64,000 nt of DNA, taken from contig CANJXF010000015.1 in NCBI GenBank assembly GCA_947478865.1, positions 1-64,000 on the forward strand. The letters run 5' to 3'. Both the position numbers and the translations under genes were made by a program. Below, in pieces: positions 1 to 64,000 of this stretch. The DNA comes from Verrucomicrobiales bacterium. Lineage in GTDB: Bacteria > Verrucomicrobiota > Verrucomicrobiia > Limisphaerales > CANJXF01. A model generated the notes under the pieces. That model saw nothing but the letters and a program-made list of their open reading frames with translations. It searched no databases and was not told where the DNA came from. The first letter of the stretch is position 1, and every line of letters starts with the position of its first letter.

Positions 1-57
1 CGGTGCGGGACTCCGGTCGGCCTACGCTCCGCTTCGGCCTCCCTGCCTCCCGCACCG
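1..57. repeat. GC-rich inverted repeat at window edge
   Basis: Ten-base arms CGGTGCGGGA (1-10) and TCCCGCACCG (48-57) are perfect inverted repeats around a GC-rich centre, so the segment can fold into a long hairpin. The element may extend beyond the left window edge. It could be an extragenic palindrome or the end of an insertion element; no gene is visible in it. Confidence 0.55.
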
Positions 58-96
58 CAGGTCGAAGAAAACCAAACAGCAGAACCAAACAACCAA

Positions 97-140
97 GGGG
101 ACATTCTCTCCTGAGTTAAAGAGGGGACATTTCTAAAGAG
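97..140 (+). repeat. GGGGACATT direct repeats, possible IS-end remnant
   Basis: GGGGACATT occurs at 97-105 and again at 123-131, 26 bp apart, in AT-rich sequence with no gene. Short repeated GGGACATT motifs are often seen at transposase-gene borders, so this may be the end of an insertion sequence lying to the left. No transposase is visible in the window, so the assignment is tentative. Confidence 0.3.
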
Positions 141-155
141 CTTTGACACAAGAAA

Positions 156-191
156 AGCCGACGAGGTCCAGCCACGTCGGCTCTTTTTTTC
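156..191 (+). terminator. Rho-independent terminator
   Basis: A perfect 8-bp stem (AGCCGACG 156-163 with CGTCGGCT 175-182) and an 11-nt loop are followed directly by a run of T. It would end a rightward transcript entering from outside the window. Confidence 0.75.
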
Positions 192-355
192 TTTCTCGAG
201 CCTAAGGTCTGAAATTCCAATAGCCGCAAAAGGGAACGCAAAGAGGAAAAGATGTAGAGGTGAACCCAGCAATTCCTGAAACCATCTCGTGGTGCATTGG
301 CTCTAATTGCGTTGAAGCCACCGCACTTCGCGATTTTAGGCTAATGAAAATTGCC

Positions 356-3300
356 TCAATTGGTTCTTACCCTATACAAACGTTGGGATTCCGCCGCTGA
401 ATTATCCATAATCAAAACATTAGTAGCAATCACAGGGGTCAAGTTAGTCAAAATGGCCCACCCGTTCGTGGTGAGGGAAGGAAGATACTCGACGGTGTAA
501 TTGATTCCCGCTTGCCCGCTGAATTGAAAGCTGAACTGCGCCGGAAGCTTCTCGATCTTGCTGAATTCTGATGGGCGAGCCGGAATCGAAAGCCGATAAA
601 ACTGCTGGCTAAGTTGCTTCGAATCAAAATAGGAGAAACTGTTTGTGCTAACCGCAGCCGTAAAGTTGGTCACAACACTCCACGAACCTGTCGTCGGCGA
701 ATTTCGAGTTTCCACCTGGTAGGTCCGCCCGCCAACGGTAGCAAAAAAGATCTGAACCCCTTGGGCGCTTTGGGCAATGCGATCGATTCGCAGCGGTGGC
801 TCAGCTAGGACCAGCCGATAAAATTGCTGGGTGAGCTTACGTGAATCAAAATAAGAGAAACGGTTGGTGCTGAGACCAGCAGTGAAGTTGGTCGCAACGA
901 CCCACGCACCCGTTGCCAGTGACCCTCGAGTTTCCACCTGGTAGGTGCGCCCGCCCTCGACGCCAAATACGATCTCCAAGCCCTGCGCATTCGGCGTAGC
1001 ACGATCAATTCGCAGCGGTAGCTCAGCGAGGACCAACCGGTAGATCCGGTTGGTGTCGTAAACCAAATCGTTCACAACGACGTTCGTCGTAACAAGTGGT
1101 GCCGCAACACTCTTCAGCTCAGACCAAGGTGCGTTCGTCAGCGGAGCGTAATCGATCCTGTAAGGTTGTCCGGCCTGTGCATTGAAATAAAGTTTTGTGT
1201 AACCGGAAACGTAAGATGGCTTTTGGAGTTGAATTTTCTCGACGCCGAGAGGATTCACCACGATAAAAAAACTGTTCGTGCTGCTGAGAGATGGCGACCC
1301 ATTATCCGAGACTCGCACTCGGACCAGGTTCGTGGTTGCCGCTTGATTAGCAATCGGCGTCCAACTGAAACCTCCTTGTCCAGTAATAGAAGCACCTTCC
1401 GGTGAAGTTACTAATGAATACGTGACAACGTTGGAGGGCACGTCAGGGTCCATCGCAGAGTTCGTCATGAAGAATGGTTTTCCCACATCGATTACCGCGT
1501 TCGAAGCAGCTGAAATTGTTGGAGCCTTGTTGATTTCATTCACCATCACGGTGAAAAAATTTGTGCTGCTCAAGTTTGGCATGCCATTGTCCGTGACTCT
1601 TACGGATATGAGGTTCGTGCTCGGTCCTTGAGCTTCGGTCGGTGTCCATGAAAACACTCCGTTGCTCGCAAGACTTGCGCCTGATGGTGCCTCTACGAGA
1701 GAAAAGGTCAGCGTGTTGGAAGGGCTATCGACATCCGTCGCGAGATTGGTGACAAGCAACAAAGTCTCTTCATTTACGACCTGGATGGCGAGTGGCGTAA
1801 AGACTGGCGCATGGTTTACCGGGTTGACCGTCAACAGAAAAGTGTCGCTGTTTGTAATTCCATCAGAATCCGTTACAGCCAATGTTATCAAGGTTGTTCC
1901 AAACTGATTTGTTGCAGGCGATATGGAAACGGTGCGATTGGTCCCGCTTCCTCCGAAAACCAGACGCGATATCGGGACTAAGGAGGTATTAGATGATGTG
2001 GCTGCAACAACCAGGTTCGACGCGGGCGTTTCCAAGTCGCTTACATTGAATGGAATCACCACGCCCATACCATCCTGCTCTAGGCTTTGGTCGCCGACGT
2101 CAGAAATAAGAGGCCTTGTGGTTGTGCTGAGCTTAGTCACGAGGAAATCACTTCCACCCGCGCTGGTGGCCGTGTTCGTTCCGAACGAGGCACTGGAGAA
2201 GAACACACCTCCCACAAAGGCGTTTCCGAGACTGTCCAAAGCAATACTGTTTCCGTAATCGTAGTTAGTGCCCCCTCCTTTTTGAATCCATCTAAACGTC
2301 CCATTGCTAGCATACTTGGCAATGAATAGATCATGCTGTCCACTGCTGGTAATGTTCGTTCCAGAAAACGAAGCAGTCCCCCGGAAATATCCAGTGAGGA
2401 AAGCGTTTCCAACCCGATCAACGGCGACGCCGTATGCTTCGTCATCCCCGGTGGATGACCCCGCTTTTTGCGCCCAAAGAAAATTTCCGGCTGTGTCATA
2501 TTTTGCCAGAGCAATATCAGCGCTTCCGCTGCTGGTTAGGTTTGTGTTTCCAAAGGTCGCAGTGCTCCGAAATGATCCACAGACGTATGGATTGCCGAGC
2601 GTATCCACTGCGACGGAATAACAATAGTCATACGCGGCACTTCCTCCCGCTCGCCGAAGCCATTGCGCTATTCCGTTGTAATCATACTTCGCCAGAAAAA
2701 TGTCCTGAGCACCAAGAGAGTTAGCTACTTTTCCGGCAAAGGTGACCGCGCCTATTAACCATCCAGAAACAAAAACGCTACCAGAGTTATCGGCAGCTAT
2801 GCTAAAACCAACATCATCCGAAGGGCTGCCAAACGAATTTGCCCAGACCAAATTCCCACCTGCGTCGTACTTGGCCACAAAAACATCTCTACCCCCACCA
2901 CTAGTTAAAACAGTATTACCAAACGTTGCCGAGCTTGAAAAAATTCCCGCAACAAAAACATTCCCGACGGTGTCAGTGCAAACCGCGTTGGCATAATCAA
3001 CGTTGGTTCCGCCGCCGCGGCGAGCCCACAAAAAATTCCCATTCAAGTCGTACTTGGCCAGAAACATATCGTGCGTTCCTGCGCTCGTTAGATTGGTGGT
3101 GCCAAAATTTGCGGTGCTGGCAAATCGCCCGGCGACATAAATATTCCCGAGGCTATCCAAGGTAGTGCTGTAGGCCTCATCCGTGTTCGTTCCTCCTGCC
3201 CTCTTCAGCCAGACTCGACTTCCGTTGCTGTCGAGCTTCATCAAATAAATCTCGTCCAGTCCGCTGCTGACCATATTTGTTCCAAGAAAGCTAGCCGTCC

Positions 3301-3478
3301 CGGTGAATCGCCCGGTCACAATCGAATTTCCATTCTGATCCACCGCAATGCTGTTGCCATAATCATCACTTGTACTTCCGCCCGCTTTTGCCCAAAGAAA
3401 TTCCGGCGGGGTTCCAGCGCGCAGTTCAGGCAACCAGGCTAGGAGCAGGGATAAAATTAGAAACCAAGAAGGATACAT
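356..3478 (-). CDS. Secreted SBBP-repeat / cadherin-like domain protein
   Basis: This is a predicted exported protein of 1040 aa. The ATG at 3478 gives a clean signal peptide (MYPSWFLILSLLLAWLPELRA); a TTG 21 bp upstream is also possible. The N-terminal half holds about seven repeats of roughly 60 aa with the SBBP beta-propeller pattern (GN-x-F-V-x-G-x-F, then F-G-N-T-x-L-T-S-x-G, then D-x-F-L-A-K-Y). Two cadherin/Ig-like repeats follow (N-x-A-P-x-F ... F-S-W-T-P ... V-R-V-x-D-N-G). The C-terminus has several copies of a Y-x-V-E ... W-x-x-x-T-N ... F-Y-R-L module also found at the end of the 5124-6983 product. No PEP-CTERM or sortase signal is visible. The role is unknown; adhesion or cell-surface scaffolding is an inference from the domains. 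Confidence 0.85.
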   Translation of the reverse strand: MYPSWFLILSLLLAWLPELRAGTPPEFLWAKAGGSTSDDYGNSIAVDQNGNSIVTGRFTGTASFLGTNMVSSGLDEIYLMKLDSNGSRVWLKRAGGTNTDEAYSTTLDSLGNIYVAGRFASTANFGTTNLTSAGTHDMFLAKYDLNGNFLWARRGGGTNVDYANAVCTDTVGNVFVAGIFSSSATFGNTVLTSGGGRDVFVAKYDAGGNLVWANSFGSPSDDVGFSIAADNSGSVFVSGWLIGAVTFAGKVANSLGAQDIFLAKYDYNGIAQWLRRAGGSAAYDYCYSVAVDTLGNPYVCGSFRSTATFGNTNLTSSGSADIALAKYDTAGNFLWAQKAGSSTGDDEAYGVAVDRVGNAFLTGYFRGTASFSGTNITSSGQHDLFIAKYASNGTFRWIQKGGGTNYDYGNSIALDSLGNAFVGGVFFSSASFGTNTATSAGGSDFLVTKLSTTTRPLISDVGDQSLEQDGMGVVIPFNVSDLETPASNLVVAATSSNTSLVPISRLVFGGSGTNRTVSISPATNQFGTTLITLAVTDSDGITNSDTFLLTVNPVNHAPVFTPLAIQVVNEETLLLVTNLATDVDSPSNTLTFSLVEAPSGASLASNGVFSWTPTEAQGPSTNLISVRVTDNGMPNLSSTNFFTVMVNEINKAPTISAASNAVIDVGKPFFMTNSAMDPDVPSNVVTYSLVTSPEGASITGQGGFSWTPIANQAATTNLVRVRVSDNGSPSLSSTNSFFIVVNPLGVEKIQLQKPSYVSGYTKLYFNAQAGQPYRIDYAPLTNAPWSELKSVAAPLVTTNVVVNDLVYDTNRIYRLVLAELPLRIDRATPNAQGLEIVFGVEGGRTYQVETRGSLATGAWVVATNFTAGLSTNRFSYFDSRKLTQQFYRLVLAEPPLRIDRIAQSAQGVQIFFATVGGRTYQVETRNSPTTGSWSVVTNFTAAVSTNSFSYFDSKQLSQQFYRLSIPARPSEFSKIEKLPAQFSFQFSGQAGINYTVEYLPSLTTNGWAILTNLTPVIATNVLIMDNSAAESQRLYRVRTN
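591..1034 (-). repeat. 222-bp tandem duplication inside the SBBP gene
   Basis: Two adjacent units offset by exactly 222 bp (starting near 591 and 813) are strongly similar at DNA level; both begin AGCCGATAAAA and both carry GAGTTTCCACCTGGTAGGT. The offset is 74 codons, so the duplication adds one whole C-terminal module in frame. The conserved DNA implies a fairly recent duplication. Confidence 0.7.
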
Positions 3479-3721
3479 GGCGCGGGGAAAAACTAGCAAA
3501 AACAGGGGGAAATCTCAATCAATTTTTGAGGTGAATCCCAAGTATTTGGAGCCAGATTTTCGCATTGCTGGCGCACTTCTCCTTGGTAAGCCGGGCTCTT
3601 GGGTATGAATCAGTGACCCATCCAGCCATCATGCGATTGCAAGCGCAAGCCATCGAGAAAAAACAATTTGTGAAATCCAAATCCTTTTTCGTATCGTTTC
3701 TTGGCTATCTAAACAAAATTT

Positions 3722-4495
3722 ATGAAAATCCAGAGCGCGCGCCGTTCACTATCGATTCATCCTGCCGAAGTCGTCGCCTCGACTTCTTCCAGATCCGCCA
3801 ACGTTTCTGGGACTAACCGAAAACGCACTCCATGGATAACAACTCTGTTCGTGCTCTCCCTAGCCCTCCCCCTGTTTGCGGCGCCGTATCTTCGCGTTGG
3901 TCAAGTGGATGGTGTCGCCCTGCTACCTTCCCCGCCCGCGATCGATTCTGCCGAGCAACTTGCCGACCTTGCTTCGGCCAGAGCTGTATTCAAAGCGCGC
4001 ACGACCTCGGAGGAAACTCGCGCATTCAAGGATGCCACACTTTCGATCTTCAACTTTGCGCCCGCCATCGCGCCAGAGTTTCAACCGGGAAAGTTTCCGA
4101 AAACGGAAGCGCTCTTCGAGAGAGTCAAGACCAACGTCAGCGACGTCATAAATCTTCCCAAGGACCATTGGCATCGGAAGCGGCCCTACGAATTGGACGG
4201 CGAATTGTCGTTGGGTAAGCCGGAAAAAAGTTTCAGCTATCCGAGCGGACACTCCACACGTGGCGCTATGCAGTCTTTGATCCTGGCGGAATTATTTCCT
4301 GAAAAACGCGACGCTATTTTGCAAATCGGCCGCAACATCGGTTGGGACCGCGTGTTGATTGGAAAACATTTTCCGACCGATGTTTATGCCGGACGAGTTC
4401 TCGGCCAGGCCATCGTCCGCGAACTAATGGCCAGCGCTGAATTTCGCCGTGACCTGGCAGAAGCCAAGGCGGAGGTTCTAGGCTCCATTAAGTAA
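3722..4495 (+). CDS. PAP2-family (class A-like) acid phosphatase
   Basis: This 257-aa protein has the three-part PAP2 / vanadium-haloperoxidase signature: K147-x6-R154-P, then P174-S-G-H177, then R210-x5-H216-x3-D220. His216 is the expected phospho-histidine nucleophile and His177 the acid/base. A hydrophobic stretch at about residues 37-54 ends AAP, which suggests export or membrane anchoring after a long basic N-terminus; a later start would give a shorter leader. The length and the K-x6-RP ... PSGH spacing fit periplasmic non-specific acid phosphatases better than multi-pass lipid phosphatases. It converges on rnhA with a 5-bp gap. Confidence 0.85.
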   Translation: MKIQSARRSLSIHPAEVVASTSSRSANVSGTNRKRTPWITTLFVLSLALPLFAAPYLRVGQVDGVALLPSPPAIDSAEQLADLASARAVFKARTTSEETRAFKDATLSIFNFAPAIAPEFQPGKFPKTEALFERVKTNVSDVINLPKDHWHRKRPYELDGELSLGKPEKSFSYPSGHSTRGAMQSLILAELFPEKRDAILQIGRNIGWDRVLIGKHFPTDVYAGRVLGQAIVRELMASAEFRRDLAEAKAEVLGSIK

Positions 4496-4500
4496 CCAGG

Positions 4501-5022
4501 CTAGAGCAGATCCATTTGCGTCGGTGGCCCGCTGCGCGTGGAGATTGATTCGGTCGCAATCACGAGGGTCTCTTGGCAAATTTTTTGCGCTCGAACTTTT
4601 GCAATCTCCTCTCCGGCCAATTCGTCGCAGCGTTCATTTTCGGCGTGGCCAGCGTGACCTTTGACCCAACGCCAGGCTAGTCGATGCGACTTGGTCAATC
4701 CATCGAGTTCGCGCCAGAGATCTTCATTCTTAACCGGATTGCCGTCGAGCGTTCGCCATCCTCGCATTTTCCAGTTTCGCAACCAGGTAGTCATCCCGCC
4801 TTTGAGGTAAGACGAGTCCGTAAAAATCTCAATCTCGCAAGGCTCGGTCAAAGCACGCAGGGCACCGATGGCCGCCTGCAATTCCATTCGATTATTGGTG
4901 GTGAGCTTCTCGCCACCGCTGACTTCCTGGGTGTGCGTGCTGAACTTCAAAACGGCCGCCCAACCGCCTGGACCGGGATTTCCAGAGCAGCCGCCGTCAG
5001 TGTGAATGAGAACTTTTTTCAA
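4501..5022 (-). CDS. rnhA: Ribonuclease HI
   Basis: This 173-aa enzyme cleaves the RNA strand of RNA-DNA hybrids (R-loops and lagging-strand primers) in the cytoplasm. The catalytic carboxylates are all visible: D9 (HTDGG), E47 (NNRMELQA), D69 (FTDSSY) and D133 (NERCDELA), with the conserved WVKGHAGH segment near residues 119-126. It starts at TTG, since no in-frame ATG precedes the first catalytic strand. The C-terminus is about 20 residues longer than in E. coli and carries no recognisable extra domain. Confidence 0.95.
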
Positions 5023-5123
5023 CCGGCGAAAGTGTTAACAGAGTTTGCCCGCCGTTCGAGTGAAAATTGCAATGCCGCTAAACGCTTCAGCGTAGAGGGC
5101 GTTGACAACGAATCAAAACGGCA

Positions 5124-6983
5124 TCATGGCGTCCCGATCGCACGGTAATAACGCTGGTTGACAGGTGACGAAATCGTATCGACGAACAGGTAGGGTGAGG
5201 CAGGAAGAAAAAGATTCGTCAAAGTTGTCCAATTCGTGTCTGACAGTGAAGAGGTCGTTTGCAGTTGATAATGTGCGCCGATGGTTCCGCGAATTGTGAT
5301 GGCTGGCCCATTTTCCATCGATTGCGCGGAGAGTTGGGCTGCCTGCGCATAAAAGCCGACAAAGGGGGCGCCGGTATTGAATTTTAAGAGAGCTGCATCG
5401 CCGCCATTTAGGTTAAGACTGAGCCGGCGCTTCGTGCTGAATGCCGGGAGTCCATTGGTGATCAACTGTCCCGTAGATGGGTCGAGCATAATGAGATTGG
5501 TCAGGGATCCAGAGAGATTGGAAAAATCCAGCACGATGGTCTGCATGCAATCTGCCGACGTCCCAGTGGGATCGGTCAGCCCGTTAACCACCAGCATGTA
5601 AACTTGATTGCTATAAGCTGGCCCATCCATGCTCTCGTCAAGCGGGGTTAACCAGGCAATTACCCCATCGCCATGCAGCCCGTTGTTTTTCACCGCGGCT
5701 GTGTTCGTCGTAAAGAATCCCGTCAAGTATGGATCATTCTTCCCGCTCTCCCACCAGCTGTAACCGAGCGAATTGCGCAAACTGGAATTCACTGAAGCTT
5801 GCGGATCGTTGAGGAAAGAATCGGCGATCGGACTGAAATTAGTGACACCGCCACTGATAGATTTGCCGCGAATGAACAGGATGCTGGTCGTGTAGCCGCC
5901 CACCGGAAAATTAGGATCATCGCTGCCCGGTCCGGGAGGAACTCCATTGGGGAAAAGAGCCGTGTTCGTATTGTGCAGGTCGTAAATTGGTTTTAATCGC
6001 AGCAAAGCTTTTCCAAGATTTCGCGCGCGTTTGTTGACATCCGTTATTTCGGTATAGAGCCCGTTGGAGTTAGTGACGCTGTCCCCCGAACCATTGAACG
6101 TTTTCGTGAACAGGGAACCAGCACTCGTGTTATAGGTAAAATCGGTGAAGCTTTTCACGTTGAATGCCATCGCCGCAAAGGTGTTGAGCCGAAGCTCGGA
6201 TGGTGAAGGATCGCGAAAGACATGTCCGTCGTAGTCCTGAACCGCATGAAAGGTTTGCCGGTAAATGGCCAACGGAATTCCATAAGCCCGGGCGTACTCG
6301 CGATCCTGGCGCAAGAAGCCATACCAGTTTTTAATCTGAGCGCTTCCCGGTCCCGGGATAACCGCCCCAGTGTGGTTCGGTTCGTTGATGTCATATACCG
6401 ATTCCCATGGGTAGGTATCGAAGCAGAGCATGTCGGGCTGCGCCCGGCTGATGAAATCGGACAGCTTGGCGTCTTCAATCTGACCGCCCCAATTATTGTG
6501 ATAGAGAATTGCATTAGGCCAATTGCTGCGAACCGCAACAAACCAATCCACCAAGCGAGTGCGGACTGTGTCGTCATTCAAATTCCACTCATCACCGAGT
6601 TGAATGCTGACGAGCTGGTTGGTGTAGGGAATTTCGTTGGTGCGCGAAAAGGAATCTCCGTTTCCAGTCTGACCGACGCCCATCGTGGGCATATTCATTT
6701 CGTCAGAGACCCAGCGCGCCCAGGGAAATCCCGGTGTGGAACCCGCGAAGGTTGAGATCGGCCCCAGATTCCCGGTTGAGTTAAAGATAAAGTTTATCGC
6801 GGTGTAATTCGCATTGGAGAAGGTGTCCAAATGAAAGTAGTTGTCCGGTTGGACCAAGCCCTGAATTTGCAATCCGCGATTCAGTAAAATCTGATTTCCT
6901 TTGCTGATTTGTGCGGAGCTGTTCGAGCATAACATCAGAATGAAAAGGGATACACAACACGCAAAGAAACGGCACAACGACAT
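5124..6983 (-). CDS. Secreted TIM-barrel glycosidase-like protein
   Basis: This 619-aa exported protein has a signal peptide at residues 1-24 (ending SNSSAQ). The first 350 residues look like a (beta/alpha)8 hydrolase: alternating hydrophobic strands with carboxylates at strand ends, including QLGDEWN near residue 130 and MLCFDTYPWE near 185. These are candidate acid/base and nucleophile positions of a glycoside hydrolase. A beta-rich region follows, and the last 80 residues form the same Y-x-L-Q-T-T ... W-T-T-L-T-N ... Y-Y-R module found in the 356-3478 protein. I do not recognise a specific GH family. The gene lies 101 bp downstream of rnhA on the same strand. Confidence 0.7.
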   Translation of the reverse strand: MSLCRFFACCVSLFILMLCSNSSAQISKGNQILLNRGLQIQGLVQPDNYFHLDTFSNANYTAINFIFNSTGNLGPISTFAGSTPGFPWARWVSDEMNMPTMGVGQTGNGDSFSRTNEIPYTNQLVSIQLGDEWNLNDDTVRTRLVDWFVAVRSNWPNAILYHNNWGGQIEDAKLSDFISRAQPDMLCFDTYPWESVYDINEPNHTGAVIPGPGSAQIKNWYGFLRQDREYARAYGIPLAIYRQTFHAVQDYDGHVFRDPSPSELRLNTFAAMAFNVKSFTDFTYNTSAGSLFTKTFNGSGDSVTNSNGLYTEITDVNKRARNLGKALLRLKPIYDLHNTNTALFPNGVPPGPGSDDPNFPVGGYTTSILFIRGKSISGGVTNFSPIADSFLNDPQASVNSSLRNSLGYSWWESGKNDPYLTGFFTTNTAAVKNNGLHGDGVIAWLTPLDESMDGPAYSNQVYMLVVNGLTDPTGTSADCMQTIVLDFSNLSGSLTNLIMLDPSTGQLITNGLPAFSTKRRLSLNLNGGDAALLKFNTGAPFVGFYAQAAQLSAQSMENGPAITIRGTIGAHYQLQTTSSLSDTNWTTLTNLFLPASPYLFVDTISSPVNQRYYRAIGTP

Positions 6984-7060
6984 ATTCTAAATCATATCTT
7001 TATTTGAAAGGCAGAACAACGCCCAACTCACAAATACATCAGGAACTCAGAGAGAAACGC

Positions 7061-7094
7061 AAAAAAAAGCTGCCAGCGGTTGGCTGGCAGCTTT
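7061..7094 (-). terminator. Rho-independent terminator after icd
   Basis: A perfect 12-bp stem (7066-7077 with 7083-7094) encloses a 5-nt loop. Read on the minus strand it is followed by eight T. It lies 22 bp past the icd stop codon. Confidence 0.9.
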
Positions 7095-7115
7095 GCAGAA
7101 GAAATAGTTCCCAAA

Positions 7116-8477
7116 TTACATGTGCGCGATGATGTTATCACCGAACTCCGAGCATTTGATTTCTTTGCCACCTTCCATCTGCCGAGCAAAATCGTAGGTG
7201 ACGCGCTTGGAACGGATCGCGCCGTTTAGTCCTTGGATGATCAGGTCGGCCGCTTCGGTCCAGCCCATGTAGCGCAACATCATTTCACCCGAGAGCACCA
7301 CGCTGCCGGGATTCACTTTATCGAGGTTCGCATATTTCGGGGCCGTGCCGTGCGTGGCTTCGAAGATCGCGTGGCCGGTAATGTAATTGATATTTCCACC
7401 CGGTGCGATGCCGATCCCGCCGACCTGCGCCGCCAGTGCGTCGCTCAAATAATCGCCGTTCAAATTCAACGTCGCGATGACATCGAAATCTTCGGGGCGC
7501 GTGAGAACCTGTTGCAAAACGATATCGGCAATGGCGTCCTTAATCAGCAATGCGCCACCTTTCAAAGCCGCTTTCTGTTCGTCGTTTGCGGCAGGCTCGC
7601 CTTTTTCTTTCTTGGTTTTCTCCCATTGTGCCCAGGTATAAACTTTGTCGCCGAAAATCCGTTCCGCCGCGGCATAACCCCAATCACGGAAGGCGCCTTC
7701 CGTGTATTTCATGATGTTGCCCTTGTGCACGAACGTGACGCTCTTGCGTTTGAATTTCAGCGCGTATTCGATCGCCGCTTTGACGAGACGCACCGTGCCG
7801 ATGTTCGACACCGGCTTGATGCCAATCCCGACTTGCACTGGAATATTCGACGCGTCGTGGTCGGGTGCGGCGAGCTTCATGTATTCGGCGATCCTCTCTT
7901 TCGTGCCGAAACGGATTTTGCTGAAGTCCTTCGGAAATTCTTTCGCGATGAAATCCAAAATCTTCTGCGCTTCGGGCGAGCCGCCGACGTATTCGATTCC
8001 TGCGTAAATATCTTCCGTGTTTTCTCGGAAAATGGTCATGTCCACTTTCTCGGGATGTTTCACGGGAGACGGAACGCCGGTGAAGTATTGGACCGGCCGC
8101 AGACAAACATAGAGGTCGAGCATCTGGCGCAAAGCAACGTTGAGTGAACGGATCCCGCCGCCGATCGGCGTCGTCAACGGCCCTTTGATGCCGACGAGAT
8201 ATTCTTTGAATGCTTCGACCGTGTCATCGGGAAGCCAGTTGTTGAATTTCTGAAATGACGTTTCACCAGCGAAAACTTCGAACCAGGATATCTTCCGTTT
8301 GCCGCCGTACGCTTTTTCAACGGCAGCATCGAACACCCGTTCGCTTGCCGCCCAAATGTCAGCGCCGGTGCCGTCGCCGCGAATGAAAGGGATAACGGGA
8401 TTTTCAGGAACAGTGAGTTTGCCATTGGCAATGGTGATTTTGCCGCCAGCGGGAGGTGTGATGTCTTTGTAGGCCAT
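7116..8477 (-). CDS. icd: NADP-dependent isocitrate dehydrogenase
   Basis: This 453-aa TCA-cycle enzyme oxidatively decarboxylates isocitrate to 2-oxoglutarate in the cytosol. The substrate loop [13 protein letters not shown]-x-LD and the segment [14 protein letters not shown] are intact, as is [20 protein letters not shown]. The Lys-Tyr in the last motif are the residues that select NADP over NAD in the bacterial homodimeric type. The length is slightly above the E. coli enzyme (416 aa). A strong terminator follows, and a dxs terminator lies upstream, so it appears monocistronic. Confidence 0.95.
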
Positions 8478-8633
8478 GATTATTGTTGAATTAAAATTGA
8501 GCGAGGAGTTGACGGAGGAATGCGATGAAAATCAAGCAAAAGAAGCTCCTTTCAGCAATCCCAGACCAAGCCATCACAATTTTTGCCCTGCGCGTGGACA
8601 AAATTCTCATCAGAACAATTGTCGCTAGCCAAG

Positions 8634-8682
8634 AAAAAGTTAGCCGGCGGGAATGCGAACTCACATCCACCACCGGCCAACT
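8634..8682 (-). terminator. Probable terminator of the xseB-dxs unit
   Basis: Arms AGTTAGCCGG (8638-8647) and CCGGCCAACT (8673-8682) pair over 10 bp with one G-T wobble. On the minus strand the hairpin is followed by TTTTTCTT. It lies 21 bp beyond the dxs stop codon. Confidence 0.65.
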
Positions 8683-8702
8683 CGAAAACTTGCTTTGATC
8701 AA

Positions 8703-10688
8703 TTAGGCAACTGCGGTCAGAGCAATGGATTTCGGCGCCGAGAATAGCGCACGCACTTGTGCCACTGTGTTTTCAGCCGTTAACCCATGTTTCTCGCGAA
8801 GATAATCCACGGTCGAAGCGTGCTCGATAAAAACATCCGGCCAACCAATGCGTACGACCGGCGTGGCGATTCGCTTATCTGCGAGCGCCTCCAGAACCGA
8901 ACTTCCGTAACCGCCCATTAACGCGTGATCTTCCAAGGTCACCACCAGGTCGGCGGCACGTGAGAAAAATTCCGTGCAGGCGGCGTCAATCGGTTTGGTG
9001 AAACGCGGATTGATCACTGCGCAATCAAAGCCGTCGGCGGCGAGTTGTTCGGCAGCTTTTTTGGCGACAGAGAGCATGTTGCCCAAGCCAAACAGCGCGA
9101 TTTTGCGGCCTTTGGTGTTGGCAAAATTTTGCACGACTTCGGCTTTGCCGACTTCGATAAGCTTCGGCTGATCTTTGACGGGAACGCCTTCCCCTGCCCC
9201 GCGCGGATAGCGGATGAAGGTCGGGTGATTGACATGAGTCGCCGTGAACATCATGTCTTGTAACTCATCTTCGTTGGCGGGTGCCATGGCGATGACATTG
9301 GGCAGGCAACGCAGATAGGAGATGTCGAACAGGCCGTGATGCGTCGGTCCGTCGTTTGCGGAAAGACCTGCGCGATCCATGCAGAAGATCACCGGCAAAT
9401 CCTGCAGGCAAACGTCGTGATGAATGCAATCGTATGCCCGCTGCAGAAAGGTGGAATAAATCGCCACGACCGGGCGAAAACCCATCGTCGCCATGCCCGC
9501 CGCGAAAATAACTCCATGCTCCTCGGCAATGCCCACGTCGTAGTAGCGATTCGGCATCGCTTTTTCCAAGTATTTCAAGCCGGTGCCAGTCGGCATTGCC
9601 GCAGTAATCCCGACGACGGAATTATCTTTTTGGCAAAGTTTGACCATGGTTTGGCCGAAGACGTCCTGGTAATTCGGAGGCGTTCCGGCTTTGGGCGCTG
9701 GCGTTGCACCGGTCTTTGCGTCGTAAGGCCCGAGCCCATGGAATTTCTCGGGTTGGTTCAATGCGGCTTCAAATCCTTTGCCCTTTTTCGTGAGAACGTG
9801 AATGACGATCGGCATCTCGCACGTCTTGGCGAATTCCATCACGCTGACCAGCAATGGCAAGTCGTGTCCGTCGATCGGCCCGAAGTAACGGATGCCGAGT
9901 TCTTCAAAAATCAAACTGCTACCCGCTCCGCCGCGTCCATCGGACAAGTCTTTGTCCATGTTCGGCGTGAGCGCGACGTCAGAGAGGACCCCTTTCAACG
10001 CCTCTTCCGCTTTTTGACCAAGCTTGAGCGCGAGCTCACCTTTGGATCCCCATTTTTTCAACCAACGCTCGAAGTCGCTGTGCATCCGGTTGTAACGCGG
10101 ATTGGTGATGAGCTTGTTCAGGTAGCTCGAAATCGCCCCGACATTTTTTGCGATGCTCCATTCGTTGTCGTTAAGAATGCCGATGAATTTTTTCGTGGTG
10201 TGCGCAATATTGTTGAGCGCTTCAAAAGAAATCCCGTTAGTCAATGCAGCATCGCCGAAAATACAAACAACATTTTCGTCTGTGCCCTTTTGATCGCGTG
10301 CCGCGCACATACCGAGGGCCGCGGACAGAGCCGTGCCGGCGTGACCTGCGCCAAAGCAATCGTGTTCACTCTCGGAGCGCAGGGCGAAACCATTGAGCCC
10401 GTTCGTCGTGCGAATGGTGTGAAAACGATCTTTGCGGCCCGTCAACAGTTTGTGGACATAAACCTGGTGGCTGACGTCCCAAACAAATTTATCGTGCGGC
10501 GTGGAAAAAACCTTGTGCAGTGCAATGGTCAACTCAACCACGCCAAGGTTCGGCCCAAGGTGACCGCCGTTGGTGGAGAGTTTGGTGATAAGTTCATGAC
10601 GCACTTCTTCCGCTAATTCCTCCAATTGCGGCATCGTGAGTTTTTTTACGTGGGACGGTTGATCAACCATTTCAAGATAACGGCTCAT
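8703..10688 (-). CDS. dxs: 1-deoxy-D-xylulose-5-phosphate synthase
   Basis: This 661-aa ThDP enzyme condenses pyruvate and glyceraldehyde-3-phosphate, the first step of the MEP isoprenoid pathway. Three domains are visible: an N-terminal ThDP domain (HDKFVWDVSHQVYVHKLLTGR; GAGHAGTALSAALGMC), a central pyrimidine domain with RYYDVGIAEEHGV (catalytic Glu) and a C-terminal transketolase domain. The ThDP metal motif reads FGDAALTNG ... NDNEWSI, so the usual GDG is GDA. It lies 30 bp downstream of xseB on the same strand, a common bacterial pairing for isoprenoid operons. No ispA-type prenyl transferase is present between them. Confidence 0.95.
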   Translation of the reverse strand: MSRYLEMVDQPSHVKKLTMPQLEELAEEVRHELITKLSTNGGHLGPNLGVVELTIALHKVFSTPHDKFVWDVSHQVYVHKLLTGRKDRFHTIRTTNGLNGFALRSESEHDCFGAGHAGTALSAALGMCAARDQKGTDENVVCIFGDAALTNGISFEALNNIAHTTKKFIGILNDNEWSIAKNVGAISSYLNKLITNPRYNRMHSDFERWLKKWGSKGELALKLGQKAEEALKGVLSDVALTPNMDKDLSDGRGGAGSSLIFEELGIRYFGPIDGHDLPLLVSVMEFAKTCEMPIVIHVLTKKGKGFEAALNQPEKFHGLGPYDAKTGATPAPKAGTPPNYQDVFGQTMVKLCQKDNSVVGITAAMPTGTGLKYLEKAMPNRYYDVGIAEEHGVIFAAGMATMGFRPVVAIYSTFLQRAYDCIHHDVCLQDLPVIFCMDRAGLSANDGPTHHGLFDISYLRCLPNVIAMAPANEDELQDMMFTATHVNHPTFIRYPRGAGEGVPVKDQPKLIEVGKAEVVQNFANTKGRKIALFGLGNMLSVAKKAAEQLAADGFDCAVINPRFTKPIDAACTEFFSRAADLVVTLEDHALMGGYGSSVLEALADKRIATPVVRIGWPDVFIEHASTVDYLREKHGLTAENTVAQVRALFSAPKSIALTAVA

Positions 10689-10718
10689 AATTTAGGTTTG
10701 AAGTGTGGGACAGAAAAA

Positions 10719-10988
10719 TTATTCGTGAACCGGTTCGCCAGAGAGCTGTGTCGGTTTTAAAATCAGGTTGCCTGCGGCATTTTTTTCCAATTCCTGAATC
10801 TTCAATTCCGCTTCGGACAACTTGGTCTGGCAGACTTGGACCAGCCGGGTTCCTTCTTCGAAACGGACCAGCAATGTTTCCAAGGGCAAATCCTCCGCTT
10901 CCATCGATTCAACGATGGACTCGAGTTTTTTCAGCGCCTCTTCAAAAGGCAAATCCTGATTGCCGCCGTTTTTGGCAGGTTTCGACAT
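10719..10988 (-). CDS. xseB: Exodeoxyribonuclease VII small subunit
   Basis: This 89-aa acidic, helical protein has the XseB signature LPFEEALKKLESIVE-x-ME, then LPLE-x-LL-x-RFEEG, then CQTKLSEAE. It forms the multi-copy small subunit that supports XseA in degrading single-stranded DNA. xseA is not in this window. It is the first gene of a likely two-gene unit with dxs. Confidence 0.93.
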   Translation of the reverse strand: MSKPAKNGGNQDLPFEEALKKLESIVESMEAEDLPLETLLVRFEEGTRLVQVCQTKLSEAELKIQELEKNAAGNLILKPTQLSGEPVHE

Positions 10989-11165
10989 TAAGCGAACTTA
11001 GATGAATCCATTGAACACGTCTAGTGCGTTGTCAGCATTCTGAAATAGAGAGTTGAGGTTTCGATCCCACGTTAACAGCCAGCATATTGAGGTTCTAGCC
11101 CCCGCAAAAATGCATATATCAAAGCTAGGCGAAACCAGGATTTCATCTTCTGCACGCCAATCCGC

Positions 11166-12092
11166 CTAGTTGAAGGCGCTGCTTACAAGCCGACCGTCCA
11201 TTGGAGAAATCGGTTTGACATCGAGAAGCCAAAGCGCAGTCGCCGCAGTGTCGCAGGTGTTGACCGGCACAGGGATTTTAAAGCCTTTTTTGACACCTTT
11301 ACCCCATGCTATCCACGGAATGTGCATGTCTGCTGGAAGACCTCCACTGTGCCCGCGATCATGACCGCCGTGATCAGCGCTGATGATAATCACGCTCGTT
11401 TCTGCAATGCCGGAAATGCGAATCGCTTTCAAGACGACTCTCAAACCTGCATCCGTGTCGGCAAACGCTTTGCGTTGCTCCGGCGAGCCCCAGCCATATT
11501 TGTGACCGACGGTATCTGGATCGGTGAAATGAATGAACGAGAGGACCGGTTTCTTTTTTACAATGTAATCGGCAGCATCGTTAGCAACGATTGCAGCAAA
11601 AACGTTGCCCTCCTTTTTCATTTCCGCACCGCCGCTATCGCTTTTGGAAACAACGACTGCCGCCGCGCGATTCAAATTAAATTCATCCACGGTCCCAGGT
11701 TGGAGAAGATGGCGGAATTTCTCTTTGCCCACGAACATGGCGGTGGATAAGCCCGCCTGCTTCGCCGCTCCGAAAACAGTCGGCACCTGCACGATGCCAT
11801 TGCTAGGCGTCCAGTTATTCCAGAGAATCTTATGCTTTTCCGCACGCACGCCGGTCAGCATAGAGGTGTGCGCTGGCAGGGTGAGGCTGGGCGTGATGGT
11901 CTCGGCCACCCAAGTGTGCGATCCCTCTTCGACAAGCTGTTTGAGCACGGGCATTTCACTCTTCTGAATCTCGTCGGGATTCCCACCATCAATGCTGATA
12001 ATGAAAACATGTTCCGCACGGGGCGCCGCGAGAAGAGGAACGGCAAAACAGACGCAAATTAGAACAATGAGACGGCGAATGAAATTAATCAT
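11166..12092 (-). CDS. ENPP-type (alkaline phosphatase superfamily) phosphodiesterase
   Basis: This 308-aa exported enzyme has a hydrophobic leader at residues 5-22 ending in LLAAPRA. It has alkaline-phosphatase-superfamily metal ligands: D35 (IISIDGG), the probable nucleophile T71 (SLTLPAHTSMLTG), the HFTDPDTVGHKYGW motif (Asp/His ligands) and SADHGGHDRGHSGG near the C-terminus. The spacing fits nucleotide pyrophosphatase/phosphodiesterases rather than sulfatases. The substrate cannot be told from sequence. Its upstream side is the left border of the island, so its promoter region may have been altered by the integration. Confidence 0.85.
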   Translation of the reverse strand: MINFIRRLIVLICVCFAVPLLAAPRAEHVFIISIDGGNPDEIQKSEMPVLKQLVEEGSHTWVAETITPSLTLPAHTSMLTGVRAEKHKILWNNWTPSNGIVQVPTVFGAAKQAGLSTAMFVGKEKFRHLLQPGTVDEFNLNRAAAVVVSKSDSGGAEMKKEGNVFAAIVANDAADYIVKKKPVLSFIHFTDPDTVGHKYGWGSPEQRKAFADTDAGLRVVLKAIRISGIAETSVIIISADHGGHDRGHSGGLPADMHIPWIAWGKGVKKGFKIPVPVNTCDTAATALWLLDVKPISPMDGRLVSSAFN

Positions 12093-12232
12093 GATTCGCC
12101 ATACTGTTGCGAAGTTATCGCGGGCTGATCAAGAAAAGTTTAAGGGCAATTCGGAATTCAGAAGCTCCCAACGAGAGCGAAACCGTCCTCGCGGTGCGCA
12201 GCACCAACGATTTTTCTCAACAATCTTCAAGA

Positions 12233-12257
12233 TGGTGGAGGCGCCGGGAATTGAACC
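12233..12257 (+). repeat. attL: Distal attachment site (copy of ssrA 3' end)
   Basis: This is a 25-bp exact match to 44315-44339, the T-arm and acceptor end of the tmRNA read on the minus strand. No other tRNA-like structure surrounds it, so it is the displaced 3' fragment of the pre-integration ssrA gene. It diverges at 12258 (T against C in ssrA), which marks the inner island border. Confidence 0.92.
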
Positions 12258-12498
12258 TTGTTAGAGTGCCATTTCGAAAACTCTCAATACCCCAGCAAAA
12301 CGGCGTTGTTGTTGATGTAAGCGGCATCACGGTCAAAGCTTACACACACGAGACTACGCGGCACGTGAAAAAATACTTTCAGAAATTTTCATAAAACCTA
12401 GCGGGTGATTTAAAGCGGTAACCACCCCATTTTTTTACGATTGGCTTGTCAGCAGCAGCCGGTGCCCGCAACGTGTTTAAACCGACTCGTGAACGCTG

Positions 12499-12939
12499 AT
12501 GAAAACAAGCTCCGATTACTTCACAGACAATTATTCGCTGAAAGATTTCATGCTCGATCATGGCATCATCCCCATTGGCGCGCATCAGCACATTGCGGAG
12601 ACTTTCTCCAGGGCAGGAGCCACGGTGTTTTTTGTTGAGAACTCGATCGGCTCGATCTGGACGGTGAAGGTGGCGAGAACTGGGCGCTTCGATTTCGAAA
12701 GTTTGGCGACGGCAGCATTCGTTCGAACCTTCTTGGCTGACGCTGGCATTCGCGTAAGACGCGAAGAACCGTTTCTGGTTCGCAAGGGCCAACGGATGCA
12801 AATCATTTTCGTTCACCTGACGCAGGACTGCTATGAGCGAATAACATTTGCTCGTATCCGTGAGGGCAGAGTAGTTCCCTGTTTCAAGAGATTTCGACCA
12901 CAACTTACGCATGAAACACAACGACATCGTTCGATATGA
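12499..12939 (+). CDS. Hypothetical protein, first of a paralogous pair
   Basis: This 146-aa protein of no recognised family is the first gene inside the left island border. It shares a pattern with the next gene: a Y/F-x-LKDFM-x-x-x-GI start, a FFVE/FYVE strand near residue 45, an R-x-L/V-x-x-x-GIRV-x-x-EEP block near residue 85 and a final strand I-x-FVH/FVY. The fold is probably a small alpha/beta domain. It overlaps the next gene by 29 bp, so the two are probably co-expressed. No signal peptide or membrane segment is seen. Confidence 0.6.
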   Translation: MKTSSDYFTDNYSLKDFMLDHGIIPIGAHQHIAETFSRAGATVFFVENSIGSIWTVKVARTGRFDFESLATAAFVRTFLADAGIRVRREEPFLVRKGQRMQIIFVHLTQDCYERITFARIREGRVVPCFKRFRPQLTHETQRHRSI

Positions 12940-13342
12940 AGACTTCGATTTGAAGGATTTCATGGTGCGCGAAGGAATTTCCGCCTGGCCCACGGTTCAT
13001 GACAAAATTTTTGCGTTGGTCAGTGAGGTTTTCTCGCCTGTATTTTATGTTGAGCGCCGCGCTCGCGACGGACACTGGGAAATTGCAGTTGGATTTCCTA
13101 TTGGAGATGTGTGGGAGCTTGAGCGGAGAAAAATACGGCTGCGTCGTGTTCTAAGACTCGGCGGGATCAGAGTTGGGCACGAAGAGCCAGTAGTTTTACC
13201 CGGCGCACAGGATGTTGGTATTTACTTCGTCTACACCGGAGGCGAACGCGGTCTGCGGGTGTCCTATTTACGAATGCAAAATGGAGTTTTTGAAAAGTGC
13301 CGTGAGGAACTCAGGTTTCCAGCAGCTCAACAGGCTTCGTAA
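12911..13342 (+). CDS. Hypothetical protein, second of a paralogous pair
   Basis: This 143-aa protein is a diverged paralogue of the preceding gene product. Shared positions include LKDFMV-x-x-GI at residues 13-23, FYVE near 46, GGIRVGHEEP near 88 and a GIYFVYTGG strand near 108. The pair probably arose by tandem duplication. No catalytic motif is evident. Its neighbour on the opposite strand is a receiver-like protein, but nothing in the sequence links them functionally. Confidence 0.6.
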   Translation: MKHNDIVRYEDFDLKDFMVREGISAWPTVHDKIFALVSEVFSPVFYVERRARDGHWEIAVGFPIGDVWELERRKIRLRRVLRLGGIRVGHEEPVVLPGAQDVGIYFVYTGGERGLRVSYLRMQNGVFEKCREELRFPAAQQAS

Positions 13343-13509
13343 GACGGCGCAAATTCTCCATTCCGGCTTGCAGCAACTTTGTAGACATCCCCGTCAACTC
13401 CGCTTTGAAGCCAACTTACCGAGGGCATGGGTGGCTCTGGAATTGCCCTAACGTCGGCAAACGGGACTGAATGGAGTCCGCAAACTACCGGGACTGCCGC
13501 TGGACTCAA
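13327..13509 (-). pseudogene. Possible C-terminal fragment of a receiver-like gene
   Basis: A short open frame ends with GVDGDVYKVAASRNGEF, which resembles GADWDVYNAGANGSDW from the intact receiver-like gene at 13558-13980. The matching DNA (GTAGACATCCC followed by GTCA) occurs in both places. It may be the tail of a duplicated and decayed copy. The similarity covers only about 15 residues, so this is weak. Confidence 0.25.
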
Positions 13510-13557
13510 TGGAGTGGCATTCGGGTGAAAACATCCCGAAAATCGACGTGCATCATC

Positions 13558-13980
13558 TCACACGCTACCATCTCTCTGCACCAGAGCGCGAGCTATGTTT
13601 AGCCAGCCGTCAATCCAATCAGAACCGTTTGCACCAGCGTTGTAGACATCCCAGTCAGCGCCTATCAACGCCTGGCTCATCGCGGCACGACAATCAGCAG
13701 CGCTGCTGTGAACCAGAATCGGAAAACTTGGTTTATGGCGCGCCAAATACTTTGCGACATCCAGTCCACAACCTGCCTTCGTGCCGTCCGCGAGATCAGC
13801 CAAATCGTGATCGAGCGAGGCGAGAACCACGCCGTCAATGCACTCTGGCAGTTCACGAATCATCTGGTGTGCTGAGTTCCAAAGTATGAGTCGAAACCCT
13901 GGCCCAAGCTCCGACACTGCTTGGCGAAAGCGCTCGATTCGAACAGACGAATCTTCAAGAATGATTACGTTGTTTTTCAT
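13558..13980 (-). CDS. Receiver-like protein (cREC type)
   Basis: This 140-aa single-domain protein resembles the atypical 'cyclic-phosphate-processing' receiver family. It starts NNVIILEDSSVRIERF, with an acidic patch E9-D10. The segment LASLDHDLADLADGT-x-AGCGLDVAKYL contains the phospho-acceptor-like Asp. The segment FPILVHSSAADCRAAM replaces the usual T/S-K end of a receiver. No output domain or kinase partner is adjacent. In this family the role is thought to be nucleotide or RNA-end processing rather than two-component signalling, but that is not proven here. Confidence 0.65.
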   Translation of the reverse strand: MKNNVIILEDSSVRIERFRQAVSELGPGFRLILWNSAHQMIRELPECIDGVVLASLDHDLADLADGTKAGCGLDVAKYLARHKPSFPILVHSSAADCRAAMSQALIGADWDVYNAGANGSDWIDGWLNIARALVQRDGSV

Positions 13981-14055
13981 AGGATGGTAACAATAGACAA
14001 CAACACACCATTTCTTCTCAAATGGTTAGAAAAGCGCGCTTACCTTCGTTCACGA

Positions 14056-15288
14056 TTACTTCAAGTTTATAGGCACGTCGAAGACCAGCACACTTATCAT
14101 CAAATCCCTATTGGGGTCATCGCGGTGATGAAAAATAAACCTGAAACCTGTTTCGTTTTTGTATTCAAAAACCTGGCGTCTGAAATTCGCATGCTTCTTC
14201 GCAACGCCGGGTATTTGGGACAGAACATTGGTCAAATCTTTATTGCGGTTGAACAAAATGATGGCTGTTTTTGTGTCACGCCAGGCAGCATATCCGAGAA
14301 GCTGGTTGATAGTATCGGTAAAAACCTCTGCCCCTTTCCAAATTTTACATTCGCCGATAAAAATATTCTTCCCGTGTTCACGGATCAAAATGTCGGTCTT
14401 GCCATCAAAATTAAAGGTCTCCCCAGTACTACGACCCTGGTAATGGCCATTTAGCTGAACGAGGATGTGCGTCCGTAGGTCTTCCTCGCCCATCATACTG
14501 AATGCTTTTGGGCTTCGTTCCATCACCACGCTCATATCGGAGATGACAGAGAGAATGTGCTCGTATTGCTCTAACTCTAATCTCGGCTCAGGGTTAAGCT
14601 GCGCCTTCGTTGGAGAAACCAATGGCAGGTTCTTGCGAATGACCGGAGCGTAAGAAGTAATCTTCTCGCGAGCTTTAATCGGAAAGCCCAAGCTCTCTAC
14701 TAAGCCTTTATCTTTGAGAAATTTTTCCAATCTTCGATCCAGTCGATCGCGAATCTTTTGAACAATCCGAGTGTTGAAAGAATTCACTTCTTCAGAACCC
14801 CATTGAACATACTTTTCCACCAGTTCAATGTCGCGATCGAACGAGGCGCGCATGGCGACTTGATCGTGATCCGTCCGCGCATAATAAAACCTGATTTCCT
14901 GGCGCACAATCTTAGCCCTGGGTAATCCAGTGCTGAAAGTCGATGGGCGCAACATGAGAATCCGCTCGTCCCCCTCGAAGGGAACAACGAACTCGGCAAA
15001 CGTCCCAGGAATAATTAGTGGTTCGGTGCTCATTCTCAATCCGTATTGAGGTTGGCCCGTCACATCAATTTTGGTATCACCGTTCCTTCCAATAAACGTT
15101 TGTTCGCGATGAAGGATAATGGGATCAAGTCGGTGCTTGGCCTCAATCGCATCTGCCAAATCAGTCCGTATTACACCCAACAGGTAGTCGCTCGTGAATT
15201 CGTCGATTTCGACTGAAATTTGGCGCTCACACCGGCTCAAGAAATCTGATAGCGCGGCGTCTGAGAATAAAAGTTTGCGGTCACTCAT
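14056..15288 (-). CDS. PD-(D/E)XK nuclease-like protein of unknown role
   Basis: This 410-aa cytoplasmic protein has a helical N-terminal region of about 270 residues and a C-terminal restriction-endonuclease-like core. The core reads TFNFDGKTDILIREHGKNIFIGECKIWKG, where the Asp of KTDILI and the Glu-Cys-Lys of GECK fit the D...E-x-K active site. DTINQLLGYAAWRDTK follows, and the C-terminus ends in the beta strand VLVFDVPI. The nuclease assignment rests on this motif. It sits alone between the receiver-like gene and a resolvase in the island, so a defence function is plausible but only inferred from location and fold. Confidence 0.7.
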   Translation of the reverse strand: MSDRKLLFSDAALSDFLSRCERQISVEIDEFTSDYLLGVIRTDLADAIEAKHRLDPIILHREQTFIGRNGDTKIDVTGQPQYGLRMSTEPLIIPGTFAEFVVPFEGDERILMLRPSTFSTGLPRAKIVRQEIRFYYARTDHDQVAMRASFDRDIELVEKYVQWGSEEVNSFNTRIVQKIRDRLDRRLEKFLKDKGLVESLGFPIKAREKITSYAPVIRKNLPLVSPTKAQLNPEPRLELEQYEHILSVISDMSVVMERSPKAFSMMGEEDLRTHILVQLNGHYQGRSTGETFNFDGKTDILIREHGKNIFIGECKIWKGAEVFTDTINQLLGYAAWRDTKTAIILFNRNKDLTNVLSQIPGVAKKHANFRRQVFEYKNETGFRFIFHHRDDPNRDLMISVLVFDVPINLK

Positions 15289-15364
15289 GCGATTTCTGCC
15301 ACGACCATAACGAGCTTCTTAATGGTGTCCAGCACGGCTTCCCGAAATGAATTCGAGCTTCTGT

Positions 15365-15967
15365 CTACAATGTTGTTGGCGATGGGGGGATTGACACCCA
15401 CCGATACAATGTCGGCCTCGATATGCCCAGAGTCGAACAGATGTCAGGGATCGTCATTTTTCGATCTGCAAAAAGATTCTTCGCGGTCTGAACCTTTGGA
15501 TTGCTGCTGGAAAGTGGCTTTCGTCCACCGAGGCGACCACGAGCACGCGCCGCGCATAATCCCGCCCGCGTCCGCTCTTGGATCAGCCTTCGTTCAAACT
15601 GTGCCAAGGCACTGAAGACGTGAAAAATCAACTCGCCGCTCGCAGAACTCGTGTCGATCGCGCCATCACTAACTGACTTGAATGCAATGCCACGATCGCG
15701 AAGCTGTTCCACCAGGTCGATCAAGTCCCTGAGACTCCGGCCAAGTCGATCCAGTCTCCAAACAAGCAGGGTGTCACCTTTCTTTAACTCTCGCAGGCAC
15801 GCATTTAACCCCGGTCTCTCCGACTTCGAACCAGAGACTTTGTCGTGGAAAATATTTTTGGGTGAACACCCGGCTTTCTTCAATGCGTCTGTTTGAAGAT
15901 GTAACTCCTGAGCGTTCGTCGACACTCTGGTATATCCGACTAACCGGCCCAGTGATTTTTCGTTCAT
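15365..15967 (-). CDS. Serine recombinase (resolvase/invertase family)
   Basis: This 200-aa site-specific recombinase has the catalytic serine in GYTRVSTNAQE near residue 17. VWRLDRLGRSLRDLIDLVE contains the conserved arginines, and GELIFHVFSALAQFERRLIQERTRAGL matches the E-helix of Hin/Tn3-type enzymes. The C-terminal helix-turn-helix is IPDICSTLGISRPTLYRWV. It is intact and of normal length. A near-palindrome just upstream of its start may be its binding site. It could resolve cointegrates or invert a segment, but no transposase partner is present. Confidence 0.92.
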   Translation of the reverse strand: MNEKSLGRLVGYTRVSTNAQELHLQTDALKKAGCSPKNIFHDKVSGSKSERPGLNACLRELKKGDTLLVWRLDRLGRSLRDLIDLVEQLRDRGIAFKSVSDGAIDTSSASGELIFHVFSALAQFERRLIQERTRAGLCAARARGRLGGRKPLSSSNPKVQTAKNLFADRKMTIPDICSTLGISRPTLYRWVSIPPSPTTL

Positions 15968-15969
15968 GT

Positions 15970-15992
15970 CTCAATTTGTATACAATTTTGAG
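15970..15992. promoter_or_regulatory. Palindrome upstream of the resolvase gene
   Basis: CTCAATTTGTATACAATTTTGAG is a near-perfect inverted repeat centred on GTATAC, starting 3 bp before the resolvase ATG. It has the size and symmetry of a resolvase subsite or operator, so autoregulation is plausible. ATTTGTATACAA also occurs near 44260 beside the integrase. Confidence 0.45.
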
Positions 15993-16141
15993 TTGATGAG
16001 TCAATGATAAGTGAGACGAGTTTATGAGATTTTAAATCAGAGGCAGACCCTGGATTAAAACGTCGCGGTGTGAGTGTCTTATCTAACGGTCGTTTTATGA
16101 GACGGTATGTTCGCCCGTTGGATATAATCACCTCTCGAAAA

Positions 16142-18382
16142 TCATTTACCTCGCAATAGTCGTAACGCGTTCGCGATCACGAGTAGCGTCGCGCCCGTGT
16201 CGGCCAAAATCGCCAACCAAAGACTGGTGTGTCCGAGCAGCGCCAGAATTAAAAACACTCCTTTAACTCCGATTGCAAAAATGATGTTCGCCTGAATGAT
16301 TCGGACAGTGCGACGGCCTAACTGAATCGTTTCCGCGACCTGGCTCAAATCGTCCTGCATCAAAGTAATGTCCGCCGTTTCAATCGCCGTGTCCGTTCCA
16401 GCGCCGCCCATCGCAATGCCAATGCTGGCAGCGGCCATCGCCGGGGCGTCATTCACGCCGTCCCCAATCATCCCGACGTGTTTGTATTTCGCGAGCAGTT
16501 CCCGGACGCGCTCGATTTTTTGATCCGGCAACAAATCTCCTTTCGCTTCATCAATGCCGACCTGTTTTGAGATCGCGTCCACCGTCCTCTGATTGTCGCC
16601 ACTCAACATGATGACTTTTTCCACTCCGGCAGCGTGCAGCGCCTTGATGGCTTCGACGGCATGAGGACGAATCGTGTCCGCCACCGCGAGTATGCCCAGC
16701 ACGTCGCCCTTGCAATCTTCGTGCGGCTTGTGACCCACGACGACTACGGACATCGCCTGCGCTTCAAGTTCAGCGAGTTGTTTTTCCAGTTCCTCCGAGC
16801 AAACCGCCGATTCATGGGCGAACCGATGGTTGCCGACAAAATATAAATGGCCGTCAATTGTTGCCTCCGCTCCGCGACCGGTTCGCGCCTGGTAATTTTC
16901 GCTTCGGGGAAATTTGATTTGTTTCTCTTCCGCGTATTTGACGACTGCTTGCGCCAATGGATGGTCGGAATGAATGTCAATCGCCGCAGCCACGCGCAAT
17001 ATTTCTTCTTCCGATTTTGAATTAAGTGGAATGACTTTTTGCACGCGCGGCTTCCCTTCTGTAATAGTTCCAGTCTTGTCCACCGCCAGCGCTTTCAACC
17101 GGCCAATTTCTTCCAGAAACACGCCGCCCTTAATCAACACACCTCGACGCGCCATTGCCGTCAGTCCAGAGACAATCGAAACGGGCGTCGAAATCACCAG
17201 CGCACATGGGCAGGCAATCACCAGCAAAACCAGTGCGCGATAAATCCACGTTGACCATTCCCCGTGAAATGCGAGCGGCCCTGTAAAAAGAACGAGCAAT
17301 GCAGCCGCGAACACGCTTGGTGTGTAAATTTTGGCAAAGCGGTCAACGAATCTTTGCGAAGGCGCTTTCTGTGACTGCGCTTCGCCGACGAGACGAATGA
17401 TTTGGGCCAGGGTTGTGTCGGCATGAGCTTTGGTCACTTTAACTTCTAGTGACCCTTCACCGTTGATCGTTCCCGCAAACACAATGTCGCCCGTTTTCTT
17501 TTCCACCGGCATCGACTCGCCTGTGATCGGAGCCTGATTGATGGAGGACTGGCCGGAAACAACTTGCCCATCGAGTGGAATTTTTGCGCCGGAACGAATC
17601 GCAATCGCACCGCCGATCTTTACCTCTTGGACGGGAACTTCTTTGAAATCGTTGCCCTGTTTTATCAGCGCCGTTTCGGGTGCAAGTTTCAAAAGGGATT
17701 GGATCGCTCTTCGCGCCCGATTCAAACTGAAAGCTTCCAATGCTTCGGACAGCGCGAAAAGAAATGTGACCGCCGCCCCTTCCGACCATTCGCCGATGCA
17801 CGCCGCGCCAATCACCGCCACTGTCATCAGCACGTTCATGTCGAGCGCGAACTGACGTAAGGCACGAATCGCTTTTGGCAGGATGAACCAGCCGCCCGCA
17901 ATAATGGCGATGCAAAAGAAAACAATTTCGCCGTAAGGCTTAAACAAATCCGTCCAGCGGAACAGCAGTCCAATGCCCGTGCAAATACCGGAAACGATTA
18001 CCGCAAGTAGCCGCGCTCGTTGCGCGTGCGGCGATGAATCTTCGTCGCCGTGTTCCGCCATCGCGCTCGCTTTCAATCCGGCCTTCCCAATGGTTTGGAT
18101 GAGACTTTCTTCCGTCACGCTAGCGTCATGCGCGACCGTCACATTTCCCGCCATCAGATTGACTTTGAAATCACGGATGCCAGCGACGGGCTGCAACACT
18201 CGCCGAATCGCTTCGACTTCATCGGCGCAATCCATTCCTGCCACCCGTAATGTTGTGGAAGAGCCGCCCGCGACTTTGGGATTTAGGGCAACCGTTTGCG
18301 GCGCTTTGCTGTCACACGTCTTGTCACCTTCACAACATTTTACCTGATGCTTTTCGTGGCCCTCGTCGTGTTGGTGTTCCAT
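16142..18382 (-). CDS. Heavy-metal P1B-type ATPase (Zn/Cd/Co exporter)
   Basis: This 746-aa membrane pump begins with a His/Cys-rich metal-binding tail (HQHDEGHEKHQVKCC ... CDSK). One HMA domain follows (GMDCADEVEAI at 49-59), with Cys-x-x-Glu in place of Cys-x-x-Cys. The P-ATPase motifs are intact: TGES near 288, the metal-site CPC at 391-393 in TM6, phosphorylation D435-K-T-G-T, the HP motif DHPLAQ near 474 and GDGVND near 650. The CADE-type HMA and the CPC site suggest divalent Zn/Cd rather than Cu export. It is the last gene of the leftward metal cluster. A MerR/ArsR regulator is not present beside it. Confidence 0.9.
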   Translation of the reverse strand: MEHQHDEGHEKHQVKCCEGDKTCDSKAPQTVALNPKVAGGSSTTLRVAGMDCADEVEAIRRVLQPVAGIRDFKVNLMAGNVTVAHDASVTEESLIQTIGKAGLKASAMAEHGDEDSSPHAQRARLLAVIVSGICTGIGLLFRWTDLFKPYGEIVFFCIAIIAGGWFILPKAIRALRQFALDMNVLMTVAVIGAACIGEWSEGAAVTFLFALSEALEAFSLNRARRAIQSLLKLAPETALIKQGNDFKEVPVQEVKIGGAIAIRSGAKIPLDGQVVSGQSSINQAPITGESMPVEKKTGDIVFAGTINGEGSLEVKVTKAHADTTLAQIIRLVGEAQSQKAPSQRFVDRFAKIYTPSVFAAALLVLFTGPLAFHGEWSTWIYRALVLLVIACPCALVISTPVSIVSGLTAMARRGVLIKGGVFLEEIGRLKALAVDKTGTITEGKPRVQKVIPLNSKSEEEILRVAAAIDIHSDHPLAQAVVKYAEEKQIKFPRSENYQARTGRGAEATIDGHLYFVGNHRFAHESAVCSEELEKQLAELEAQAMSVVVVGHKPHEDCKGDVLGILAVADTIRPHAVEAIKALHAAGVEKVIMLSGDNQRTVDAISKQVGIDEAKGDLLPDQKIERVRELLAKYKHVGMIGDGVNDAPAMAAASIGIAMGGAGTDTAIETADITLMQDDLSQVAETIQLGRRTVRIIQANIIFAIGVKGVFLILALLGHTSLWLAILADTGATLLVIANALRLLRGK

Positions 18383-18397
18383 ATAAATATTGCTGGA

Positions 18398-18664
18398 CTA
18401 CTTGTGGTTCGCCGAATTTGTTTCTACTGATTTCGATGAATCGGAAGAGTTCGTTTGTCCGCTCTGGTGGTGATGGCGTTGATGATGCTGCCGCGCATTG
18501 CTTCTAATCCAAAAATAATCCGCCACGACTGCTCCGATCATAATAAAAATAATACATCCCAATAGAATCCAGCTTTTGCGCTTTTCTTTACGAATCTCCT
18601 CCGCCTTCTTGGCTTCGCGATTCGTTCTTTTAGCCGCGATCTGTGGTGATTTCCATTTGCTCAC
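18398..18664 (-). CDS. Small membrane protein with His-rich tail
   Basis: This 88-aa protein starts at GTG with AGGAAAAAGGA upstream. The first 30 residues are strongly basic (KRTNREAKKAEEIRKEKRK), one transmembrane helix follows (about residues 32-50), and a periplasmic-side tail contains HHQRHHHQ. The tail suggests metal binding, in keeping with its place between the P-type ATPase and a metal-pump gene. No family is recognised. Confidence 0.6.
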   Translation of the reverse strand: MSKWKSPQIAAKRTNREAKKAEEIRKEKRKSWILLGCIIFIMIGAVVADYFWIRSNARQHHQRHHHQSGQTNSSDSSKSVETNSANHK

Positions 18665-18677
18665 AATTCCTTTTTCC

Positions 18678-19018
18678 TCACGATTGATTTCCGTTGCGCC
18701 AAACGATTTTCGTGGCGAAGGGTTTTCCGAAAAATGGGGAGCGGTAATAAACCACTGCGCGCGTGCCCGGCTTCAATTCGTTCGCGGGCGCAAATTTTTC
18801 GTTGTGAACAAACTTAGTGTTCTTGGTCAGCGTCAAAATCGATGGCTCCTCATTTTTTTCGGGGCAATCGTCAGCGTCCGAGTTTCAAGATTGATAGACT
18901 TGACGCTTGCCTCAACGGAGCGTGAACGCGTTGTGTGCGCAAATCCATCGGTCACCGGGAAAAGCGCCGACGCGAGCAATAGCGATCCGAACAGTTTAGA
19001 TTTCGCAAAAGTTTTCAT
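18678..19018 (-). pseudogene. Exported small protein split by a frameshift in an A7 run
   Basis: The gene starts well: AGGAGG lies 5 nt before ATG at 19018, and a signal peptide (MKTFAKSKLFGSLLLASALF) is followed by TTRSRSVEASVKSINLETRTLTIAPKK. The frame then hits a stop at about residue 61, just past seven A on the coding strand (18852-18858 on the plus strand as T). One more A would continue the frame as NEEPSILTLTKNTKFVHNEKF and on to a stop at 18678, giving about 113 aa of small beta-barrel-like sequence. It may be a pseudogene, a sequencing error, or a slippage-controlled gene. Confidence 0.7.
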
Positions 19019-19058
19019 AGAAACCTCCTGAGTTAATGTTTTCCCAATTTTAATATTT

Positions 19059-22000
19059 TCAATTTTTTGAATGAGTCATTAAGTCAGTTTTGCCATTACG
19101 ATTTTCCACCCACTCGTAAAGCACGGGCAACAGCACGAGCGTCAGAAATGTTGAAGTGATGATGCCGCCAATGACGACGGTGGCGAGCGGGCGTTGCACT
19201 TCTGCACCCGCGCCGGTCGCAATTGCCATCGGCACGAATCCGAAACTCGCCACCAGCGCTGTCATCAGTTTCGGACGCAATCGCGTGAGCGTGCCTTCGA
19301 CGACTGCTTCGCAAACGTTGCGGCCTTCGCGGCGTAGTTGGTTGATAAAGCTGATGAGCATGATTCCATTCAGCACGGCGATACCCGAAAGGGCGATGAA
19401 TCCAACGCCCGCACTAATTGTGAACGGCATGTCGCGCACCCAAAGAGCAAACACGCCACCAGTTACGGCCAGCGGAACACACACGAAAATTAACGCGGCC
19501 TGCCGAAAACTGCCGAAGCTCAGGAAGATGAGGATGAAGATAAATATCAAAGCCATCGGCACGATCAACGCGAGTCGCGCACGTGCCTTTTGCAGGTTCT
19601 CGAACTGCCCGCCGAATTCGTAATAGTAACCGGGTGGAAATTTCACTTCAGCTTTGATTCGGGCAAGCGCCTCTTTGACGTAGCCTTCCACGTCGCGTCC
19701 ACGCAAGTTCACCAAAATTGCTCCGCGTCGTTGGCCGGATTCGCGAGTCACCGCGCCGACTTGTTCCTCCATTTGAAACTTGGCGACTTGGCCGAGCGTG
19801 AGTAATCCGCCCGCATCCGTTCGCACTGGCAAACGTTTCATCGTGTCCACATTGCGACGAGCGTCTTCTGCGAGGCGAACCACAATCGGGAAGCGCCGGT
19901 TCCCCTCGATGACCGTGCCGACTTCCTCACCCGCCAACGCCGTGGAAATAGAGTGATTGAGATCGCCTGCCTGCATGTTGTAACGGCGTAACGCATCCCG
20001 GTCGGGTTTTATTTCCAGCAACGGTGAGCGTCCGAATGCCTCGAATTCCACGTCGCCGCTGCCGGGGATTTTGCGCAGCAAATCGCGAATCTCCGTGGAG
20101 ACTCGTTCGAGTTCCTTGAAGTCGTCCCCAAAAACTTTCACTGCAAGGTCGGCGCGCACACCGGCCATCATTTCGTTGAACCGCATCTGAATCGGCTGAG
20201 TGAACAAATAGGTTTGGCCCGGCGCATGGACGGCAAGCTCCCGCCGCATCAAGTCAATTATCTGTTCCTTGGTTGCGGGTCGTCCGTTTATTTTGCGCCA
20301 CTGCTTTTGCGGCTTGAGTTCAATATAGGTGTCGCAAAGGTTTGGCCCCATTGGATCAACCGCGATTTCCGCTGTGCCAATCAAGCCGAACATCCGGTCA
20401 ATCTCAGGGAATTTTTCTAACAAGAGTTTTTCCGATTTTTTCTGCAAATCAGTTGAGGCATCCAGCCCGGCGCTGCTGCTACGGATGAATTGGAGCAACA
20501 TCGTTCCTTCTTCAAGTTGGGGAATAAACTCCGCACCGAGACGCGTAAAGACCAACAGCGACGAACCGAACAACACTACGGCTGCTGCTACCACGACGAT
20601 TTTGAACCGGAGCGCCCACGCGAGCAACGGTGTGTAAAGCGCCTTGAAGAAACGCACCAGCCAGTTGTCATGCTCGCGAATTTTGCCGCGCAGAAAATAC
20701 GAACACAGCACGGGCATCAACGTGAGCGCCAGCACGAGCGAACCGATCAACGCGAAGATCACGGTGATCGCCATCGGTCGAAACATTTTTCCCTCGATGC
20801 CCGTGAGCGCGAGAATCGGAATATAAACCACCGTGATGATGAGCACGCCAAAGAACATCGGGTTGGCGACCTCCTTCGCAGAGTAACGCACTTCGTTCAA
20901 GCGTTCGGCAGCGGTGAGTTGACGGCCAAGTTCTTTCTGTTTGTGCGCGAGATGTCGAATGATGTTTTCCACCATCACCACCGCGCCATCAATGATGAGT
21001 CCGAAATCAATCGCCCCAAGACTCATCAAATTTCCCGACACGCGGCTTTGCACCATGCCGGTCAGAGCAAAGAACATGGAAAGTGGAATTGCCAACGCGA
21101 CGATAAATGCGGCGCGCAGATTTCCAAGCAGCGCAAATAAAACCACCACCACGAGCAACGCACCCTCGAATAGATTCATTTCGACCGTGTGCAACGTGCG
21201 GTTCACGAGGTCGGAGCGATTGTAGAGCGGACGAACTTCCACGCCCGGTGGAAGTTTTTCCTGAATGTGCGCGAGCTTTGCGGCTACGTCCCGCGCGACG
21301 ACGCGACTGTTGCCGCCCGCCAACATCAATGCACCGCCGACAACACTTTCCTCGCCATTCACCGTGGCCGCGCCCGTGCGATAACCCGAACCGATGCCGA
21401 CCTCGGCCACGTCTTGCACGAGCAATGGCTGCACTGAACCAGCGAACTTGAGCGGAAGTTGTGCAATTTCTTGGGCAGTGCTTACACGGCTGTTCGCGCG
21501 TATCACGATTTGTTCTCCGCCGATTTCAACTAAGCCGCCGCCAACATTTTCGGTGTTCTCACTAATTGCGTGCGCCAGTTCATCTAAACTCAATCCCACG
21601 CTGGCCAGGCGTGCCGGATTCGGCATGACAACAATTTGCCTCTCGTAACCGCCGCTCGTGTTCACCTCAGCAACGTCTGGCGTGGCGCGAAGCAAAGGGC
21701 TGATGACATATTCCTGAATCTCCTTGAGCGCCATCAACTGCTCTTGACGCGTGGACGGTTTGTTCGTCGTGTCTGCTGTAAAGTTAACCGAGTAATAAAA
21801 AATCTCTCCGAGTGCGGTGCTGATGGGTGCGAGGCGGGGTTGTAATCCGTTGGGCAATTTTTCTGCCGCGCCGAGCAAACGTTCGCTCACCAATTGCCGC
21901 GTGCGATAAAGATCAACGTCGTCGTTGAACGTCATGCGGATTTGCGAGAGGCCGAATTTCGAGAGCGAACGCAATTCCATCATACCGGGCAAACCGGCCA

Positions 22001-22217
22001 TCTGACTTTCGAGTGGGAGCGTTACAAGCTTTTCGATTTCCTCCGGCGCGAGCGCGGGCACGGCGGTGTTGATGAGCACTTGCGGATTGGTGATGTCCGG
22101 CACTGCGTCAATCGGTAAACGCACCGCGGACCAGATGCCCACGCCAATGAGAACGACCGTGGCTAAAAGCACGAGCGTTCGTTGACGGAGTGAAGCTTCT
22201 ATGATTTTGAGAACCAT
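19059..22217 (-). CDS. HME-RND divalent-metal efflux pump (CzcA-like), copy 2
   Basis: This 1052-aa inner-membrane proton antiporter has full RND architecture: TM1 near residues 13-30, two large periplasmic loops and two blocks of TM helices near 345-540 and 870-1040. The TM4 signature is DFGLIIDGAVVMVEN, the DFG-x3-DGA-x3-VEN form linked to Zn/Co/Cd pumps; the Cu/Ag pumps have a different AxGxxVDA form. LPIDAVPDITNPQVLINT is typical of the family. It starts 3 bp after the adaptor gene. It is clearly paralogous to 23988-27191 but diverged along its whole length. Confidence 0.93.
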   Translation of the reverse strand: MVLKIIEASLRQRTLVLLATVVLIGVGIWSAVRLPIDAVPDITNPQVLINTAVPALAPEEIEKLVTLPLESQMAGLPGMMELRSLSKFGLSQIRMTFNDDVDLYRTRQLVSERLLGAAEKLPNGLQPRLAPISTALGEIFYYSVNFTADTTNKPSTRQEQLMALKEIQEYVISPLLRATPDVAEVNTSGGYERQIVVMPNPARLASVGLSLDELAHAISENTENVGGGLVEIGGEQIVIRANSRVSTAQEIAQLPLKFAGSVQPLLVQDVAEVGIGSGYRTGAATVNGEESVVGGALMLAGGNSRVVARDVAAKLAHIQEKLPPGVEVRPLYNRSDLVNRTLHTVEMNLFEGALLVVVVLFALLGNLRAAFIVALAIPLSMFFALTGMVQSRVSGNLMSLGAIDFGLIIDGAVVMVENIIRHLAHKQKELGRQLTAAERLNEVRYSAKEVANPMFFGVLIITVVYIPILALTGIEGKMFRPMAITVIFALIGSLVLALTLMPVLCSYFLRGKIREHDNWLVRFFKALYTPLLAWALRFKIVVVAAAVVLFGSSLLVFTRLGAEFIPQLEEGTMLLQFIRSSSAGLDASTDLQKKSEKLLLEKFPEIDRMFGLIGTAEIAVDPMGPNLCDTYIELKPQKQWRKINGRPATKEQIIDLMRRELAVHAPGQTYLFTQPIQMRFNEMMAGVRADLAVKVFGDDFKELERVSTEIRDLLRKIPGSGDVEFEAFGRSPLLEIKPDRDALRRYNMQAGDLNHSISTALAGEEVGTVIEGNRRFPIVVRLAEDARRNVDTMKRLPVRTDAGGLLTLGQVAKFQMEEQVGAVTRESGQRRGAILVNLRGRDVEGYVKEALARIKAEVKFPPGYYYEFGGQFENLQKARARLALIVPMALIFIFILIFLSFGSFRQAALIFVCVPLAVTGGVFALWVRDMPFTISAGVGFIALSGIAVLNGIMLISFINQLRREGRNVCEAVVEGTLTRLRPKLMTALVASFGFVPMAIATGAGAEVQRPLATVVIGGIITSTFLTLVLLPVLYEWVENRNGKTDLMTHSKN

Positions 22218-22220
22218 GCG

Positions 22221-22961
22221 CTATTTCCCTTTTGCTGGCACCACGCAGCACGCTTGCCCACCTTTGACCGCTGCCAGTTCCGTCATCCAAAGCGACATCA
22301 CCGGTTGCAATACCACTTCGTCGCCGGTGTAAAGACCGTCTTTAATTTCCACAAGGTCGCCGCTCGTTGCGCCAACCTTGACGGGCGTGCGGACGAAATG
22401 TTTGCCGCTCACGGTGTAAACCGAATGCCCTTCGCTGTTCTCCAGCAGCGCCGCGCGTGGAATCGCGACAACCGTCGCTTCGGATTCAAGATTTACACTC
22501 GCCGGAAAAAAAGCGTCAGTGACAGAGGCACCGGAAGCATTGCCGAACTCAACCAGCACTTCGGCCATGCCGGTGGCTTTTTGAAATGTGTCGTTCATGC
22601 GCGTCACTTTTCCAAGGAGGATCGAATCTTTGAACTCGGCGCGAACTTCTTGGTCGCGCCTCAACAGTTTCGCTTCTTCCAACGTAACCGTTGCGCTGGT
22701 CAAAATGGATTCCTTGCCGGTTTCGTAAACGCGCATTTGCAAAGCAAGTGTTGCCGGAACCTTCTCTTCCGTGACTTCAACAATTTTGACGCCGAGTGAT
22801 TGCCTTGTTTCGTTTGGAACAAGCAAGCCATCGGTTGCGCTGTATTTCGGGCCGATTTCAACCGTCTCCGCTTCGGGTGATGCGCCGGGCTTCGATTTGC
22901 AACCGCATGTCAACAGCGCGGCCAGAAGCGCCGAAGTCACATACAAAAAGTTTCGTTTCAT
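22221..22961 (-). CDS. Short RND periplasmic adaptor (CzcB-like), copy 2
   Basis: This 246-aa protein starts at ATG 22961, with MKRNFLYVTSALLAALLTCGC as a probable lipoprotein signal; a TTG 12 bp upstream is less likely. The C-terminal beta-barrel and membrane-proximal parts are recognisable (AIPRAALLENSEGHSVYTVSGKHFVRTPVKVG ... GLYTGDEVVLQPVMSLWMTEL). The lipoyl/alpha-hairpin segment expected between the two halves of the barrel-sandwich domain seems absent, and the protein is far shorter than CusB/CzcB (about 400 aa or more). The C-terminus ends QACCVVPAKGK, a possible metal-binding Cys pair. Confidence 0.8.
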   Translation of the reverse strand: MKRNFLYVTSALLAALLTCGCKSKPGASPEAETVEIGPKYSATDGLLVPNETRQSLGVKIVEVTEEKVPATLALQMRVYETGKESILTSATVTLEEAKLLRRDQEVRAEFKDSILLGKVTRMNDTFQKATGMAEVLVEFGNASGASVTDAFFPASVNLESEATVVAIPRAALLENSEGHSVYTVSGKHFVRTPVKVGATSGDLVEIKDGLYTGDEVVLQPVMSLWMTELAAVKGGQACCVVPAKGK

Positions 22962-23039
22962 AGCACAATGCAAAAATTCTTAAACCAACCAAGGGAACAA
23001 TTTTCCGGCGCAATTTACGCAGGAAGCCAACGGAACGGA

Positions 23040-23423
23040 TTAAGAAACGGACGAGGGAGCGCGCGGCGCAAGAGCCGTGCGGAATGAGAACTGCCAATGA
23101 CTGGCCAACTCAGGCGGCGCAGTCGCTGGAGCATCGTGTTCGATGCCCATTGTTTTTTGAAACTCGAAGGAGGAGCAATCAATCTCCAGAGTTGAAACGG
23201 CCAGCGGGATAAAAACCAATTGATCTTGCGCAACATATGAAGCGGACGCCAAAGCGCCGCAGGGCTTGTCGCACTCGTTGCGATCTGGAACGGAACCGGA
23301 TTGTTCATGTGCGCAACAATCTCTTTTGTCGAGCAGTCCTGACGCATCAATCAGGCAGCACGAAACCGCTGGCAACCAAACAAGCGCCACCAGCGTGGCA
23401 ACAAATTTATGCAGTCGGTTCAC
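23040..23423 (-). CDS. Cys-rich exported protein, paralogue of 29398-29778
   Basis: This 127-aa protein starts at GTG and has a hydrophobic leader (ATLVALVWLPAVSCC). The next 40 residues hold several Cys (CCLIDASG, DKRDCCAHE, NECDKPC). The last 20 residues follow PPELASHWQF-x-FRTAL-x-x-RAPSSVS, matching the tail of the protein encoded at 29398-29778. Each of the two heads an RND pump segment. The family is not recognised; the role could be metal sensing or sequestration in the periplasm, judged only from Cys content and position. Confidence 0.65.
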   Translation of the reverse strand: MNRLHKFVATLVALVWLPAVSCCLIDASGLLDKRDCCAHEQSGSVPDRNECDKPCGALASASYVAQDQLVFIPLAVSTLEIDCSSFEFQKTMGIEHDAPATAPPELASHWQFSFRTALAPRAPSSVS

Positions 23424-23472
23424 GGTTTAGGAATAACGCAGCAATCAGATTCCATCAACGTTCAATAATTGA

Positions 23473-23500
23473 GCCGCGTGGCGAATCCTGGCCACGCGGC
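23473..23500. other. Strong intercistronic hairpin
   Basis: A perfect 10-bp GC-rich stem (GCCGCGTGGC 23473-23482 with GCCACGCGGC 23491-23500) has an 8-nt loop. It lies between two leftward metal-cluster genes. On the minus strand no T-run follows, so it is more likely an RNA-stability or processing element than a terminator. Read rightward a T-rich stretch does follow. Confidence 0.5.
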
Positions 23501-23512
23501 TTACATTCTTTT

Positions 23513-23974
23513 TTAGTGTTCGCAGATGCAGGCGTATTCCGCGAGCTTGCATTCGCCGCAAGTGTGCATTTCCAGCTTGAAACGGATGTTCTGCGGTTTG
23601 GCTTCCGCCGTTTGCTTGAACTGGACAACGACATTGTAACCGTCGCCTTCCGGTAGTTTTGTTTTGCTCACGAGCGAGTCGCCTTTTTTCTCAAATTCCA
23701 ATTTGGCCTTGCCGTCTTTTGCATCAGCAATGGTCGTCACGGTTTGCGTAGTTGCTGCGACCGGCTTCATTTCATCATTGTAAAAGTTGATGGTGACGGT
23801 GCGATCTTTCTCGACGACAAACTCAGCGTGCGGCTCGGTTTTTTCCAGAAGCTTTCCGCCTTTTGGCGAAACTTTATGTTTGCTGTGGTCGTGCTTGTCT
23901 TCCGCTTGGGCCGGAAGTGCGAGGCTGGCGCAGAGCGCCAGAGCGAGACTAAGGATGCGAATATTTATTTTCAT
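23513..23974 (-). CDS. Exported His/Cys-rich protein of the metal cluster
   Basis: This 153-aa protein starts at ATG 23974, chosen because it begins a standard signal peptide (MKINIRILSLALALCASLALPAQA); upstream frame overlaps the pump gene. The mature N-terminus is His-rich (EDKHDHSKHK). A beta-rich middle follows, and the C-terminus is HTCGECKLAEYACICEH with four Cys and two His, a likely metal site. It lies 13 bp after the pump gene at 23988-27191. I infer a periplasmic metal-binding role; the family is not recognised. Confidence 0.75.
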   Translation of the reverse strand: MKINIRILSLALALCASLALPAQAEDKHDHSKHKVSPKGGKLLEKTEPHAEFVVEKDRTVTINFYNDEMKPVAATTQTVTTIADAKDGKAKLEFEKKGDSLVSKTKLPEGDGYNVVVQFKQTAEAKPQNIRFKLEMHTCGECKLAEYACICEH

Positions 23975-23987
23975 GGTGTCTTTCTTT

Positions 23988-26900
23988 TTATGTTGTTGCG
24001 GATGCGGCGTCGGGAGAAGTCCCGCCCTCACCAGAAGGCGTTTTCTTCGACGCGTTGTCCCCGCGTTCTTTTCTGCGTTCAAGCCACTCGTAAAGCGTCG
24101 GAAGCAAAACAAGTGTCAGGAAAGTGGAACTGAGAATTCCGCCGATCACGACGGTCGCCAGAGGTTTCTGGACTTCGGCACCGGCTCCACCGGCAAACGC
24201 CATTGGAACGAAGCCAAGCGCTGCAACTAGCGCGGTCATGAGCACGGGACGTAGCCGGGTCATCGCGCCCTCGCGGACGGATGTGCCCACGTCACGACCC
24301 TGTTCGCGCAGCAGGTTAAAAAAGCTAATCATCATCAATCCATTCAAGACCGCCACACCGCTGAGGGCGATGAATCCAACACCAGCCGAAATGCTGAAAG
24401 GAAGTCCTCGCATCCAGAGGGCGAAAATACCGCCTGTAACAGCGAGCGGAATTCCGGTGTAGACGAGGAATGTTTGACGCAAACTGCCGAGCGCCATAAA
24501 GACGAGAATGAAGATGAGTGCCAGCGCGACGGGCACGACGACCATAAGCCGCTTTCTCGCTTCCTGAAGATTTTTGAACTGCCCTCCAAATTCGATAGTA
24601 TAACCATCGGGAAGTTTAATTTGTTCAGTGACTTTCTTTTGTGCTTCAAGCACGAAACTTTCCACGTCACGCCCGCGCAGGTTAATCATAATGGCGGCGC
24701 GGCGCTGGCTGTATTCGCGTGCGATGGCGGCGACTTGTTCAACGACCCGAAAGTCTGCGATTTGGTCTAGGGTCAGCAGACCACCGTCCCCGATGCGCAC
24801 AGGCAAACGCTTCAACTCATCCACTTTCTCCCGCAACTCCTCGTTCAATCGAATTACGATGTCGAAGCGTCGATTGCCTTCAATGAGCTTTCCAACTTCC
24901 TGACCGGCCAACGCCGTGTTGACCACATTATTTACCTCCGCTGCGTGCAGATTGTATTTACTCATCGCTTCACGCTTGGGAATAATTTCCAACAAAGGCG
25001 ATTTGCCGAGCGCGTCAAATTCAACGTCCGCCGCGCCCGGAATTTTTTCCAAAATCTCTCGCGCTTCCGTGGCAATTTTTTCAATCACCGCGAAATCTTC
25101 GCCGAAAACTTTCACCGCAATATCAGCGCGTGTGCCTTCGAGAATTTCATTGAAACGCATTTCAATCGGCTGACTAAAAAGGTGCGCTTCGCCCGGCACA
25201 TGCTTGCCGAGTTCCTCGGTCATCAGCGTGGCGAGTTGATCTTTCGTCACCGTTTTGCCGTCCACTTTTCGCCATTTGTTTTCCGGTTTAAACATGATGT
25301 AAGTGTCCGCCACGTTCACGCCCATTGGATCAGTCGCAACTTCGGCGGTGCCGATGCGGCTGAAGACGTAATCGACTTCTGCAAATTTTTCCAAAAGCAC
25401 TTTTTCACCGCGCTTCTGCATGTCGATACTCGCGTCCAGCCCGATGCTCGTGGTGCGAATCATGTGGGTGGCAAATGAACCTTCATCCAACTGCGGGACG
25501 AACTCCGCGCCAAGTCGGGTAAAGACAACGACTGAAAGTGCAAATAAGGCCACGGCAATTCCCGTCACCAGCCAGCGGGCGCGAAGGGAGAAGTTGAGCA
25601 AAGGCGAATAAACTTTTTTCGCCACTTTCACGAGGAACGAATCCTTCTCGCTGATATCGCCGCCGAGCAAGTAAGAGCAAAGTGCAGGCATCAACGTGAG
25701 CGCCAAAACCAGCGCCCCCATCAAAGCAAAGATCACGGTGATCGCCATCGGCTTGAACATTTTTCCCTCAATGCCGGTCAACGCGAGAATCGGAAAATAA
25801 ACCACGGTGATAATGATGACCCCGAAGAACATTGGGCTGGCGACTTCTTTTGCCGAAACGAGAACTTCGTGGGCGCGTTCTGTTGCTGTGAGTCGTCGCT
25901 TGAGCTTGTGCTGTTTCTCGGCCAGATGGCGGATAATATTTTCGACCATCACGACGGCACCGTCGATAATGAGGCCGAAGTCAATTGCGCCGAGGCTCAT
26001 TAAGTTTCCCGACACACGGCTTTGCACCATGCCTGTCATCGCAAACAGGAGTGACAACGGAATCGCCATTGCCACGATCAGCGCGGCTCTCCAATTTCCG
26101 AGCATCACCAACAACACGACGACGACGAGAATTGCACCTTCAAACAGGCTGATTTCGACGGTGCGAATAGTGCGATCAACCAAAACAGTTCGGTCATAAA
26201 CGGGGAAAATCTGCACACCGGAGGGCAACTTCGGTTGAATTTCTTTGAGTTTAGCAGCGACGGCCTTCGCCACGAGGCGGCTGTTTTCTCCCGCAAGCAT
26301 CAGCGCCGAACCAAGCACCGCTTCTTCGCCGTTGTAAGTTGATGCACCGGAACGAACCGCTTTCCCGATGCCCACGTCCGCCACGTCCTTTACCCGCACC
26401 GCTGTTGGTCGCGAGCCGAACTTGAGTGGCAATCGTTCGATATCTTCTACGGTCTGCACGCGACCAGCCGCTCGCACCGCGACCTGTTCGCCACCGAGTT
26501 GAATGACACTGCCGCCCGCGTTTTCGACATTCTCCGCCACGGCGTCGGCCACTTCACTGAATGACATCCCAACACTTTTTAGTTTGTCCGGGTTCGGTTG
26601 AATGACGATTTGCTTTTCATAACCACCACTCGTGTTGACTTCAGCCAAGCCAGGCGTTGATCGAAGTCGCGGTTTCACGGTGTAATCGTGGATAAGTTTT
26701 AACTCCATCAATTGCGCCTCGCGTGTCGGCGGTTTGTTCGTCGCTTCAGCGGTGTACTCGACGACATAATAAAATATTTCGCCAAGACCGGTGCTGATGG
26801 GGGCGAGCTTGGGCGTGAGGCCCGAAGGTAGTTCCTCGATTACAGTCTGCAATCGTTCACTCACCAACTGGCGCGAGCGATAAATGTCGGTGCCTTCTTC

Positions 26901-27191
26901 GAAGACGAGCGTCACTTGTGATAAACCGAACTTGGAAAGCGAGCGCAGTTCAGTCAGTCCGGGAATACCCGCCATTTCATTTTCGATTGGGAACGTGACG
27001 AGTTTTTCAATTTCCTCCGGCGCGAGGGCCGGAACTTGCGTGTTGACCTGCACTTGTATGTTGGTGATGTCCGGCACGGCATCAATCGGCAAACGCAGGG
27101 CGGAATAAACACCGATTCCGATGAGGACAACGGTCGCGAGCAAAACAAACACGCGCTGACGGACAGAAAATTCAAGAAGGCGATTTAACAT
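23988..27191 (-). CDS. HME-RND divalent-metal efflux pump (CzcA-like), copy 1
   Basis: This RND proton antiporter is 1067 aa from ATG 27191 (MLNRLLEFSVRQRVFVLLATV). A GTG 24 bp upstream would overlap the adaptor gene and adds residues with no counterpart in copy 2. It has the same DFGLIIDGAVVMVEN signature in TM4, so divalent Zn/Co/Cd export is expected. LPIDAVPDITNIQVQVNT and GVGFIALSGVAVLNG are intact. The C-terminal tail is longer than in copy 2 and hydrophilic. It lies 4 bp downstream of its adaptor gene and completes a C-B-A type operon with the TolC-like gene. Confidence 0.93.
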   Translation of the reverse strand: MLNRLLEFSVRQRVFVLLATVVLIGIGVYSALRLPIDAVPDITNIQVQVNTQVPALAPEEIEKLVTFPIENEMAGIPGLTELRSLSKFGLSQVTLVFEEGTDIYRSRQLVSERLQTVIEELPSGLTPKLAPISTGLGEIFYYVVEYTAEATNKPPTREAQLMELKLIHDYTVKPRLRSTPGLAEVNTSGGYEKQIVIQPNPDKLKSVGMSFSEVADAVAENVENAGGSVIQLGGEQVAVRAAGRVQTVEDIERLPLKFGSRPTAVRVKDVADVGIGKAVRSGASTYNGEEAVLGSALMLAGENSRLVAKAVAAKLKEIQPKLPSGVQIFPVYDRTVLVDRTIRTVEISLFEGAILVVVVLLVMLGNWRAALIVAMAIPLSLLFAMTGMVQSRVSGNLMSLGAIDFGLIIDGAVVMVENIIRHLAEKQHKLKRRLTATERAHEVLVSAKEVASPMFFGVIIITVVYFPILALTGIEGKMFKPMAITVIFALMGALVLALTLMPALCSYLLGGDISEKDSFLVKVAKKVYSPLLNFSLRARWLVTGIAVALFALSVVVFTRLGAEFVPQLDEGSFATHMIRTTSIGLDASIDMQKRGEKVLLEKFAEVDYVFSRIGTAEVATDPMGVNVADTYIMFKPENKWRKVDGKTVTKDQLATLMTEELGKHVPGEAHLFSQPIEMRFNEILEGTRADIAVKVFGEDFAVIEKIATEAREILEKIPGAADVEFDALGKSPLLEIIPKREAMSKYNLHAAEVNNVVNTALAGQEVGKLIEGNRRFDIVIRLNEELREKVDELKRLPVRIGDGGLLTLDQIADFRVVEQVAAIAREYSQRRAAIMINLRGRDVESFVLEAQKKVTEQIKLPDGYTIEFGGQFKNLQEARKRLMVVVPVALALIFILVFMALGSLRQTFLVYTGIPLAVTGGIFALWMRGLPFSISAGVGFIALSGVAVLNGLMMISFFNLLREQGRDVGTSVREGAMTRLRPVLMTALVAALGFVPMAFAGGAGAEVQKPLATVVIGGILSSTFLTLVLLPTLYEWLERRKERGDNASKKTPSGEGGTSPDAASATT

Positions 27192-27195
27192 AAAA

Positions 27196-28002
27196 TTAGT
27201 GGGAGTGTCCTCCACCTTTGGTCGCCCTCAGTTCAATCAGCCAAAGTGTCTCAACCGGTCTCGTTACCACCTGATCGCCATCCAATAGCCCATCCGAGAT
27301 TTCCACCCATCCATCGGCTTGTGAGCCGACTTTGACTGCCGTGCGAAAGTAGGCGTCACCGTTTACGGCATAGACAAATGTTCCTTCGGACGTGCGCAAT
27401 AAAGCGGATTGCGGAATAGCGACGACCGCTTTATCCCGTGGCAAGTTGATTCGGGTTGGAACAAATTCGCCTGCATTGAGAGACGCCGTTGCATTGGAAA
27501 CGCCAATCACGATTTCAGATTCACCCAGTGCCAATGCCTTTTGCACGGCGAGAACCACGCCTTCCAAGGGATTGTTCGTTCCTTTAAAAAGTTGCACCGG
27601 TTGCCCGGCTTTTACGACCGCAGCGGTATTCGAGGAAAGAAATCCTGATCCATGCACATCGCAGCCAGAGTGATCTTTTTGGTTTGCGAGATGATGATGT
27701 TTCTCACCGAACACCTGCACCGTGAAGCGGATTTGATTTGGCACTTTACGCTCCGTTACATCCGCAATTTCTACCCCAAGAAGTTTTTTTGTTTCTTCAG
27801 TTATCGTCACGCCTTTGCCCGCTTTGAACGACGCCCCCGAAGGGGATTCTTCGCCGTGTCCATGACCGTCCTCGTCGCCGTGAGCTTCTTCTTTCCCGTG
27901 ATCGTGCCCGTCGTCTTCAGCGTGTTTCTTCCCGCACCCTGTTCCAATAAAGGCAACGCAGGCCGACAGAAATAAAGCCGAAACGCTACGCGAAATTTTC
28001 AT
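27196..28002 (-). CDS. Short His-rich RND periplasmic adaptor (CzcB-like), copy 1
   Basis: This 268-aa lipoprotein has a signal (LFLSACVAFIGTGC) with Cys at the end. A long His/Asp/Glu-rich stretch follows (HAEDDGHDHGKEEAHGDEDG), then GKGVTITEETKKLLGVEIADVTERKVP, the usual start of CzcB-type adaptors. HHHLANQKDHSGCDVHGSG supplies another metal-ligand cluster. The barrel and membrane-proximal parts are present at the C-terminus (AIPQSALLRTSEGTFVYAVNG ... GLLDGDQVVTRPVETLWLIEL). As in copy 2, no coiled-coil hairpin is visible. It overlaps the TolC-like gene by 4 bp. Confidence 0.85.
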   Translation of the reverse strand: MKISRSVSALFLSACVAFIGTGCGKKHAEDDGHDHGKEEAHGDEDGHGHGEESPSGASFKAGKGVTITEETKKLLGVEIADVTERKVPNQIRFTVQVFGEKHHHLANQKDHSGCDVHGSGFLSSNTAAVVKAGQPVQLFKGTNNPLEGVVLAVQKALALGESEIVIGVSNATASLNAGEFVPTRINLPRDKAVVAIPQSALLRTSEGTFVYAVNGDAYFRTAVKVGSQADGWVEISDGLLDGDQVVTRPVETLWLIELRATKGGGHSH

Positions 28003-29309
28003 TTCGATTCTTTCCGGGGTGATTCAGTAACGGGGACATATTTGCCGGTGAGCAAATCCAGTTGTTGGCGACTTTCCATCGCATCGAGTTGGGTGTCCAA
28101 AATCGCTTCGGTCGCCTCGATAAATTTATCCTGCAACTCGACGTAGGTCGCCACGGGCAACGATCCCAAACGATAATGCCGATCGCCTAGTTCCGCTGCC
28201 TCGCGCAATTGATCCAGCGTATTTGTTCGCCAGAATGACATTTGCTCAACGAACGCGTTGTAAGCCGAAGCTTGTTCGCGAACATCTCTCTCAACTTGGC
28301 GAAGTGCGACGAAGAACGCCGCCTCGGCCTGTTGCGTCCGAGCCGCCGCCGCTTCGATGTTGCCCGCATTTCGATTCCACAATGGCAAAGGCATGGAAAC
28401 ACCAATTCCCAAGATGCGCTCTTTGTCTCCCGCCTTTTCCTGTGAATAAAAGGGGCCTGCCGTGACGGTGGGCCAGCGTTCATTTTTCGTGAGATCAACT
28501 TTCAAACCTTGTTGAGCCAATTCCACTTCACGCGAACGAATTTCAAAATTGTTGGTTCGCGCTATCGCGATGAGCGTTTCCACCGAGAGCGCTTCGGGAA
28601 ATTTGAGATCGCTGGCGGCAACCACAATTGGAGCAGAAAGAGGCGCGCCCCGTAATTGGTTTAACTCGTAGAGCGCGACTTGCGCATCTTTCGTTGCGAG
28701 AGCAGCCCGGCGTTTCGCGACAATGACACTTCCTTCAATAATTCGCGTTTCGAGCAAAGGAGTAATGCCAGCCGGGTCGCGCTGCACAATTACTTCAGCC
28801 AGTTCCTGACCGCGTTGCGCGACTTGTTCTGCCGCCGCCGCCTTTTGCTGCGCAACGCCAAGCCCGTATCCGAGAGTTCGCACCCGCGCCACCAGTGCTG
28901 CTTGAAATTGTGCGTAGCCAATTTCCGCCAGATCAATTTGGCGATTCGCAATCGCTTTTCGCAAAGTAATCCGTCCCGGATATTCAAACGGTTGCTGGAC
29001 AGAGACAGACCACGCTGTTCCTTCAGCCGAAAGACCACCGCCGCTCACTCGCTTGCGCCCGATGTCACCGCTCAACTCCGGGTTGGGAAAAGCTCCAGCC
29101 GTTCGCCGCTCGCCTTTGGCTGCGGCAATCTCCGCTTTGTAAAAGTTGATCTCAGGATTTTTTTCCAATGCCTCAGCCACGAGAGCATCCAGAGAAATTT
29201 CTTCTTTCGCAGGGGCCGCGTTGGTTTCCTTTTGTGCAAAAAGTTTCTCCGGCTGCGCCAGCACACAGGCCAGCACCAAAGACAAATTGAAATAGTTTTT
29301 TATTTTCAT
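27999..29309 (-). CDS. TolC-like outer-membrane efflux protein (CzcC-like)
   Basis: This protein is 436 aa from ATG 29309, which gives a signal peptide (MKIKNYFNLSLVLACVLAQ ... LFAQ); an upstream TTG adds only an unlikely extension. Two helical repeats of the outer-membrane efflux family are visible, with long amphipathic helices near residues 60-200 and 260-410 and the PLPLWNRNAGNIEAA segment that marks CzcC-type channels. It is the only outer-membrane channel gene in the cluster, so it probably serves both RND pumps. The stop codon overlaps the adaptor start. Confidence 0.9.
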   Translation of the reverse strand: MKIKNYFNLSLVLACVLAQPEKLFAQKETNAAPAKEEISLDALVAEALEKNPEINFYKAEIAAAKGERRTAGAFPNPELSGDIGRKRVSGGGLSAEGTAWSVSVQQPFEYPGRITLRKAIANRQIDLAEIGYAQFQAALVARVRTLGYGLGVAQQKAAAAEQVAQRGQELAEVIVQRDPAGITPLLETRIIEGSVIVAKRRAALATKDAQVALYELNQLRGAPLSAPIVVAASDLKFPEALSVETLIAIARTNNFEIRSREVELAQQGLKVDLTKNERWPTVTAGPFYSQEKAGDKERILGIGVSMPLPLWNRNAGNIEAAAARTQQAEAAFFVALRQVERDVREQASAYNAFVEQMSFWRTNTLDQLREAAELGDRHYRLGSLPVATYVELQDKFIEATEAILDTQLDAMESRQQLDLLTGKYVPVTESPRKESK

Positions 29310-29397
29310 AACAGATAACGAGCAATTTAAACGAACAACGAAAGGCGGCACGAAGTGGCCGTTGACACGTGGAAAAGCCCTCAGAATGAGGACTCAG

Positions 29398-29778
29398 TTA
29401 GGAAACGAAGGACGGAGCGCGAGCGGGCAAGGCAGTGCGATAAACAAATTGCCAGGATGGAGGCAGTTCTGGAAAGGAATCCAAAATTGTTCCTGGCTTT
29501 ACAGCGTCAGACTTAAAATCTTCGAGAGGGGCAAAAAGATCGAACGGAAGAATTGCCAGAACGTGAGCAGCAACGGGATTGATTTGCTGATGGAAATAAA
29601 GTCCATTTTCAACTTCCTCGCAGCCATCATCTTCACAGTGCGAATCTTCAGCAGCGGCCTCTTCTCCAGCGCAGGAAAGAAATTCCAGCCCCGGCACTGC
29701 CTCCAGGGTGCAATGCGATGTTGTCCCAATCCAAAAAAGGGCAAACAGCACCACTAAAATCGATTTGATCCAGCGCAC
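29398..29778 (-). CDS. Cys/acid-rich exported protein, paralogue of 23040-23423
   Basis: This 126-aa protein starts at GTG and has an N-terminal hydrophobic leader (SILVVLFALFWIGTTSHC). An acidic Cys-containing region follows (SCAGEEAAAEDSHCEDDGCEE), and the tail is ELPPSWQFVYRTALPARAPSFVS, shared with the 23040-23423 product. It is the first gene of the leftward metal cluster, about 90 bp before the TolC-like gene. The acidic Cys stretch suggests metal binding. The family is not recognised. Confidence 0.65.
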   Translation of the reverse strand: MRWIKSILVVLFALFWIGTTSHCTLEAVPGLEFLSCAGEEAAAEDSHCEDDGCEEVENGLYFHQQINPVAAHVLAILPFDLFAPLEDFKSDAVKPGTILDSFPELPPSWQFVYRTALPARAPSFVS

Positions 29779-30044
29779 AGCGTATAGATGAACCTAAGAT
29801 GTTATTTGTTCAAACAAAAACAAGTTATAGTTTTGTGAGTCTTGCAACGGAATCGACCGCTTGGCCGGAGAACGGGACAAATCCCATTCCCCGACCAACG
29901 ACATGGTGACGATCTGTGTATCCGGTGCTGGAAGTGGTCGCGACTGTTGAACCATTCGAGAACGGACGTGGATTTTCTTTGCGCGTTTTGCGTGCGAGTA
30001 AACCACGCCAATGCAAAAGCGAAATCGTTTAGCCTGGCTGGCGC

Positions 30045-30494
30045 TTAACGTGCGGACTTTGCCTGTTTCCATCCAGATTCGAAACCAGCGACGAAGCCAT
30101 TATTCCAGTCATTGCGAGTTCCTTTTGCGGGATCAAATGTCAATCGGCTGGATAGCCTGCGGGCGGTCACATCCAACTCTTCCTCGCTCAGACGATGGTC
30201 GCCAGCCAAATACGAGCCATTGGCCAATGTGTGGCCTGCTGTGTAACCCAGTTCCCAATTTTCAGAAACCTTACCATCAGGAATGAAGCCTCCAACTTTG
30301 GCGACACAGGCAAGCACGATCAAAACCGCGATGGTTGCAAAAACTCTAAATTTTTTTGCATCTTTCTCCTGGGTTTCGGGCGTTGCAGGTGATGAAGATA
30401 CTTTGGGCCGGTGAGGCCCTTCATCACCGCATTCAGAACAAGGATCATTTGGCAGGGTATCTCTTCCGCAATATCGGCATGAAAACAGTTCCAT
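30045..30494 (-). CDS. Zinc-ribbon membrane protein of unknown function
   Basis: This 149-aa protein has an N-terminal Cys4 ribbon (CRYCGRDTLPNDPCSECGDE), a charged linker and one transmembrane helix at about residues 49-68 (FRVFATIAVLIVLACVAKVGG). A C-terminal domain with GYTAGHTLANGSYLAGDHRLSEEEL and NGFVAGFESGWKQA follows. Ribbon-plus-TM proteins are common and functionally diverse. It lies between the metal cluster and the regulator gene, and nothing ties it to either. Confidence 0.6.
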   Translation of the reverse strand: MELFSCRYCGRDTLPNDPCSECGDEGPHRPKVSSSPATPETQEKDAKKFRVFATIAVLIVLACVAKVGGFIPDGKVSENWELGYTAGHTLANGSYLAGDHRLSEEELDVTARRLSSRLTFDPAKGTRNDWNNGFVAGFESGWKQAKSAR

Positions 30495-30557
30495 ATGTTT
30501 GAGCAGGGTGAGAATTAAAACCTAAATTCCGTGCCGAATTGATACGCCCTACAGGGC

Positions 30558-30580
30558 GTGGAAGTCAACTTGACTTTCAC
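30558..30580. promoter_or_regulatory. 23-bp palindromic operator candidate
   Basis: GTGGAAGTCAA and TTGACTTTCAC flank a central C and match as an inverted repeat at 10 of 11 positions. It ends 12 bp before the GTG start of the Cro/C-like gene. The AGTC...GACT core resembles operators of restriction-modification controller proteins, so autoregulation is likely. CGCCCTACAGGGCG, another small palindrome, lies immediately upstream. Confidence 0.5.
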
Positions 30581-30592
30581 GGCTAATAGGGC

Positions 30593-30838
30593 GTGCCATC
30601 AACGCGCCAAAAGAAAACTGAATTGCGGCTGTTCGGTTTGAACCTGCAGAGATTACGAACCGAAAAACAAATGACCCAGGAGAAGTTTGCTGAGAAAAGT
30701 GATCTCCATCCACGCGCCCTTCAAAAGATTGAGGCTGGTGCCGTGAATGCCTCCCTCGCAACAGTTTTAAGGCTTCAAAAAGCACTAGGCTGCGATTGGA
30801 ACACCCTTTTTCAAAGATCGAACATTAAAAAAACTTAG
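30593..30838 (+). CDS. XRE/Cro-family regulator (controller-like)
   Basis: This 81-aa protein starts at GTG. It consists almost wholly of one helix-turn-helix domain: FGLNLQRLRTEKQMTQEKFAEKSDLHPRALQKIEAG, then LATVLRLQKALGCDWNTLF. The size and fold match the controller (C) proteins of restriction-modification systems. It faces the end of the hsd operon rather than its promoter, so if it acts on hsd it must do so from the far end. The GTG start is supported by the upstream palindrome, not by a clear ribosome-binding site. Confidence 0.75.
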   Translation: MPSTRQKKTELRLFGLNLQRLRTEKQMTQEKFAEKSDLHPRALQKIEAGAVNASLATVLRLQKALGCDWNTLFQRSNIKKT

Positions 30839-31205
30839 ATGGTTCCGCATGTGTTCTCGTGGTGTCGATCCCCGCATCCTTAACGCTGGTTTCTGACGCA
30901 GAAAAGTGCGCTAAAAAGGTAATTATTTAATTATTTTGCGGCGCGCCGTAAAATTCACACCACTGCTGATTTTCAAAATCGAGCATTTTTGCCCTGAAAA
31001 TATATGCAAGTGCCTATCGAAGTGGCTGTTACTACTGCTCAAGCCGAAAAACGAGCCACATCAGGGAAACCATTAAGAATAATTAAATAACTAATTATTA
31101 ACTAATTATTTTGAATTATTTTTGAATTAAATTTTCACTCGATTTTTGACCCGCTTTTCATCCAAGAACAGCGCTGTTTTTTCTGCGAAATTTTGATGTC
31201 TCACT
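30839..31205. other. AT-rich intergenic segment with phased AATTATT repeats
   Basis: No gene is visible. AATTATT occurs at 30921, 30929, 31093, 31104 and 31114, and as its complement at 31078. The last three copies are 10-11 bp apart, one helical turn, so the DNA may be curved or bound by a repeat-reading protein. It lies between the convergent ends of the regulator gene and the hsd operon. Confidence 0.5.
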
Positions 31206-31505
31206 TCACGGCTTGATAAGTTTTCGAAGCTTTCTGTTGGCGTGTAAAGTAATCCCGTGTTCGCTTAAAACTTTTGCGAGGACAGAAGTGAGGTCGAGAA
31301 TCGAGTTGAACGGTTGGGGTGAAGCTGGCGTTACGCCGTGGGTCTTGTTGCCATCCATTACCACAACGCCGCTGTCCCAGGCATGCTTCGGAATAACTGT
31401 GTCTTTGTCGTCCGCGATTTTGTCAGTCCAGAAACGGACGCGAACCTCGATCATTTTTTCGCCGTGTTTTCCGGCGCGAGCAGTGGGGATATTTTCTTCG
31501 TTCAT
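31206..31505 (-). CDS. Small conserved protein at the end of the hsd operon
   Basis: This 99-aa soluble protein begins 30 bp after hsdR on the same strand. Its sequence reads MIEVRVRFWTDKIADDKDTVIPKHAWDSG, then VVVMDGNKTHGVTPASPQPFNSILDLTSVLAKVLSEHGITLH. It has no recognisable catalytic motif, and the family is unknown to me. Its position suggests co-expression with the restriction subunits, perhaps as an accessory or regulatory factor. Confidence 0.65.
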   Translation of the reverse strand: MNEENIPTARAGKHGEKMIEVRVRFWTDKIADDKDTVIPKHAWDSGVVVMDGNKTHGVTPASPQPFNSILDLTSVLAKVLSEHGITLHANRKLRKLIKP

Positions 31506-31535
31506 ATGTTGTTGGGTTGGGGTGATGTTTGCAGA

Positions 31536-34490
31536 TCAATAATATTGGCGAATGTATTCGTATGCCCGGTCAAATAATTCCTGCTCCCGATGGAGTTGAT
31601 ATTTTAGCAGTGTGCTGCGCAGGGCTTTTTTTACGTCGCGTTCCCCACCGGTGGTCTGTTGCCAACCGTCGAATCGAACGGCGCGCACGATGGCGTCAAT
31701 GTCGCCGACAATTTTTTCCACGATCACCGGCGTCGTCGCCGTCTTTACTTCTTTGAACAGTTCAGTCAGCGCAGCTTTGCCATGCTCTTGTTCCTGGGCC
31801 GGTACGAATTCCTTTTCCGCAGCGACCGTGTCTTTAGCCAGTTCCAACAACAGCTTTAAAAACGCCAGGCTCGTCAACAGACCTTTCTCGTGCCGCTCTT
31901 TCAAATCTTCAAGGCGCTGGCCCAGTGCGATGAACTTTGGGTTTTTTAAATGTTTACGGATTCGGGCGATGATGTTGATTTCGATTTCCCTGATCTTCTT
32001 CGGGTCTTTGGCATCGATGATTTGCGCCAGGACTTTTTCATCCATGACCAACGTTTCAAGATCATCAACGAGTTTCTCGACGTGAACATTCTTGTGAATC
32101 AACTCGATGGTCTTGGCTCCGAGCGCATGCCATAGGAGTTTGCCGTTGCCGCTTGGTGGTTTGATCGATTCATAAACCTGGCCGAGCCATCGGTAATCAT
32201 TTTCGTATACATTGAGGCAATCGTCCGGCGACAACGCTTCCCACACTGTGGCAAAAACAGAAAAGTCCGCTGCGTAAGCGTCACGTTTGTCGTTGTTGGG
32301 CAAACATTGCTGCGCTGCGATCAATCCTTCATAGCCACTGATCGTGCGATCCACTCCAGGGAAATAATCCACGCACTTTTTCCAAATGACCGGCAGTTGA
32401 GCCTTAACTTCCTCTAAATTGGTGATGACTTTCTTCAGCAACTCTTCATCGAAGTCGAGCGCACGGGCCACGTCATCAAAGACACCGAGGTAATCCACAA
32501 CCAACCCGTGAGTTTTATCAGGATACGGACGATTCGTCCGGCAAATGGCCTGGAGCAAATTGTGATCCTTCATCGGCTTGTCCAGATACATCGCCTGAAG
32601 GATTGGTGCATCGAAACCCGTCAATAGTTTTGAAGTAACGATCAAGAATTTCAACGGATGCGCCGGATCACGAAACTGATCGAGCAATTTCTCTTCATCG
32701 TCTTTGCTCCGTGTATACAAATTCTTGTAATCGTTGTTGCCCTGAACCGTCATCACGACGGCGCTCGCTTCTGTTGGTAAGATTTCGTCCAGTGCCCGCT
32801 TGAACAGGTGACATGACTCACGATCGAAAGTTACAACCTGCGCTTTAAAACCGTTCGGCTCAACTTTCGCCTGGAAGTGTTCAACAATGTCTGCGACGAG
32901 CGTTTTGATGCGCTCTGGCGATTTCACCAGCACGCCCATTTTCGCGGCGTGCTTCGAGAGTTCGCTCTGATCTTCCTCTGAAAGATCGCTGGTGATGTTT
33001 TTAAATGCCTCGTCGATGGCAGCACGATCGATTCGTAGCTGAACCAGGCGCGCCTCGAAATGCAGAGGCAGCGTTGCTTTGTCCCGGATCGATTCCTCGA
33101 ACGAGTAACGATTCATGTAACCTTTTTCATCCTCGTCAGCACCGAAAGCCCAGAACGTATTTCGATCAGCGCGATTGATCGGAGTGCCCGTTAAACCGAA
33201 CAGGAATGCGTGTGGCAGCGCTTCACGCATTTTTCGACCCAGATCGCCTTCCTGAGTTCTGTGAGCCTCGTCCACCATCACAATGATGTTTTTGCGATCG
33301 TTCAACAGACCTGGCGCTTCGCCGAACTTGTGGATCGTCGTGATGATGATTTTGCGTGTATCCTGCGCAAGCATCTGCTGAAGGTCACGGCGCGAAGGCG
33401 CTGGCACCACATTTGGAATATCGGATGCGTGGAAAGTGCCGGTGATCTGGCTGTCGAGATCGATTCTGTCTACAACGATGATGACAGTTGGATTTTTGAG
33501 CGCCGGATGTAGACGAAGTTTCTGAGCGGCAAACACCATCAGCAAACTTTTGCCTGAGCCTTGGAAATGCCAGATCAAACCTTTCTTCACCATCCCGACG
33601 AGCACGCGCTCAACGATTTGGTTCGCAGCTTCGTACTGTTGAAAGCGACTGATGATTTTTATTTTTCGACGCTTTTTGTCAGTCGCGAAAAGGGTGAAGC
33701 TCGCCAGGAGATCGAGCACGATCTTCGGCTGCAACATGCTGTTCACAGCTTTTTCTAGCTCGCACAGTCCGCCGATGGTTTCCGAATCTGCATCACGCCA
33801 CGGTGCCCACAGTTCAAGAGGCATTCGGATTGAGCCGAACCGATAAGTCTTTCCTTCCGTGGCGAATGAAAAAACATTCGGCACGAACAGTGCCGGGATA
33901 TTGTTTTCGTAATCATCGTGAATGTCGGCGGCACCATCGACCCAACTGATTGCCGGGCGCACCGGAGTTTTCGCCTCACCGATGACGAGTGGAATGCCAT
34001 TCACGAATAACACGAGATCGGGCCTGAGTTTCTTTTGCGAAAAGATGAACTGTTGAGAGCAGACGAAATCGTTGTTGCCAATCGTGTCGAAATCAATCAG
34101 TCGGACTGGCGTGTGTTCGTTGTTCGGGCCGAAGGGCATCGAACGCTCTCCACGCAACCACGCAGTAAATTCTTCATTGGCGCGCACCAGACCTTCGCTT
34201 TGCACGGAAAGAATAATAGCCCGAAGTTTGTAGACGACTTCGTCAGCACGCTCCGGCAGTTCTTTGATTTCAGGATTGAGCGCAATCAGCGCGTCACGAA
34301 GCCGATCCTCAACCAAAACATCATTATGCGTGCGCTGAAGTTGGTCGGCAGGAACAAACGTCCAGCCAAGGCCAGCAGCCAGAGCGGGCAACGATGCGCC
34401 TTTGAACAACGGTTCGCGCACCGCAGCGTCCTGTTTGCCACAAAGCAAATCGCGGACGTAATCCTCAACGCTATTGGCTTCGTTAAACAT
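31536..34490 (-). CDS. hsdR: Type I restriction enzyme, R subunit
   Basis: This 984-aa motor-nuclease subunit translocates and cleaves unmodified DNA in the type I complex. The N-terminal PD-(D/E)XK nuclease shows D158 (RPDLVLFVNG) and E172-A-K174. The SF2 helicase follows: Walker A near 308-316 (WHFQGSGKS), DEAH near 415 (MVDEAHRTQ), then FGLTGTPI, TGFDAPIL and QAICRTNRPYPDKTHGLVVDY. A helical C-terminal domain for complex contact completes a normal-length protein. It overlaps hsdS by 8 bp and all motifs are intact. Confidence 0.96.
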   Translation of the reverse strand: MFNEANSVEDYVRDLLCGKQDAAVREPLFKGASLPALAAGLGWTFVPADQLQRTHNDVLVEDRLRDALIALNPEIKELPERADEVVYKLRAIILSVQSEGLVRANEEFTAWLRGERSMPFGPNNEHTPVRLIDFDTIGNNDFVCSQQFIFSQKKLRPDLVLFVNGIPLVIGEAKTPVRPAISWVDGAADIHDDYENNIPALFVPNVFSFATEGKTYRFGSIRMPLELWAPWRDADSETIGGLCELEKAVNSMLQPKIVLDLLASFTLFATDKKRRKIKIISRFQQYEAANQIVERVLVGMVKKGLIWHFQGSGKSLLMVFAAQKLRLHPALKNPTVIIVVDRIDLDSQITGTFHASDIPNVVPAPSRRDLQQMLAQDTRKIIITTIHKFGEAPGLLNDRKNIIVMVDEAHRTQEGDLGRKMREALPHAFLFGLTGTPINRADRNTFWAFGADEDEKGYMNRYSFEESIRDKATLPLHFEARLVQLRIDRAAIDEAFKNITSDLSEEDQSELSKHAAKMGVLVKSPERIKTLVADIVEHFQAKVEPNGFKAQVVTFDRESCHLFKRALDEILPTEASAVVMTVQGNNDYKNLYTRSKDDEEKLLDQFRDPAHPLKFLIVTSKLLTGFDAPILQAMYLDKPMKDHNLLQAICRTNRPYPDKTHGLVVDYLGVFDDVARALDFDEELLKKVITNLEEVKAQLPVIWKKCVDYFPGVDRTISGYEGLIAAQQCLPNNDKRDAYAADFSVFATVWEALSPDDCLNVYENDYRWLGQVYESIKPPSGNGKLLWHALGAKTIELIHKNVHVEKLVDDLETLVMDEKVLAQIIDAKDPKKIREIEINIIARIRKHLKNPKFIALGQRLEDLKERHEKGLLTSLAFLKLLLELAKDTVAAEKEFVPAQEQEHGKAALTELFKEVKTATTPVIVEKIVGDIDAIVRAVRFDGWQQTTGGERDVKKALRSTLLKYQLHREQELFDRAYEYIRQYY

Positions 34491-35646
34491 TGGTGATGTT
34501 ATTCCACAACGCGGATTTTAGTGAATGCAAGGATTGGAGACTCGCGTCCACATCACGCATTTCTTGAATAAGAAGTCGGCTCTTCTTGTCGATCGAAAGC
34601 TGAACTGACCTTTCCGGTACGGGTAAAGTTAAGTTCCTTACAGCGTCCTGGGTGATATTTTTCATGGCCCCCCCAGTGCCAACTGCGCAAGATTCGATCT
34701 GTCTGCGCGCCTCCTCACTGGATAATGCTTCAAGAAAAAAACCGGCACAGGATACCTGATTCTTGAATTCCAGTCGCAACGTTTTGTCGCATAACATCAA
34801 ATTAGTATAATCATCATCGACGATGCACACGCGTCCAACGAGTTCACGAGTATTGCAACGAGTAATCAGAAAATCGTCTTTTCGTACAGCGAATTCAGGG
34901 CGAAAATCCGCAGGTGAAATCAATCGCTTGTTTTCGCCAGGGGCGAAGCCTTTAGGGCCAACTGCACTCACTTTTAAAACACCATATTCCTTTTGTTGCG
35001 CCGGTTCACCAACCCCTGAGACGCTGCGACCCGGCACAATATTTGACAAGAATTTGCCAAATTTCTGCCTGGGGTGCGACGACGCACAGACAACCTCATG
35101 ACGGAAAGCCGCGAGTGTCTTCTTCAAATTGGCGGCAACCGCTTGATAAGAATTTAACGTTTTATCAACAGCCCAAAGAATCTCAGCAATGCGCTGCTGT
35201 TCAGGTTTCGGCGGTATTAGGAACTCCTGTGCGGCGAGGGTTTTCCAGTTGATGGTAGGCGATAGAGAGCCGACCGAGATTGAAATTGCTCGATCGAAAA
35301 AGATGTCGCTCTGCATGAAAACTGGCAGGAACTCTTTTGCGATCGCATCCTCCCGTGCGCGCAAAACCATAGCGTGCGCAGAGCAGATGCCTTCGAAATC
35401 GGCCACGGCCAATTTGCGCTGATATGCCCTGCGCTTTCCAAAAATGATGTCGCCGGATTTGAATCGCAACTTCGTCGCCTCGACTTCATCCGGGGTTCCC
35501 CACCGCCGAATCTTCAGCGACTCACGATCGAGATGCTCCAGTCCGACGTAGCGATCGACACCCGCTTCAGCCGGATTGTCTACACGGTCGCCGATGTTAT
35601 CCGCCATATCGCTAAACTTTACTCGGCGCCAGGAAAGCTTTTTCAT
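34483..35646 (-). CDS. hsdS: Type I restriction enzyme, S (specificity) subunit
   Basis: This 387-aa subunit sets the DNA target. Two target-recognition domains are seen: the first spans residues 1-150 (YVGLEHLDRESLKIRRWG ... GDIIFGKRRAYQRK) and the second about 195-345. The first is followed by a conserved helical spacer (PPKPEQQRIAEILWAVDKTLNSY) and the second by a related helix region at the C-terminus. The target sequence cannot be read from the protein. It overlaps the nuclease-GHKL gene by 4 bp and hsdR by 8 bp. Confidence 0.93.
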   Translation of the reverse strand: MKKLSWRRVKFSDMADNIGDRVDNPAEAGVDRYVGLEHLDRESLKIRRWGTPDEVEATKLRFKSGDIIFGKRRAYQRKLAVADFEGICSAHAMVLRAREDAIAKEFLPVFMQSDIFFDRAISISVGSLSPTINWKTLAAQEFLIPPKPEQQRIAEILWAVDKTLNSYQAVAANLKKTLAAFRHEVVCASSHPRQKFGKFLSNIVPGRSVSGVGEPAQQKEYGVLKVSAVGPKGFAPGENKRLISPADFRPEFAVRKDDFLITRCNTRELVGRVCIVDDDYTNLMLCDKTLRLEFKNQVSCAGFFLEALSSEEARRQIESCAVGTGGAMKNITQDAVRNLTLPVPERSVQLSIDKKSRLLIQEMRDVDASLQSLHSLKSALWNNITNV

Positions 35647-36797
35647 CTTAATTTAATACGAAGGCGAGGATCGTCGAACCACTCGTGGATTTTCTCAAGC
35701 ATAGGATCACGGGGGAGAGATATCGTTAGCTGCACATCGTTGGGCAAACGCCGGAGCATGGCACGAACGAACTCGGCAAAGCCACTTAGATTCCAAACAT
35801 CATCAATAGAGACAATTAACTCTTGAGTGCCGGATGGGATTGCAATTGATGCCGCCAGCCTCTCTGCGCCCTTTCTTCCATAAGCCCAAGCTAATTTTAC
35901 AGTAACATTGTGGGTATCCACGTTCCCGAATGAAGCGAGGCCATCATTAAAAGTTAGTGCCAATCTGTTGGTGTTTTTTCTCTCGTGCTGAACAGATTCG
36001 TGGCGAATTGCGACCTTATCCTTAAACTCCTGAACAAAGGACGCATAAACGTAACTTCCAACATGACTTCGAGCCGAAGTCTTCGAAGAATCGAGGCTAA
36101 CTGTTGGATCAAAGTTTACACCGTCGTCTTCAAAAATAACCGTTCGATCGGCACACGTAATTTTAAACTGAGATGCGTTCCCGTGAAGGTAGGCGTTGTC
36201 ACTTAGTTCATATGCCAACCGAATCAAAAAGTCTCCAAGCCGAGGGGCTATCAGCGCGCTTACGTCCGGTCTCGAAAAAAAGGCATAAAATTGATCCCGT
36301 GCAGAGAATCGCGACATCTTTACAGTTGTGGCCTCCCCCGGCTGAATTTCTACGTTGGGATAATACGCGTTCCGCACATTAGGACGAAAACGGATTTCTT
36401 CTTCAATTTCGTGCCATGACCAAACGTGAATATCGAACGGATACTTTCCGCTCGCCGTTAATTTTCTCGCATGCTCTTGCAACGATTTATCACGCGGGGC
36501 GGTCGTCGCAATTGTAAAGCTGCTAAGACCGGGTTTGAATTTGATTGCCTTTTTACACTCGCGGCTGAGTTCAGCAGATTTGAGTTCGCTTCCAAGAGAT
36601 GAATCTTTGTCCTTACACTGAACTCCGGCGATTATGCTGCCGTACGAAGGTTTTCCAAAAATATCGACGCCACATTGAGGTTGGCCAGAGCGTCCGTTTT
36701 TTTGTGCATTCGGATCACTCCAGATTTCACGCCAAAGTTTCTGGCAAAGCGTTTCAAAATCCTGCCAGTTTTTCGGTATATCTAGTCGAAATTCCAT
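35643..36797 (-). CDS. Mrr-like nuclease fused to a GHKL ATPase domain
   Basis: This 384-aa fusion has a clear two-part layout. Residues 1-135 form a restriction-endonuclease-like domain with D45 (CGVDIFG), Q60-C-K62 (GVQCKDKD) and the strands FTIATTAPRD and FDIHVWSWHEI; D...Q-x-K is the Mrr-type variant active site. Residues 185-330 form a compact GHKL domain, with N-box E197-L-S-D-N201 (YELSDNAYLHG), D225-x-G1 box IFEDDGVNFD and a short G-rich loop SHVGSYV. A C-terminal helical tail follows. It lies between the MORC-like gene and hsdS and overlaps hsdS by 4 bp, so it is probably co-translated with the type I subunits. No methylase motif is present. Confidence 0.8.
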   Translation of the reverse strand: MEFRLDIPKNWQDFETLCQKLWREIWSDPNAQKNGRSGQPQCGVDIFGKPSYGSIIAGVQCKDKDSSLGSELKSAELSRECKKAIKFKPGLSSFTIATTAPRDKSLQEHARKLTASGKYPFDIHVWSWHEIEEEIRFRPNVRNAYYPNVEIQPGEATTVKMSRFSARDQFYAFFSRPDVSALIAPRLGDFLIRLAYELSDNAYLHGNASQFKITCADRTVIFEDDGVNFDPTVSLDSSKTSARSHVGSYVYASFVQEFKDKVAIRHESVQHERKNTNRLALTFNDGLASFGNVDTHNVTVKLAWAYGRKGAERLAASIAIPSGTQELIVSIDDVWNLSGFAEFVRAMLRRLPNDVQLTISLPRDPMLEKIHEWFDDPRLRIKLR

Positions 36798-36813
36798 GAG
36801 GAGGAAGGGATTA

Positions 36814-38790
36814 TCAGACCTTTATCGCGGACTCCTGACTTCCTTTTTCTTTAGCCGATTCGACATTCAGTGACAATTCATCTGAGGGTTCGACAGATTC
36901 ACCTAAAAATTTTTCAATTTCTTTTCCCTGGAGAAACGGTGCGGTTTTCACACGGTCGTAAAGTTTGAGCAAACGGCTTTTCGCACGCTGTAGCACCGTG
37001 TTAAAAGTCATTGGCAGGATGCGCACTCGATCATCCATTTCTTTTCGCAGGCCGCTTTCAGCGGCTTCCAACTTTGAACCGAGCACGTAACATGTGACAC
37101 GAGAGTAATCGACGAGCAGTCCCTTTTTGAAAAGCTCTTTCACATATTCCCAACACTGATTTTTCTGGTCGCTGCTGACGACAACGCCCGGTCTTTTTAA
37201 TTCCACGATGACAAGATGATCCACTCCGACCTCCGCATTCGTTTCGCTGTCATATTTTGGGTACGAATAAAAACCTGATGATCCATCGGGAAGCACAACA
37301 AAATCAGGGCGCTTCAACGATCCTTTGCCTTTTTTGCCAAACAAGTTTTGAATTACAGTCGTCATCCCTTGGTTTGACGTGAACTCAATCGTCTCAAACT
37401 CAGGGCCAAAAATCCAAAGTCCTCGGTGAAATAACGGCTGGAGTCCCTGAACTTCCGGTGTGTCTGGAGAAGAAGTTTTGGCCAAAAGTTCATCCACGAG
37501 CTTTAATCGAACCTGTAGTTCATCGAGAACGATTTTGGCCATATCAACCGTCCATTCAGCCAAAATTTTATTCAGATCATCAAGCTGATCTGGATTCAAT
37601 TCATGGAGCCTGTGCAGAAGACCATAACGAGAGTGTGAAATTTCCAAGTTAGCCAAAACGCCGGACAAACTCTGAAGCTCCGGTTGAGATAGCGTTGGGC
37701 AGGCTTCCTGAATCGACTCTACAAACTCGTTCCATTTTTCCCGGCTCAGTGGAGCCATTTGCCTAAGTTTATCAGCGTTGAAATGACGAACTTCCTTCGT
37801 GGTCTGCTCGCGGCGCTCTTTTAATGAGCAGAGAAGACGCTGACGAAGTTCAGGTATCACTTCCTGCCGCACTTTTTTGTAAAGTTCGTTTTCTTCGTTA
37901 AATCCTGTCCAGTCTGATTTGACCGCGTCTGTGGTGGCTAAACAGTCGGCGAAGATTATGAATGTGTAACGCTTCGCCTCAACGCGTCGACCGTCAACCA
38001 AATCATCAAATCCATTTCCTGACCAACCACACGTTCCAACCAAGCGTTTATTTACGTGCCACGCGACCCCATGTTGTTTGGTTGTGCGATCAGTGCGTTC
38101 TGTATCGATCATGAGAATTTTGATCGGTGGCAAGTCGCCCATCGGAATAGTGATGTGGTCGATTCCTTTTTCGCTGATGTCTTCAAAGTCCACGCGAACC
38201 GAATTGACGGACACTTCAAAAGCAGGGTCTGTAAGAAAACGTTTTCCCAATTCTGACCGAATGCAATCAGGAGACAAAGGAGACTGGCTCTTTTGGATAA
38301 TCTCGATGGTAGTGCCGGATTCAGCACATTCATTCTCCGCTCGTTTTTCAACCTCAATCGGCTGAGCAATTCCTCGGCGGACGGTGTAGACAACTTGCTT
38401 TCCATCGGCGCAGGTTGTGACGATGTATTCGGAGCCGAAACAGAATCCCGCAAAACGTCCAATTCCATTACGTCCGAAAACATGGCGCGTCGGAAGTTCC
38501 GGTCTGCCCAGGACGGAAACCGTTTCCCCTTGCTCTTTTAAGCGGTCGTACGAAAATGTTCTCCAGCGGCGGAGAAACTGTTCTTCCGTCATGCCCCGCC
38601 CATTGTCGGATATTCTCAATCGCTCCCCCATCGCTGAAGGCCAGTCGATTTGAACATTTGTCGATCCGGCGTCCCAACTATTGGCCACGAGTTCGACTAC
38701 CGCAGTGACTGGATCGCTCAGCAATGCCCTTCCTGTGTATTGTTCAAGGAATCGAGGATCGAAGAGGACTTCTTGTTTGAGCCGGGCCAT
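36814..38790 (-). CDS. MORC-like GHKL ATPase with C-terminal Shedu-like nuclease
   Basis: This 658-aa protein begins with a MutL/MORC-type GHKL ATPase: N-box E33-L-V-A-N37 (VVELVANSWDAG), D62-N-G-R-G-M motif (ISDNGRGMT) and glycine loop FGRNGIGRFAGF at 105-116. An S5-like transducer fold is plausible to about residue 320, then a helical region. The C-terminal 170 residues carry PD-(D/E)XK elements: LWIFGPEFETIEF, D496 in RPDFVVLPDG and E530-L-K532 in LVIVELKRPG, like the Shedu/DUF4263 nuclease group. MORC-like ATPases are known beside bacterial restriction genes. Three bp separate it from hsdM2. Confidence 0.8.
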   Translation of the reverse strand: MARLKQEVLFDPRFLEQYTGRALLSDPVTAVVELVANSWDAGSTNVQIDWPSAMGERLRISDNGRGMTEEQFLRRWRTFSYDRLKEQGETVSVLGRPELPTRHVFGRNGIGRFAGFCFGSEYIVTTCADGKQVVYTVRRGIAQPIEVEKRAENECAESGTTIEIIQKSQSPLSPDCIRSELGKRFLTDPAFEVSVNSVRVDFEDISEKGIDHITIPMGDLPPIKILMIDTERTDRTTKQHGVAWHVNKRLVGTCGWSGNGFDDLVDGRRVEAKRYTFIIFADCLATTDAVKSDWTGFNEENELYKKVRQEVIPELRQRLLCSLKERREQTTKEVRHFNADKLRQMAPLSREKWNEFVESIQEACPTLSQPELQSLSGVLANLEISHSRYGLLHRLHELNPDQLDDLNKILAEWTVDMAKIVLDELQVRLKLVDELLAKTSSPDTPEVQGLQPLFHRGLWIFGPEFETIEFTSNQGMTTVIQNLFGKKGKGSLKRPDFVVLPDGSSGFYSYPKYDSETNAEVGVDHLVIVELKRPGVVVSSDQKNQCWEYVKELFKKGLLVDYSRVTCYVLGSKLEAAESGLRKEMDDRVRILPMTFNTVLQRAKSRLLKLYDRVKTAPFLQGKEIEKFLGESVEPSDELSLNVESAKEKGSQESAIKV

Positions 38791-38793
38791 GCG

Positions 38794-40299
38794 TCAGTGT
38801 TGTTCTTTTTTCGAGAATTGTTCAAGCAAGTCATTCATCGATCGGCGAAGGGTCTTCGAGCTTTCCCGCCAATTTTGAATGGTTTCTGATAACTTCTGCT
38901 CCTCGCTACCAGCCGTTGCATCCGTTTTGTTACGTTGCCGAACATAGAGTGGAATGCTCAGGTTTCCCTTGTTGGCGCGCACATCGTCCAGAGAATTGAC
39001 GCTTGCGAAGCCTTCCACATTTTCGAAGGTTTTGTATGCGTCTACAATTTTTTGTAAGTGATCGTCCCGGAGAAAACTTTGCGCACGCTCGCGAGTTACT
39101 TCGTTGACCGCGTTAATAAACAGGATTTTGTTTCGACGCGACTTTGCCTTTGTCGTGCGACAAATCACGACACACGCTTCCATTGGCGAGTTGTAAAAGA
39201 GATTGGGGCCGAGTCCGAGCACACACTCGATCTGATCCAGATCAATCAGTTTGGATCGCATATCCCGCTCTTCGTCGCGAAACAAAACTCCGTGTGGAAA
39301 CAAAATGGCGCAACGCCCCGACTTGGGTTTCAAGCTGGCCAAGATGTGACCGAAGAATGCGTAGTCGGCGCGTCCCTGTGGTGGCGTGCCGAGAAAATTT
39401 CGTTTATACGGGTCTTTTGACCACTTGATGCGATCCCACTGCTTGATGGAATACGGCGGATTCGCAAGCACCACGTCAAACTGGCGAAGTTGGTCACCAT
39501 CTGTAAACGCGGGCGATGCAAGCGTGTCGGCACGAACAATTTTGAAATCTTCGATTCCGTGCAAAAACATATTCATCCGGGCGATCGAAGAGGTCATCAG
39601 ATTGAGTTCCTGCCCGTAAAGTTTCAGTGTTCGAAACTCTTTACCCTGGCGTTGCAGTTCCGTCAGTGTAGACAAAAGCATTCCACCGCTACCGCATGTC
39701 GGATCGTAAATGGATTCCCCAGGCTGCGGGGCGAGCATGGATGTCATCAGATGCACAACAGTCCGGTTGGTGTAAAATTCCGCCGCCGTGTGGCCACTGT
39801 CGTCAGCGAACTTTTTGATGAGAAATTCATAAGAGACGCCAAGCTCATCTTCCGGCACGTTCGCGATTGAAAGGGTCAGTGAGGAAAAGTGTTCGACCAT
39901 GTTTTTTAGGACGTGGTCAGGAAGCCGATCTGTGTTTGTCCATTGGGCGTCACCAAAAATTCCGAACAGCGAGTCCGGGTTCGCTTTCTCAATGGCTCGC
40001 ATTGCGCTCTGGATCGCTTTCCCGACGTTTTTGGCAGAATTGCGCACGTCTTGCCAGTGCGCGCCGTCTGGAATGACAAATCGATGATTCTCCGCGAACG
40101 AAGCAAAGTCTTTGTCCCCGCCCGATTTTTTCAGGGCCATTTCAAACTCCTCATCGTAGACATCGGAGAGCCGTTTAAAAAAGATGAGCGGAAAAATGAA
40201 CTGTTTGTAGTCTCCGGCATCAACGAATCCACGCAGCAGAATCGCTGCTCCCCACAAATACGATTCAAGTTGTTGCTGGCTGACGCGACTCTTGTTCAT
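38794..40299 (-). CDS. hsdM: Type I restriction enzyme, M subunit (second copy)
   Basis: This 501-aa N6-adenine methyltransferase has an N-terminal helical domain (LESYLWGAAILLRGFVDAGDYKQFIFPLIFFKRLSDVYDEEFE), then SAM motif I near 199 (YDPTCGSGGML) and motif IV N280-P-P-Y283. Both motifs are intact, so it should be catalytically competent. It is clearly a paralogue of the first hsdM (497 aa), similar along the whole length but diverged in motif IV (NPPY against NPPF) and in the C-terminus. It overlaps that gene by 4 bp. Confidence 0.93.
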   Translation of the reverse strand: MNKSRVSQQQLESYLWGAAILLRGFVDAGDYKQFIFPLIFFKRLSDVYDEEFEMALKKSGGDKDFASFAENHRFVIPDGAHWQDVRNSAKNVGKAIQSAMRAIEKANPDSLFGIFGDAQWTNTDRLPDHVLKNMVEHFSSLTLSIANVPEDELGVSYEFLIKKFADDSGHTAAEFYTNRTVVHLMTSMLAPQPGESIYDPTCGSGGMLLSTLTELQRQGKEFRTLKLYGQELNLMTSSIARMNMFLHGIEDFKIVRADTLASPAFTDGDQLRQFDVVLANPPYSIKQWDRIKWSKDPYKRNFLGTPPQGRADYAFFGHILASLKPKSGRCAILFPHGVLFRDEERDMRSKLIDLDQIECVLGLGPNLFYNSPMEACVVICRTTKAKSRRNKILFINAVNEVTRERAQSFLRDDHLQKIVDAYKTFENVEGFASVNSLDDVRANKGNLSIPLYVRQRNKTDATAGSEEQKLSETIQNWRESSKTLRRSMNDLLEQFSKKEQH

Positions 40300-41789
40300 T
40301 TCGTCAGTCCTTCGCGTTGCAATAGTTTTGAAAGTTTGTCTTCCGCTGCATAGGCGTCCGCCAAAGCGCTTTGGAGATTTTTAACAGCTTCGGCAACGGT
40401 CATGTGTTTTTCGGTATTCACGCGTTCGATGTATCGAGGGATATTTAGGTTCCAATCGTTTCTGCTGATGTCGTCATGAGTGACGACTTTGGCCACACCG
40501 TCTACATCGGCGTAATTGGCGTACAACTGAAAGATTTGATTGGCATGCTCAGGTTCCAGAGTGTTTTGCTTACGACCGGTTTTTAAAAAAGTTGATCCAT
40601 CGATAATCAGCAGTTTGCCGCGACGAGGCGGTTTCTTTCTGGCCCGGAAAATCAAAAGGCAAGCGGACAAACTTGCACCGTAAAAAAGATTGGGGCCGAG
40701 GCCGATAACGGCTTCGAGCGTGTCCATCTCCAAAATTTTACGACGAATTTTTCCTTCAACTCCCATGCGGAACAGAACCCCGTGAGGCAACACGACTGCC
40801 ATCCGGCCCGTTGTAGACATGGACTTAACCATGTGCTGCACCCAGGCGTAATCGCCGCTGCTTTTTGACGGAACACCAGCAAAATTGCGCCCGTAACGAT
40901 CGTTGATCCAAGCGTCTTCGCCCCACTGCTCTAGTGAAAACGGTGGATTTGCGATGGTGCAGTCAAATGTAGACAACCTGTCACCGGAGAAAAACGCAGG
41001 CTCACGCAGAGTGTCTCCTCGGACGATCTGGAAATCTTCGATGCCGTGCAAAAACAGGTTGATCCTCGCGATAGCAGCGGTCGTCAGGTTCTTTTCCTGC
41101 CCGTAGATTTTCCCCCATAGTTTTTTGACGCTGCCTCCAGCGTCTCTGACGTGCTGGATCGCGCCAAGGAGCATGCCGCCTGTGCCGCAGGCGGGATCGT
41201 AAATCGTCTCGCCCTCTTTCGGATTCAGAATGCGGATCAACAATCGGACGACGCTCCGTGGCGTGTAAAACTCACCCGCTTTGCGGTTGGTTTGGTCGGC
41301 GAACTTTTTGATTAAATATTCGTAAGCCTGGCCCAGGACATCATCGTCGATGTCTTTGTTAGCCAGGGAAATTTTGGAAAAATGTTCAACGAGATCGCGC
41401 AGGAGCGCGTCGGAAAGACGGTTTTTATTGCTCCAGCCCGCGTCACCGAAAATTCCGTAGAGTGTGCTCGGATTCGCTTTTTCAATTTCGCGCAGCGCTC
41501 GCTGGATCGCTTGTCCGACGTTCGTCGTCTTCGATCTGACATCGCTCCAATGACTACCCTGTGGAATCTGAAAACGATGGTTCTCGGCAAACTGGGCGAA
41601 GGCGATATCGCCTGAAGATTCCTTCAGCGCGATCTGGAACTCTTCGTCGTAGACATCGCTGACGCGTTTGAAAAACAGCAACGGAAAAATGAAAGTTTTA
41701 AAATCCGATGCGTCAACCGGGCCGCGCAAAATGTTCGCGGCCTCCCACAGATGAGATTCAAGTTGTTGAAGCGTTGTTGTTTTGTCCAT
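40296..41789 (-). CDS. hsdM: Type I restriction enzyme, M subunit (first copy)
   Basis: This 497-aa N6-adenine methyltransferase heads the operon. Motif I is D198-P-A-C-G-T-G-G and motif IV N281-P-P-F284, both intact. The N-terminus (LESHLWEAANILRGPVDASDFKTFIFPLLFFKRVSDVYDEEFQ) is the same HsdM N-domain as in the second copy. The C-terminus is helical, as expected for S-subunit contact. One S and one R gene serve two M genes in the operon. The first ATG is used; a palindrome lies 12 bp upstream. Confidence 0.94.
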   Translation of the reverse strand: MDKTTTLQQLESHLWEAANILRGPVDASDFKTFIFPLLFFKRVSDVYDEEFQIALKESSGDIAFAQFAENHRFQIPQGSHWSDVRSKTTNVGQAIQRALREIEKANPSTLYGIFGDAGWSNKNRLSDALLRDLVEHFSKISLANKDIDDDVLGQAYEYLIKKFADQTNRKAGEFYTPRSVVRLLIRILNPKEGETIYDPACGTGGMLLGAIQHVRDAGGSVKKLWGKIYGQEKNLTTAAIARINLFLHGIEDFQIVRGDTLREPAFFSGDRLSTFDCTIANPPFSLEQWGEDAWINDRYGRNFAGVPSKSSGDYAWVQHMVKSMSTTGRMAVVLPHGVLFRMGVEGKIRRKILEMDTLEAVIGLGPNLFYGASLSACLLIFRARKKPPRRGKLLIIDGSTFLKTGRKQNTLEPEHANQIFQLYANYADVDGVAKVVTHDDISRNDWNLNIPRYIERVNTEKHMTVAEAVKNLQSALADAYAAEDKLSKLLQREGLTK

Positions 41790-41800
41790 CTACAGAGCGC

Positions 41801-41814
41801 GAACGATATTGTTC
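41801..41814. promoter_or_regulatory. Palindrome before hsdM
   Basis: GAACGATATTGTTC is an inverted repeat with 6 of 7 matching positions and starts 12 bp upstream of the hsdM ATG, in the leader of the operon. It could be an operator for a repressor or controller. No -10/-35 pair is clear beside it. Confidence 0.3.
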
Positions 41815-42649
41815 ACGTGGATTTTAACCAGAAGAAAGTCCCCTCGCCACACAAAGCTGCCCTGCCGGGCAACCACGCAAGAAGATAGTTTTTGTTTGCT
41901 CAACGACTCATAATTTTTTGCGTCAAGAGATTTGTTTAGAAGGTGTGGTCAGTACACACCACGTTGTGTTGAAACAGGGAGGTCTGTGTACAGACTCCCT
42001 CATACAGCGAATAACTCAATTTATTGCTGAGTTCGATGATGAAGTCGAACTGCGAGGAAATTGGAAAACTCGATGCACTGCCTGACGGCTGTACACAGTG
42101 AGGGTGTTGGTAGGTTTGTATGCGCCGTGGCGTTTCTTCCACGACTGGGGCCGAACTTAGTGCTGCGTGTATACTCTTTCGGTTTGGGCTTCGAAGTCTG
42201 TCTCTGTTCCTCAAACTTTCCAAATACTGGTCACTACGGCACCCGGCACTCTGATTCCTGGGCTAACTGATCGCTCCACCACCTGAAGGACTTTTTGTGG
42301 GAACCATACCCATCCCTCAGGCAAATCTAGCTTTCAGCAAGTGTTAACACCTGCCCATTTCTCCTGGACTTATGTTTTATACGAGACGAGTCACTGTCTG
42401 TACCCGACGCAATCCGCCTGCTCTGCAGGGGTATTGTATGTTTGAGAGGAGTAAACGGGCCTTCGACTCTCAAACAGCACTCTGGCGTTTATTATTTACT
42501 CGGCGGCGCGGCGCACTCAATGGGCCGGGCACATATCGTTGTTTACAAGTTCGGTGAAGCGCACTCAATGGGCCTCAGCAAGAAGAACCGGTTTTTTTTT
42601 AAATATTACGATGAAACATTTGCATACAAAAACTCTACGTTCTCGCAGA
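41815..42649. other. Long non-coding segment with inverted and direct repeats
   Basis: About 840 bp lie between the excisionase-like gene and the hsd operon leader without a credible gene; short frames here have no family pattern. It holds GGTGTG/CACACC (41942-41960), a 25-nt hairpin AGGGAGGTCTGT/ACAGACTCCCT (41976-42000), GTTTGAGAG/CTCTCAAAC (42440-42475) and a 16-bp direct repeat GCGCACTCAATGGGCC (42511-42526 and 42559-42574). TGTACAC-like cores recur. The promoter of the hsd operon must lie in or near it, and recombinase binding sites are possible. Confidence 0.55.
42511..42574 (+). repeat. 16-bp direct repeat pair
   Basis: GCGCACTCAATGGGCC occurs exactly at 42511-42526 and 42559-42574, 48 bp apart, just downstream of the excisionase-like gene. 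The spacing suggests binding sites for a DNA-architecture or recombination protein. Confidence 0.6.
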
Positions 42650-42946
42650 TCAATTCCCACGTGCCGCTGGCAGAATTCGGATCGCTACGTTATGAAGTTT
42701 TTCGGAATGCCGGTCGGGATGCCAATTGGTTTGGCGGCACACTCGATATTTTTCTAAATGATCCAAAATATCTTGCCGTTTAAAACGAACCCACCGACCG
42801 ACTTTGTAGTGCGGCAAAATGCCTCGCTTTATCCAGCCATCGACGGTTCGGATTGTTCCCAAGTCCAACATGTCTCGGACGTGTTCTTTCGTTAAAAAGT
42901 CCAGGGTGGCGTATACATTGTTGCTAAGAATTTCGTTTTCGTTCAT
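42650..42946 (-). CDS. Excisionase-like helix-turn-helix protein
   Basis: This 98-aa DNA-binding protein has the winged-helix pattern of phage/island excisionases (MerR-like HTH_17): FLTKEHVRDMLDLGTIRTVDGWIKRGILPHYKVGRWVRFKRQDILDHLEK. The RWVRF strand after the recognition helix is characteristic. It begins 21 bp after the end of the integrase gene on the same strand, the usual int-xis layout. It probably controls excision direction and may also act as a transcription factor. Confidence 0.8.
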   Translation of the reverse strand: MNENEILSNNVYATLDFLTKEHVRDMLDLGTIRTVDGWIKRGILPHYKVGRWVRFKRQDILDHLEKYRVCRQTNWHPDRHSEKLHNVAIRILPAARGN

Positions 42947-42967
42947 TCCCGTAAGAACCAGGGATTC

Positions 42968-44206
42968 TCACGCGACGTTTGTAGACGGCAACGAAACGAT
43001 ATTGTTGGGGCTGACTGGTCTGACGTTGAACCAGGATTGAGCGACGGCGGGCATTACCCGCTTCAGATAGTTCCGTTCGATGATCCGTGGGCTGTTTCCA
43101 GCTTCGTATGCGACTTTCGGAATGTCCTGAGTCTCGGCGACTCGGTAAGAAATAAAAGAATGCCTCAAGGCATTGTGCCTCCAAATTACCCCGGCTTTTT
43201 CAGCCAGCCACAAAAGCTGTTTGCTCATATTCGCAAAAGGCACGACCGGCCCCGATTCACGCACATGCGGACGGAGCCATTCTCGAAGCGCGTTCGACAT
43301 AGGTATCAGCCGTCTTATTTTAGTTTTTGAGTGGCTTGCACGCACTTGGATACACCCTTGTGCAAAATCGATGTCGGGCCATTCAAGTCGTTTGATTTCG
43401 GCGTGTCTGATGCCCGCGAATGCACCGAGCGCGAGGAACGGAATTAGCTCCGGGCGCGCTACGTTCAACAGCTTGGACAACTCTTCAGGTGTAAAAATTT
43501 GAATGTCATCGTGAACTTCGGTTGCCCGGTCAACATCCTTAATTCCCCGGTGATCTTTGGGCAGACAATCTCTTTTTTTGGCGAATTCGAACAAAGTTCC
43601 TAGGATGCGGCGAACGTTATTTCTGGTGCGTCCGCCAACTCCGAGCGAAGACAGATAATCTTCAATCTGCGCTGTCGTAATGCTGGCAATCGGACACTTG
43701 AAAGCTTTGCTAAACTTCGCCAAGCGAAGCTTCAAATCCTGCATGTAAACGGCACTGCGACCGTTTTGTCTCTTGTGCAAAAGTAACTCGTCTACAATTT
43801 CATCAACTGGTTTTGAAATGATCTTCTGTGAACGAGAAAAAGTCCGGGCCGCTTCGACAATAAGCTTGGAATCACCCACAAGGCTAAATGCCTCTGCGAA
43901 AATTTCCGCAGCTTTTTCAAGACTCACACCCGTAGGCATCAGTGTCGTCAATGATCGCACGTAAGAAAGTCGATCGTCACTTTTGAGCGCCAATACGTCC
44001 AGTTCGCCCCTCGATAGGTTTTTCGCAACGGACATTGCTTCGCTGTGAACTTCGTCAAACTTTGACCGGACAAAACGCACCACTTTGTGACCGTTGAAAT
44101 ATCGCAACTGATACGACACATAGCCGCGAGAGGATTTATGTTCGTAGACAGTCACGACGGTGCTGCCATGTTTTACTTGGAGTGGGAATTTTCGGTTCGT
44201 CTTCAT
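42968..44206 (-). CDS. int: Tyrosine recombinase (island integrase)
   Basis: This 412-aa integrase has an N-terminal arm-binding part, a SAM-like core-binding domain near residues 145-215 and a catalytic domain from about 230. Visible catalytic elements are Arg in FAGIRHAEIKRLEW, Lys in SHSKTKIRRLIPMS, the H-x-L-R-H box (HNALRHSFISY) and the nucleophile Tyr in ERNYLK. The usual GHS before the nucleophile reads GNS, so one His is Asn. It lies 108 bp from the ssrA 3' end, transcribed away from it, as is typical of tmRNA-integrated islands. Confidence 0.9.
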   Translation of the reverse strand: MKTNRKFPLQVKHGSTVVTVYEHKSSRGYVSYQLRYFNGHKVVRFVRSKFDEVHSEAMSVAKNLSRGELDVLALKSDDRLSYVRSLTTLMPTGVSLEKAAEIFAEAFSLVGDSKLIVEAARTFSRSQKIISKPVDEIVDELLLHKRQNGRSAVYMQDLKLRLAKFSKAFKCPIASITTAQIEDYLSSLGVGGRTRNNVRRILGTLFEFAKKRDCLPKDHRGIKDVDRATEVHDDIQIFTPEELSKLLNVARPELIPFLALGAFAGIRHAEIKRLEWPDIDFAQGCIQVRASHSKTKIRRLIPMSNALREWLRPHVRESGPVVPFANMSKQLLWLAEKAGVIWRHNALRHSFISYRVAETQDIPKVAYEAGNSPRIIERNYLKRVMPAVAQSWFNVRPVSPNNIVSLPSTNVA

Positions 44207-44282
44207 GGCAACTGAGAACCGAAGAAATTCGAGCGGACTTTCAGAAATCCGTCAGAAATTTGTATACAAAACCGGTGGGAAA

Positions 44283-44307
44283 CAAAAAAAGCCCTGAAAA
44301 CAGGGCT
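44283..44307 (-). terminator. Terminator of ssrA
   Basis: A 7-bp stem (AGCCCTG 44290-44296 with CAGGGCT 44301-44307) and a 4-nt loop are followed on the minus strand by six or more T. It lies 8 bp beyond the tmRNA 3' end, inside the island, so the island supplies the current terminator of ssrA. Confidence 0.85.
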
Positions 44308-44314
44308 AAAGAAG

Positions 44315-44339
44315 TGGTGGAGGCGCCGGGAATTGAACC
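44315..44339 (+). repeat. attR: ssrA-side attachment site
   Basis: This 25-bp segment is the T-arm and acceptor end of the tmRNA (minus strand) and is identical to 12233-12257. It marks the core in which the integrase recombined. Because the island carries this copy, ssrA stays intact. Confidence 0.92.
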
Positions 44340-44666
44340 CGGGTCCTTAGTAAACAAACCAGCCGCGACTACATGCTTATCCAGAGTAATATTTTCTGCT
44401 ATGTGATGGCGCTCTGACTCGAGTCACACTGCCTAGTCCGCATGAAATTTCTCGGCTGAAAACGCGCGGTCTCCATTTCCAGCCATGCCTGCTGTTTACG
44501 TCCAATCACCGTAGCAGGTGTTCAGTGGTGAACGTCGGAGCCTTAGGCTGCGAGAGCTAACTCTTCGTTTGCTTTTATGTTTTGGTTCGATTTTTTACGA
44601 GGCCAACGAACCGTCCTCGGCATGCCGCCTCTGGCGTATTTCCAAAGTCGAAACCAGTACGCCCCC
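44315..44666 (-). ncRNA. ssrA: Transfer-messenger RNA (tmRNA)
   Basis: This 352-nt RNA rescues stalled ribosomes and tags the nascent peptide for proteolysis. The 5' end reads GGGGGCGTACTGGTTTCGAC; its first seven bases pair (one G-U) with the 3' acceptor CGCCTCC, followed by ACCA encoded in the gene. The T-arm is CCGGG-TTCAATT-CCCGG. A resume frame ends GCA AAC GAA GAG TTA GCT CTC GCA GCC TAA, giving the tag ANEELALAA or a slightly longer form beginning upstream. It is the integration target of the island and keeps full tRNA-like ends. Confidence 0.95.
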
Positions 44667-44706
44667 CCAAGGTGACGCGCGAATATCCAATAGAAATCGC
44701 GCGCGG

Positions 44707-45813
44707 TCAACCGTTGCGCACAAACATTTTTCCGGGCAGCTGGCGGATCAGCCGTTTCATCTCCAGCCCAAGCAAGGCCACAGAAACGGTGGAGCTGGGC
44801 AATCCACAACGGCGAATGACTTCGTCGGTGCTGGAGGCGTCTTTGCTCAGCGAGTCGTAGATTGCCTGTTCGTTTTGGGAAAGTGTAAGCGTGGGCAAGA
44901 CCCCGGTTTCACTCGCGCCGATGGGTCGATTGCTCGTGGGAAAAAGATATTCAAATTCGCTCAAGATATCTTCCGCGCCTTCGCAAAGTTTCGCCCCTTT
45001 TTTAATCAATTCATGACAGCCTTTGCTTCGTGGGGAATCGATTCTCCCCGGCACGGCGAAAACCTGCCGGCCGTATTCAACGGCCATGTTCGCGGTAATC
45101 AATGCCCCACTCGTAAGATTGGCTTCCACGACGACGGTTCCCATTGTCATACCTGCGACAATTCGGTTGCGGATGGGGAAACTTTGTTTGTCGGCCTTGC
45201 GATTGAACGGGAATTGCGTCACGACCGCGCCGGTTTCGGAAATTCGCTGAAACAGCTCGGCGTTCTCCGTTGGAAATACAATATTTATACCCGTACCAAG
45301 AACGGCAATCGTCCGGCCTTTGGCGCTCAACACGCCCTGGTGCGCAGCGGTATCGATGCCGCGCGCGCCGCCGCTTACAACAGTCACGCCGATGTAAGCG
45401 AGTTGGTAGCTGAGTTTGCGCGCGATCTCAATTCCATAATGGGTCGTCAGGCGCGAACCGACCATCGCGACGCAATTTTTGTCCTTGGCCGTAAGTTCGC
45501 CTTTGACGTAAAGGACGATTGGCGGATCGTAAATCTGTCGCAGCAATTCCGGATAGTGTTCGTCTGACTGGATAAGAATATGGCAACCGTATTCCTGAAT
45601 GCGTTTCAACTCGCCGCTGAGATCGATCGTTTTCTCCCAATTGGAAATTGAATCAGCGACTTCTTCCCCAATGCCACGCACCTGGAGAAGTTGCCCTTTG
45701 CTGGCGCTAAGAATGGAGGGCGCTTCCCCAAAATATTCGAGCAATTGTCGCACGCGAACCGGCCCGACGTGCTCAATCATATTCAGCGCCACAAATGCTT
45801 CCCGAGAATCCAT
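44707..45813 (-). CDS. dprA: DNA processing protein A
   Basis: This 368-aa protein loads RecA on incoming single-stranded DNA during natural transformation. After an N-terminal helix-hairpin-helix-like region (LLEYFGEAPSILSASKGQLLQVRGIGEE), the extended Rossmann fold shows VAMVGSRLTTHYG, VVSGGARGIDTAAH, VLGTGINIVFPTEN, FPIRNRIVAGM and ANLTSGALITANMAVEYGR. A C-terminal winged-helix domain follows (SSTDEVIRRCGLPSSTVSVALLGLEMKRLI). It begins 40 bp beyond the 5' end of ssrA, on the same strand. All motifs are intact. Confidence 0.95.
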   Translation of the reverse strand: MDSREAFVALNMIEHVGPVRVRQLLEYFGEAPSILSASKGQLLQVRGIGEEVADSISNWEKTIDLSGELKRIQEYGCHILIQSDEHYPELLRQIYDPPIVLYVKGELTAKDKNCVAMVGSRLTTHYGIEIARKLSYQLAYIGVTVVSGGARGIDTAAHQGVLSAKGRTIAVLGTGINIVFPTENAELFQRISETGAVVTQFPFNRKADKQSFPIRNRIVAGMTMGTVVVEANLTSGALITANMAVEYGRQVFAVPGRIDSPRSKGCHELIKKGAKLCEGAEDILSEFEYLFPTSNRPIGASETGVLPTLTLSQNEQAIYDSLSKDASSTDEVIRRCGLPSSTVSVALLGLEMKRLIRQLPGKMFVRNG

Positions 45814-45924
45814 GCGCAGTGGTTACTGATTTTTTAAAACCGTCGCAAGCTTAAGCTGAGAAAGATGGTTTCTTCCAAGTTGAAAATTGCCTGGGCATCC
45901 GGCAACGGCATGGTCTGGCTTCCT

Positions 45925-47385
45925 TTAGAGTAAGCGCGCCTGCAATTCCTCTTTGGCAATGGCTTCGCTGAGTCCCTCGATTTTCGAACGGCGGCGTTCC
46001 ATGATGTGCTTATCCACGAGTGGATCGTAAGCCACGGGATAATTTCCATCATAGCAAGCCATGCAGAAAGAGTTCTTCGGCAAACCCGTGGCGCGCACCA
46101 TTCCGTCCTGCGATAGATAATGGAGCGAATCGGCGCTGAGATAACTGCGAATTTGATCCAGGGAGTAATTGGCAGCCATCAATTTATTGCGGTCGGGAAA
46201 ATCAATTCCATAGACGCACGGGTTCATGTGCGGCGGACAACTGACGAGCACGTGAACTTCCTTTGCGCCGGCTTCCTTCAAGTTGTTCACGCGCGCTTTG
46301 CAGGTCGTGCCGCGCACAATGGAATCATCGACAATGATGACGCGTTTACCTTTGACGAGCTCCGCGATTAAATTGAGTTTCACGCGCACATTGAAGTCGC
46401 GAATCAATTGCGACGGCTGAAGAAAGCTGCGGCCGACATAATGATTGCGCACGAACGCCATTTCATACGGAATGCCGGATTCGAGCGAATAGCCCAACGC
46501 GGCGCTATTGCCGCTGTCGGGCACTGGAATCACCAGGTCCGCGTCGATCGAATGTTCGCGGGCCAATTCACGCCCCATTTCAACGCGGACTTTGTAAACA
46601 TTCCGGTTATTAATGTTGCTATCCGGCCGGGCGAAATAAACGTATTCAAAAATGCAAAAGGCGCGTCGCTCGTGTTCGGGAAAAGCTTGAATGCTGCGTA
46701 ACCCGTCCTTGTTAATAATCACGATTTCGCCGGGTTCCACATCCCGAACAAATTTGGCGTGAATCAAATCCAGCGCACACGTTTCACTCGCCAGAACCCA
46801 CGCATCGCCCACTTTTCCGATACAGAGTGGACGAAAGCCATGCGGGTCGCGCACGCCGATCAACTCCTGCTCAGTCATAATCGCGAGCGAATAAGAACCC
46901 TCAATCCGCCGGACCGTTTGCACGAGATTATTTTCGTGCCCACCAAGCGTTGGCTGGGCCATCAAATGCAAAATAATTTCGCTATCAACGGTGGTTTGAA
47001 AAATCGAACCGTTGGCTTCGAGCGCTTCGCGCAACGCGGCGGCGTTAGTGAGATTTCCGTTGTGCGCGATGGCGATTTGCCCGCGAGCACAATCGACCGT
47101 CAATGGTTGGGCGTTGCGCAAATGTGATGAACCGGTGGTGGAATAACGGGTGTGGCCGAGCGCCACAGTGCCGGGAAGGCTGTGCAGAACATCGCCGTTA
47201 AAAATCTGCGAGACGAGTCCCATCCCTTTATGGGTGCAAAAGTTTTTCCCATCAAAGCTGACAATGCCAGCGCTCTCTTGCCCGCGATGCTGCAACGCGT
47301 AGAGTCCGTAATAAGTCAGTTCCGCGGCATTGGGATGCCCAAAAATCCCGAATACACCGCAATAATGTTTTGGATAGTTTTGCAT
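45925..47385 (-). CDS. purF: Amidophosphoribosyltransferase
   Basis: This 486-aa enzyme makes phosphoribosylamine from PRPP and glutamine, the first step of purine synthesis. ATG 47385 is chosen because it puts the nucleophile Cys (HYCGVFGIFG) about residue 9 after a short propeptide; the frame continues to a TTG 15 bp upstream. Glutaminase motifs QHRGQESAGI and GHTRYSTTGSS and the PRPP motif VIIVDDSIVRGTT are all present. The family average is about 480-500 aa. It lies upstream of dprA on the same strand with a 111-bp gap and no clear terminator. Confidence 0.95.
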   Translation of the reverse strand: MQNYPKHYCGVFGIFGHPNAAELTYYGLYALQHRGQESAGIVSFDGKNFCTHKGMGLVSQIFNGDVLHSLPGTVALGHTRYSTTGSSHLRNAQPLTVDCARGQIAIAHNGNLTNAAALREALEANGSIFQTTVDSEIILHLMAQPTLGGHENNLVQTVRRIEGSYSLAIMTEQELIGVRDPHGFRPLCIGKVGDAWVLASETCALDLIHAKFVRDVEPGEIVIINKDGLRSIQAFPEHERRAFCIFEYVYFARPDSNINNRNVYKVRVEMGRELAREHSIDADLVIPVPDSGNSAALGYSLESGIPYEMAFVRNHYVGRSFLQPSQLIRDFNVRVKLNLIAELVKGKRVIIVDDSIVRGTTCKARVNNLKEAGAKEVHVLVSCPPHMNPCVYGIDFPDRNKLMAANYSLDQIRSYLSADSLHYLSQDGMVRATGLPKNSFCMACYDGNYPVAYDPLVDKHIMERRRSKIEGLSEAIAKEELQARLL

Positions 47386-47548
47386 GACAAATTGAAACAA
47401 CCGCGCGCCGCTTTTCAGCCTTGCGGAATCAATCGCGCAAGCCTCAAGTCGGACTCACATTGTTCCTTAACATTTCGGAATCGCAACTGGGAAATCAGGG
47501 TTGAGAATCCACCCGGAAGTTCACGAAGCTTTCTGACGAAAGCTGCCG

Positions 47549-48310
47549 TTAAACAGGCGGCTTTAACGAAGTTTGCTTGCGAAAAACGCAGTCCATTTGA
47601 ACCAAAAGCATGTCGGACCGATTCGCGTGGTTCAAATCGAAGATGTTCAAAAGTGCAAACCCGAGCTCTTTCATGAGCGCAAAAATTTCGAACACCGCCT
47701 GCTGAGACCATGAGGCGTCGCGCATCAAGGACAGTTCTACAATAATAGTGTCTACGTTTTGCTGGATGAATTTTGCGCCGCCTTGGAGAACCTTCAGTTC
47801 ATGGCCTTCGACATCAATTTTCATCAGGTCAATTTTTTGCGTTGGAAGTCTGGAGGCAATATCATCCAACCGTGAGAGGGTGATGGTTTCTTTGCCAATT
47901 TCGCGAACGTGCGGGTTGAAAAATTTATGAAAAGCGGGTTGCGCTTGAATCGAGTTCGCGCCGTTAAAATTGGTGAGGTTTATTTCCCCCTTGGCGTTGA
48001 CGTCGGACAGCGCCTCATTGAAATAGGTAACACGATCTCCATAGTGAACAAGACGCTGTTTGAGAGCATTGAAAGTTCCGGAAACCGGTTCAAAGCAAAT
48101 AAGTTTACAGTTAGGATAAGAACGAAGGGCTGCTTCGGCCACTTTCCCTTCGTTCGCCCCCACATCGAGGATGGTTTGAGGAATAATTTCAGACGGAATG
48201 GCATCAAATGGGTGAAACCTACTCTTCCCGAATGGAATTTTCTGCCAAACTTTGGTCGCGAGGGGCGGCATGAGTTCCGAAAAGGTAATTGGGGTATTAA
48301 ACAAGATCAT
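47549..48310 (-). CDS. FkbM-family methyltransferase
   Basis: This 253-aa SAM-dependent methyltransferase has motif I D49-V-G-A-N-E-G, then CFEPVSGTFNALKQRL, FNEALSDVNAKGEINLTNF and the FkbM-type DLMKIDVEGHELKVLQGG. The family often methylates sugars in polysaccharide loci, and its place beside glycosyltransferase genes supports that. The exact acceptor is unknown. It is transcribed leftward, as are the two glycosyltransferase genes that follow to the right. Confidence 0.88.
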   Translation of the reverse strand: MILFNTPITFSELMPPLATKVWQKIPFGKSRFHPFDAIPSEIIPQTILDVGANEGKVAEAALRSYPNCKLICFEPVSGTFNALKQRLVHYGDRVTYFNEALSDVNAKGEINLTNFNGANSIQAQPAFHKFFNPHVREIGKETITLSRLDDIASRLPTQKIDLMKIDVEGHELKVLQGGAKFIQQNVDTIIVELSLMRDASWSQQAVFEIFALMKELGFALLNIFDLNHANRSDMLLVQMDCVFRKQTSLKPPV

Positions 48311-48483
48311 AGATGATGATTGATTGGGACCAAAATAGCTTGCAAAGCCACGGTTGATTATACGTATTCGTCGGAACTAGTTTTCGCAACTCGGAACAGC
48401 AGCTTGAGTTCTGATGATAACAAAGAGCTGTTTTGACCTGCAAGCCCCACGTGTTGTGATTCAAATTTGGCATTCAAGCAGGC

Positions 48484-49497
48484 TTATTCTCTAGGAAGAG
48501 GCAGTTTCGGAGGGAATATTGAAACCCAGATTTCACGAATGACGAAAACCGGCAGACGCAATATATTCCAAAGACGACCATCCTCTTTTAGGATCGTTTC
48601 GAACGTATCCAAAATCAACTTTGGACTCCTAGCGCGAAAACCGGCCAAAATGTTCAGCAAGGCACGGCACGAACAAAAGAAAAAACTATCTCGAATAATT
48701 TTTTCGCGCTCCCCGACAGGAAAGAGTTCCAATGCTTTGGTCTGATAGAGAATCTTTCGTGTGATGTAATAAAACGCGGTGATTTTCAACCCGCTCTGAT
48801 GAAGTGACGCCGTATGGTTATTGGTCATCAGCCGCCACGAGGAGAGCACCTGATCAATATAATAGAAATCGTATTCCGTTGCGATTTGCATAACTTTATC
48901 CAGGTCGCCGGCGAAATCCGCTTCTTCATCAAACAATCCAAAGCGCTGAAAACATTCTGCACGAATCATAATTCCGCTGGGAACGGTGCAGGGATAATCC
49001 CTCGTGAGAAAATCTTTGAGTATCTTGCGCTTCTCAATAAGCCCGTCGCCGATTTGGTACCTGTAGCGATAGAACATTTTCCGAAAAACATAAAACCGCG
49101 GAAAGAAACAAACGCCATTTTCATCGATGATGTCCATCGGCGCCATTGCCACACCCGCCGTTGGGTTTTTTTCCAGCGCCTCGACCATTTTTTCCAGGCA
49201 CTGGGACCTGAGCAAATCGTCATCCATGAGAAACTTGATATATCTGCCCCTTGCTAAAGAGGTAGCTCGGTTGGTATTTCCGCAAGGGCCCAAATTTTTC
49301 TCATTTTTAAAGTAGCGAATGCGCGGATCGTTCAACTTCTGAATCATCCATTCGGAAACGTCGTTTGTGCTGTTGTCCGTGACGATGATCTCAAAATCCT
49401 GACAAGTTTGCGCGAGGCAGGAACGAAGAGCGTGCTCCAGATAAATGGGGCGATTGTAAGTAGGAACGCAGATCGAAATGAGTGGTGCGTTCGTCAT
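48484..49497 (-). CDS. Family 2 glycosyltransferase
   Basis: This 337-aa inverting glycosyltransferase has a GT-A fold: ISICVPTYNRPIYLEHALRS, the DNSTND nucleotide contact and the metal-binding D92-D-D94 (FLMDDDLLRSQC). The acceptor half is helical, with no transmembrane helix visible. It probably builds a surface polysaccharide repeat unit. The start codon overlaps the stop of the GT10 gene by one base, so the two are co-transcribed. Confidence 0.88.
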   Translation of the reverse strand: MTNAPLISICVPTYNRPIYLEHALRSCLAQTCQDFEIIVTDNSTNDVSEWMIQKLNDPRIRYFKNEKNLGPCGNTNRATSLARGRYIKFLMDDDLLRSQCLEKMVEALEKNPTAGVAMAPMDIIDENGVCFFPRFYVFRKMFYRYRYQIGDGLIEKRKILKDFLTRDYPCTVPSGIMIRAECFQRFGLFDEEADFAGDLDKVMQIATEYDFYYIDQVLSSWRLMTNNHTASLHQSGLKITAFYYITRKILYQTKALELFPVGEREKIIRDSFFFCSCRALLNILAGFRARSPKLILDTFETILKEDGRLWNILRLPVFVIREIWVSIFPPKLPLPRE

Positions 49498-50519
49498 TAC
49501 TGGACTATTTCCTTCACAATTAGATCAGCGAATGCTTGCGCACTGAATTTATAAACCGCCTCACCGAAAACATAATTGTGAATCGCCCTGCGGTACCTTT
49601 CGTATTCCTCCTGAGTCATGTTTTTCAAAAAATCATACAGTATTTCGTAAGTTGCAAAATGCCTTTTGTCCACAAAGGCGTCGGCGGGAATCGATTTTTC
49701 AACTTCTGGATCACCCAAGTAAACCGGGACGCAGCCAGCAAAGAGAGCATCGAAGATTTTTTCGGTAAGATAACCGGGGAAAATTGAATTCTCGTAGCAC
49801 AGGGAAAATTTATACTGCTGCAAAGTGGAGCGCTTCGATTTTACCGGACCACGATGCGAAGGAAATGATCGCCATCTCGGGAGCGGAAACTTACGATACA
49901 GCAAGCTCAGAACTGGATTGGCTAAAGAAATTTTCTTAAAAAAGAATCGATCCCAACCAATGCCATAAAGATCAAATTCTTCAGGGTGATTCTGCTCAAA
50001 CCAGCGAATCGCCTGCACGCGTTCGGTGTATATTTCGTTGGGATGATTCCCGTATTTCTGACTCGCAATGGTGCAGCAGAATTTCACGGCTTGCGAAGGC
50101 GCGTAAATGCAGGGTTCCGGCAATTTGTTCGGAAGGGAAAAATGAAAATATTTTTCGTTGTCCACCCAAGTGGGATTCCAAGTGAATATTTTTCTGAAGG
50201 GCGCGTGGTTGGCTCGATTCCAATTGTCCGGCCGGATGGCTGGGCTTTCCAACATGAACAAATAGATCTTCTGAAAATTATTTTTGACCAGCTTCCTAAA
50301 ATGCGGGTTCAGTTTTGTCGGGTAATCCAAAAAAACCACCGCATCAAATTTTTCCAGATCATCGGTGTCAATGGTTGCCACGCGATGACCGAGCTCCCTC
50401 AGTTTTTGAGCCAGATAATACGTAGGATAACCTAAATCATCACCGATGGGCGAGGATGCGTCAGTGAACATCCGGTTCCGATTGTAGCTGCGATAGAAAT
50501 TGTAAAAGCCCAAATACAT
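49497..50519 (-). CDS. Family 10 (fucosyltransferase-like) glycosyltransferase
   Basis: This 340-aa protein starts at ATG 50519 (MYLGFYNFYRSYNRN); a TTG 54 bp upstream opens the frame but has no Shine-Dalgarno sequence. The GT10 signature is clear near residue 250: YKFSLCYENSIFPGYLTEKIFD, then ALFAGCVPVYLG. GT10 enzymes are mostly alpha-1,3/4-fucosyltransferases, so transfer of a GDP-deoxysugar to a surface glycan is the best guess; the donor is not proven. It diverges from rfbF across a 100-bp promoter interval. Confidence 0.88.
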   Translation of the reverse strand: MYLGFYNFYRSYNRNRMFTDASSPIGDDLGYPTYYLAQKLRELGHRVATIDTDDLEKFDAVVFLDYPTKLNPHFRKLVKNNFQKIYLFMLESPAIRPDNWNRANHAPFRKIFTWNPTWVDNEKYFHFSLPNKLPEPCIYAPSQAVKFCCTIASQKYGNHPNEIYTERVQAIRWFEQNHPEEFDLYGIGWDRFFFKKISLANPVLSLLYRKFPLPRWRSFPSHRGPVKSKRSTLQQYKFSLCYENSIFPGYLTEKIFDALFAGCVPVYLGDPEVEKSIPADAFVDKRHFATYEILYDFLKNMTQEEYERYRRAIHNYVFGEAVYKFSAQAFADLIVKEIVQ

Positions 50520-50619
50520 TTTGTCGGCACAATATTGAATTCCTCTGAAACGCACAGTAAAAACTAACAACAAATATGTCGCTTGAAGTCAGAACTTGCC
50601 TGTGATTACGCTGCCAAAA

Positions 50620-51402
50620 ATGAAAGTCGTCATACTCTGCGGTGGCAAAGGGACCCGTTTGCGTGAAGAAACCGAATATCGTCCCAAGCCGATGGTGCCG
50701 ATCGGCGATCGTCCGATTCTCTGGCACATCATGAAAATTTACGCGGCGCAGGGCTTTAAAGATTTTGTCCTTTGCCTCGGTTACAAAGGGGAAATGATCA
50801 AAGATTATTTTAGAAACTACCTTTGGATGACCAGCGATGTGACGCTTCAGCTTGGCCGCAAACCGGGCGTGAGATTTCATAATCACCACGAAGAAGAAGA
50901 CTGGTCTGTGACTTTGGTTGATACGGGGCAAGAAACGTTGACGGCCGGCCGGGTGAATCGAATCCGCGATCACGTCGCCGGCGACTCGGAATTTTTCCTC
51001 ACTTACGGCGATGGCGTTGGCAATGTGGACATCAAATCCGAATTGGAATTCCATCGGCAGCACGGAAAAAAGATGACTCTCACTGCGGTTCGTCCTCCGG
51101 GCAGATTCGGCGAATTGAATATCAATGACGACGGCGGCGTAACGGAGTTCAATGAAAAACCGCAGGTGACCCAGGGGCGAATCAACGGCGGATTTTTCGT
51201 CGTCTCAACAAAAATTTTCGATGACTTGAAAGACAGTGACAATGTTTTGCTTGAACAACAACCCATGCGAAAACTGGCCAGCGAAGGAGAATTGAAAGCC
51301 TTTCGCCACGATGGTTTTTGGCAGCCCATGGATACCTTCCAGGAATTCACACTCCTCAACAAAATGTGGGCGGAAGGAAAAGCGCCTTGGAAAACCTGGT
51401 GA
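50620..51402 (+). CDS. rfbF: Glucose-1-phosphate cytidylyltransferase
   Basis: This 260-aa nucleotidyltransferase makes CDP-glucose from glucose-1-phosphate and CTP. ATG 50620 is used because MKVVILCGGKGTRLREET is the usual start; the frame extends 24 bp upstream. The motifs RPKPMVPIGDRPILWHIMK, YGDGVGNVD and EFNEKPQVTQGRINGGFFV are present, and the length matches RfbF. It is the first gene of a rightward CDP-3,6-dideoxyhexose operon. Confidence 0.95.
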   Translation: MKVVILCGGKGTRLREETEYRPKPMVPIGDRPILWHIMKIYAAQGFKDFVLCLGYKGEMIKDYFRNYLWMTSDVTLQLGRKPGVRFHNHHEEEDWSVTLVDTGQETLTAGRVNRIRDHVAGDSEFFLTYGDGVGNVDIKSELEFHRQHGKKMTLTAVRPPGRFGELNINDDGGVTEFNEKPQVTQGRINGGFFVVSTKIFDDLKDSDNVLLEQQPMRKLASEGELKAFRHDGFWQPMDTFQEFTLLNKMWAEGKAPWKTW

Positions 51403-51404
51403 AC

Positions 51405-52520
51405 ATGAAAGATTCATTTGGCGGAGCCTTTCGCGGGAAGAAAATTTTCCTTACCGGACACACCGGATTCAAGGGCGCGTGGCTTTCGGAATGGCTGCTT
51501 TCGCTTGGCGCACGAGTCACTGGTTACAGTCTGCCGCCGAATACCAAACCGTCTCTTTTCGAACAACTCGGACTTGCCTCACGGCTGAAACATATTGAAG
51601 GCGATATTCGCGACTCCTCCAAGCTGTCAAAGGCGCTTCACGCGGCGAAACCCGATTTCGTTTTCCATCTAGCAGCGCAAGCTCTGGTCCGCGAATCTTA
51701 CGCAAAGCCATCGGAAACCTTTGCGATCAACGCCATGGGGACGGCGCACGTGCTCGATTCGCTGAGCCACTTGAAAAAGGATTGCGCAGCTGTTTTTGTC
51801 ACCACCGACAAATGTTACGAAAACCGCGAATGGGTTCACGCTTATCGCGAAGAAGATCCGCTCGGCGGACATGATCCGTACAGCGCCAGCAAAGCAGCGG
51901 CGGAAATCATCATCGGTTCCTATCGTCGATCATTTTTCCAAAATCATCCGGTCGAGATTGCGAGCGCCCGGGCCGGAAATGTTATCGGCGGCGGCGACTG
52001 GGCGGCGGACCGAATTGTGCCGGATTGCATTCGTGCTTTGCAAAAACGCCAAGCCATACCGGTGCGCAACAAAACCGCAACACGTCCGTGGCAACACGTC
52101 CTCGAGCCACTCAGCGGATATCTTTGGCTCGCTGCTTCTTTGGCCAATCCGCGATTTGCCAAGGCTGCTCCGCATCTGGTCGCCTCCGCTTTCAACTTTG
52201 GCCCCGGACATGAATCCAACCGAACAGTCGCTGAGTTGGTTGCAGAAGTTTTGAAACATTCTCCCGGAAAATGGGAAGACAAGAGCGACCCCAAGGCCGT
52301 TCACGAGGCAAAATTGCTGCAGCTCGCGACCGATAAAGCGCACGCTTTTCTCGGTTGGTCGCCAGCGTGGAATTTTTCTGATGCAATCCGCGAGACCGTT
52401 CTTTGGTATGTTGATGCAGCTAAAATCAAAGACGCAGATTCCTTTCGCAAGCTAACCCAAAACCAGATTTGCGATTACGTCAACCGCGCGGAGAAACTCG
52501 AATTACCGTGGACAAAATGA
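51405..52520 (+). CDS. rfbG: CDP-glucose 4,6-dehydratase
   Basis: This 371-aa extended SDR converts CDP-glucose to CDP-4-keto-6-deoxyglucose. ATG 51405 lies 2 bp after the rfbF stop. It has the NAD loop LTGHTGFKGAWLSEW, the active-site TTDKCYENREW and Y-x-x-x-K (DPYSASKAAAE). GNVIGGGDWAADRIVPD and TRPWQHVLEPLSGYLWLA are typical of RfbG. It overlaps the next gene by 4 bp (ATGA). Confidence 0.95.
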   Translation: MKDSFGGAFRGKKIFLTGHTGFKGAWLSEWLLSLGARVTGYSLPPNTKPSLFEQLGLASRLKHIEGDIRDSSKLSKALHAAKPDFVFHLAAQALVRESYAKPSETFAINAMGTAHVLDSLSHLKKDCAAVFVTTDKCYENREWVHAYREEDPLGGHDPYSASKAAAEIIIGSYRRSFFQNHPVEIASARAGNVIGGGDWAADRIVPDCIRALQKRQAIPVRNKTATRPWQHVLEPLSGYLWLAASLANPRFAKAAPHLVASAFNFGPGHESNRTVAELVAEVLKHSPGKWEDKSDPKAVHEAKLLQLATDKAHAFLGWSPAWNFSDAIRETVLWYVDAAKIKDADSFRKLTQNQICDYVNRAEKLELPWTK

Positions 52521-53935
52521 ATTCTCCCCAGGAAATCAAAGCTGAAATCTTGCGATTGACCCGGCAATATTCCGCCGCTGTCCATCGGCAAAATCACCCG
52601 GGCTACGAAAAAATCACCGGCCCCAATTTCGTTCCCGGCACAACAGTTGTGCCCTACGCGGGACGGGTCTTTGATGAAAATGAAGTTGAAGCCGCGATAT
52701 CATCAACCCTCGATTTTTGGCTGACGCTCGGACCTGAAGGTGAAGCGTTCGAGAAAGAACTCGCACAATTTCTCGGCGTCAAAAGCTCCATTCTCGTCAA
52801 TTCCGGTTCATCCGCAAACCTCGTTGCCTTTTCTGCGCTCACTTCCCACAAGCTAAAAGAGAAGCAGATTAAACGTGGTGACGAAGTGATCACCGTCGCC
52901 GGAGGATTTCCGACCACGGTCGCTCCGATTATTCAAAATGGCGCCGTGCCTGTTTTCATCGACAATGACCCGATCACTGGAAATGCCAACATGCGTTTTC
53001 TGGAAGAGGCATTCGTTGAAGGAAAAACCAAAGCAGTGATGATGGCGCACACGTTGGGAAACCCTTTTAATCTTTCGGCAGTGACCGAGTTCTGCCAGCA
53101 ACACGATCTCTGGCTGATCGAAGATAATTGCGATGCGCTCGGCTGCCGTTACGACGGGAAACTCACCGGAACCTTTGGCGATATTTCGACGCAAAGTTTT
53201 TATCCGCCGCATCATCTGACCCTTGGCGAAGGCGGTTCCGTGAACATTGTGAAACAGCCGCGCCTAAAAGTCTTGGTCGAGAGTTTTCGCGATTGGGGTC
53301 GCGATTGTTGGTGCGCCAGCGGAAAAGATAATACCTGCGGAATCCGTTTTGATTGGCAGCTCGGAGAATTGCCCAAAGGCTACGATCACAAATATATTTA
53401 TTCCCACCTTGGCTACAATTTGAAACCGCTTGATCCGCAAGCCGCGATCGGCCGGCAGCAATTGAAAAAGCTGCCAAATTTCATTCAGGCGCGCATCGAC
53501 AACTGGAATTTTCTCCGCACCGCGCTTGCCGATCTGGAGGAGTTTATCGATTTTTCGTTGCCAACTCACGCCACCGGTTGGTCGAAGCAAAATGGGTTTG
53601 ACTGGGATAACTCAGGCCACCGCACCGAATGCTCCTGGTTCGGTTTTATGATGTTGATCAAGCCTGGCGCGCCGTTTTCAAAGTTGGAATTTGCACAAGC
53701 CCTTGACGCTGCAAAAATCGGCAATCGGATGTTGTTCGGCGGAAACCTCGTTCGGCAGCCAGCGTTCGTGCAGCTGCGCAAGGATTATCCCGAAGCGCTG
53801 CGCACCATCGGAGATTTAAAGGGCGCGGACCGGTTGATGAACGAAGCCATCTTCATCGGCGTGTATCCCGGACTTACCACCGCCATGCTGGAATACGTGG
53901 TTGAAACGATTCAAAAGTTCTGCCGGAAAAAATAA
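52517..53935 (+). CDS. rfbH: CDP-4-keto-6-deoxyglucose 3-dehydratase (E1)
   Basis: This 472-aa PMP-dependent enzyme removes the C3 hydroxyl on the way to 3,6-dideoxyhexoses. Its PLP-fold has SFYPPHHLTLGEGG, with His233 in place of the usual Schiff-base Lys, the mark of this subgroup. Cysteines of the 2Fe-2S site are visible: C264-x-C266-x7-C274 with an upstream Cys near 205. The reductase partner (E3) is not encoded beside it and must lie elsewhere. It overlaps rfbG by 4 bp. Confidence 0.94.
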   Translation: MNSPQEIKAEILRLTRQYSAAVHRQNHPGYEKITGPNFVPGTTVVPYAGRVFDENEVEAAISSTLDFWLTLGPEGEAFEKELAQFLGVKSSILVNSGSSANLVAFSALTSHKLKEKQIKRGDEVITVAGGFPTTVAPIIQNGAVPVFIDNDPITGNANMRFLEEAFVEGKTKAVMMAHTLGNPFNLSAVTEFCQQHDLWLIEDNCDALGCRYDGKLTGTFGDISTQSFYPPHHLTLGEGGSVNIVKQPRLKVLVESFRDWGRDCWCASGKDNTCGIRFDWQLGELPKGYDHKYIYSHLGYNLKPLDPQAAIGRQQLKKLPNFIQARIDNWNFLRTALADLEEFIDFSLPTHATGWSKQNGFDWDNSGHRTECSWFGFMMLIKPGAPFSKLEFAQALDAAKIGNRMLFGGNLVRQPAFVQLRKDYPEALRTIGDLKGADRLMNEAIFIGVYPGLTTAMLEYVVETIQKFCRKK

Positions 53936-53942
53936 TTCCACG

Positions 53943-54977
53943 ATGGCCACGCCAAATCCACTCGCCGAAGATTTGGATCACATCCTCGCCCACACCGAAG
54001 GACTGTGGGAGGAATTGCGCGGGCGAAAAATCTTCATCACCGGAGCGACTGGTTTTTTCGGCTGCTGGCTTTTGGAAAGTTTTGCCTGGGCGAATGAAAA
54101 ATTAAATTTAAAGGCCGAGGCCGTTGCGCTTACTCGCCACCCGGAAAATTTCCAGAAAAAGGCGCCACATCTTGCGAAGAATCCCGCGATTCGTTTTCAA
54201 TTCGGCGACGTTCGAAACTTCAAATTCTCGGACGAAACATTTGATTTCGTGATCCACGCCGCAACCGAAGCCAGCGCAAAAATGAATCAGGAAAATCCGC
54301 TGCTCATGCTCGATACGATTGTGGAGGGAACGCGACACACTTTGGATTTTGCGGTGAAGTGCAGCGCGAAGAAATTTCTCCTGACTAGTTCCGGCGCAGT
54401 TTACGGGCCGCAACCTCCAGAGCTGGCGCACATTCCAGAAGATTTTTCCGGCCCATCAAGTCCGTTGGAGTCCGCTTACGGCGAGGGCAAGCGCCAGGCC
54501 GAACTTTTGTGCGCTCACTACTCGAAGCAACACGGGCTCGAAACAAAAATTGCGCGCTGTTTTGCCTTCGTTGGCCCCTATCTGCCGCTCGATTCACATT
54601 TCGCGATTGGCAATTTTATCCGCAACGAATTGCACGGCGGCCCGATTCAAATCCATGGCGATGGCACCCCGTATCGTTCCTATCTTTACGCGGCGGATTT
54701 GGCGATCTGGCTTTGGACAATTCTTTTTCGCGGAAAGAATTGCCGGACTTACAACGTCGGCTCTGCAAACGGCCTGCCGATTTCCGAAATTGCCAAAGCA
54801 GTCAACGGCGCGTTTGAAAACAAGTTGAAAATCTTCGTCGCGCAAAAACCAGTTTCAGGAGAATTGCCGGAGCGTTACGTCCCTTCGACCCAACGTGCGA
54901 AAGATGAATTGAACTTGCGCGAAACAATTGACCTGACCGCATCGATATCAAAAACAGCCCGGTGGGCATGCCGCTGA
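53943..54977 (+). CDS. NAD-dependent epimerase/dehydratase (SDR) of sugar locus
   Basis: This 344-aa extended SDR starts at ATG 53943, 7 bp after rfbH. It has the nucleotide loop FITGATGFFGCWLLES, the catalytic TSSGAVYGPQ and Y-x-x-x-K (SAYGEGKRQAE), and GDGTPYRSYLYAADLAIWL. It probably reduces or epimerises a CDP-4-keto-3,6-dideoxyhexose. A paralogue of it lies at 57927-58973, similar along the length. The exact reaction cannot be told from sequence. Confidence 0.88.
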   Translation: MATPNPLAEDLDHILAHTEGLWEELRGRKIFITGATGFFGCWLLESFAWANEKLNLKAEAVALTRHPENFQKKAPHLAKNPAIRFQFGDVRNFKFSDETFDFVIHAATEASAKMNQENPLLMLDTIVEGTRHTLDFAVKCSAKKFLLTSSGAVYGPQPPELAHIPEDFSGPSSPLESAYGEGKRQAELLCAHYSKQHGLETKIARCFAFVGPYLPLDSHFAIGNFIRNELHGGPIQIHGDGTPYRSYLYAADLAIWLWTILFRGKNCRTYNVGSANGLPISEIAKAVNGAFENKLKIFVAQKPVSGELPERYVPSTQRAKDELNLRETIDLTASISKTARWACR

Positions 54978-55037
54978 TCTCGGCACCTGCAAAGGAAAAT
55001 TCATTGCCAACGGACGATGGGACATTACTGTTTTAAC

Positions 55038-55796
55038 ATGCTTTGGGCGCAAGGATTTCTCCGGGCAGCTTTTACTCTGATTGAGCTTCTTGTTGTCATT
55101 GCCATCATTGCGATTTTGGCCGCGCTTTTGTTGCCCGCCCTCAGCAAAGCGAAAACTCAGGCGCAGGGCATTCAATGCCTGAATAACCTCAAACAGTTGC
55201 AGGCCGCCTGGCAAATGTATCTGGGGGATAACAATGATCGTTTGCCTCCAAACACCTACGCCATTGTGTCCGGTTTTCCCACCAGCCTTCCTGATTCGTG
55301 GGTCGAGGGGTGCACGCTCGTGGATCTCGACGCTACAAAAATTGAAAAGGGCGTTTTGTTTCCTCATTTGAAATCAGCCACCGTTTTTCACTGCCCAGCT
55401 GATACTTCCAAAGTGAATGGTTTCAATCTGTTGCGAACCCGGAGTTACGCCATGAACATCCATTTAAACAGTGTCCCTTCGATCAATGGTGTTGGACCGA
55501 ATCCAATCAAAAAGATTTCACAGTTTACGAATTCCACTGCGAATGTTTTCGTGTTCATCGATGAAAATGAGACTTCCATTGAGGACGGCACGTTCGGGCT
55601 TTATCCCGCACCTAGCCAGCAGTGGCTGAATCTTGCATCCGATCGACACAATCGCAGCGCCAATCTCACCTTTGCGGATGGGCACGGGCAAAAATGGAAA
55701 TGGCGTTACAAAAAAGTCTTCACCAGCTTCACTCAATCCACGGCCAACGCGGAAGATTTGGCCGACTTGCAAAGATTGCAGAGGGCGATTCCTTGA
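55038..55796 (+). CDS. Prepilin-like (type II pseudopilin) protein
   Basis: This 252-aa protein starts at 55038 (an ATG at 55017 is also possible). The leader [18 protein letters not shown] matches type IV prepilin signals, with a Glu five residues after the cleavage point and a long hydrophobic helix through [22 protein letters not shown]. The remainder, with [17 protein letters not shown] and [12 protein letters not shown], is the C-terminal half common in the many verrucomicrobial pseudopilin-like proteins. The role is unknown. It sits inside a sugar-synthesis operon without an evident link. Confidence 0.85.
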
Positions 55797-55982
55797 TGGC
55801 TTGCCAAAATAATCCTGAGCCTTTCATCTTCATACCACGGACGCTCATGCCGCTGAGGCAAGACTCGGTATTTTTTTACGCCAAACTGATCGCGCCTAAA
55901 AAATTTCTTCCTTACCAATCCCCCCGCGACTAACTTTAGGACAAGCTAATTGAAGCTGTTTTCAACGGATTCCGGCCCGACC

Positions 55983-56891
55983 ATGAACAAGAAAACAAAA
56001 ATAGCCATCTTAGGCACCGGCAATATCGGCACTGATTTGCTGGTTAAAGCTATACGCTCGCCGTGGCTGGAGTGTCGTCTCTTCGCGGGTCGTAATTTAT
56101 CCTCTCCAGGAATGATGAAAGCGGATCATCTGGGCGTTCCTGTTTCCAGCAAAGGGATCCAAGCGGTTGTCGAAAGAAGAAATGAATTGGATTTGATTTT
56201 CGATGCAACCTCAGCGGAAGACCATATTAAACACTCTGGAATTTTTCGCGAGTTGGGCATCCTTGCAATTGACCTGACTCCGGCAAAGATTGGCAAGATG
56301 TGTGTTCCCGCTGTGAATCTCGAAGAATGCCTTCAGTCCGACAACGTGAACATGGTCAGTTGCGGCGGACAGGCATCCGTTCCAATTGCGTTTGCGATAG
56401 CCCAGGCAAATAATGACATCGAATACATCGAAACCGTTTCGAGCATTGCCTCGCGCAGTGCGGGTCCAGCCACGCGCATCAATCTGGACGAATATTTAGA
56501 CACCACGGAAGAGGCAATTCAGAAGTTCTCTGGTTGCACCCACTCGAAGGCCATTCTGAATCTCAATCCCGCTCAACCTTGCGTTCACATGCAAACTACT
56601 GTGTTCGCCAAAATGCCTCGCCCCGATCTCGCAAAGACCCGCGCAGCCGTTTCAGAGATGGTTAGACGCATCCAACAATATGTTCCCGGTTATCAAATGA
56701 TCCTTGAGCCGATGATTGAAAATGGCCGGCTCGCGGTGATGGTGCGCGTGGAAGGCGCTGGGGATTATTTGCCAAAATACGCTGGGAATCTGGACATCAT
56801 TAATTGCGCCGCGATTGCGATGGCCGAGGCTTACGCCCAAAAAAGAATTGGCAACGAAGGTGTCGCCACCAAGACTGGAATCGCTGCATGA
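55983..56891 (+). CDS. Acetaldehyde dehydrogenase (acylating)
   Basis: This 302-aa enzyme makes acetyl-CoA from acetaldehyde, CoA and NAD. ATG 55983 is chosen over a TTG 33 bp upstream, since the NAD loop GTGNIG is then at residues 11-16. The nucleophile Cys127 lies in MVSCGGQASVPIA. The length matches the DmpF/MhpF class that channels acetaldehyde from the neighbouring aldolase. It overlaps the aldolase gene by 4 bp (ATGA), so the pair is probably a complex. Confidence 0.93.
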   Translation: MNKKTKIAILGTGNIGTDLLVKAIRSPWLECRLFAGRNLSSPGMMKADHLGVPVSSKGIQAVVERRNELDLIFDATSAEDHIKHSGIFRELGILAIDLTPAKIGKMCVPAVNLEECLQSDNVNMVSCGGQASVPIAFAIAQANNDIEYIETVSSIASRSAGPATRINLDEYLDTTEEAIQKFSGCTHSKAILNLNPAQPCVHMQTTVFAKMPRPDLAKTRAAVSEMVRRIQQYVPGYQMILEPMIENGRLAVMVRVEGAGDYLPKYAGNLDIINCAAIAMAEAYAQKRIGNEGVATKTGIAA

Positions 56892-57922
56892 ACCGCGCAA
56901 CCATCGTTGTCACCGACCCAACTTTGCGCGACGGCTCGCACGCTTGCAGTCATCAAATCACGGCGGAACAAATCCTGAAATATGCCACTGCCGCCGAAGC
57001 AGCCAAAGTCGATTATTTGGAAGTCGGTCACGGAAACGGACTCGGCGCCTCGTCGCTGCAAGTCGGACTGAGTTTGGTTCCCGAATGCGAGATGCTAAAG
57101 ATTGCGCGCTCTTGTTTGAGTCAGACACGATTGAGCGTTCACGTCATGCCGGGATTTGCGACGATCAAACGGGAAATTGCCGGAGCCGTTGATCTCGGTG
57201 TCGATTTGTTTCGCGTTGGCGCGCATTGCACTGAAGCAGACCTCACTCAGAGGCATATCAGCTACGTGCGAAATGTCGGCAAAGAAGCCTGGGGCATTCT
57301 GATGATGATTCACATGACGAGCAAAGAAGTGCTTTTGGAAGAAGCAAAAAAAATGCAGTCCTACGGCGCGCAAGGAATTGTCCTGATGGATTCGGCGGGA
57401 GCCTCCTTTCCACATGACGTGACCCAAAAGATCGGAACTCTGGCAAAAGGTTTGGAAGTGCCGGTTGGATTTCACGCGCACAACAATCTCGGATTAAGCA
57501 TCGCCAATTCAATTGCCGCACTGGAAGCAGGCGCGAGAATCGTCGATGGCACAGCGCGCGGTTTTGGCGCGGGCGCAGGCAACGCCCCCATCGAACTGCT
57601 GGTCGCGGCGATGCAACGTCTCGGATACAAATTCAAAGCGGATTTGTATAAAGTTCTCGATGCCGCTGAACTTGCGGACGAGCTTTTCAAGGAAAATCTT
57701 CCCACATCCAACGCTGTGACCATCGTCAGCGGGTTGGCCGGAGTGTTTTCTGGTTTTGCCAAACCAGTCATCCGCGCGGCCAAACAAATGGACGTTGATC
57801 CACGAGATGTATTTTTTGAACTTGGCCAACGCAAAGTTGTCGGCGGCCAGGAGGATTTGATTCTCGAAGTCGCCACCGATCTGGCGCGGCGCAAAAAAAT
57901 TTCTGACCTCCCTAAATCCTAA
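56888..57922 (+). CDS. 4-hydroxy-2-oxovalerate aldolase-like protein
   Basis: This 344-aa TIM-barrel metal-dependent aldolase cleaves or forms a 4-hydroxy-2-oxo acid, giving pyruvate and acetaldehyde. DPTLRDGSHA near residue 10 holds the catalytic Arg/Asp. The metal site is in VPVGFHAHNNLGL, and RGFGAGAGNAPIELL is the phosphate/CoA-side loop of this class. A C-terminal dimer helix contacts the dehydrogenase in known complexes. The pair is usually catabolic, but its position inside an O-antigen-like locus suggests a biosynthetic use here; that is inference. Confidence 0.9.
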   Translation: MNRATIVVTDPTLRDGSHACSHQITAEQILKYATAAEAAKVDYLEVGHGNGLGASSLQVGLSLVPECEMLKIARSCLSQTRLSVHVMPGFATIKREIAGAVDLGVDLFRVGAHCTEADLTQRHISYVRNVGKEAWGILMMIHMTSKEVLLEEAKKMQSYGAQGIVLMDSAGASFPHDVTQKIGTLAKGLEVPVGFHAHNNLGLSIANSIAALEAGARIVDGTARGFGAGAGNAPIELLVAAMQRLGYKFKADLYKVLDAAELADELFKENLPTSNAVTIVSGLAGVFSGFAKPVIRAAKQMDVDPRDVFFELGQRKVVGGQEDLILEVATDLARRKKISDLPKS

Positions 57923-57926
57923 AACT

Positions 57927-58973
57927 ATGACCAGCCGAATCGATCTCGTCCGACAAGATGCTGAAGCTGTCCTTGCCAAGGGAACGCATCTGCTCAAGCC
58001 GCTGGCGAACAGCCGCATCTTTATTTCGGGCGGCACGGGCTTTCTTGGCACCTGGCTTCTGGAACTCCTTTCAGTTCTCAACGCCAAATATCAGTTCAAT
58101 GTTCAAGTCGGCGTCTTCAGCCGATTTCCGCAAAAGTTTGTCGAACGCTTCCCGCATCTTGGCCAGCGCAAGGAATTTAATTTTCTGGAAGGCGACATCC
58201 GTTATCTCACCGAACTTCCGCGCGAAACTGATTACGTCATTCACGCCGCCGCCCTGACCGATCGACGATTGTTCGCCTCGAATCCAACGATGGTCGGTGA
58301 AGTCAACGCGTTCGGCGCAATCCGGCTTTTGCGCGCCGCTAATCTTCTGGAACATCTCAAAAAAGTTGTGCTGATCAGCTCCGGTTTGGTCTACGGGCCG
58401 CAAGCTTTGAACATCGAACGCATCGACGAAAATTATACAAACGGAATGCGGTGCGATAACGCCAATGCGATATACGCGGAATCAAAACGATTTGCTGAGG
58501 CGATGGCGACATCGTTTGTCAGCGAATCCAAATTGCCACTTGTCACCGTGCGTCCGTTTGCCTTCGTCGGGCCGTATCAATCTTTGGAACTGCCCTGGGC
58601 GGTAACTGATTTCATTCGCGACAGCGTGACGGGTTGTCCTCTAAAAATCATGGGCGATGGCTCCACCGTCCGCAGCCTGATGTATGCGAGCGATTTTGCA
58701 TTTTGGGTGTTGGCCGCGCTGGCGCAAGGATCACCCAGAGCCGCTTACAACATTGGCAGCCCGCAGCCGATTGATCTTTTGTCGCTCGCGAAAATGATCA
58801 GCCAACATTTTACTCCGTCGCCGGAAATTTTGACCAGGGTCGGCCAATCTGGACATGAAACCACTCGCTTGGTCCCGTGTGTGGATAAAGCGCGCCGCGA
58901 ACTCGGTGTCGAACTCACTGTGCCTTTGGCAGAGGCCTTGCAGAAAACAATTACGTGGCACACCGCTCGTTAA
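57927..58973 (+). CDS. NAD-dependent epimerase/dehydratase (SDR), second copy
   Basis: This 348-aa extended SDR has the nucleotide loop FISGGTGFLGTWLLEL, the catalytic region LISSGLVYGPQ and Y-x-x-x-K (AIYAESKRFAE). It is paralogous to the protein at 53943-54977, with the same GDGSTVRSLMYASDFAFWV arrangement, but diverged. Having both in one operon suggests two different reductions or epimerisations in the same pathway. It starts 4 bp after the aldolase stop. Confidence 0.88.
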   Translation: MTSRIDLVRQDAEAVLAKGTHLLKPLANSRIFISGGTGFLGTWLLELLSVLNAKYQFNVQVGVFSRFPQKFVERFPHLGQRKEFNFLEGDIRYLTELPRETDYVIHAAALTDRRLFASNPTMVGEVNAFGAIRLLRAANLLEHLKKVVLISSGLVYGPQALNIERIDENYTNGMRCDNANAIYAESKRFAEAMATSFVSESKLPLVTVRPFAFVGPYQSLELPWAVTDFIRDSVTGCPLKIMGDGSTVRSLMYASDFAFWVLAALAQGSPRAAYNIGSPQPIDLLSLAKMISQHFTPSPEILTRVGQSGHETTRLVPCVDKARRELGVELTVPLAEALQKTITWHTAR

Positions 58974-58974
58974 T

Positions 58975-59739
58975 ATGAACCCTAGCGAAATCAGACGAAG
59001 TTTAAAAAACCAGAAGCCGCTTTTTGGAATCTGGCGATTGATCCAATCAAACGACTTAACAGAAATTATCGGACTGAGCGGCTTTCAATTCCAGATTTTC
59101 GACCGCGAACACGGCAACTTTGATTTTTCCGCAGTTCAAGAAGGCATTCGTAATTGTGAATTAGTTGGATGTTCTCCTTGGGTTCGCGTTAAGGGAATTG
59201 ATAGCGTCGAGGTTCAAAGAGCTTTGGATTTGGGTGCGCACGGCATCGTTTTTCCTCAATTGAGATCTTTGCAGGACTTTCGATCCGCTGTTGAGTGCAT
59301 GAAATTTCCTCCACTAGGCCGGCGAGGTTTCAATCCTTTTACCAGAGCGGGTAATTACGGCGGAAAATCTAAAAAGGAAAACAAGCTCACCAACGATTAC
59401 GCTTTGTGTGTTCCCATCGTTGAAACTCTGAGCGCTGTCGAAGAATTGCAGAGTATTCTGACTCTGCCAGGCATAGATATGATCTATGTGGGGGCATACG
59501 ATCTCTCCGTCCAACTCGGTTGCAAAGGAGACATGTTGCATCCGAAATTGGTCAAGACGATCAGCAATATTCTCGCAAAATGTCGAAAGGCAAAAAACCC
59601 GGTGTGCTTAATGGTAAAAAGCTCGAAAGAGATCGCTTACTACAAAAGACTTGGCGCGTTTGCCTATGTTTATACAGTAGACACGATAGTCATTCGCGAT
59701 GCTTTCGAGCAAAAGATTCAGGCTGCTAAATCAAAATGA
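58975..59739 (+). CDS. HpcH/HpaI-family aldolase
   Basis: This 254-aa class II aldolase starts at ATG 58975, directly after the SDR stop (the frame runs back into that gene but has no use there). The active-site motif is D43-x-E45-H46 (IFDREHGNFD). The Arg in WVRVKG and the metal ligands Glu and Asp in VPIVETLSAVEEL ... MIYVGAYDLSVQLG are present. Family members join pyruvate to an aldehyde. It is the second pyruvate-type aldolase in the operon. It overlaps the ThDP gene by 4 bp. Confidence 0.9.
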   Translation: MNPSEIRRSLKNQKPLFGIWRLIQSNDLTEIIGLSGFQFQIFDREHGNFDFSAVQEGIRNCELVGCSPWVRVKGIDSVEVQRALDLGAHGIVFPQLRSLQDFRSAVECMKFPPLGRRGFNPFTRAGNYGGKSKKENKLTNDYALCVPIVETLSAVEELQSILTLPGIDMIYVGAYDLSVQLGCKGDMLHPKLVKTISNILAKCRKAKNPVCLMVKSSKEIAYYKRLGAFAYVYTVDTIVIRDAFEQKIQAAKSK

Positions 59740-61538
59740 AGGTCAAAGTTTCCGACGTCGTCCGAAATTTTTTTGAAGAGAAGGGTGTTCGTCACGTTTT
59801 TATTTTATCCGGCGGGATGATGATGCATTTGCTGGATTCGTTGAGTAAGTCAAAAACGATTCGCTACATTTGCAATCATCACGAACAAGCCTCCGCAATT
59901 GGTGCAGAAGCTTACGCACGGGAAACGGGTCAGATCGGCGTTTGTTATGCAACCAGCGGACCAGGCGCAACGAACACGATTACAGGAATTGCTGGCGCGT
60001 GGTTGGATTCTTCTTCCGTGATGGTCATAACTGGACAAAGCCGCAAAGATTTGACAGTGCGAGGCACCGGCATTCCTGATCTTCGTATGGTTGGCAATTT
60101 CGAGGTGAACATCGTTGATATTGCAAAACCGATTACGAAGTATTCGGTTTTTGTTGCTGAGCCATCACAAATTCTTTTTCATCTGCAAAAAGCATATTAT
60201 CTCGCAACGTCCGGGCGTCCGGGACCGGTGCTTTTGGATATTCCTCTCGATGTCCAAGGCGCTATGGTGGAGGAATCCTTGCTCGTTCAGTTCACTCCTC
60301 CCGCCGCACAAAAGATCGAGTTGCACGATCCAATTTCTCAGTTGGTGGCACATCTGAAAAATTCAAAGCGACCATTGATTTTGGCTGGGCATGGAATTCG
60401 TGTGGCACAACAGACTCAAGCTTTTAAAGAGTTGGCCGTGCGATTGGGTGTTCCAGTTGTTACCACCCAATTGGCAAACGATCTGTTACCCTACGACCAC
60501 AATCTTTATGTTGGCCACGTCGGATTGCGCGGTGATCGGGCTGGAAATTTTGCGGTGCAAAGTTGTGATTTGCTGCTGGTAATTGGATCGAGTCTTCACA
60601 TCACGACTACCGGCTACGATTTAAAACAATTTGCGCCCACAGCATATAAAGTCATGGTGGATATTGATGAAGCGCAACTGAGCAGGAATCACATCGGCGC
60701 TTCGCTGCAAATCAAAAGCGATGTCGGCTCATTTATCACAATCCTTTCGCATCAGTTGGTTGATATTAACGCTTCAGAAAAACGAGATTGGGCAAGTTTA
60801 TGTTCGCGATGGAAACAGAGTTTTCCAATTTCCAAAGAACCACATCCAATGCAGAACGATGAAATCAACACTTACAAATTGATAGATGTTCTAAGCGATG
60901 TCTTGGACGGAAATGAAACAATCATAACCGACGCCGGTTCTTTGTATTATATCGTTGGCCAAGCGCTGCGAGTTAAAGGAAATCAGCGCGTCATTGTGTC
61001 GGGTGGTTTGGGTGCAATGGGATACGCATTGCCTGCTGCAATTGGTGCTGGTGTTGCCGCACCGTCGAAACGAATCATTTGCATTACCGGAGATGGTTCT
61101 TTGCAAACCAATGTTCAAGAACTCGCGACTGTGGCTTACCACAAACTGGACTGCATCATTATCGTGCTGAACAATAACGGCTACGCTTCGATTCGAAATA
61201 CCCAAACAACCTTTTGCGATGGGAATATCGCGGCGTCAAGCGAATCGACTGGGGTTAGCTTTCCAGACTGGGGCAAAATTGCAGAGGCGTATGGATTAGT
61301 TTACTCAAAAGAATCTAAACTCAGTAAGATTCGAGAATTTCTCACTTCAGTTTTACATACCAAAGCCCCAATTCTATGCGAAATCGTTATTCCCACAACT
61401 GTTCACATGCTACCAGCCGTTACTTCTGAAAAATTGCCGAATGGATCTTTCCGATCGAATAGGCTGCATGAGATGTCCCCTCCGCTATCAGCTGAGCGTT
61501 TACAAAAAGAGGGAATTATCATGGATGCGATTGGATGA
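59736..61538 (+). CDS. ThDP-dependent acetolactate synthase-like enzyme (YerE-type candidate)
   Basis: This 600-aa enzyme has three ThDP-family domains: the catalytic Glu50 in CNHHEQASAIGAEAYA, GPGATNTITGIAGAWLDS, a central domain with LILAGHGIRVAQ, and the ThDP-Mg motif GDGSLQTNVQEL ... NNNGYASIR. It resembles acetolactate synthase. In branched-sugar loci such enzymes (YerE) decarboxylate pyruvate and attach the two-carbon unit to a CDP-4-keto-3,6-dideoxyhexose. The rfbF-G-H context makes that assignment attractive, but substrate specificity cannot be read from sequence. Confidence 0.85.
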   Translation: MKVKVSDVVRNFFEEKGVRHVFILSGGMMMHLLDSLSKSKTIRYICNHHEQASAIGAEAYARETGQIGVCYATSGPGATNTITGIAGAWLDSSSVMVITGQSRKDLTVRGTGIPDLRMVGNFEVNIVDIAKPITKYSVFVAEPSQILFHLQKAYYLATSGRPGPVLLDIPLDVQGAMVEESLLVQFTPPAAQKIELHDPISQLVAHLKNSKRPLILAGHGIRVAQQTQAFKELAVRLGVPVVTTQLANDLLPYDHNLYVGHVGLRGDRAGNFAVQSCDLLLVIGSSLHITTTGYDLKQFAPTAYKVMVDIDEAQLSRNHIGASLQIKSDVGSFITILSHQLVDINASEKRDWASLCSRWKQSFPISKEPHPMQNDEINTYKLIDVLSDVLDGNETIITDAGSLYYIVGQALRVKGNQRVIVSGGLGAMGYALPAAIGAGVAAPSKRIICITGDGSLQTNVQELATVAYHKLDCIIIVLNNNGYASIRNTQTTFCDGNIAASSESTGVSFPDWGKIAEAYGLVYSKESKLSKIREFLTSVLHTKAPILCEIVIPTTVHMLPAVTSEKLPNGSFRSNRLHEMSPPLSAERLQKEGIIMDAIG

Positions 61539-61767
61539 CCAATCGTTCCAATGGTTGGCGGACCGTTCCAGCGACCCCACGGAGCCAGTCGGCGACCTCA
61601 ACCGAGCAAGTGTAGATGTCCACCAACGAGTTCTTTTTCTCATTCCCGAACACTTTGGGATGAATTTGGGCGCAAGAAATATCCGTGTCTTTGAGATTCC
61701 ATTTGAAGTTGATGTCAATCATTCCCTCAATTCTGCAATTCTGCCGTTTCCCAATTTGCTAGATTGA
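61525..61767 (+). CDS. Hypothetical small ORF after the ThDP gene
   Basis: An ATG at 61525, overlapping the ThDP gene end by 14 bp, opens an 80-aa frame with GAGGG about 12 nt upstream. The translation (ASVDVHQRVLFLIPEHFGM, then VFEIPFEVDVN) is protein-like in composition, but no family is recognised. It could equally be a chance frame. Confidence 0.3.
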   Translation: MRLDDQSFQWLADRSSDPTEPVGDLNRASVDVHQRVLFLIPEHFGMNLGARNIRVFEIPFEVDVNHSLNSAILPFPNLLD

Positions 61768-61797
61768 CAATTGGGGGGGGGGCGCACCGGTTATAAT
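61764..61797 (+). promoter_or_regulatory. Promoter-like sequence with a G10 tract in the spacer
   Basis: TTGACA (61764-61769) and TATAAT (61792-61797) both match consensus and point to the secreted-protein gene at 61857. The spacer is 22 bp instead of about 17 and contains ten consecutive G (61773-61782). Slippage of the G tract would change the spacing and so promoter strength. Confidence 0.5.
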
Positions 61798-61856
61798 GCC
61801 GATTCAACTCACGGGCGCAGCAACCAAAAATTGCTAATAAACTTATCAAAGGGAAT

Positions 61857-64000
61857 ATGAAACATAAATACATCCAGTTCTTTTCTGCCGTTCTCGCTCT
61901 GCTGCTCTCGACTCAGATGATTCGAGCCCAAGTCCCGGTCATCAATTCTTTTAGCCCCAGTTCCGGGCCAGTCGGCACAACAGTGACTCTTACTGGAGAT
62001 AATTTTAGCCCGATTGCATCGAGCAATATTGTCTGGTTTGGCGCGGTGGCCGCCCCTGTCACTTCGGCGCAGAGCACGCAACTTGTCGTCAACGTTCCAG
62101 CATTTGCGAGCCAAGCCCCGATCACAGTGACCGTGGGCGGATTGATTTGCGCTGCGCCCGCGCCTTTCATTGTGACTTATGTAGGAACGACGTTTTCCAG
62201 TTCCTCTTTAACGCCCGCGACCAATCTGCCTGGCGGCCTTGCGCCATCTTGGATTGAAAACGCAGATTTTGATGGCGATGGCAAACCTGATTTAGCGGTT
62301 GCAAACTTTACTGACGGCACGATTTCAATTTATAGAAACATCAGCACGAACGGCACATTAACGGTCGGGTCTTTCGCTCCAAGAATCACCTTTTCAGTAG
62401 GACCAAATCCGCGACGGATTGCCGTTGGTGATATTGATGGCGACGGCAAGCCTGACGTGGTGGCCTCCGATTCTGGGGCTGCTTCTGTTTCGATTTTCCG
62501 GAATGTCAGCACACCGGGAACTTTCACGACAAATTCATTTGAACCGAGGGTTCAATTTCCGACGGGGAATGCGCCAAATCATGTCATGTTGGCCGATATG
62601 AATGCCGATGGAAAATTGGATTTAGTGGTTGCGAATCATGCCGATGATACGATTTCGATTTTTCGAAATATTGCTAGTCCGGGAAGTATTACAACCAACT
62701 CTTTTACGAATCGTGTCGATTTTGCGACCGTTGCCAGCCCTCATGGGCTTGCGATTGCCGACCTCGACGGCGATGGAAAACCTGATGTGTCGGTATCGAG
62801 CGATGGAATCAGCGGCATATCAATTCTTAGGAACATGACGCCCGCCGGCAGTGCGACAATCACCTTGGCTGGAAAAGTTGATTTCTCCACGCCAGCTCGG
62901 CCCTACGGTGGTTTGTCCATCGGAGACCTTGATGGCGACGGTAAGCCTGACATTGCAGTTTCGGTTTTCGATGGCAGCACCATTTCCGTATTTAAAAACG
63001 TCAGTTCTGCTGGCACTTTTACATCTGGTTCGTTGAGCGCAGGATTTAGTTTAGCTGCCGGTGGAAAACCCATTGCTGTTTTAATTGCGGACATTGATGG
63101 CGATGGAAAATCTGATCTGTGTGTCACGACTGGGAACACGGCCAACAAAGTTGCAGTTTTTCAAAATATCAGCACGAACGGCAGTTTGGTTCCCGGTTCC
63201 TTCGCTCCACGGATCGATTTTGCGGCAGCCGCAAATCCACACTCCTTGAGCGTTGGCGACTTGGATGGGGATGGGCGGCCTGATGTCGTTGCCGCCGCGA
63301 ACTATGGCGATGTCCTTTCGCTTTATCGGAATATTAGTTCGCCGTTTCCGGCAATTACAACTCAACCACAAAGTCAAACAGTCGTCACCGGAGCCATTGT
63401 GACATTCAGCGTTGTGGCCAGTGGCAGCCAGCCTTTGATTTATCAATGGCAATTCAATGGAACGAACATCAGCAGTGCGACGACTTCTTCGCTCATTTTG
63501 AGCAATGTTCAACCCATTGACGCAGGAAATTATTCAGTCGTAATTACAAATTTGGCCGGATTGGTAACGAGTTCCAATGCGGTGTTGACGGTGATCAACG
63601 CTGGCCCCGCTATCTTTGAGAATTTTGAACCGGGCATCCACTCAATTCAATGGTCGGCTTTTAGTTCGACGGTTCTGGCCACAAATTACGGCGGCTTTGT
63701 TTCGGCAACTCATTCACTTTGGTTCGGTGGCAGCGGCTCTCGTTTTGCGACGACGCGGGCGATTGATGTTTCAGGCGGAGCGAGCATCAGTTTCTATCTG
63801 CATTTGGCCAGTGGCGGCGCGCCCGGGATTTGGGAAACGGTAGATCTGCCGGGCGAAGGAGTTGTCTTTGAATATTCCTTGAATGGCTCCTCGTGGACGA
63901 ATATTGGAACCTACAATACGAGCACCTATTTCAACTGGACTCTGGTGCAGCCTGCGTTGCCGGTCGGAGCACAAACCAGCGGCACTCTTTTTCGCTGGCG
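61857..64000 (+). CDS. Large secreted FG-GAP/Ig-domain protein, runs off the window
   Basis: At least 714 codons stay open from ATG 61857 to the window end, so the gene is partial. AAAGGG lies upstream and a signal peptide follows (MKHKYIQFFSAVLALLLSTQ). Domains in order: an IPT/TIG domain at about residues 25-100 (VINSFSPSSGPVGTTVTLTG), then six to seven FG-GAP/VCBS repeats each with a calcium-type D-x-DGDGKPD-x-x-V loop (for example DFDGDGKPDLAVANF), an Ig-like domain (TTQPQSQTVVTGAIVTFSV), and a reelin-like segment at the end. It is probably cell-surface or secreted; the function is unknown. Confidence 0.9.
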   Translation, partial: MKHKYIQFFSAVLALLLSTQMIRAQVPVINSFSPSSGPVGTTVTLTGDNFSPIASSNIVWFGAVAAPVTSAQSTQLVVNVPAFASQAPITVTVGGLICAAPAPFIVTYVGTTFSSSSLTPATNLPGGLAPSWIENADFDGDGKPDLAVANFTDGTISIYRNISTNGTLTVGSFAPRITFSVGPNPRRIAVGDIDGDGKPDVVASDSGAASVSIFRNVSTPGTFTTNSFEPRVQFPTGNAPNHVMLADMNADGKLDLVVANHADDTISIFRNIASPGSITTNSFTNRVDFATVASPHGLAIADLDGDGKPDVSVSSDGISGISILRNMTPAGSATITLAGKVDFSTPARPYGGLSIGDLDGDGKPDIAVSVFDGSTISVFKNVSSAGTFTSGSLSAGFSLAAGGKPIAVLIADIDGDGKSDLCVTTGNTANKVAVFQNISTNGSLVPGSFAPRIDFAAAANPHSLSVGDLDGDGRPDVVAAANYGDVLSLYRNISSPFPAITTQPQSQTVVTGAIVTFSVVASGSQPLIYQWQFNGTNISSATTSSLILSNVQPIDAGNYSVVITNLAGLVTSSNAVLTVINAGPAIFENFEPGIHSIQWSAFSSTVLATNYGGFVSATHSLWFGGSGSRFATTRAIDVSGGASISFYLHLASGGAPGIWETVDLPGEGVVFEYSLNGSSWTNIGTYNTSTYFNWTLVQPALPVGAQTSGTLFRW

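Follow-up and report, generated by a model that had tools for sequence, protein, structure and literature searches.

The coupling of a nuclease to a sensor or a switch follows a logic that is already known. VcSduA and paraMORC3, among the closest described proteins, carry a GHKL ATPase and a nuclease of the PD-(D/E)xK superfamily in a single chain (PMC12137116, PMC2292703), and mutation of the ATPase site or of the nuclease site of VcSduA abolished its defence (PMC12137116). In the TPR-GreA/B-C-PIN systems the restriction endonuclease-like REase is counted among 13 effector domains (PMC8195603). Type I restriction-modification (RM) operons have been shown to harbour defence genes of their own: TgvAB is embedded in such an operon and is active without HsdR activity (PMC11411939), DarTG2 is embedded in one as well (PMC12255303), and PrrC, encoded in a type IC locus, is kept inactive by the RM enzyme until inhibition of that enzyme sets it off (PMC12707154).

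Here we analyse a protein, which we call Mrr-GHKL, whose component domain types are already known, as is the embedding in a type I operon, and for whose fusion of an Mrr-type nuclease to a GHKL ATPase we found no published description; literature searches that paired Mrr with GHKL, DUF4325 with STAS, or Shedu with both GHKL and type I returned no account of this architecture.

The operon and its cargo slot

The window, that is, the whole stretch of DNA that was analysed, is 64,000 nucleotides long and comes from a Verrucomicrobiales bacterium. The Mrr-GHKL gene is the fourth in a co-directional run of six:

40296..41789, minus strand: hsdM1 (N6_Mtase and HsdM_N by Pfam; NPPF motif)
38794..40299, minus strand: hsdM2 (N6_Mtase and HsdM_N by Pfam; NPPY motif), the tandem hsdM being kept in relatives
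36814..38790, minus strand: 658-aa GHKL-nuclease gene (HATPase_c_3 and a C-terminal PD-(D/E)xK-like nuclease), the second embedded cargo gene
35643..36797, minus strand: Mrr-GHKL gene, 384 aa (Mrr-like nuclease, GHKL ATPase and an alpha/beta, probably STAS-like, domain)
34483..35646, minus strand: hsdS, type I specificity subunit (Methylase_S; PADLOC Specificity_I, E 1.5e-111)
31536..34490, minus strand: hsdR, type I restriction subunit (TIGR00348 hsdR, 538 bits against a cut-off of 284.55)

The original prediction had placed the gene at 35643-36797, which is exact. We find it to lie on the minus strand: the frame starts with ATG at 36797 and ends with TGA at 35645-35643, and across the same interval the plus strand holds many stop codons. 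Overlaps of a few bases join hsdM1 to hsdM2, Mrr-GHKL to hsdS and hsdS to hsdR, and the 4-bp overlap with hsdS that had been proposed is indeed present, with the sequence ATGA. The two hsdM genes, in tandem at 38794-41789, are distinct, each with its NPP[YF] motif; as this tandem recurs in Streptomyces and Exiguobacterium plasmids, and again in genomes from the same order, the methylase may have the form of an M1-M2-S heterotrimer. An identity with the methylation-associated defence system MADS was rejected, as HsdM and HsdS fall well short of the cut-offs of the MAD2 and MAD5 models and the operon does contain HsdR.

The whole operon lies inside an island of ~32 kb whose integration site is the tmRNA gene (ssrA); the 3' end of this gene is present as a 25-nt exact direct repeat at 12233-12257 and 44315-44339:

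44315-44666: tmRNA gene
42968..44206, minus strand: tyrosine integrase of the island, adjoining the tmRNA gene (Phage_integrase, E 1.3e-8)

Heavy-metal resistance genes are also found on this island, together with a 410-aa ORF (14056-15288) that has a possible PD-(D/E)xK motif, KTDILI...IFIGECK, and adjoins a resolvase at 15365-15967.

The region between hsdM and hsdS of tandem-hsdM operons is a cargo slot. In Streptomyces hirsutus and Exiguobacterium plasmids the genes run hsdM-hsdM-hsdS-hsdR and the slot is empty, and genomes belonging to the same order have cargo of different kinds between hsdM2 and hsdS or between the two hsdM genes:

L145 and L147: DUF4062-HATPase_c_4 genes
L146: a HigB-like toxin and an HTH/IrrE gene
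L148: a DUF4062-AAA gene and a second small gene
L149: an AlbA_2-HATPase_c_4 gene

Three of these five loci thus hold a gene in which a GHKL domain (HATPase_c_4) is joined to DUF4062 or to AlbA_2. The Mrr-GHKL gene was absent from the sister tandem-hsdM operons examined, and we rejected the idea that it encodes a type I RM subunit, because its presence in the operon family is not constant. The third-position GC content (GC3) of the two cargo genes in our operon is 0.48 and 0.44, lower than that of the hsd genes, which lies at 0.53-0.58. Being an insert in a normal restriction-modification set, the Mrr-GHKL gene seems to be an added anti-virus weapon rather than a part of the machine.

The full-length family has three members, namely Mrr-GHKL itself, a protein of Cytophagales (L002) and one of Prevotella (L003). 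The last two were the sole full-length relatives found among genome contigs, viral contigs, plasmids, phages, 196 relatives and 388 + 395 genomes, so that the architecture appears to be rare; phages and plasmids gave nothing beyond matches to the N-terminal domain and weak ones to NarQ. The Cytophagales gene has unrelated neighbours on its contig and the Prevotella gene lies within a defence island, in both cases outside any hsd operon.

These distributions bear upon the reading that Mrr-GHKL works in partnership with the type I enzyme, either delivered or licensed by HsdM/HsdS or serving as a guard in the manner of PrrC. Such a partnership would agree with the site between hsdM2 and hsdS and with the ATGA overlap, with the recurrence of GHKL genes in tandem-hsdM operons (L145, L147, L149), and with the precedent of PrrC, restrained by the RM enzyme in a type IC locus (PMC12707154). 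However, both full-length relatives stand outside hsd operons, close hsd relatives do without the gene, and in the cargo-free Streptomyces operon an overlap of equal length, 4 bp, links hsdS to hsdM, which makes the overlap a trait of the operon style and not of the Mrr-GHKL protein. We judge the partnership unlikely, and the narrower claim of the original prediction, that the output of the nuclease is matched to the specificity subunit, is not supported, on the same grounds and because the same site holds unrelated genes in sister operons.

Three domains of the Mrr-GHKL protein

According to our analysis the protein consists of three successive domains, the first two of which had been proposed from the sequence:

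36354..36776, minus strand: Mrr-like restriction-endonuclease-fold domain, residues 8-148 (E15, D45 and Q60-x-K62; alignment, Mrr_cat_2 and fold match)
35949..36329, minus strand: GHKL domain of SpoIIAB/RsbW/NarX type, ~residues 157-283 (N box E197/N201/H205-G206; G1 D224-x-G226; G2 G247)
35646..35930, minus strand: C-terminal alpha/beta domain, residues 290-384, probably STAS-like (DUF4325-like) (AF2 secondary structure; weak co-linear profile match)

The residues named in the prediction, D45, Q60-C61-K62, E197, N201 and D224-D225-G226, are all at their predicted positions. In the N-terminal domain E15, D45, Q60, C61 and K62 are invariant (22 of 22 aligned relatives), and the D...Q-x-K geometry of the nuclease core, on which the predicted Mrr-like nuclease depended, is therefore present and conserved. 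Taken alone, the protein matches Pfam Mrr_cat (E 0.045) and Mrr_cat_2 (E 0.094) below cut-off in each case; Mrr_cat_2 is matched by all three full-length members, with a best E of 6.5e-4, and lies above cut-off in two relatives that share the Mrr-GHKL N-terminus (L006 and L035). The AlphaFold model, confident at a pLDDT of 84, has here the order helix-strand-strand-helix-strand-helix-strand, and in the viral library BFVD its top Foldseek match is to a phage protein annotated 'Restriction endonuclease' (E 7.7e-6, probability 1.00). From alignment and model together, the predicted Mrr-type restriction-endonuclease fold can be regarded as established, and the domain would be expected to cleave DNA.

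The same ~140 residues are widespread, occurring at 26 loci in genome contigs and on 51 plasmids. They head TPR-GreAB-C-PIN proteins (L004, L005) and an NB-ARC/nSTAND-TPR protein (L028), and in other relatives they precede several regions with no Pfam match; over residues 8-148 the nuclease heads of the REase conflict proteins are 42-54% identical to Mrr-GHKL. Such a variety of partner modules marks the REase head as an exchangeable effector and the part downstream of it as the sensor or the switch. We also observed this head on a large set of TPR-GreAB-C-PIN proteins of ~1300 aa from Deltaproteobacteria and their relatives (L009, L010, L011 and others).

For the second domain, Pfam gave no GHKL match with the Mrr-GHKL protein alone, and HATPase_c matches two of the three full-length members (best E 0.0057). 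We ran a profile of the three-member family on 783 genomes, 388 of the phylum of our genome and 395 of that of the Prevotella relative, and obtained ~25 matches at residues ~147-265; the regions inspected were histidine-kinase catalytic domains (NarX/DesK-type) or GyrB, and seven were confirmed by Pfam as HATPase_c with E from 1.8e-12 to 8.7e-16. Sequence matches in the PDB were weak (E 0.3 and above); apart from two non-GHKL exceptions, they were to DosT, VraS and GyrB and coincided with the N and G1 boxes. Foldseek, run with the whole model and with residues 150-384, placed SpoIIAB first (probability 1.00; E 6e-5 for the fragment), followed by RsbW and ThkA, and a phage HATPase was also among the matches of this domain. 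E197, N201, H205-G206, D224, G226 and G247 are invariant in all three members, in a region that is otherwise just 23-28% identical. Profile and model matches confirm the predicted GHKL (Bergerat) fold, so that the structure prediction that had been suggested as a check recovers this fold and the restriction-endonuclease one, and chance is excluded as the source of the nuclease and GHKL signals.

Not every box of the ATPase is intact. The N box (ExxxN) is kept with E197 and N201. In G1 (DxGxG) D224-x-G226 is kept, but N, S or K stands in place of the second Gly in each of the three members; G2 reads HVGS, a degenerate form, in Mrr-GHKL, GVGS in the Cytophagales protein and GSGG in the Prevotella one, G247 being its sole invariant residue. 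ATP binding is plausible, because E197, N201 and D224 are kept, and ATP hydrolysis appears uncertain, as turnover may be weak or lost with the second Gly of G1 and with the degenerate G2. The fold had been called minimal, which is slightly off, since ~125 residues are usual for SpoIIAB/RsbW.

Several identities were considered for this domain and rejected. Residues 150-185 contain no His, the model shows no pair of DHp helices and no response regulator gene adjoins, and with the DHp domain absent the protein is not a classic histidine kinase, which disposes of a two-component sensor. It does not belong to MORC/paraMORC, as its GHKL domain is central and not N-terminal, the model has no S5 element and another alpha/beta unit follows the GHKL domain. 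Shedu (DUF4263) was set aside too, since DUF4263 has no match in Pfam or PADLOC and the nuclease is Mrr-like; searches with PADLOC and NCBIfam gave no match for the protein.

The third domain was not mentioned in the original prediction. In the AF2 model residues 290-384 form a separate unit of the order b-a-b-a-b-a-b. Pfam PF14213 had no match in the genome under study, and in other genomes the proteins that bear it are ordered winged helix, GHKL, DUF4325. With these wHTH-GHKL-DUF4325 proteins hhalign aligned residues 185-351 to their positions 114-325 in a single co-linear match, a weak one at E 0.002; the fragment from residue 150 outscores 100 of 100 column shuffles, and the C-terminal part alone gives E 0.027, equalled by 2 of 100 shuffles. 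Ser338 is invariant in the three full-length members. A Foldseek match to the RsbV/RsbW complex was discarded as support for STAS: RsbV is chain 6m36_B, the matched chains are A, G, I and O, and, if these are taken as RsbW, the match backs the GHKL domain alone. We regard a STAS-like identity of residues 290-384 as suggestive, unproven and, judging by the sequence profiles, fairly probable; Mrr-GHKL would then represent a nuclease-headed form of the wHTH-GHKL-DUF4325 layout.

Proposed function and its rivals

Starting from the observed folds, the conserved catalytic and N/G1-box residues and the cargo nature of the locus, we consider it likely that Mrr-GHKL is an accessory DNase directed against invaders and housed as cargo in the type I operon, with an Mrr effector that is switched by a GHKL domain. 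The Mrr-type N-terminal domain would be the effector that cuts DNA, and the SpoIIAB/RsbW-type GHKL domain, followed by the probable STAS-like one, would be the switch. Binding and turnover of ATP, together with dimerisation through GHKL and an interaction with either the C-terminal domain or some partner, may keep the nuclease off until infection releases it, and the placement in the operon would provide for expression shared with the hsd genes and not for a shared target. The ATP-gated cleavage that had been proposed is a reasonable expectation of this kind; the infection trigger and the anti-phage role are likewise inferred.

We may even suggest a single-chain partner switch, where the GHKL domain, as a serine kinase of the SpoIIAB/RsbW type, acts on the STAS-like domain of its own chain, to which the invariant Ser338 belongs, and phosphorylation, via ATP/ADP, toggles the Mrr nuclease; for this particular mechanism we have low expectations and hold it to be distinctly unlikely.

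The upstream neighbour, on which the original prediction was silent, likewise unites a GHKL ATPase and a nuclease in one protein. Its 658-aa product has HATPase_c_3 (Pfam, E 2.7e-19) and a C-terminal nuclease motif, RPDFVV...VIVELKRP, read by eye; against a model of the restriction enzymes BbrUII/HgiDII it gives E 1.4e-29, far below the cut-off. This is the architecture, GHKL plus nuclease, of paraMORC3 (PMC2292703) and VcSduA (PMC12137116). The protein matches PHROG 6203 across almost its full length.

One could suppose that Mrr-GHKL and its neighbour form a two-protein heteromeric machine, as the genes are adjacent, co-directional and 16 bp apart, each encodes a GHKL domain with a nuclease, and their GC3, lower than that of the hsd genes, would allow a joint arrival. 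Dimerisation is common to GHKL proteins, which would also suit such a machine. Yet relatives of each protein occur without the other: the Cytophagales and Prevotella members have no paraMORC-like neighbour, and full-length relatives of the 658-aa protein are found both on plasmids and in genomes from the same order, away from hsd operons. Five of these relatives (one 70% identical), and likewise the plasmid copies examined, have no Mrr-GHKL. We therefore find the two-protein machine very unlikely; judging by these distributions, the adjacency of two GHKL nucleases of different builds is most likely a coincidence of cargo. That Mrr-GHKL is a toxin, namely a nuclease turned on the cell's own DNA by DNA damage or stress, or else regulates transcription with a nuclease domain that merely binds DNA, would be in line with the C-terminal order shared with wHTH-GHKL-DUF4325 proteins, in which an HTH replaces the nuclease, but is highly improbable in view of the fully invariant E-D-QxK set, which argues for a working nuclease.

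Comparison with known systems

Like VcSduA and paraMORC3 (PMC12137116, PMC2292703), the accessory DNase that we propose joins GHKL and a nuclease of the PD-(D/E)xK superfamily in one chain. In those proteins the nuclease is of Shedu type, whereas in Mrr-GHKL it is N-terminal and of Mrr type (D...QxK), the GHKL domain is SpoIIAB/RsbW-like, there is no S5 or clamp-like middle domain, and the small C-terminal domain is a different one. If the GHKL domain does gate the nuclease, Mrr-GHKL would offer a small single-gene model for a Bergerat-fold ATPase that switches on DNA cutting.

The REase-headed conflict proteins, TPR-GreA/B-C-PIN and STAND (PMC8195603), share the same N-terminal nuclease module with Mrr-GHKL and differ in the switch, which is TPR-GreAB-C-PIN or an NB-ARC/nSTAND NTPase in them and GHKL here. 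One nuclease head is therefore seen with three kinds of switch, TPR-GreAB-C-PIN, STAND and now GHKL, and the modules known to control Mrr-type immune nucleases gain one more, a GHKL domain resembling those of anti-sigma factors.

With wHTH-GHKL-DUF4325 proteins Mrr-GHKL has in common, by the weak co-linear profile match, a GHKL domain followed by a C-terminal one that is, in Mrr-GHKL, probably STAS-like; they begin with a winged helix and keep the second Gly of G1, whereas Mrr-GHKL begins with a nuclease and has lost this Gly. The anti-sigma kinases SpoIIAB and RsbW are the best solved-structure match of its ATPase domain and, unlike them, Mrr-GHKL is fused to a nuclease, and its gene is flanked neither by a sigma factor nor by an anti-anti-sigma gene of its own. 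Should the partner switch be true, it would mean that the switch logic of sporulation and stress response was carried into antiviral immunity.

TgvAB, DarTG2 and PrrC resemble Mrr-GHKL as independent defence genes amid hsd genes, but they belong to other families and are sited between hsdS and hsdR or elsewhere, whereas Mrr-GHKL occupies the hsdM2/hsdS junction of a tandem-hsdM operon. This junction is a place to seek new defence genes, often GHKL-bearing ones.
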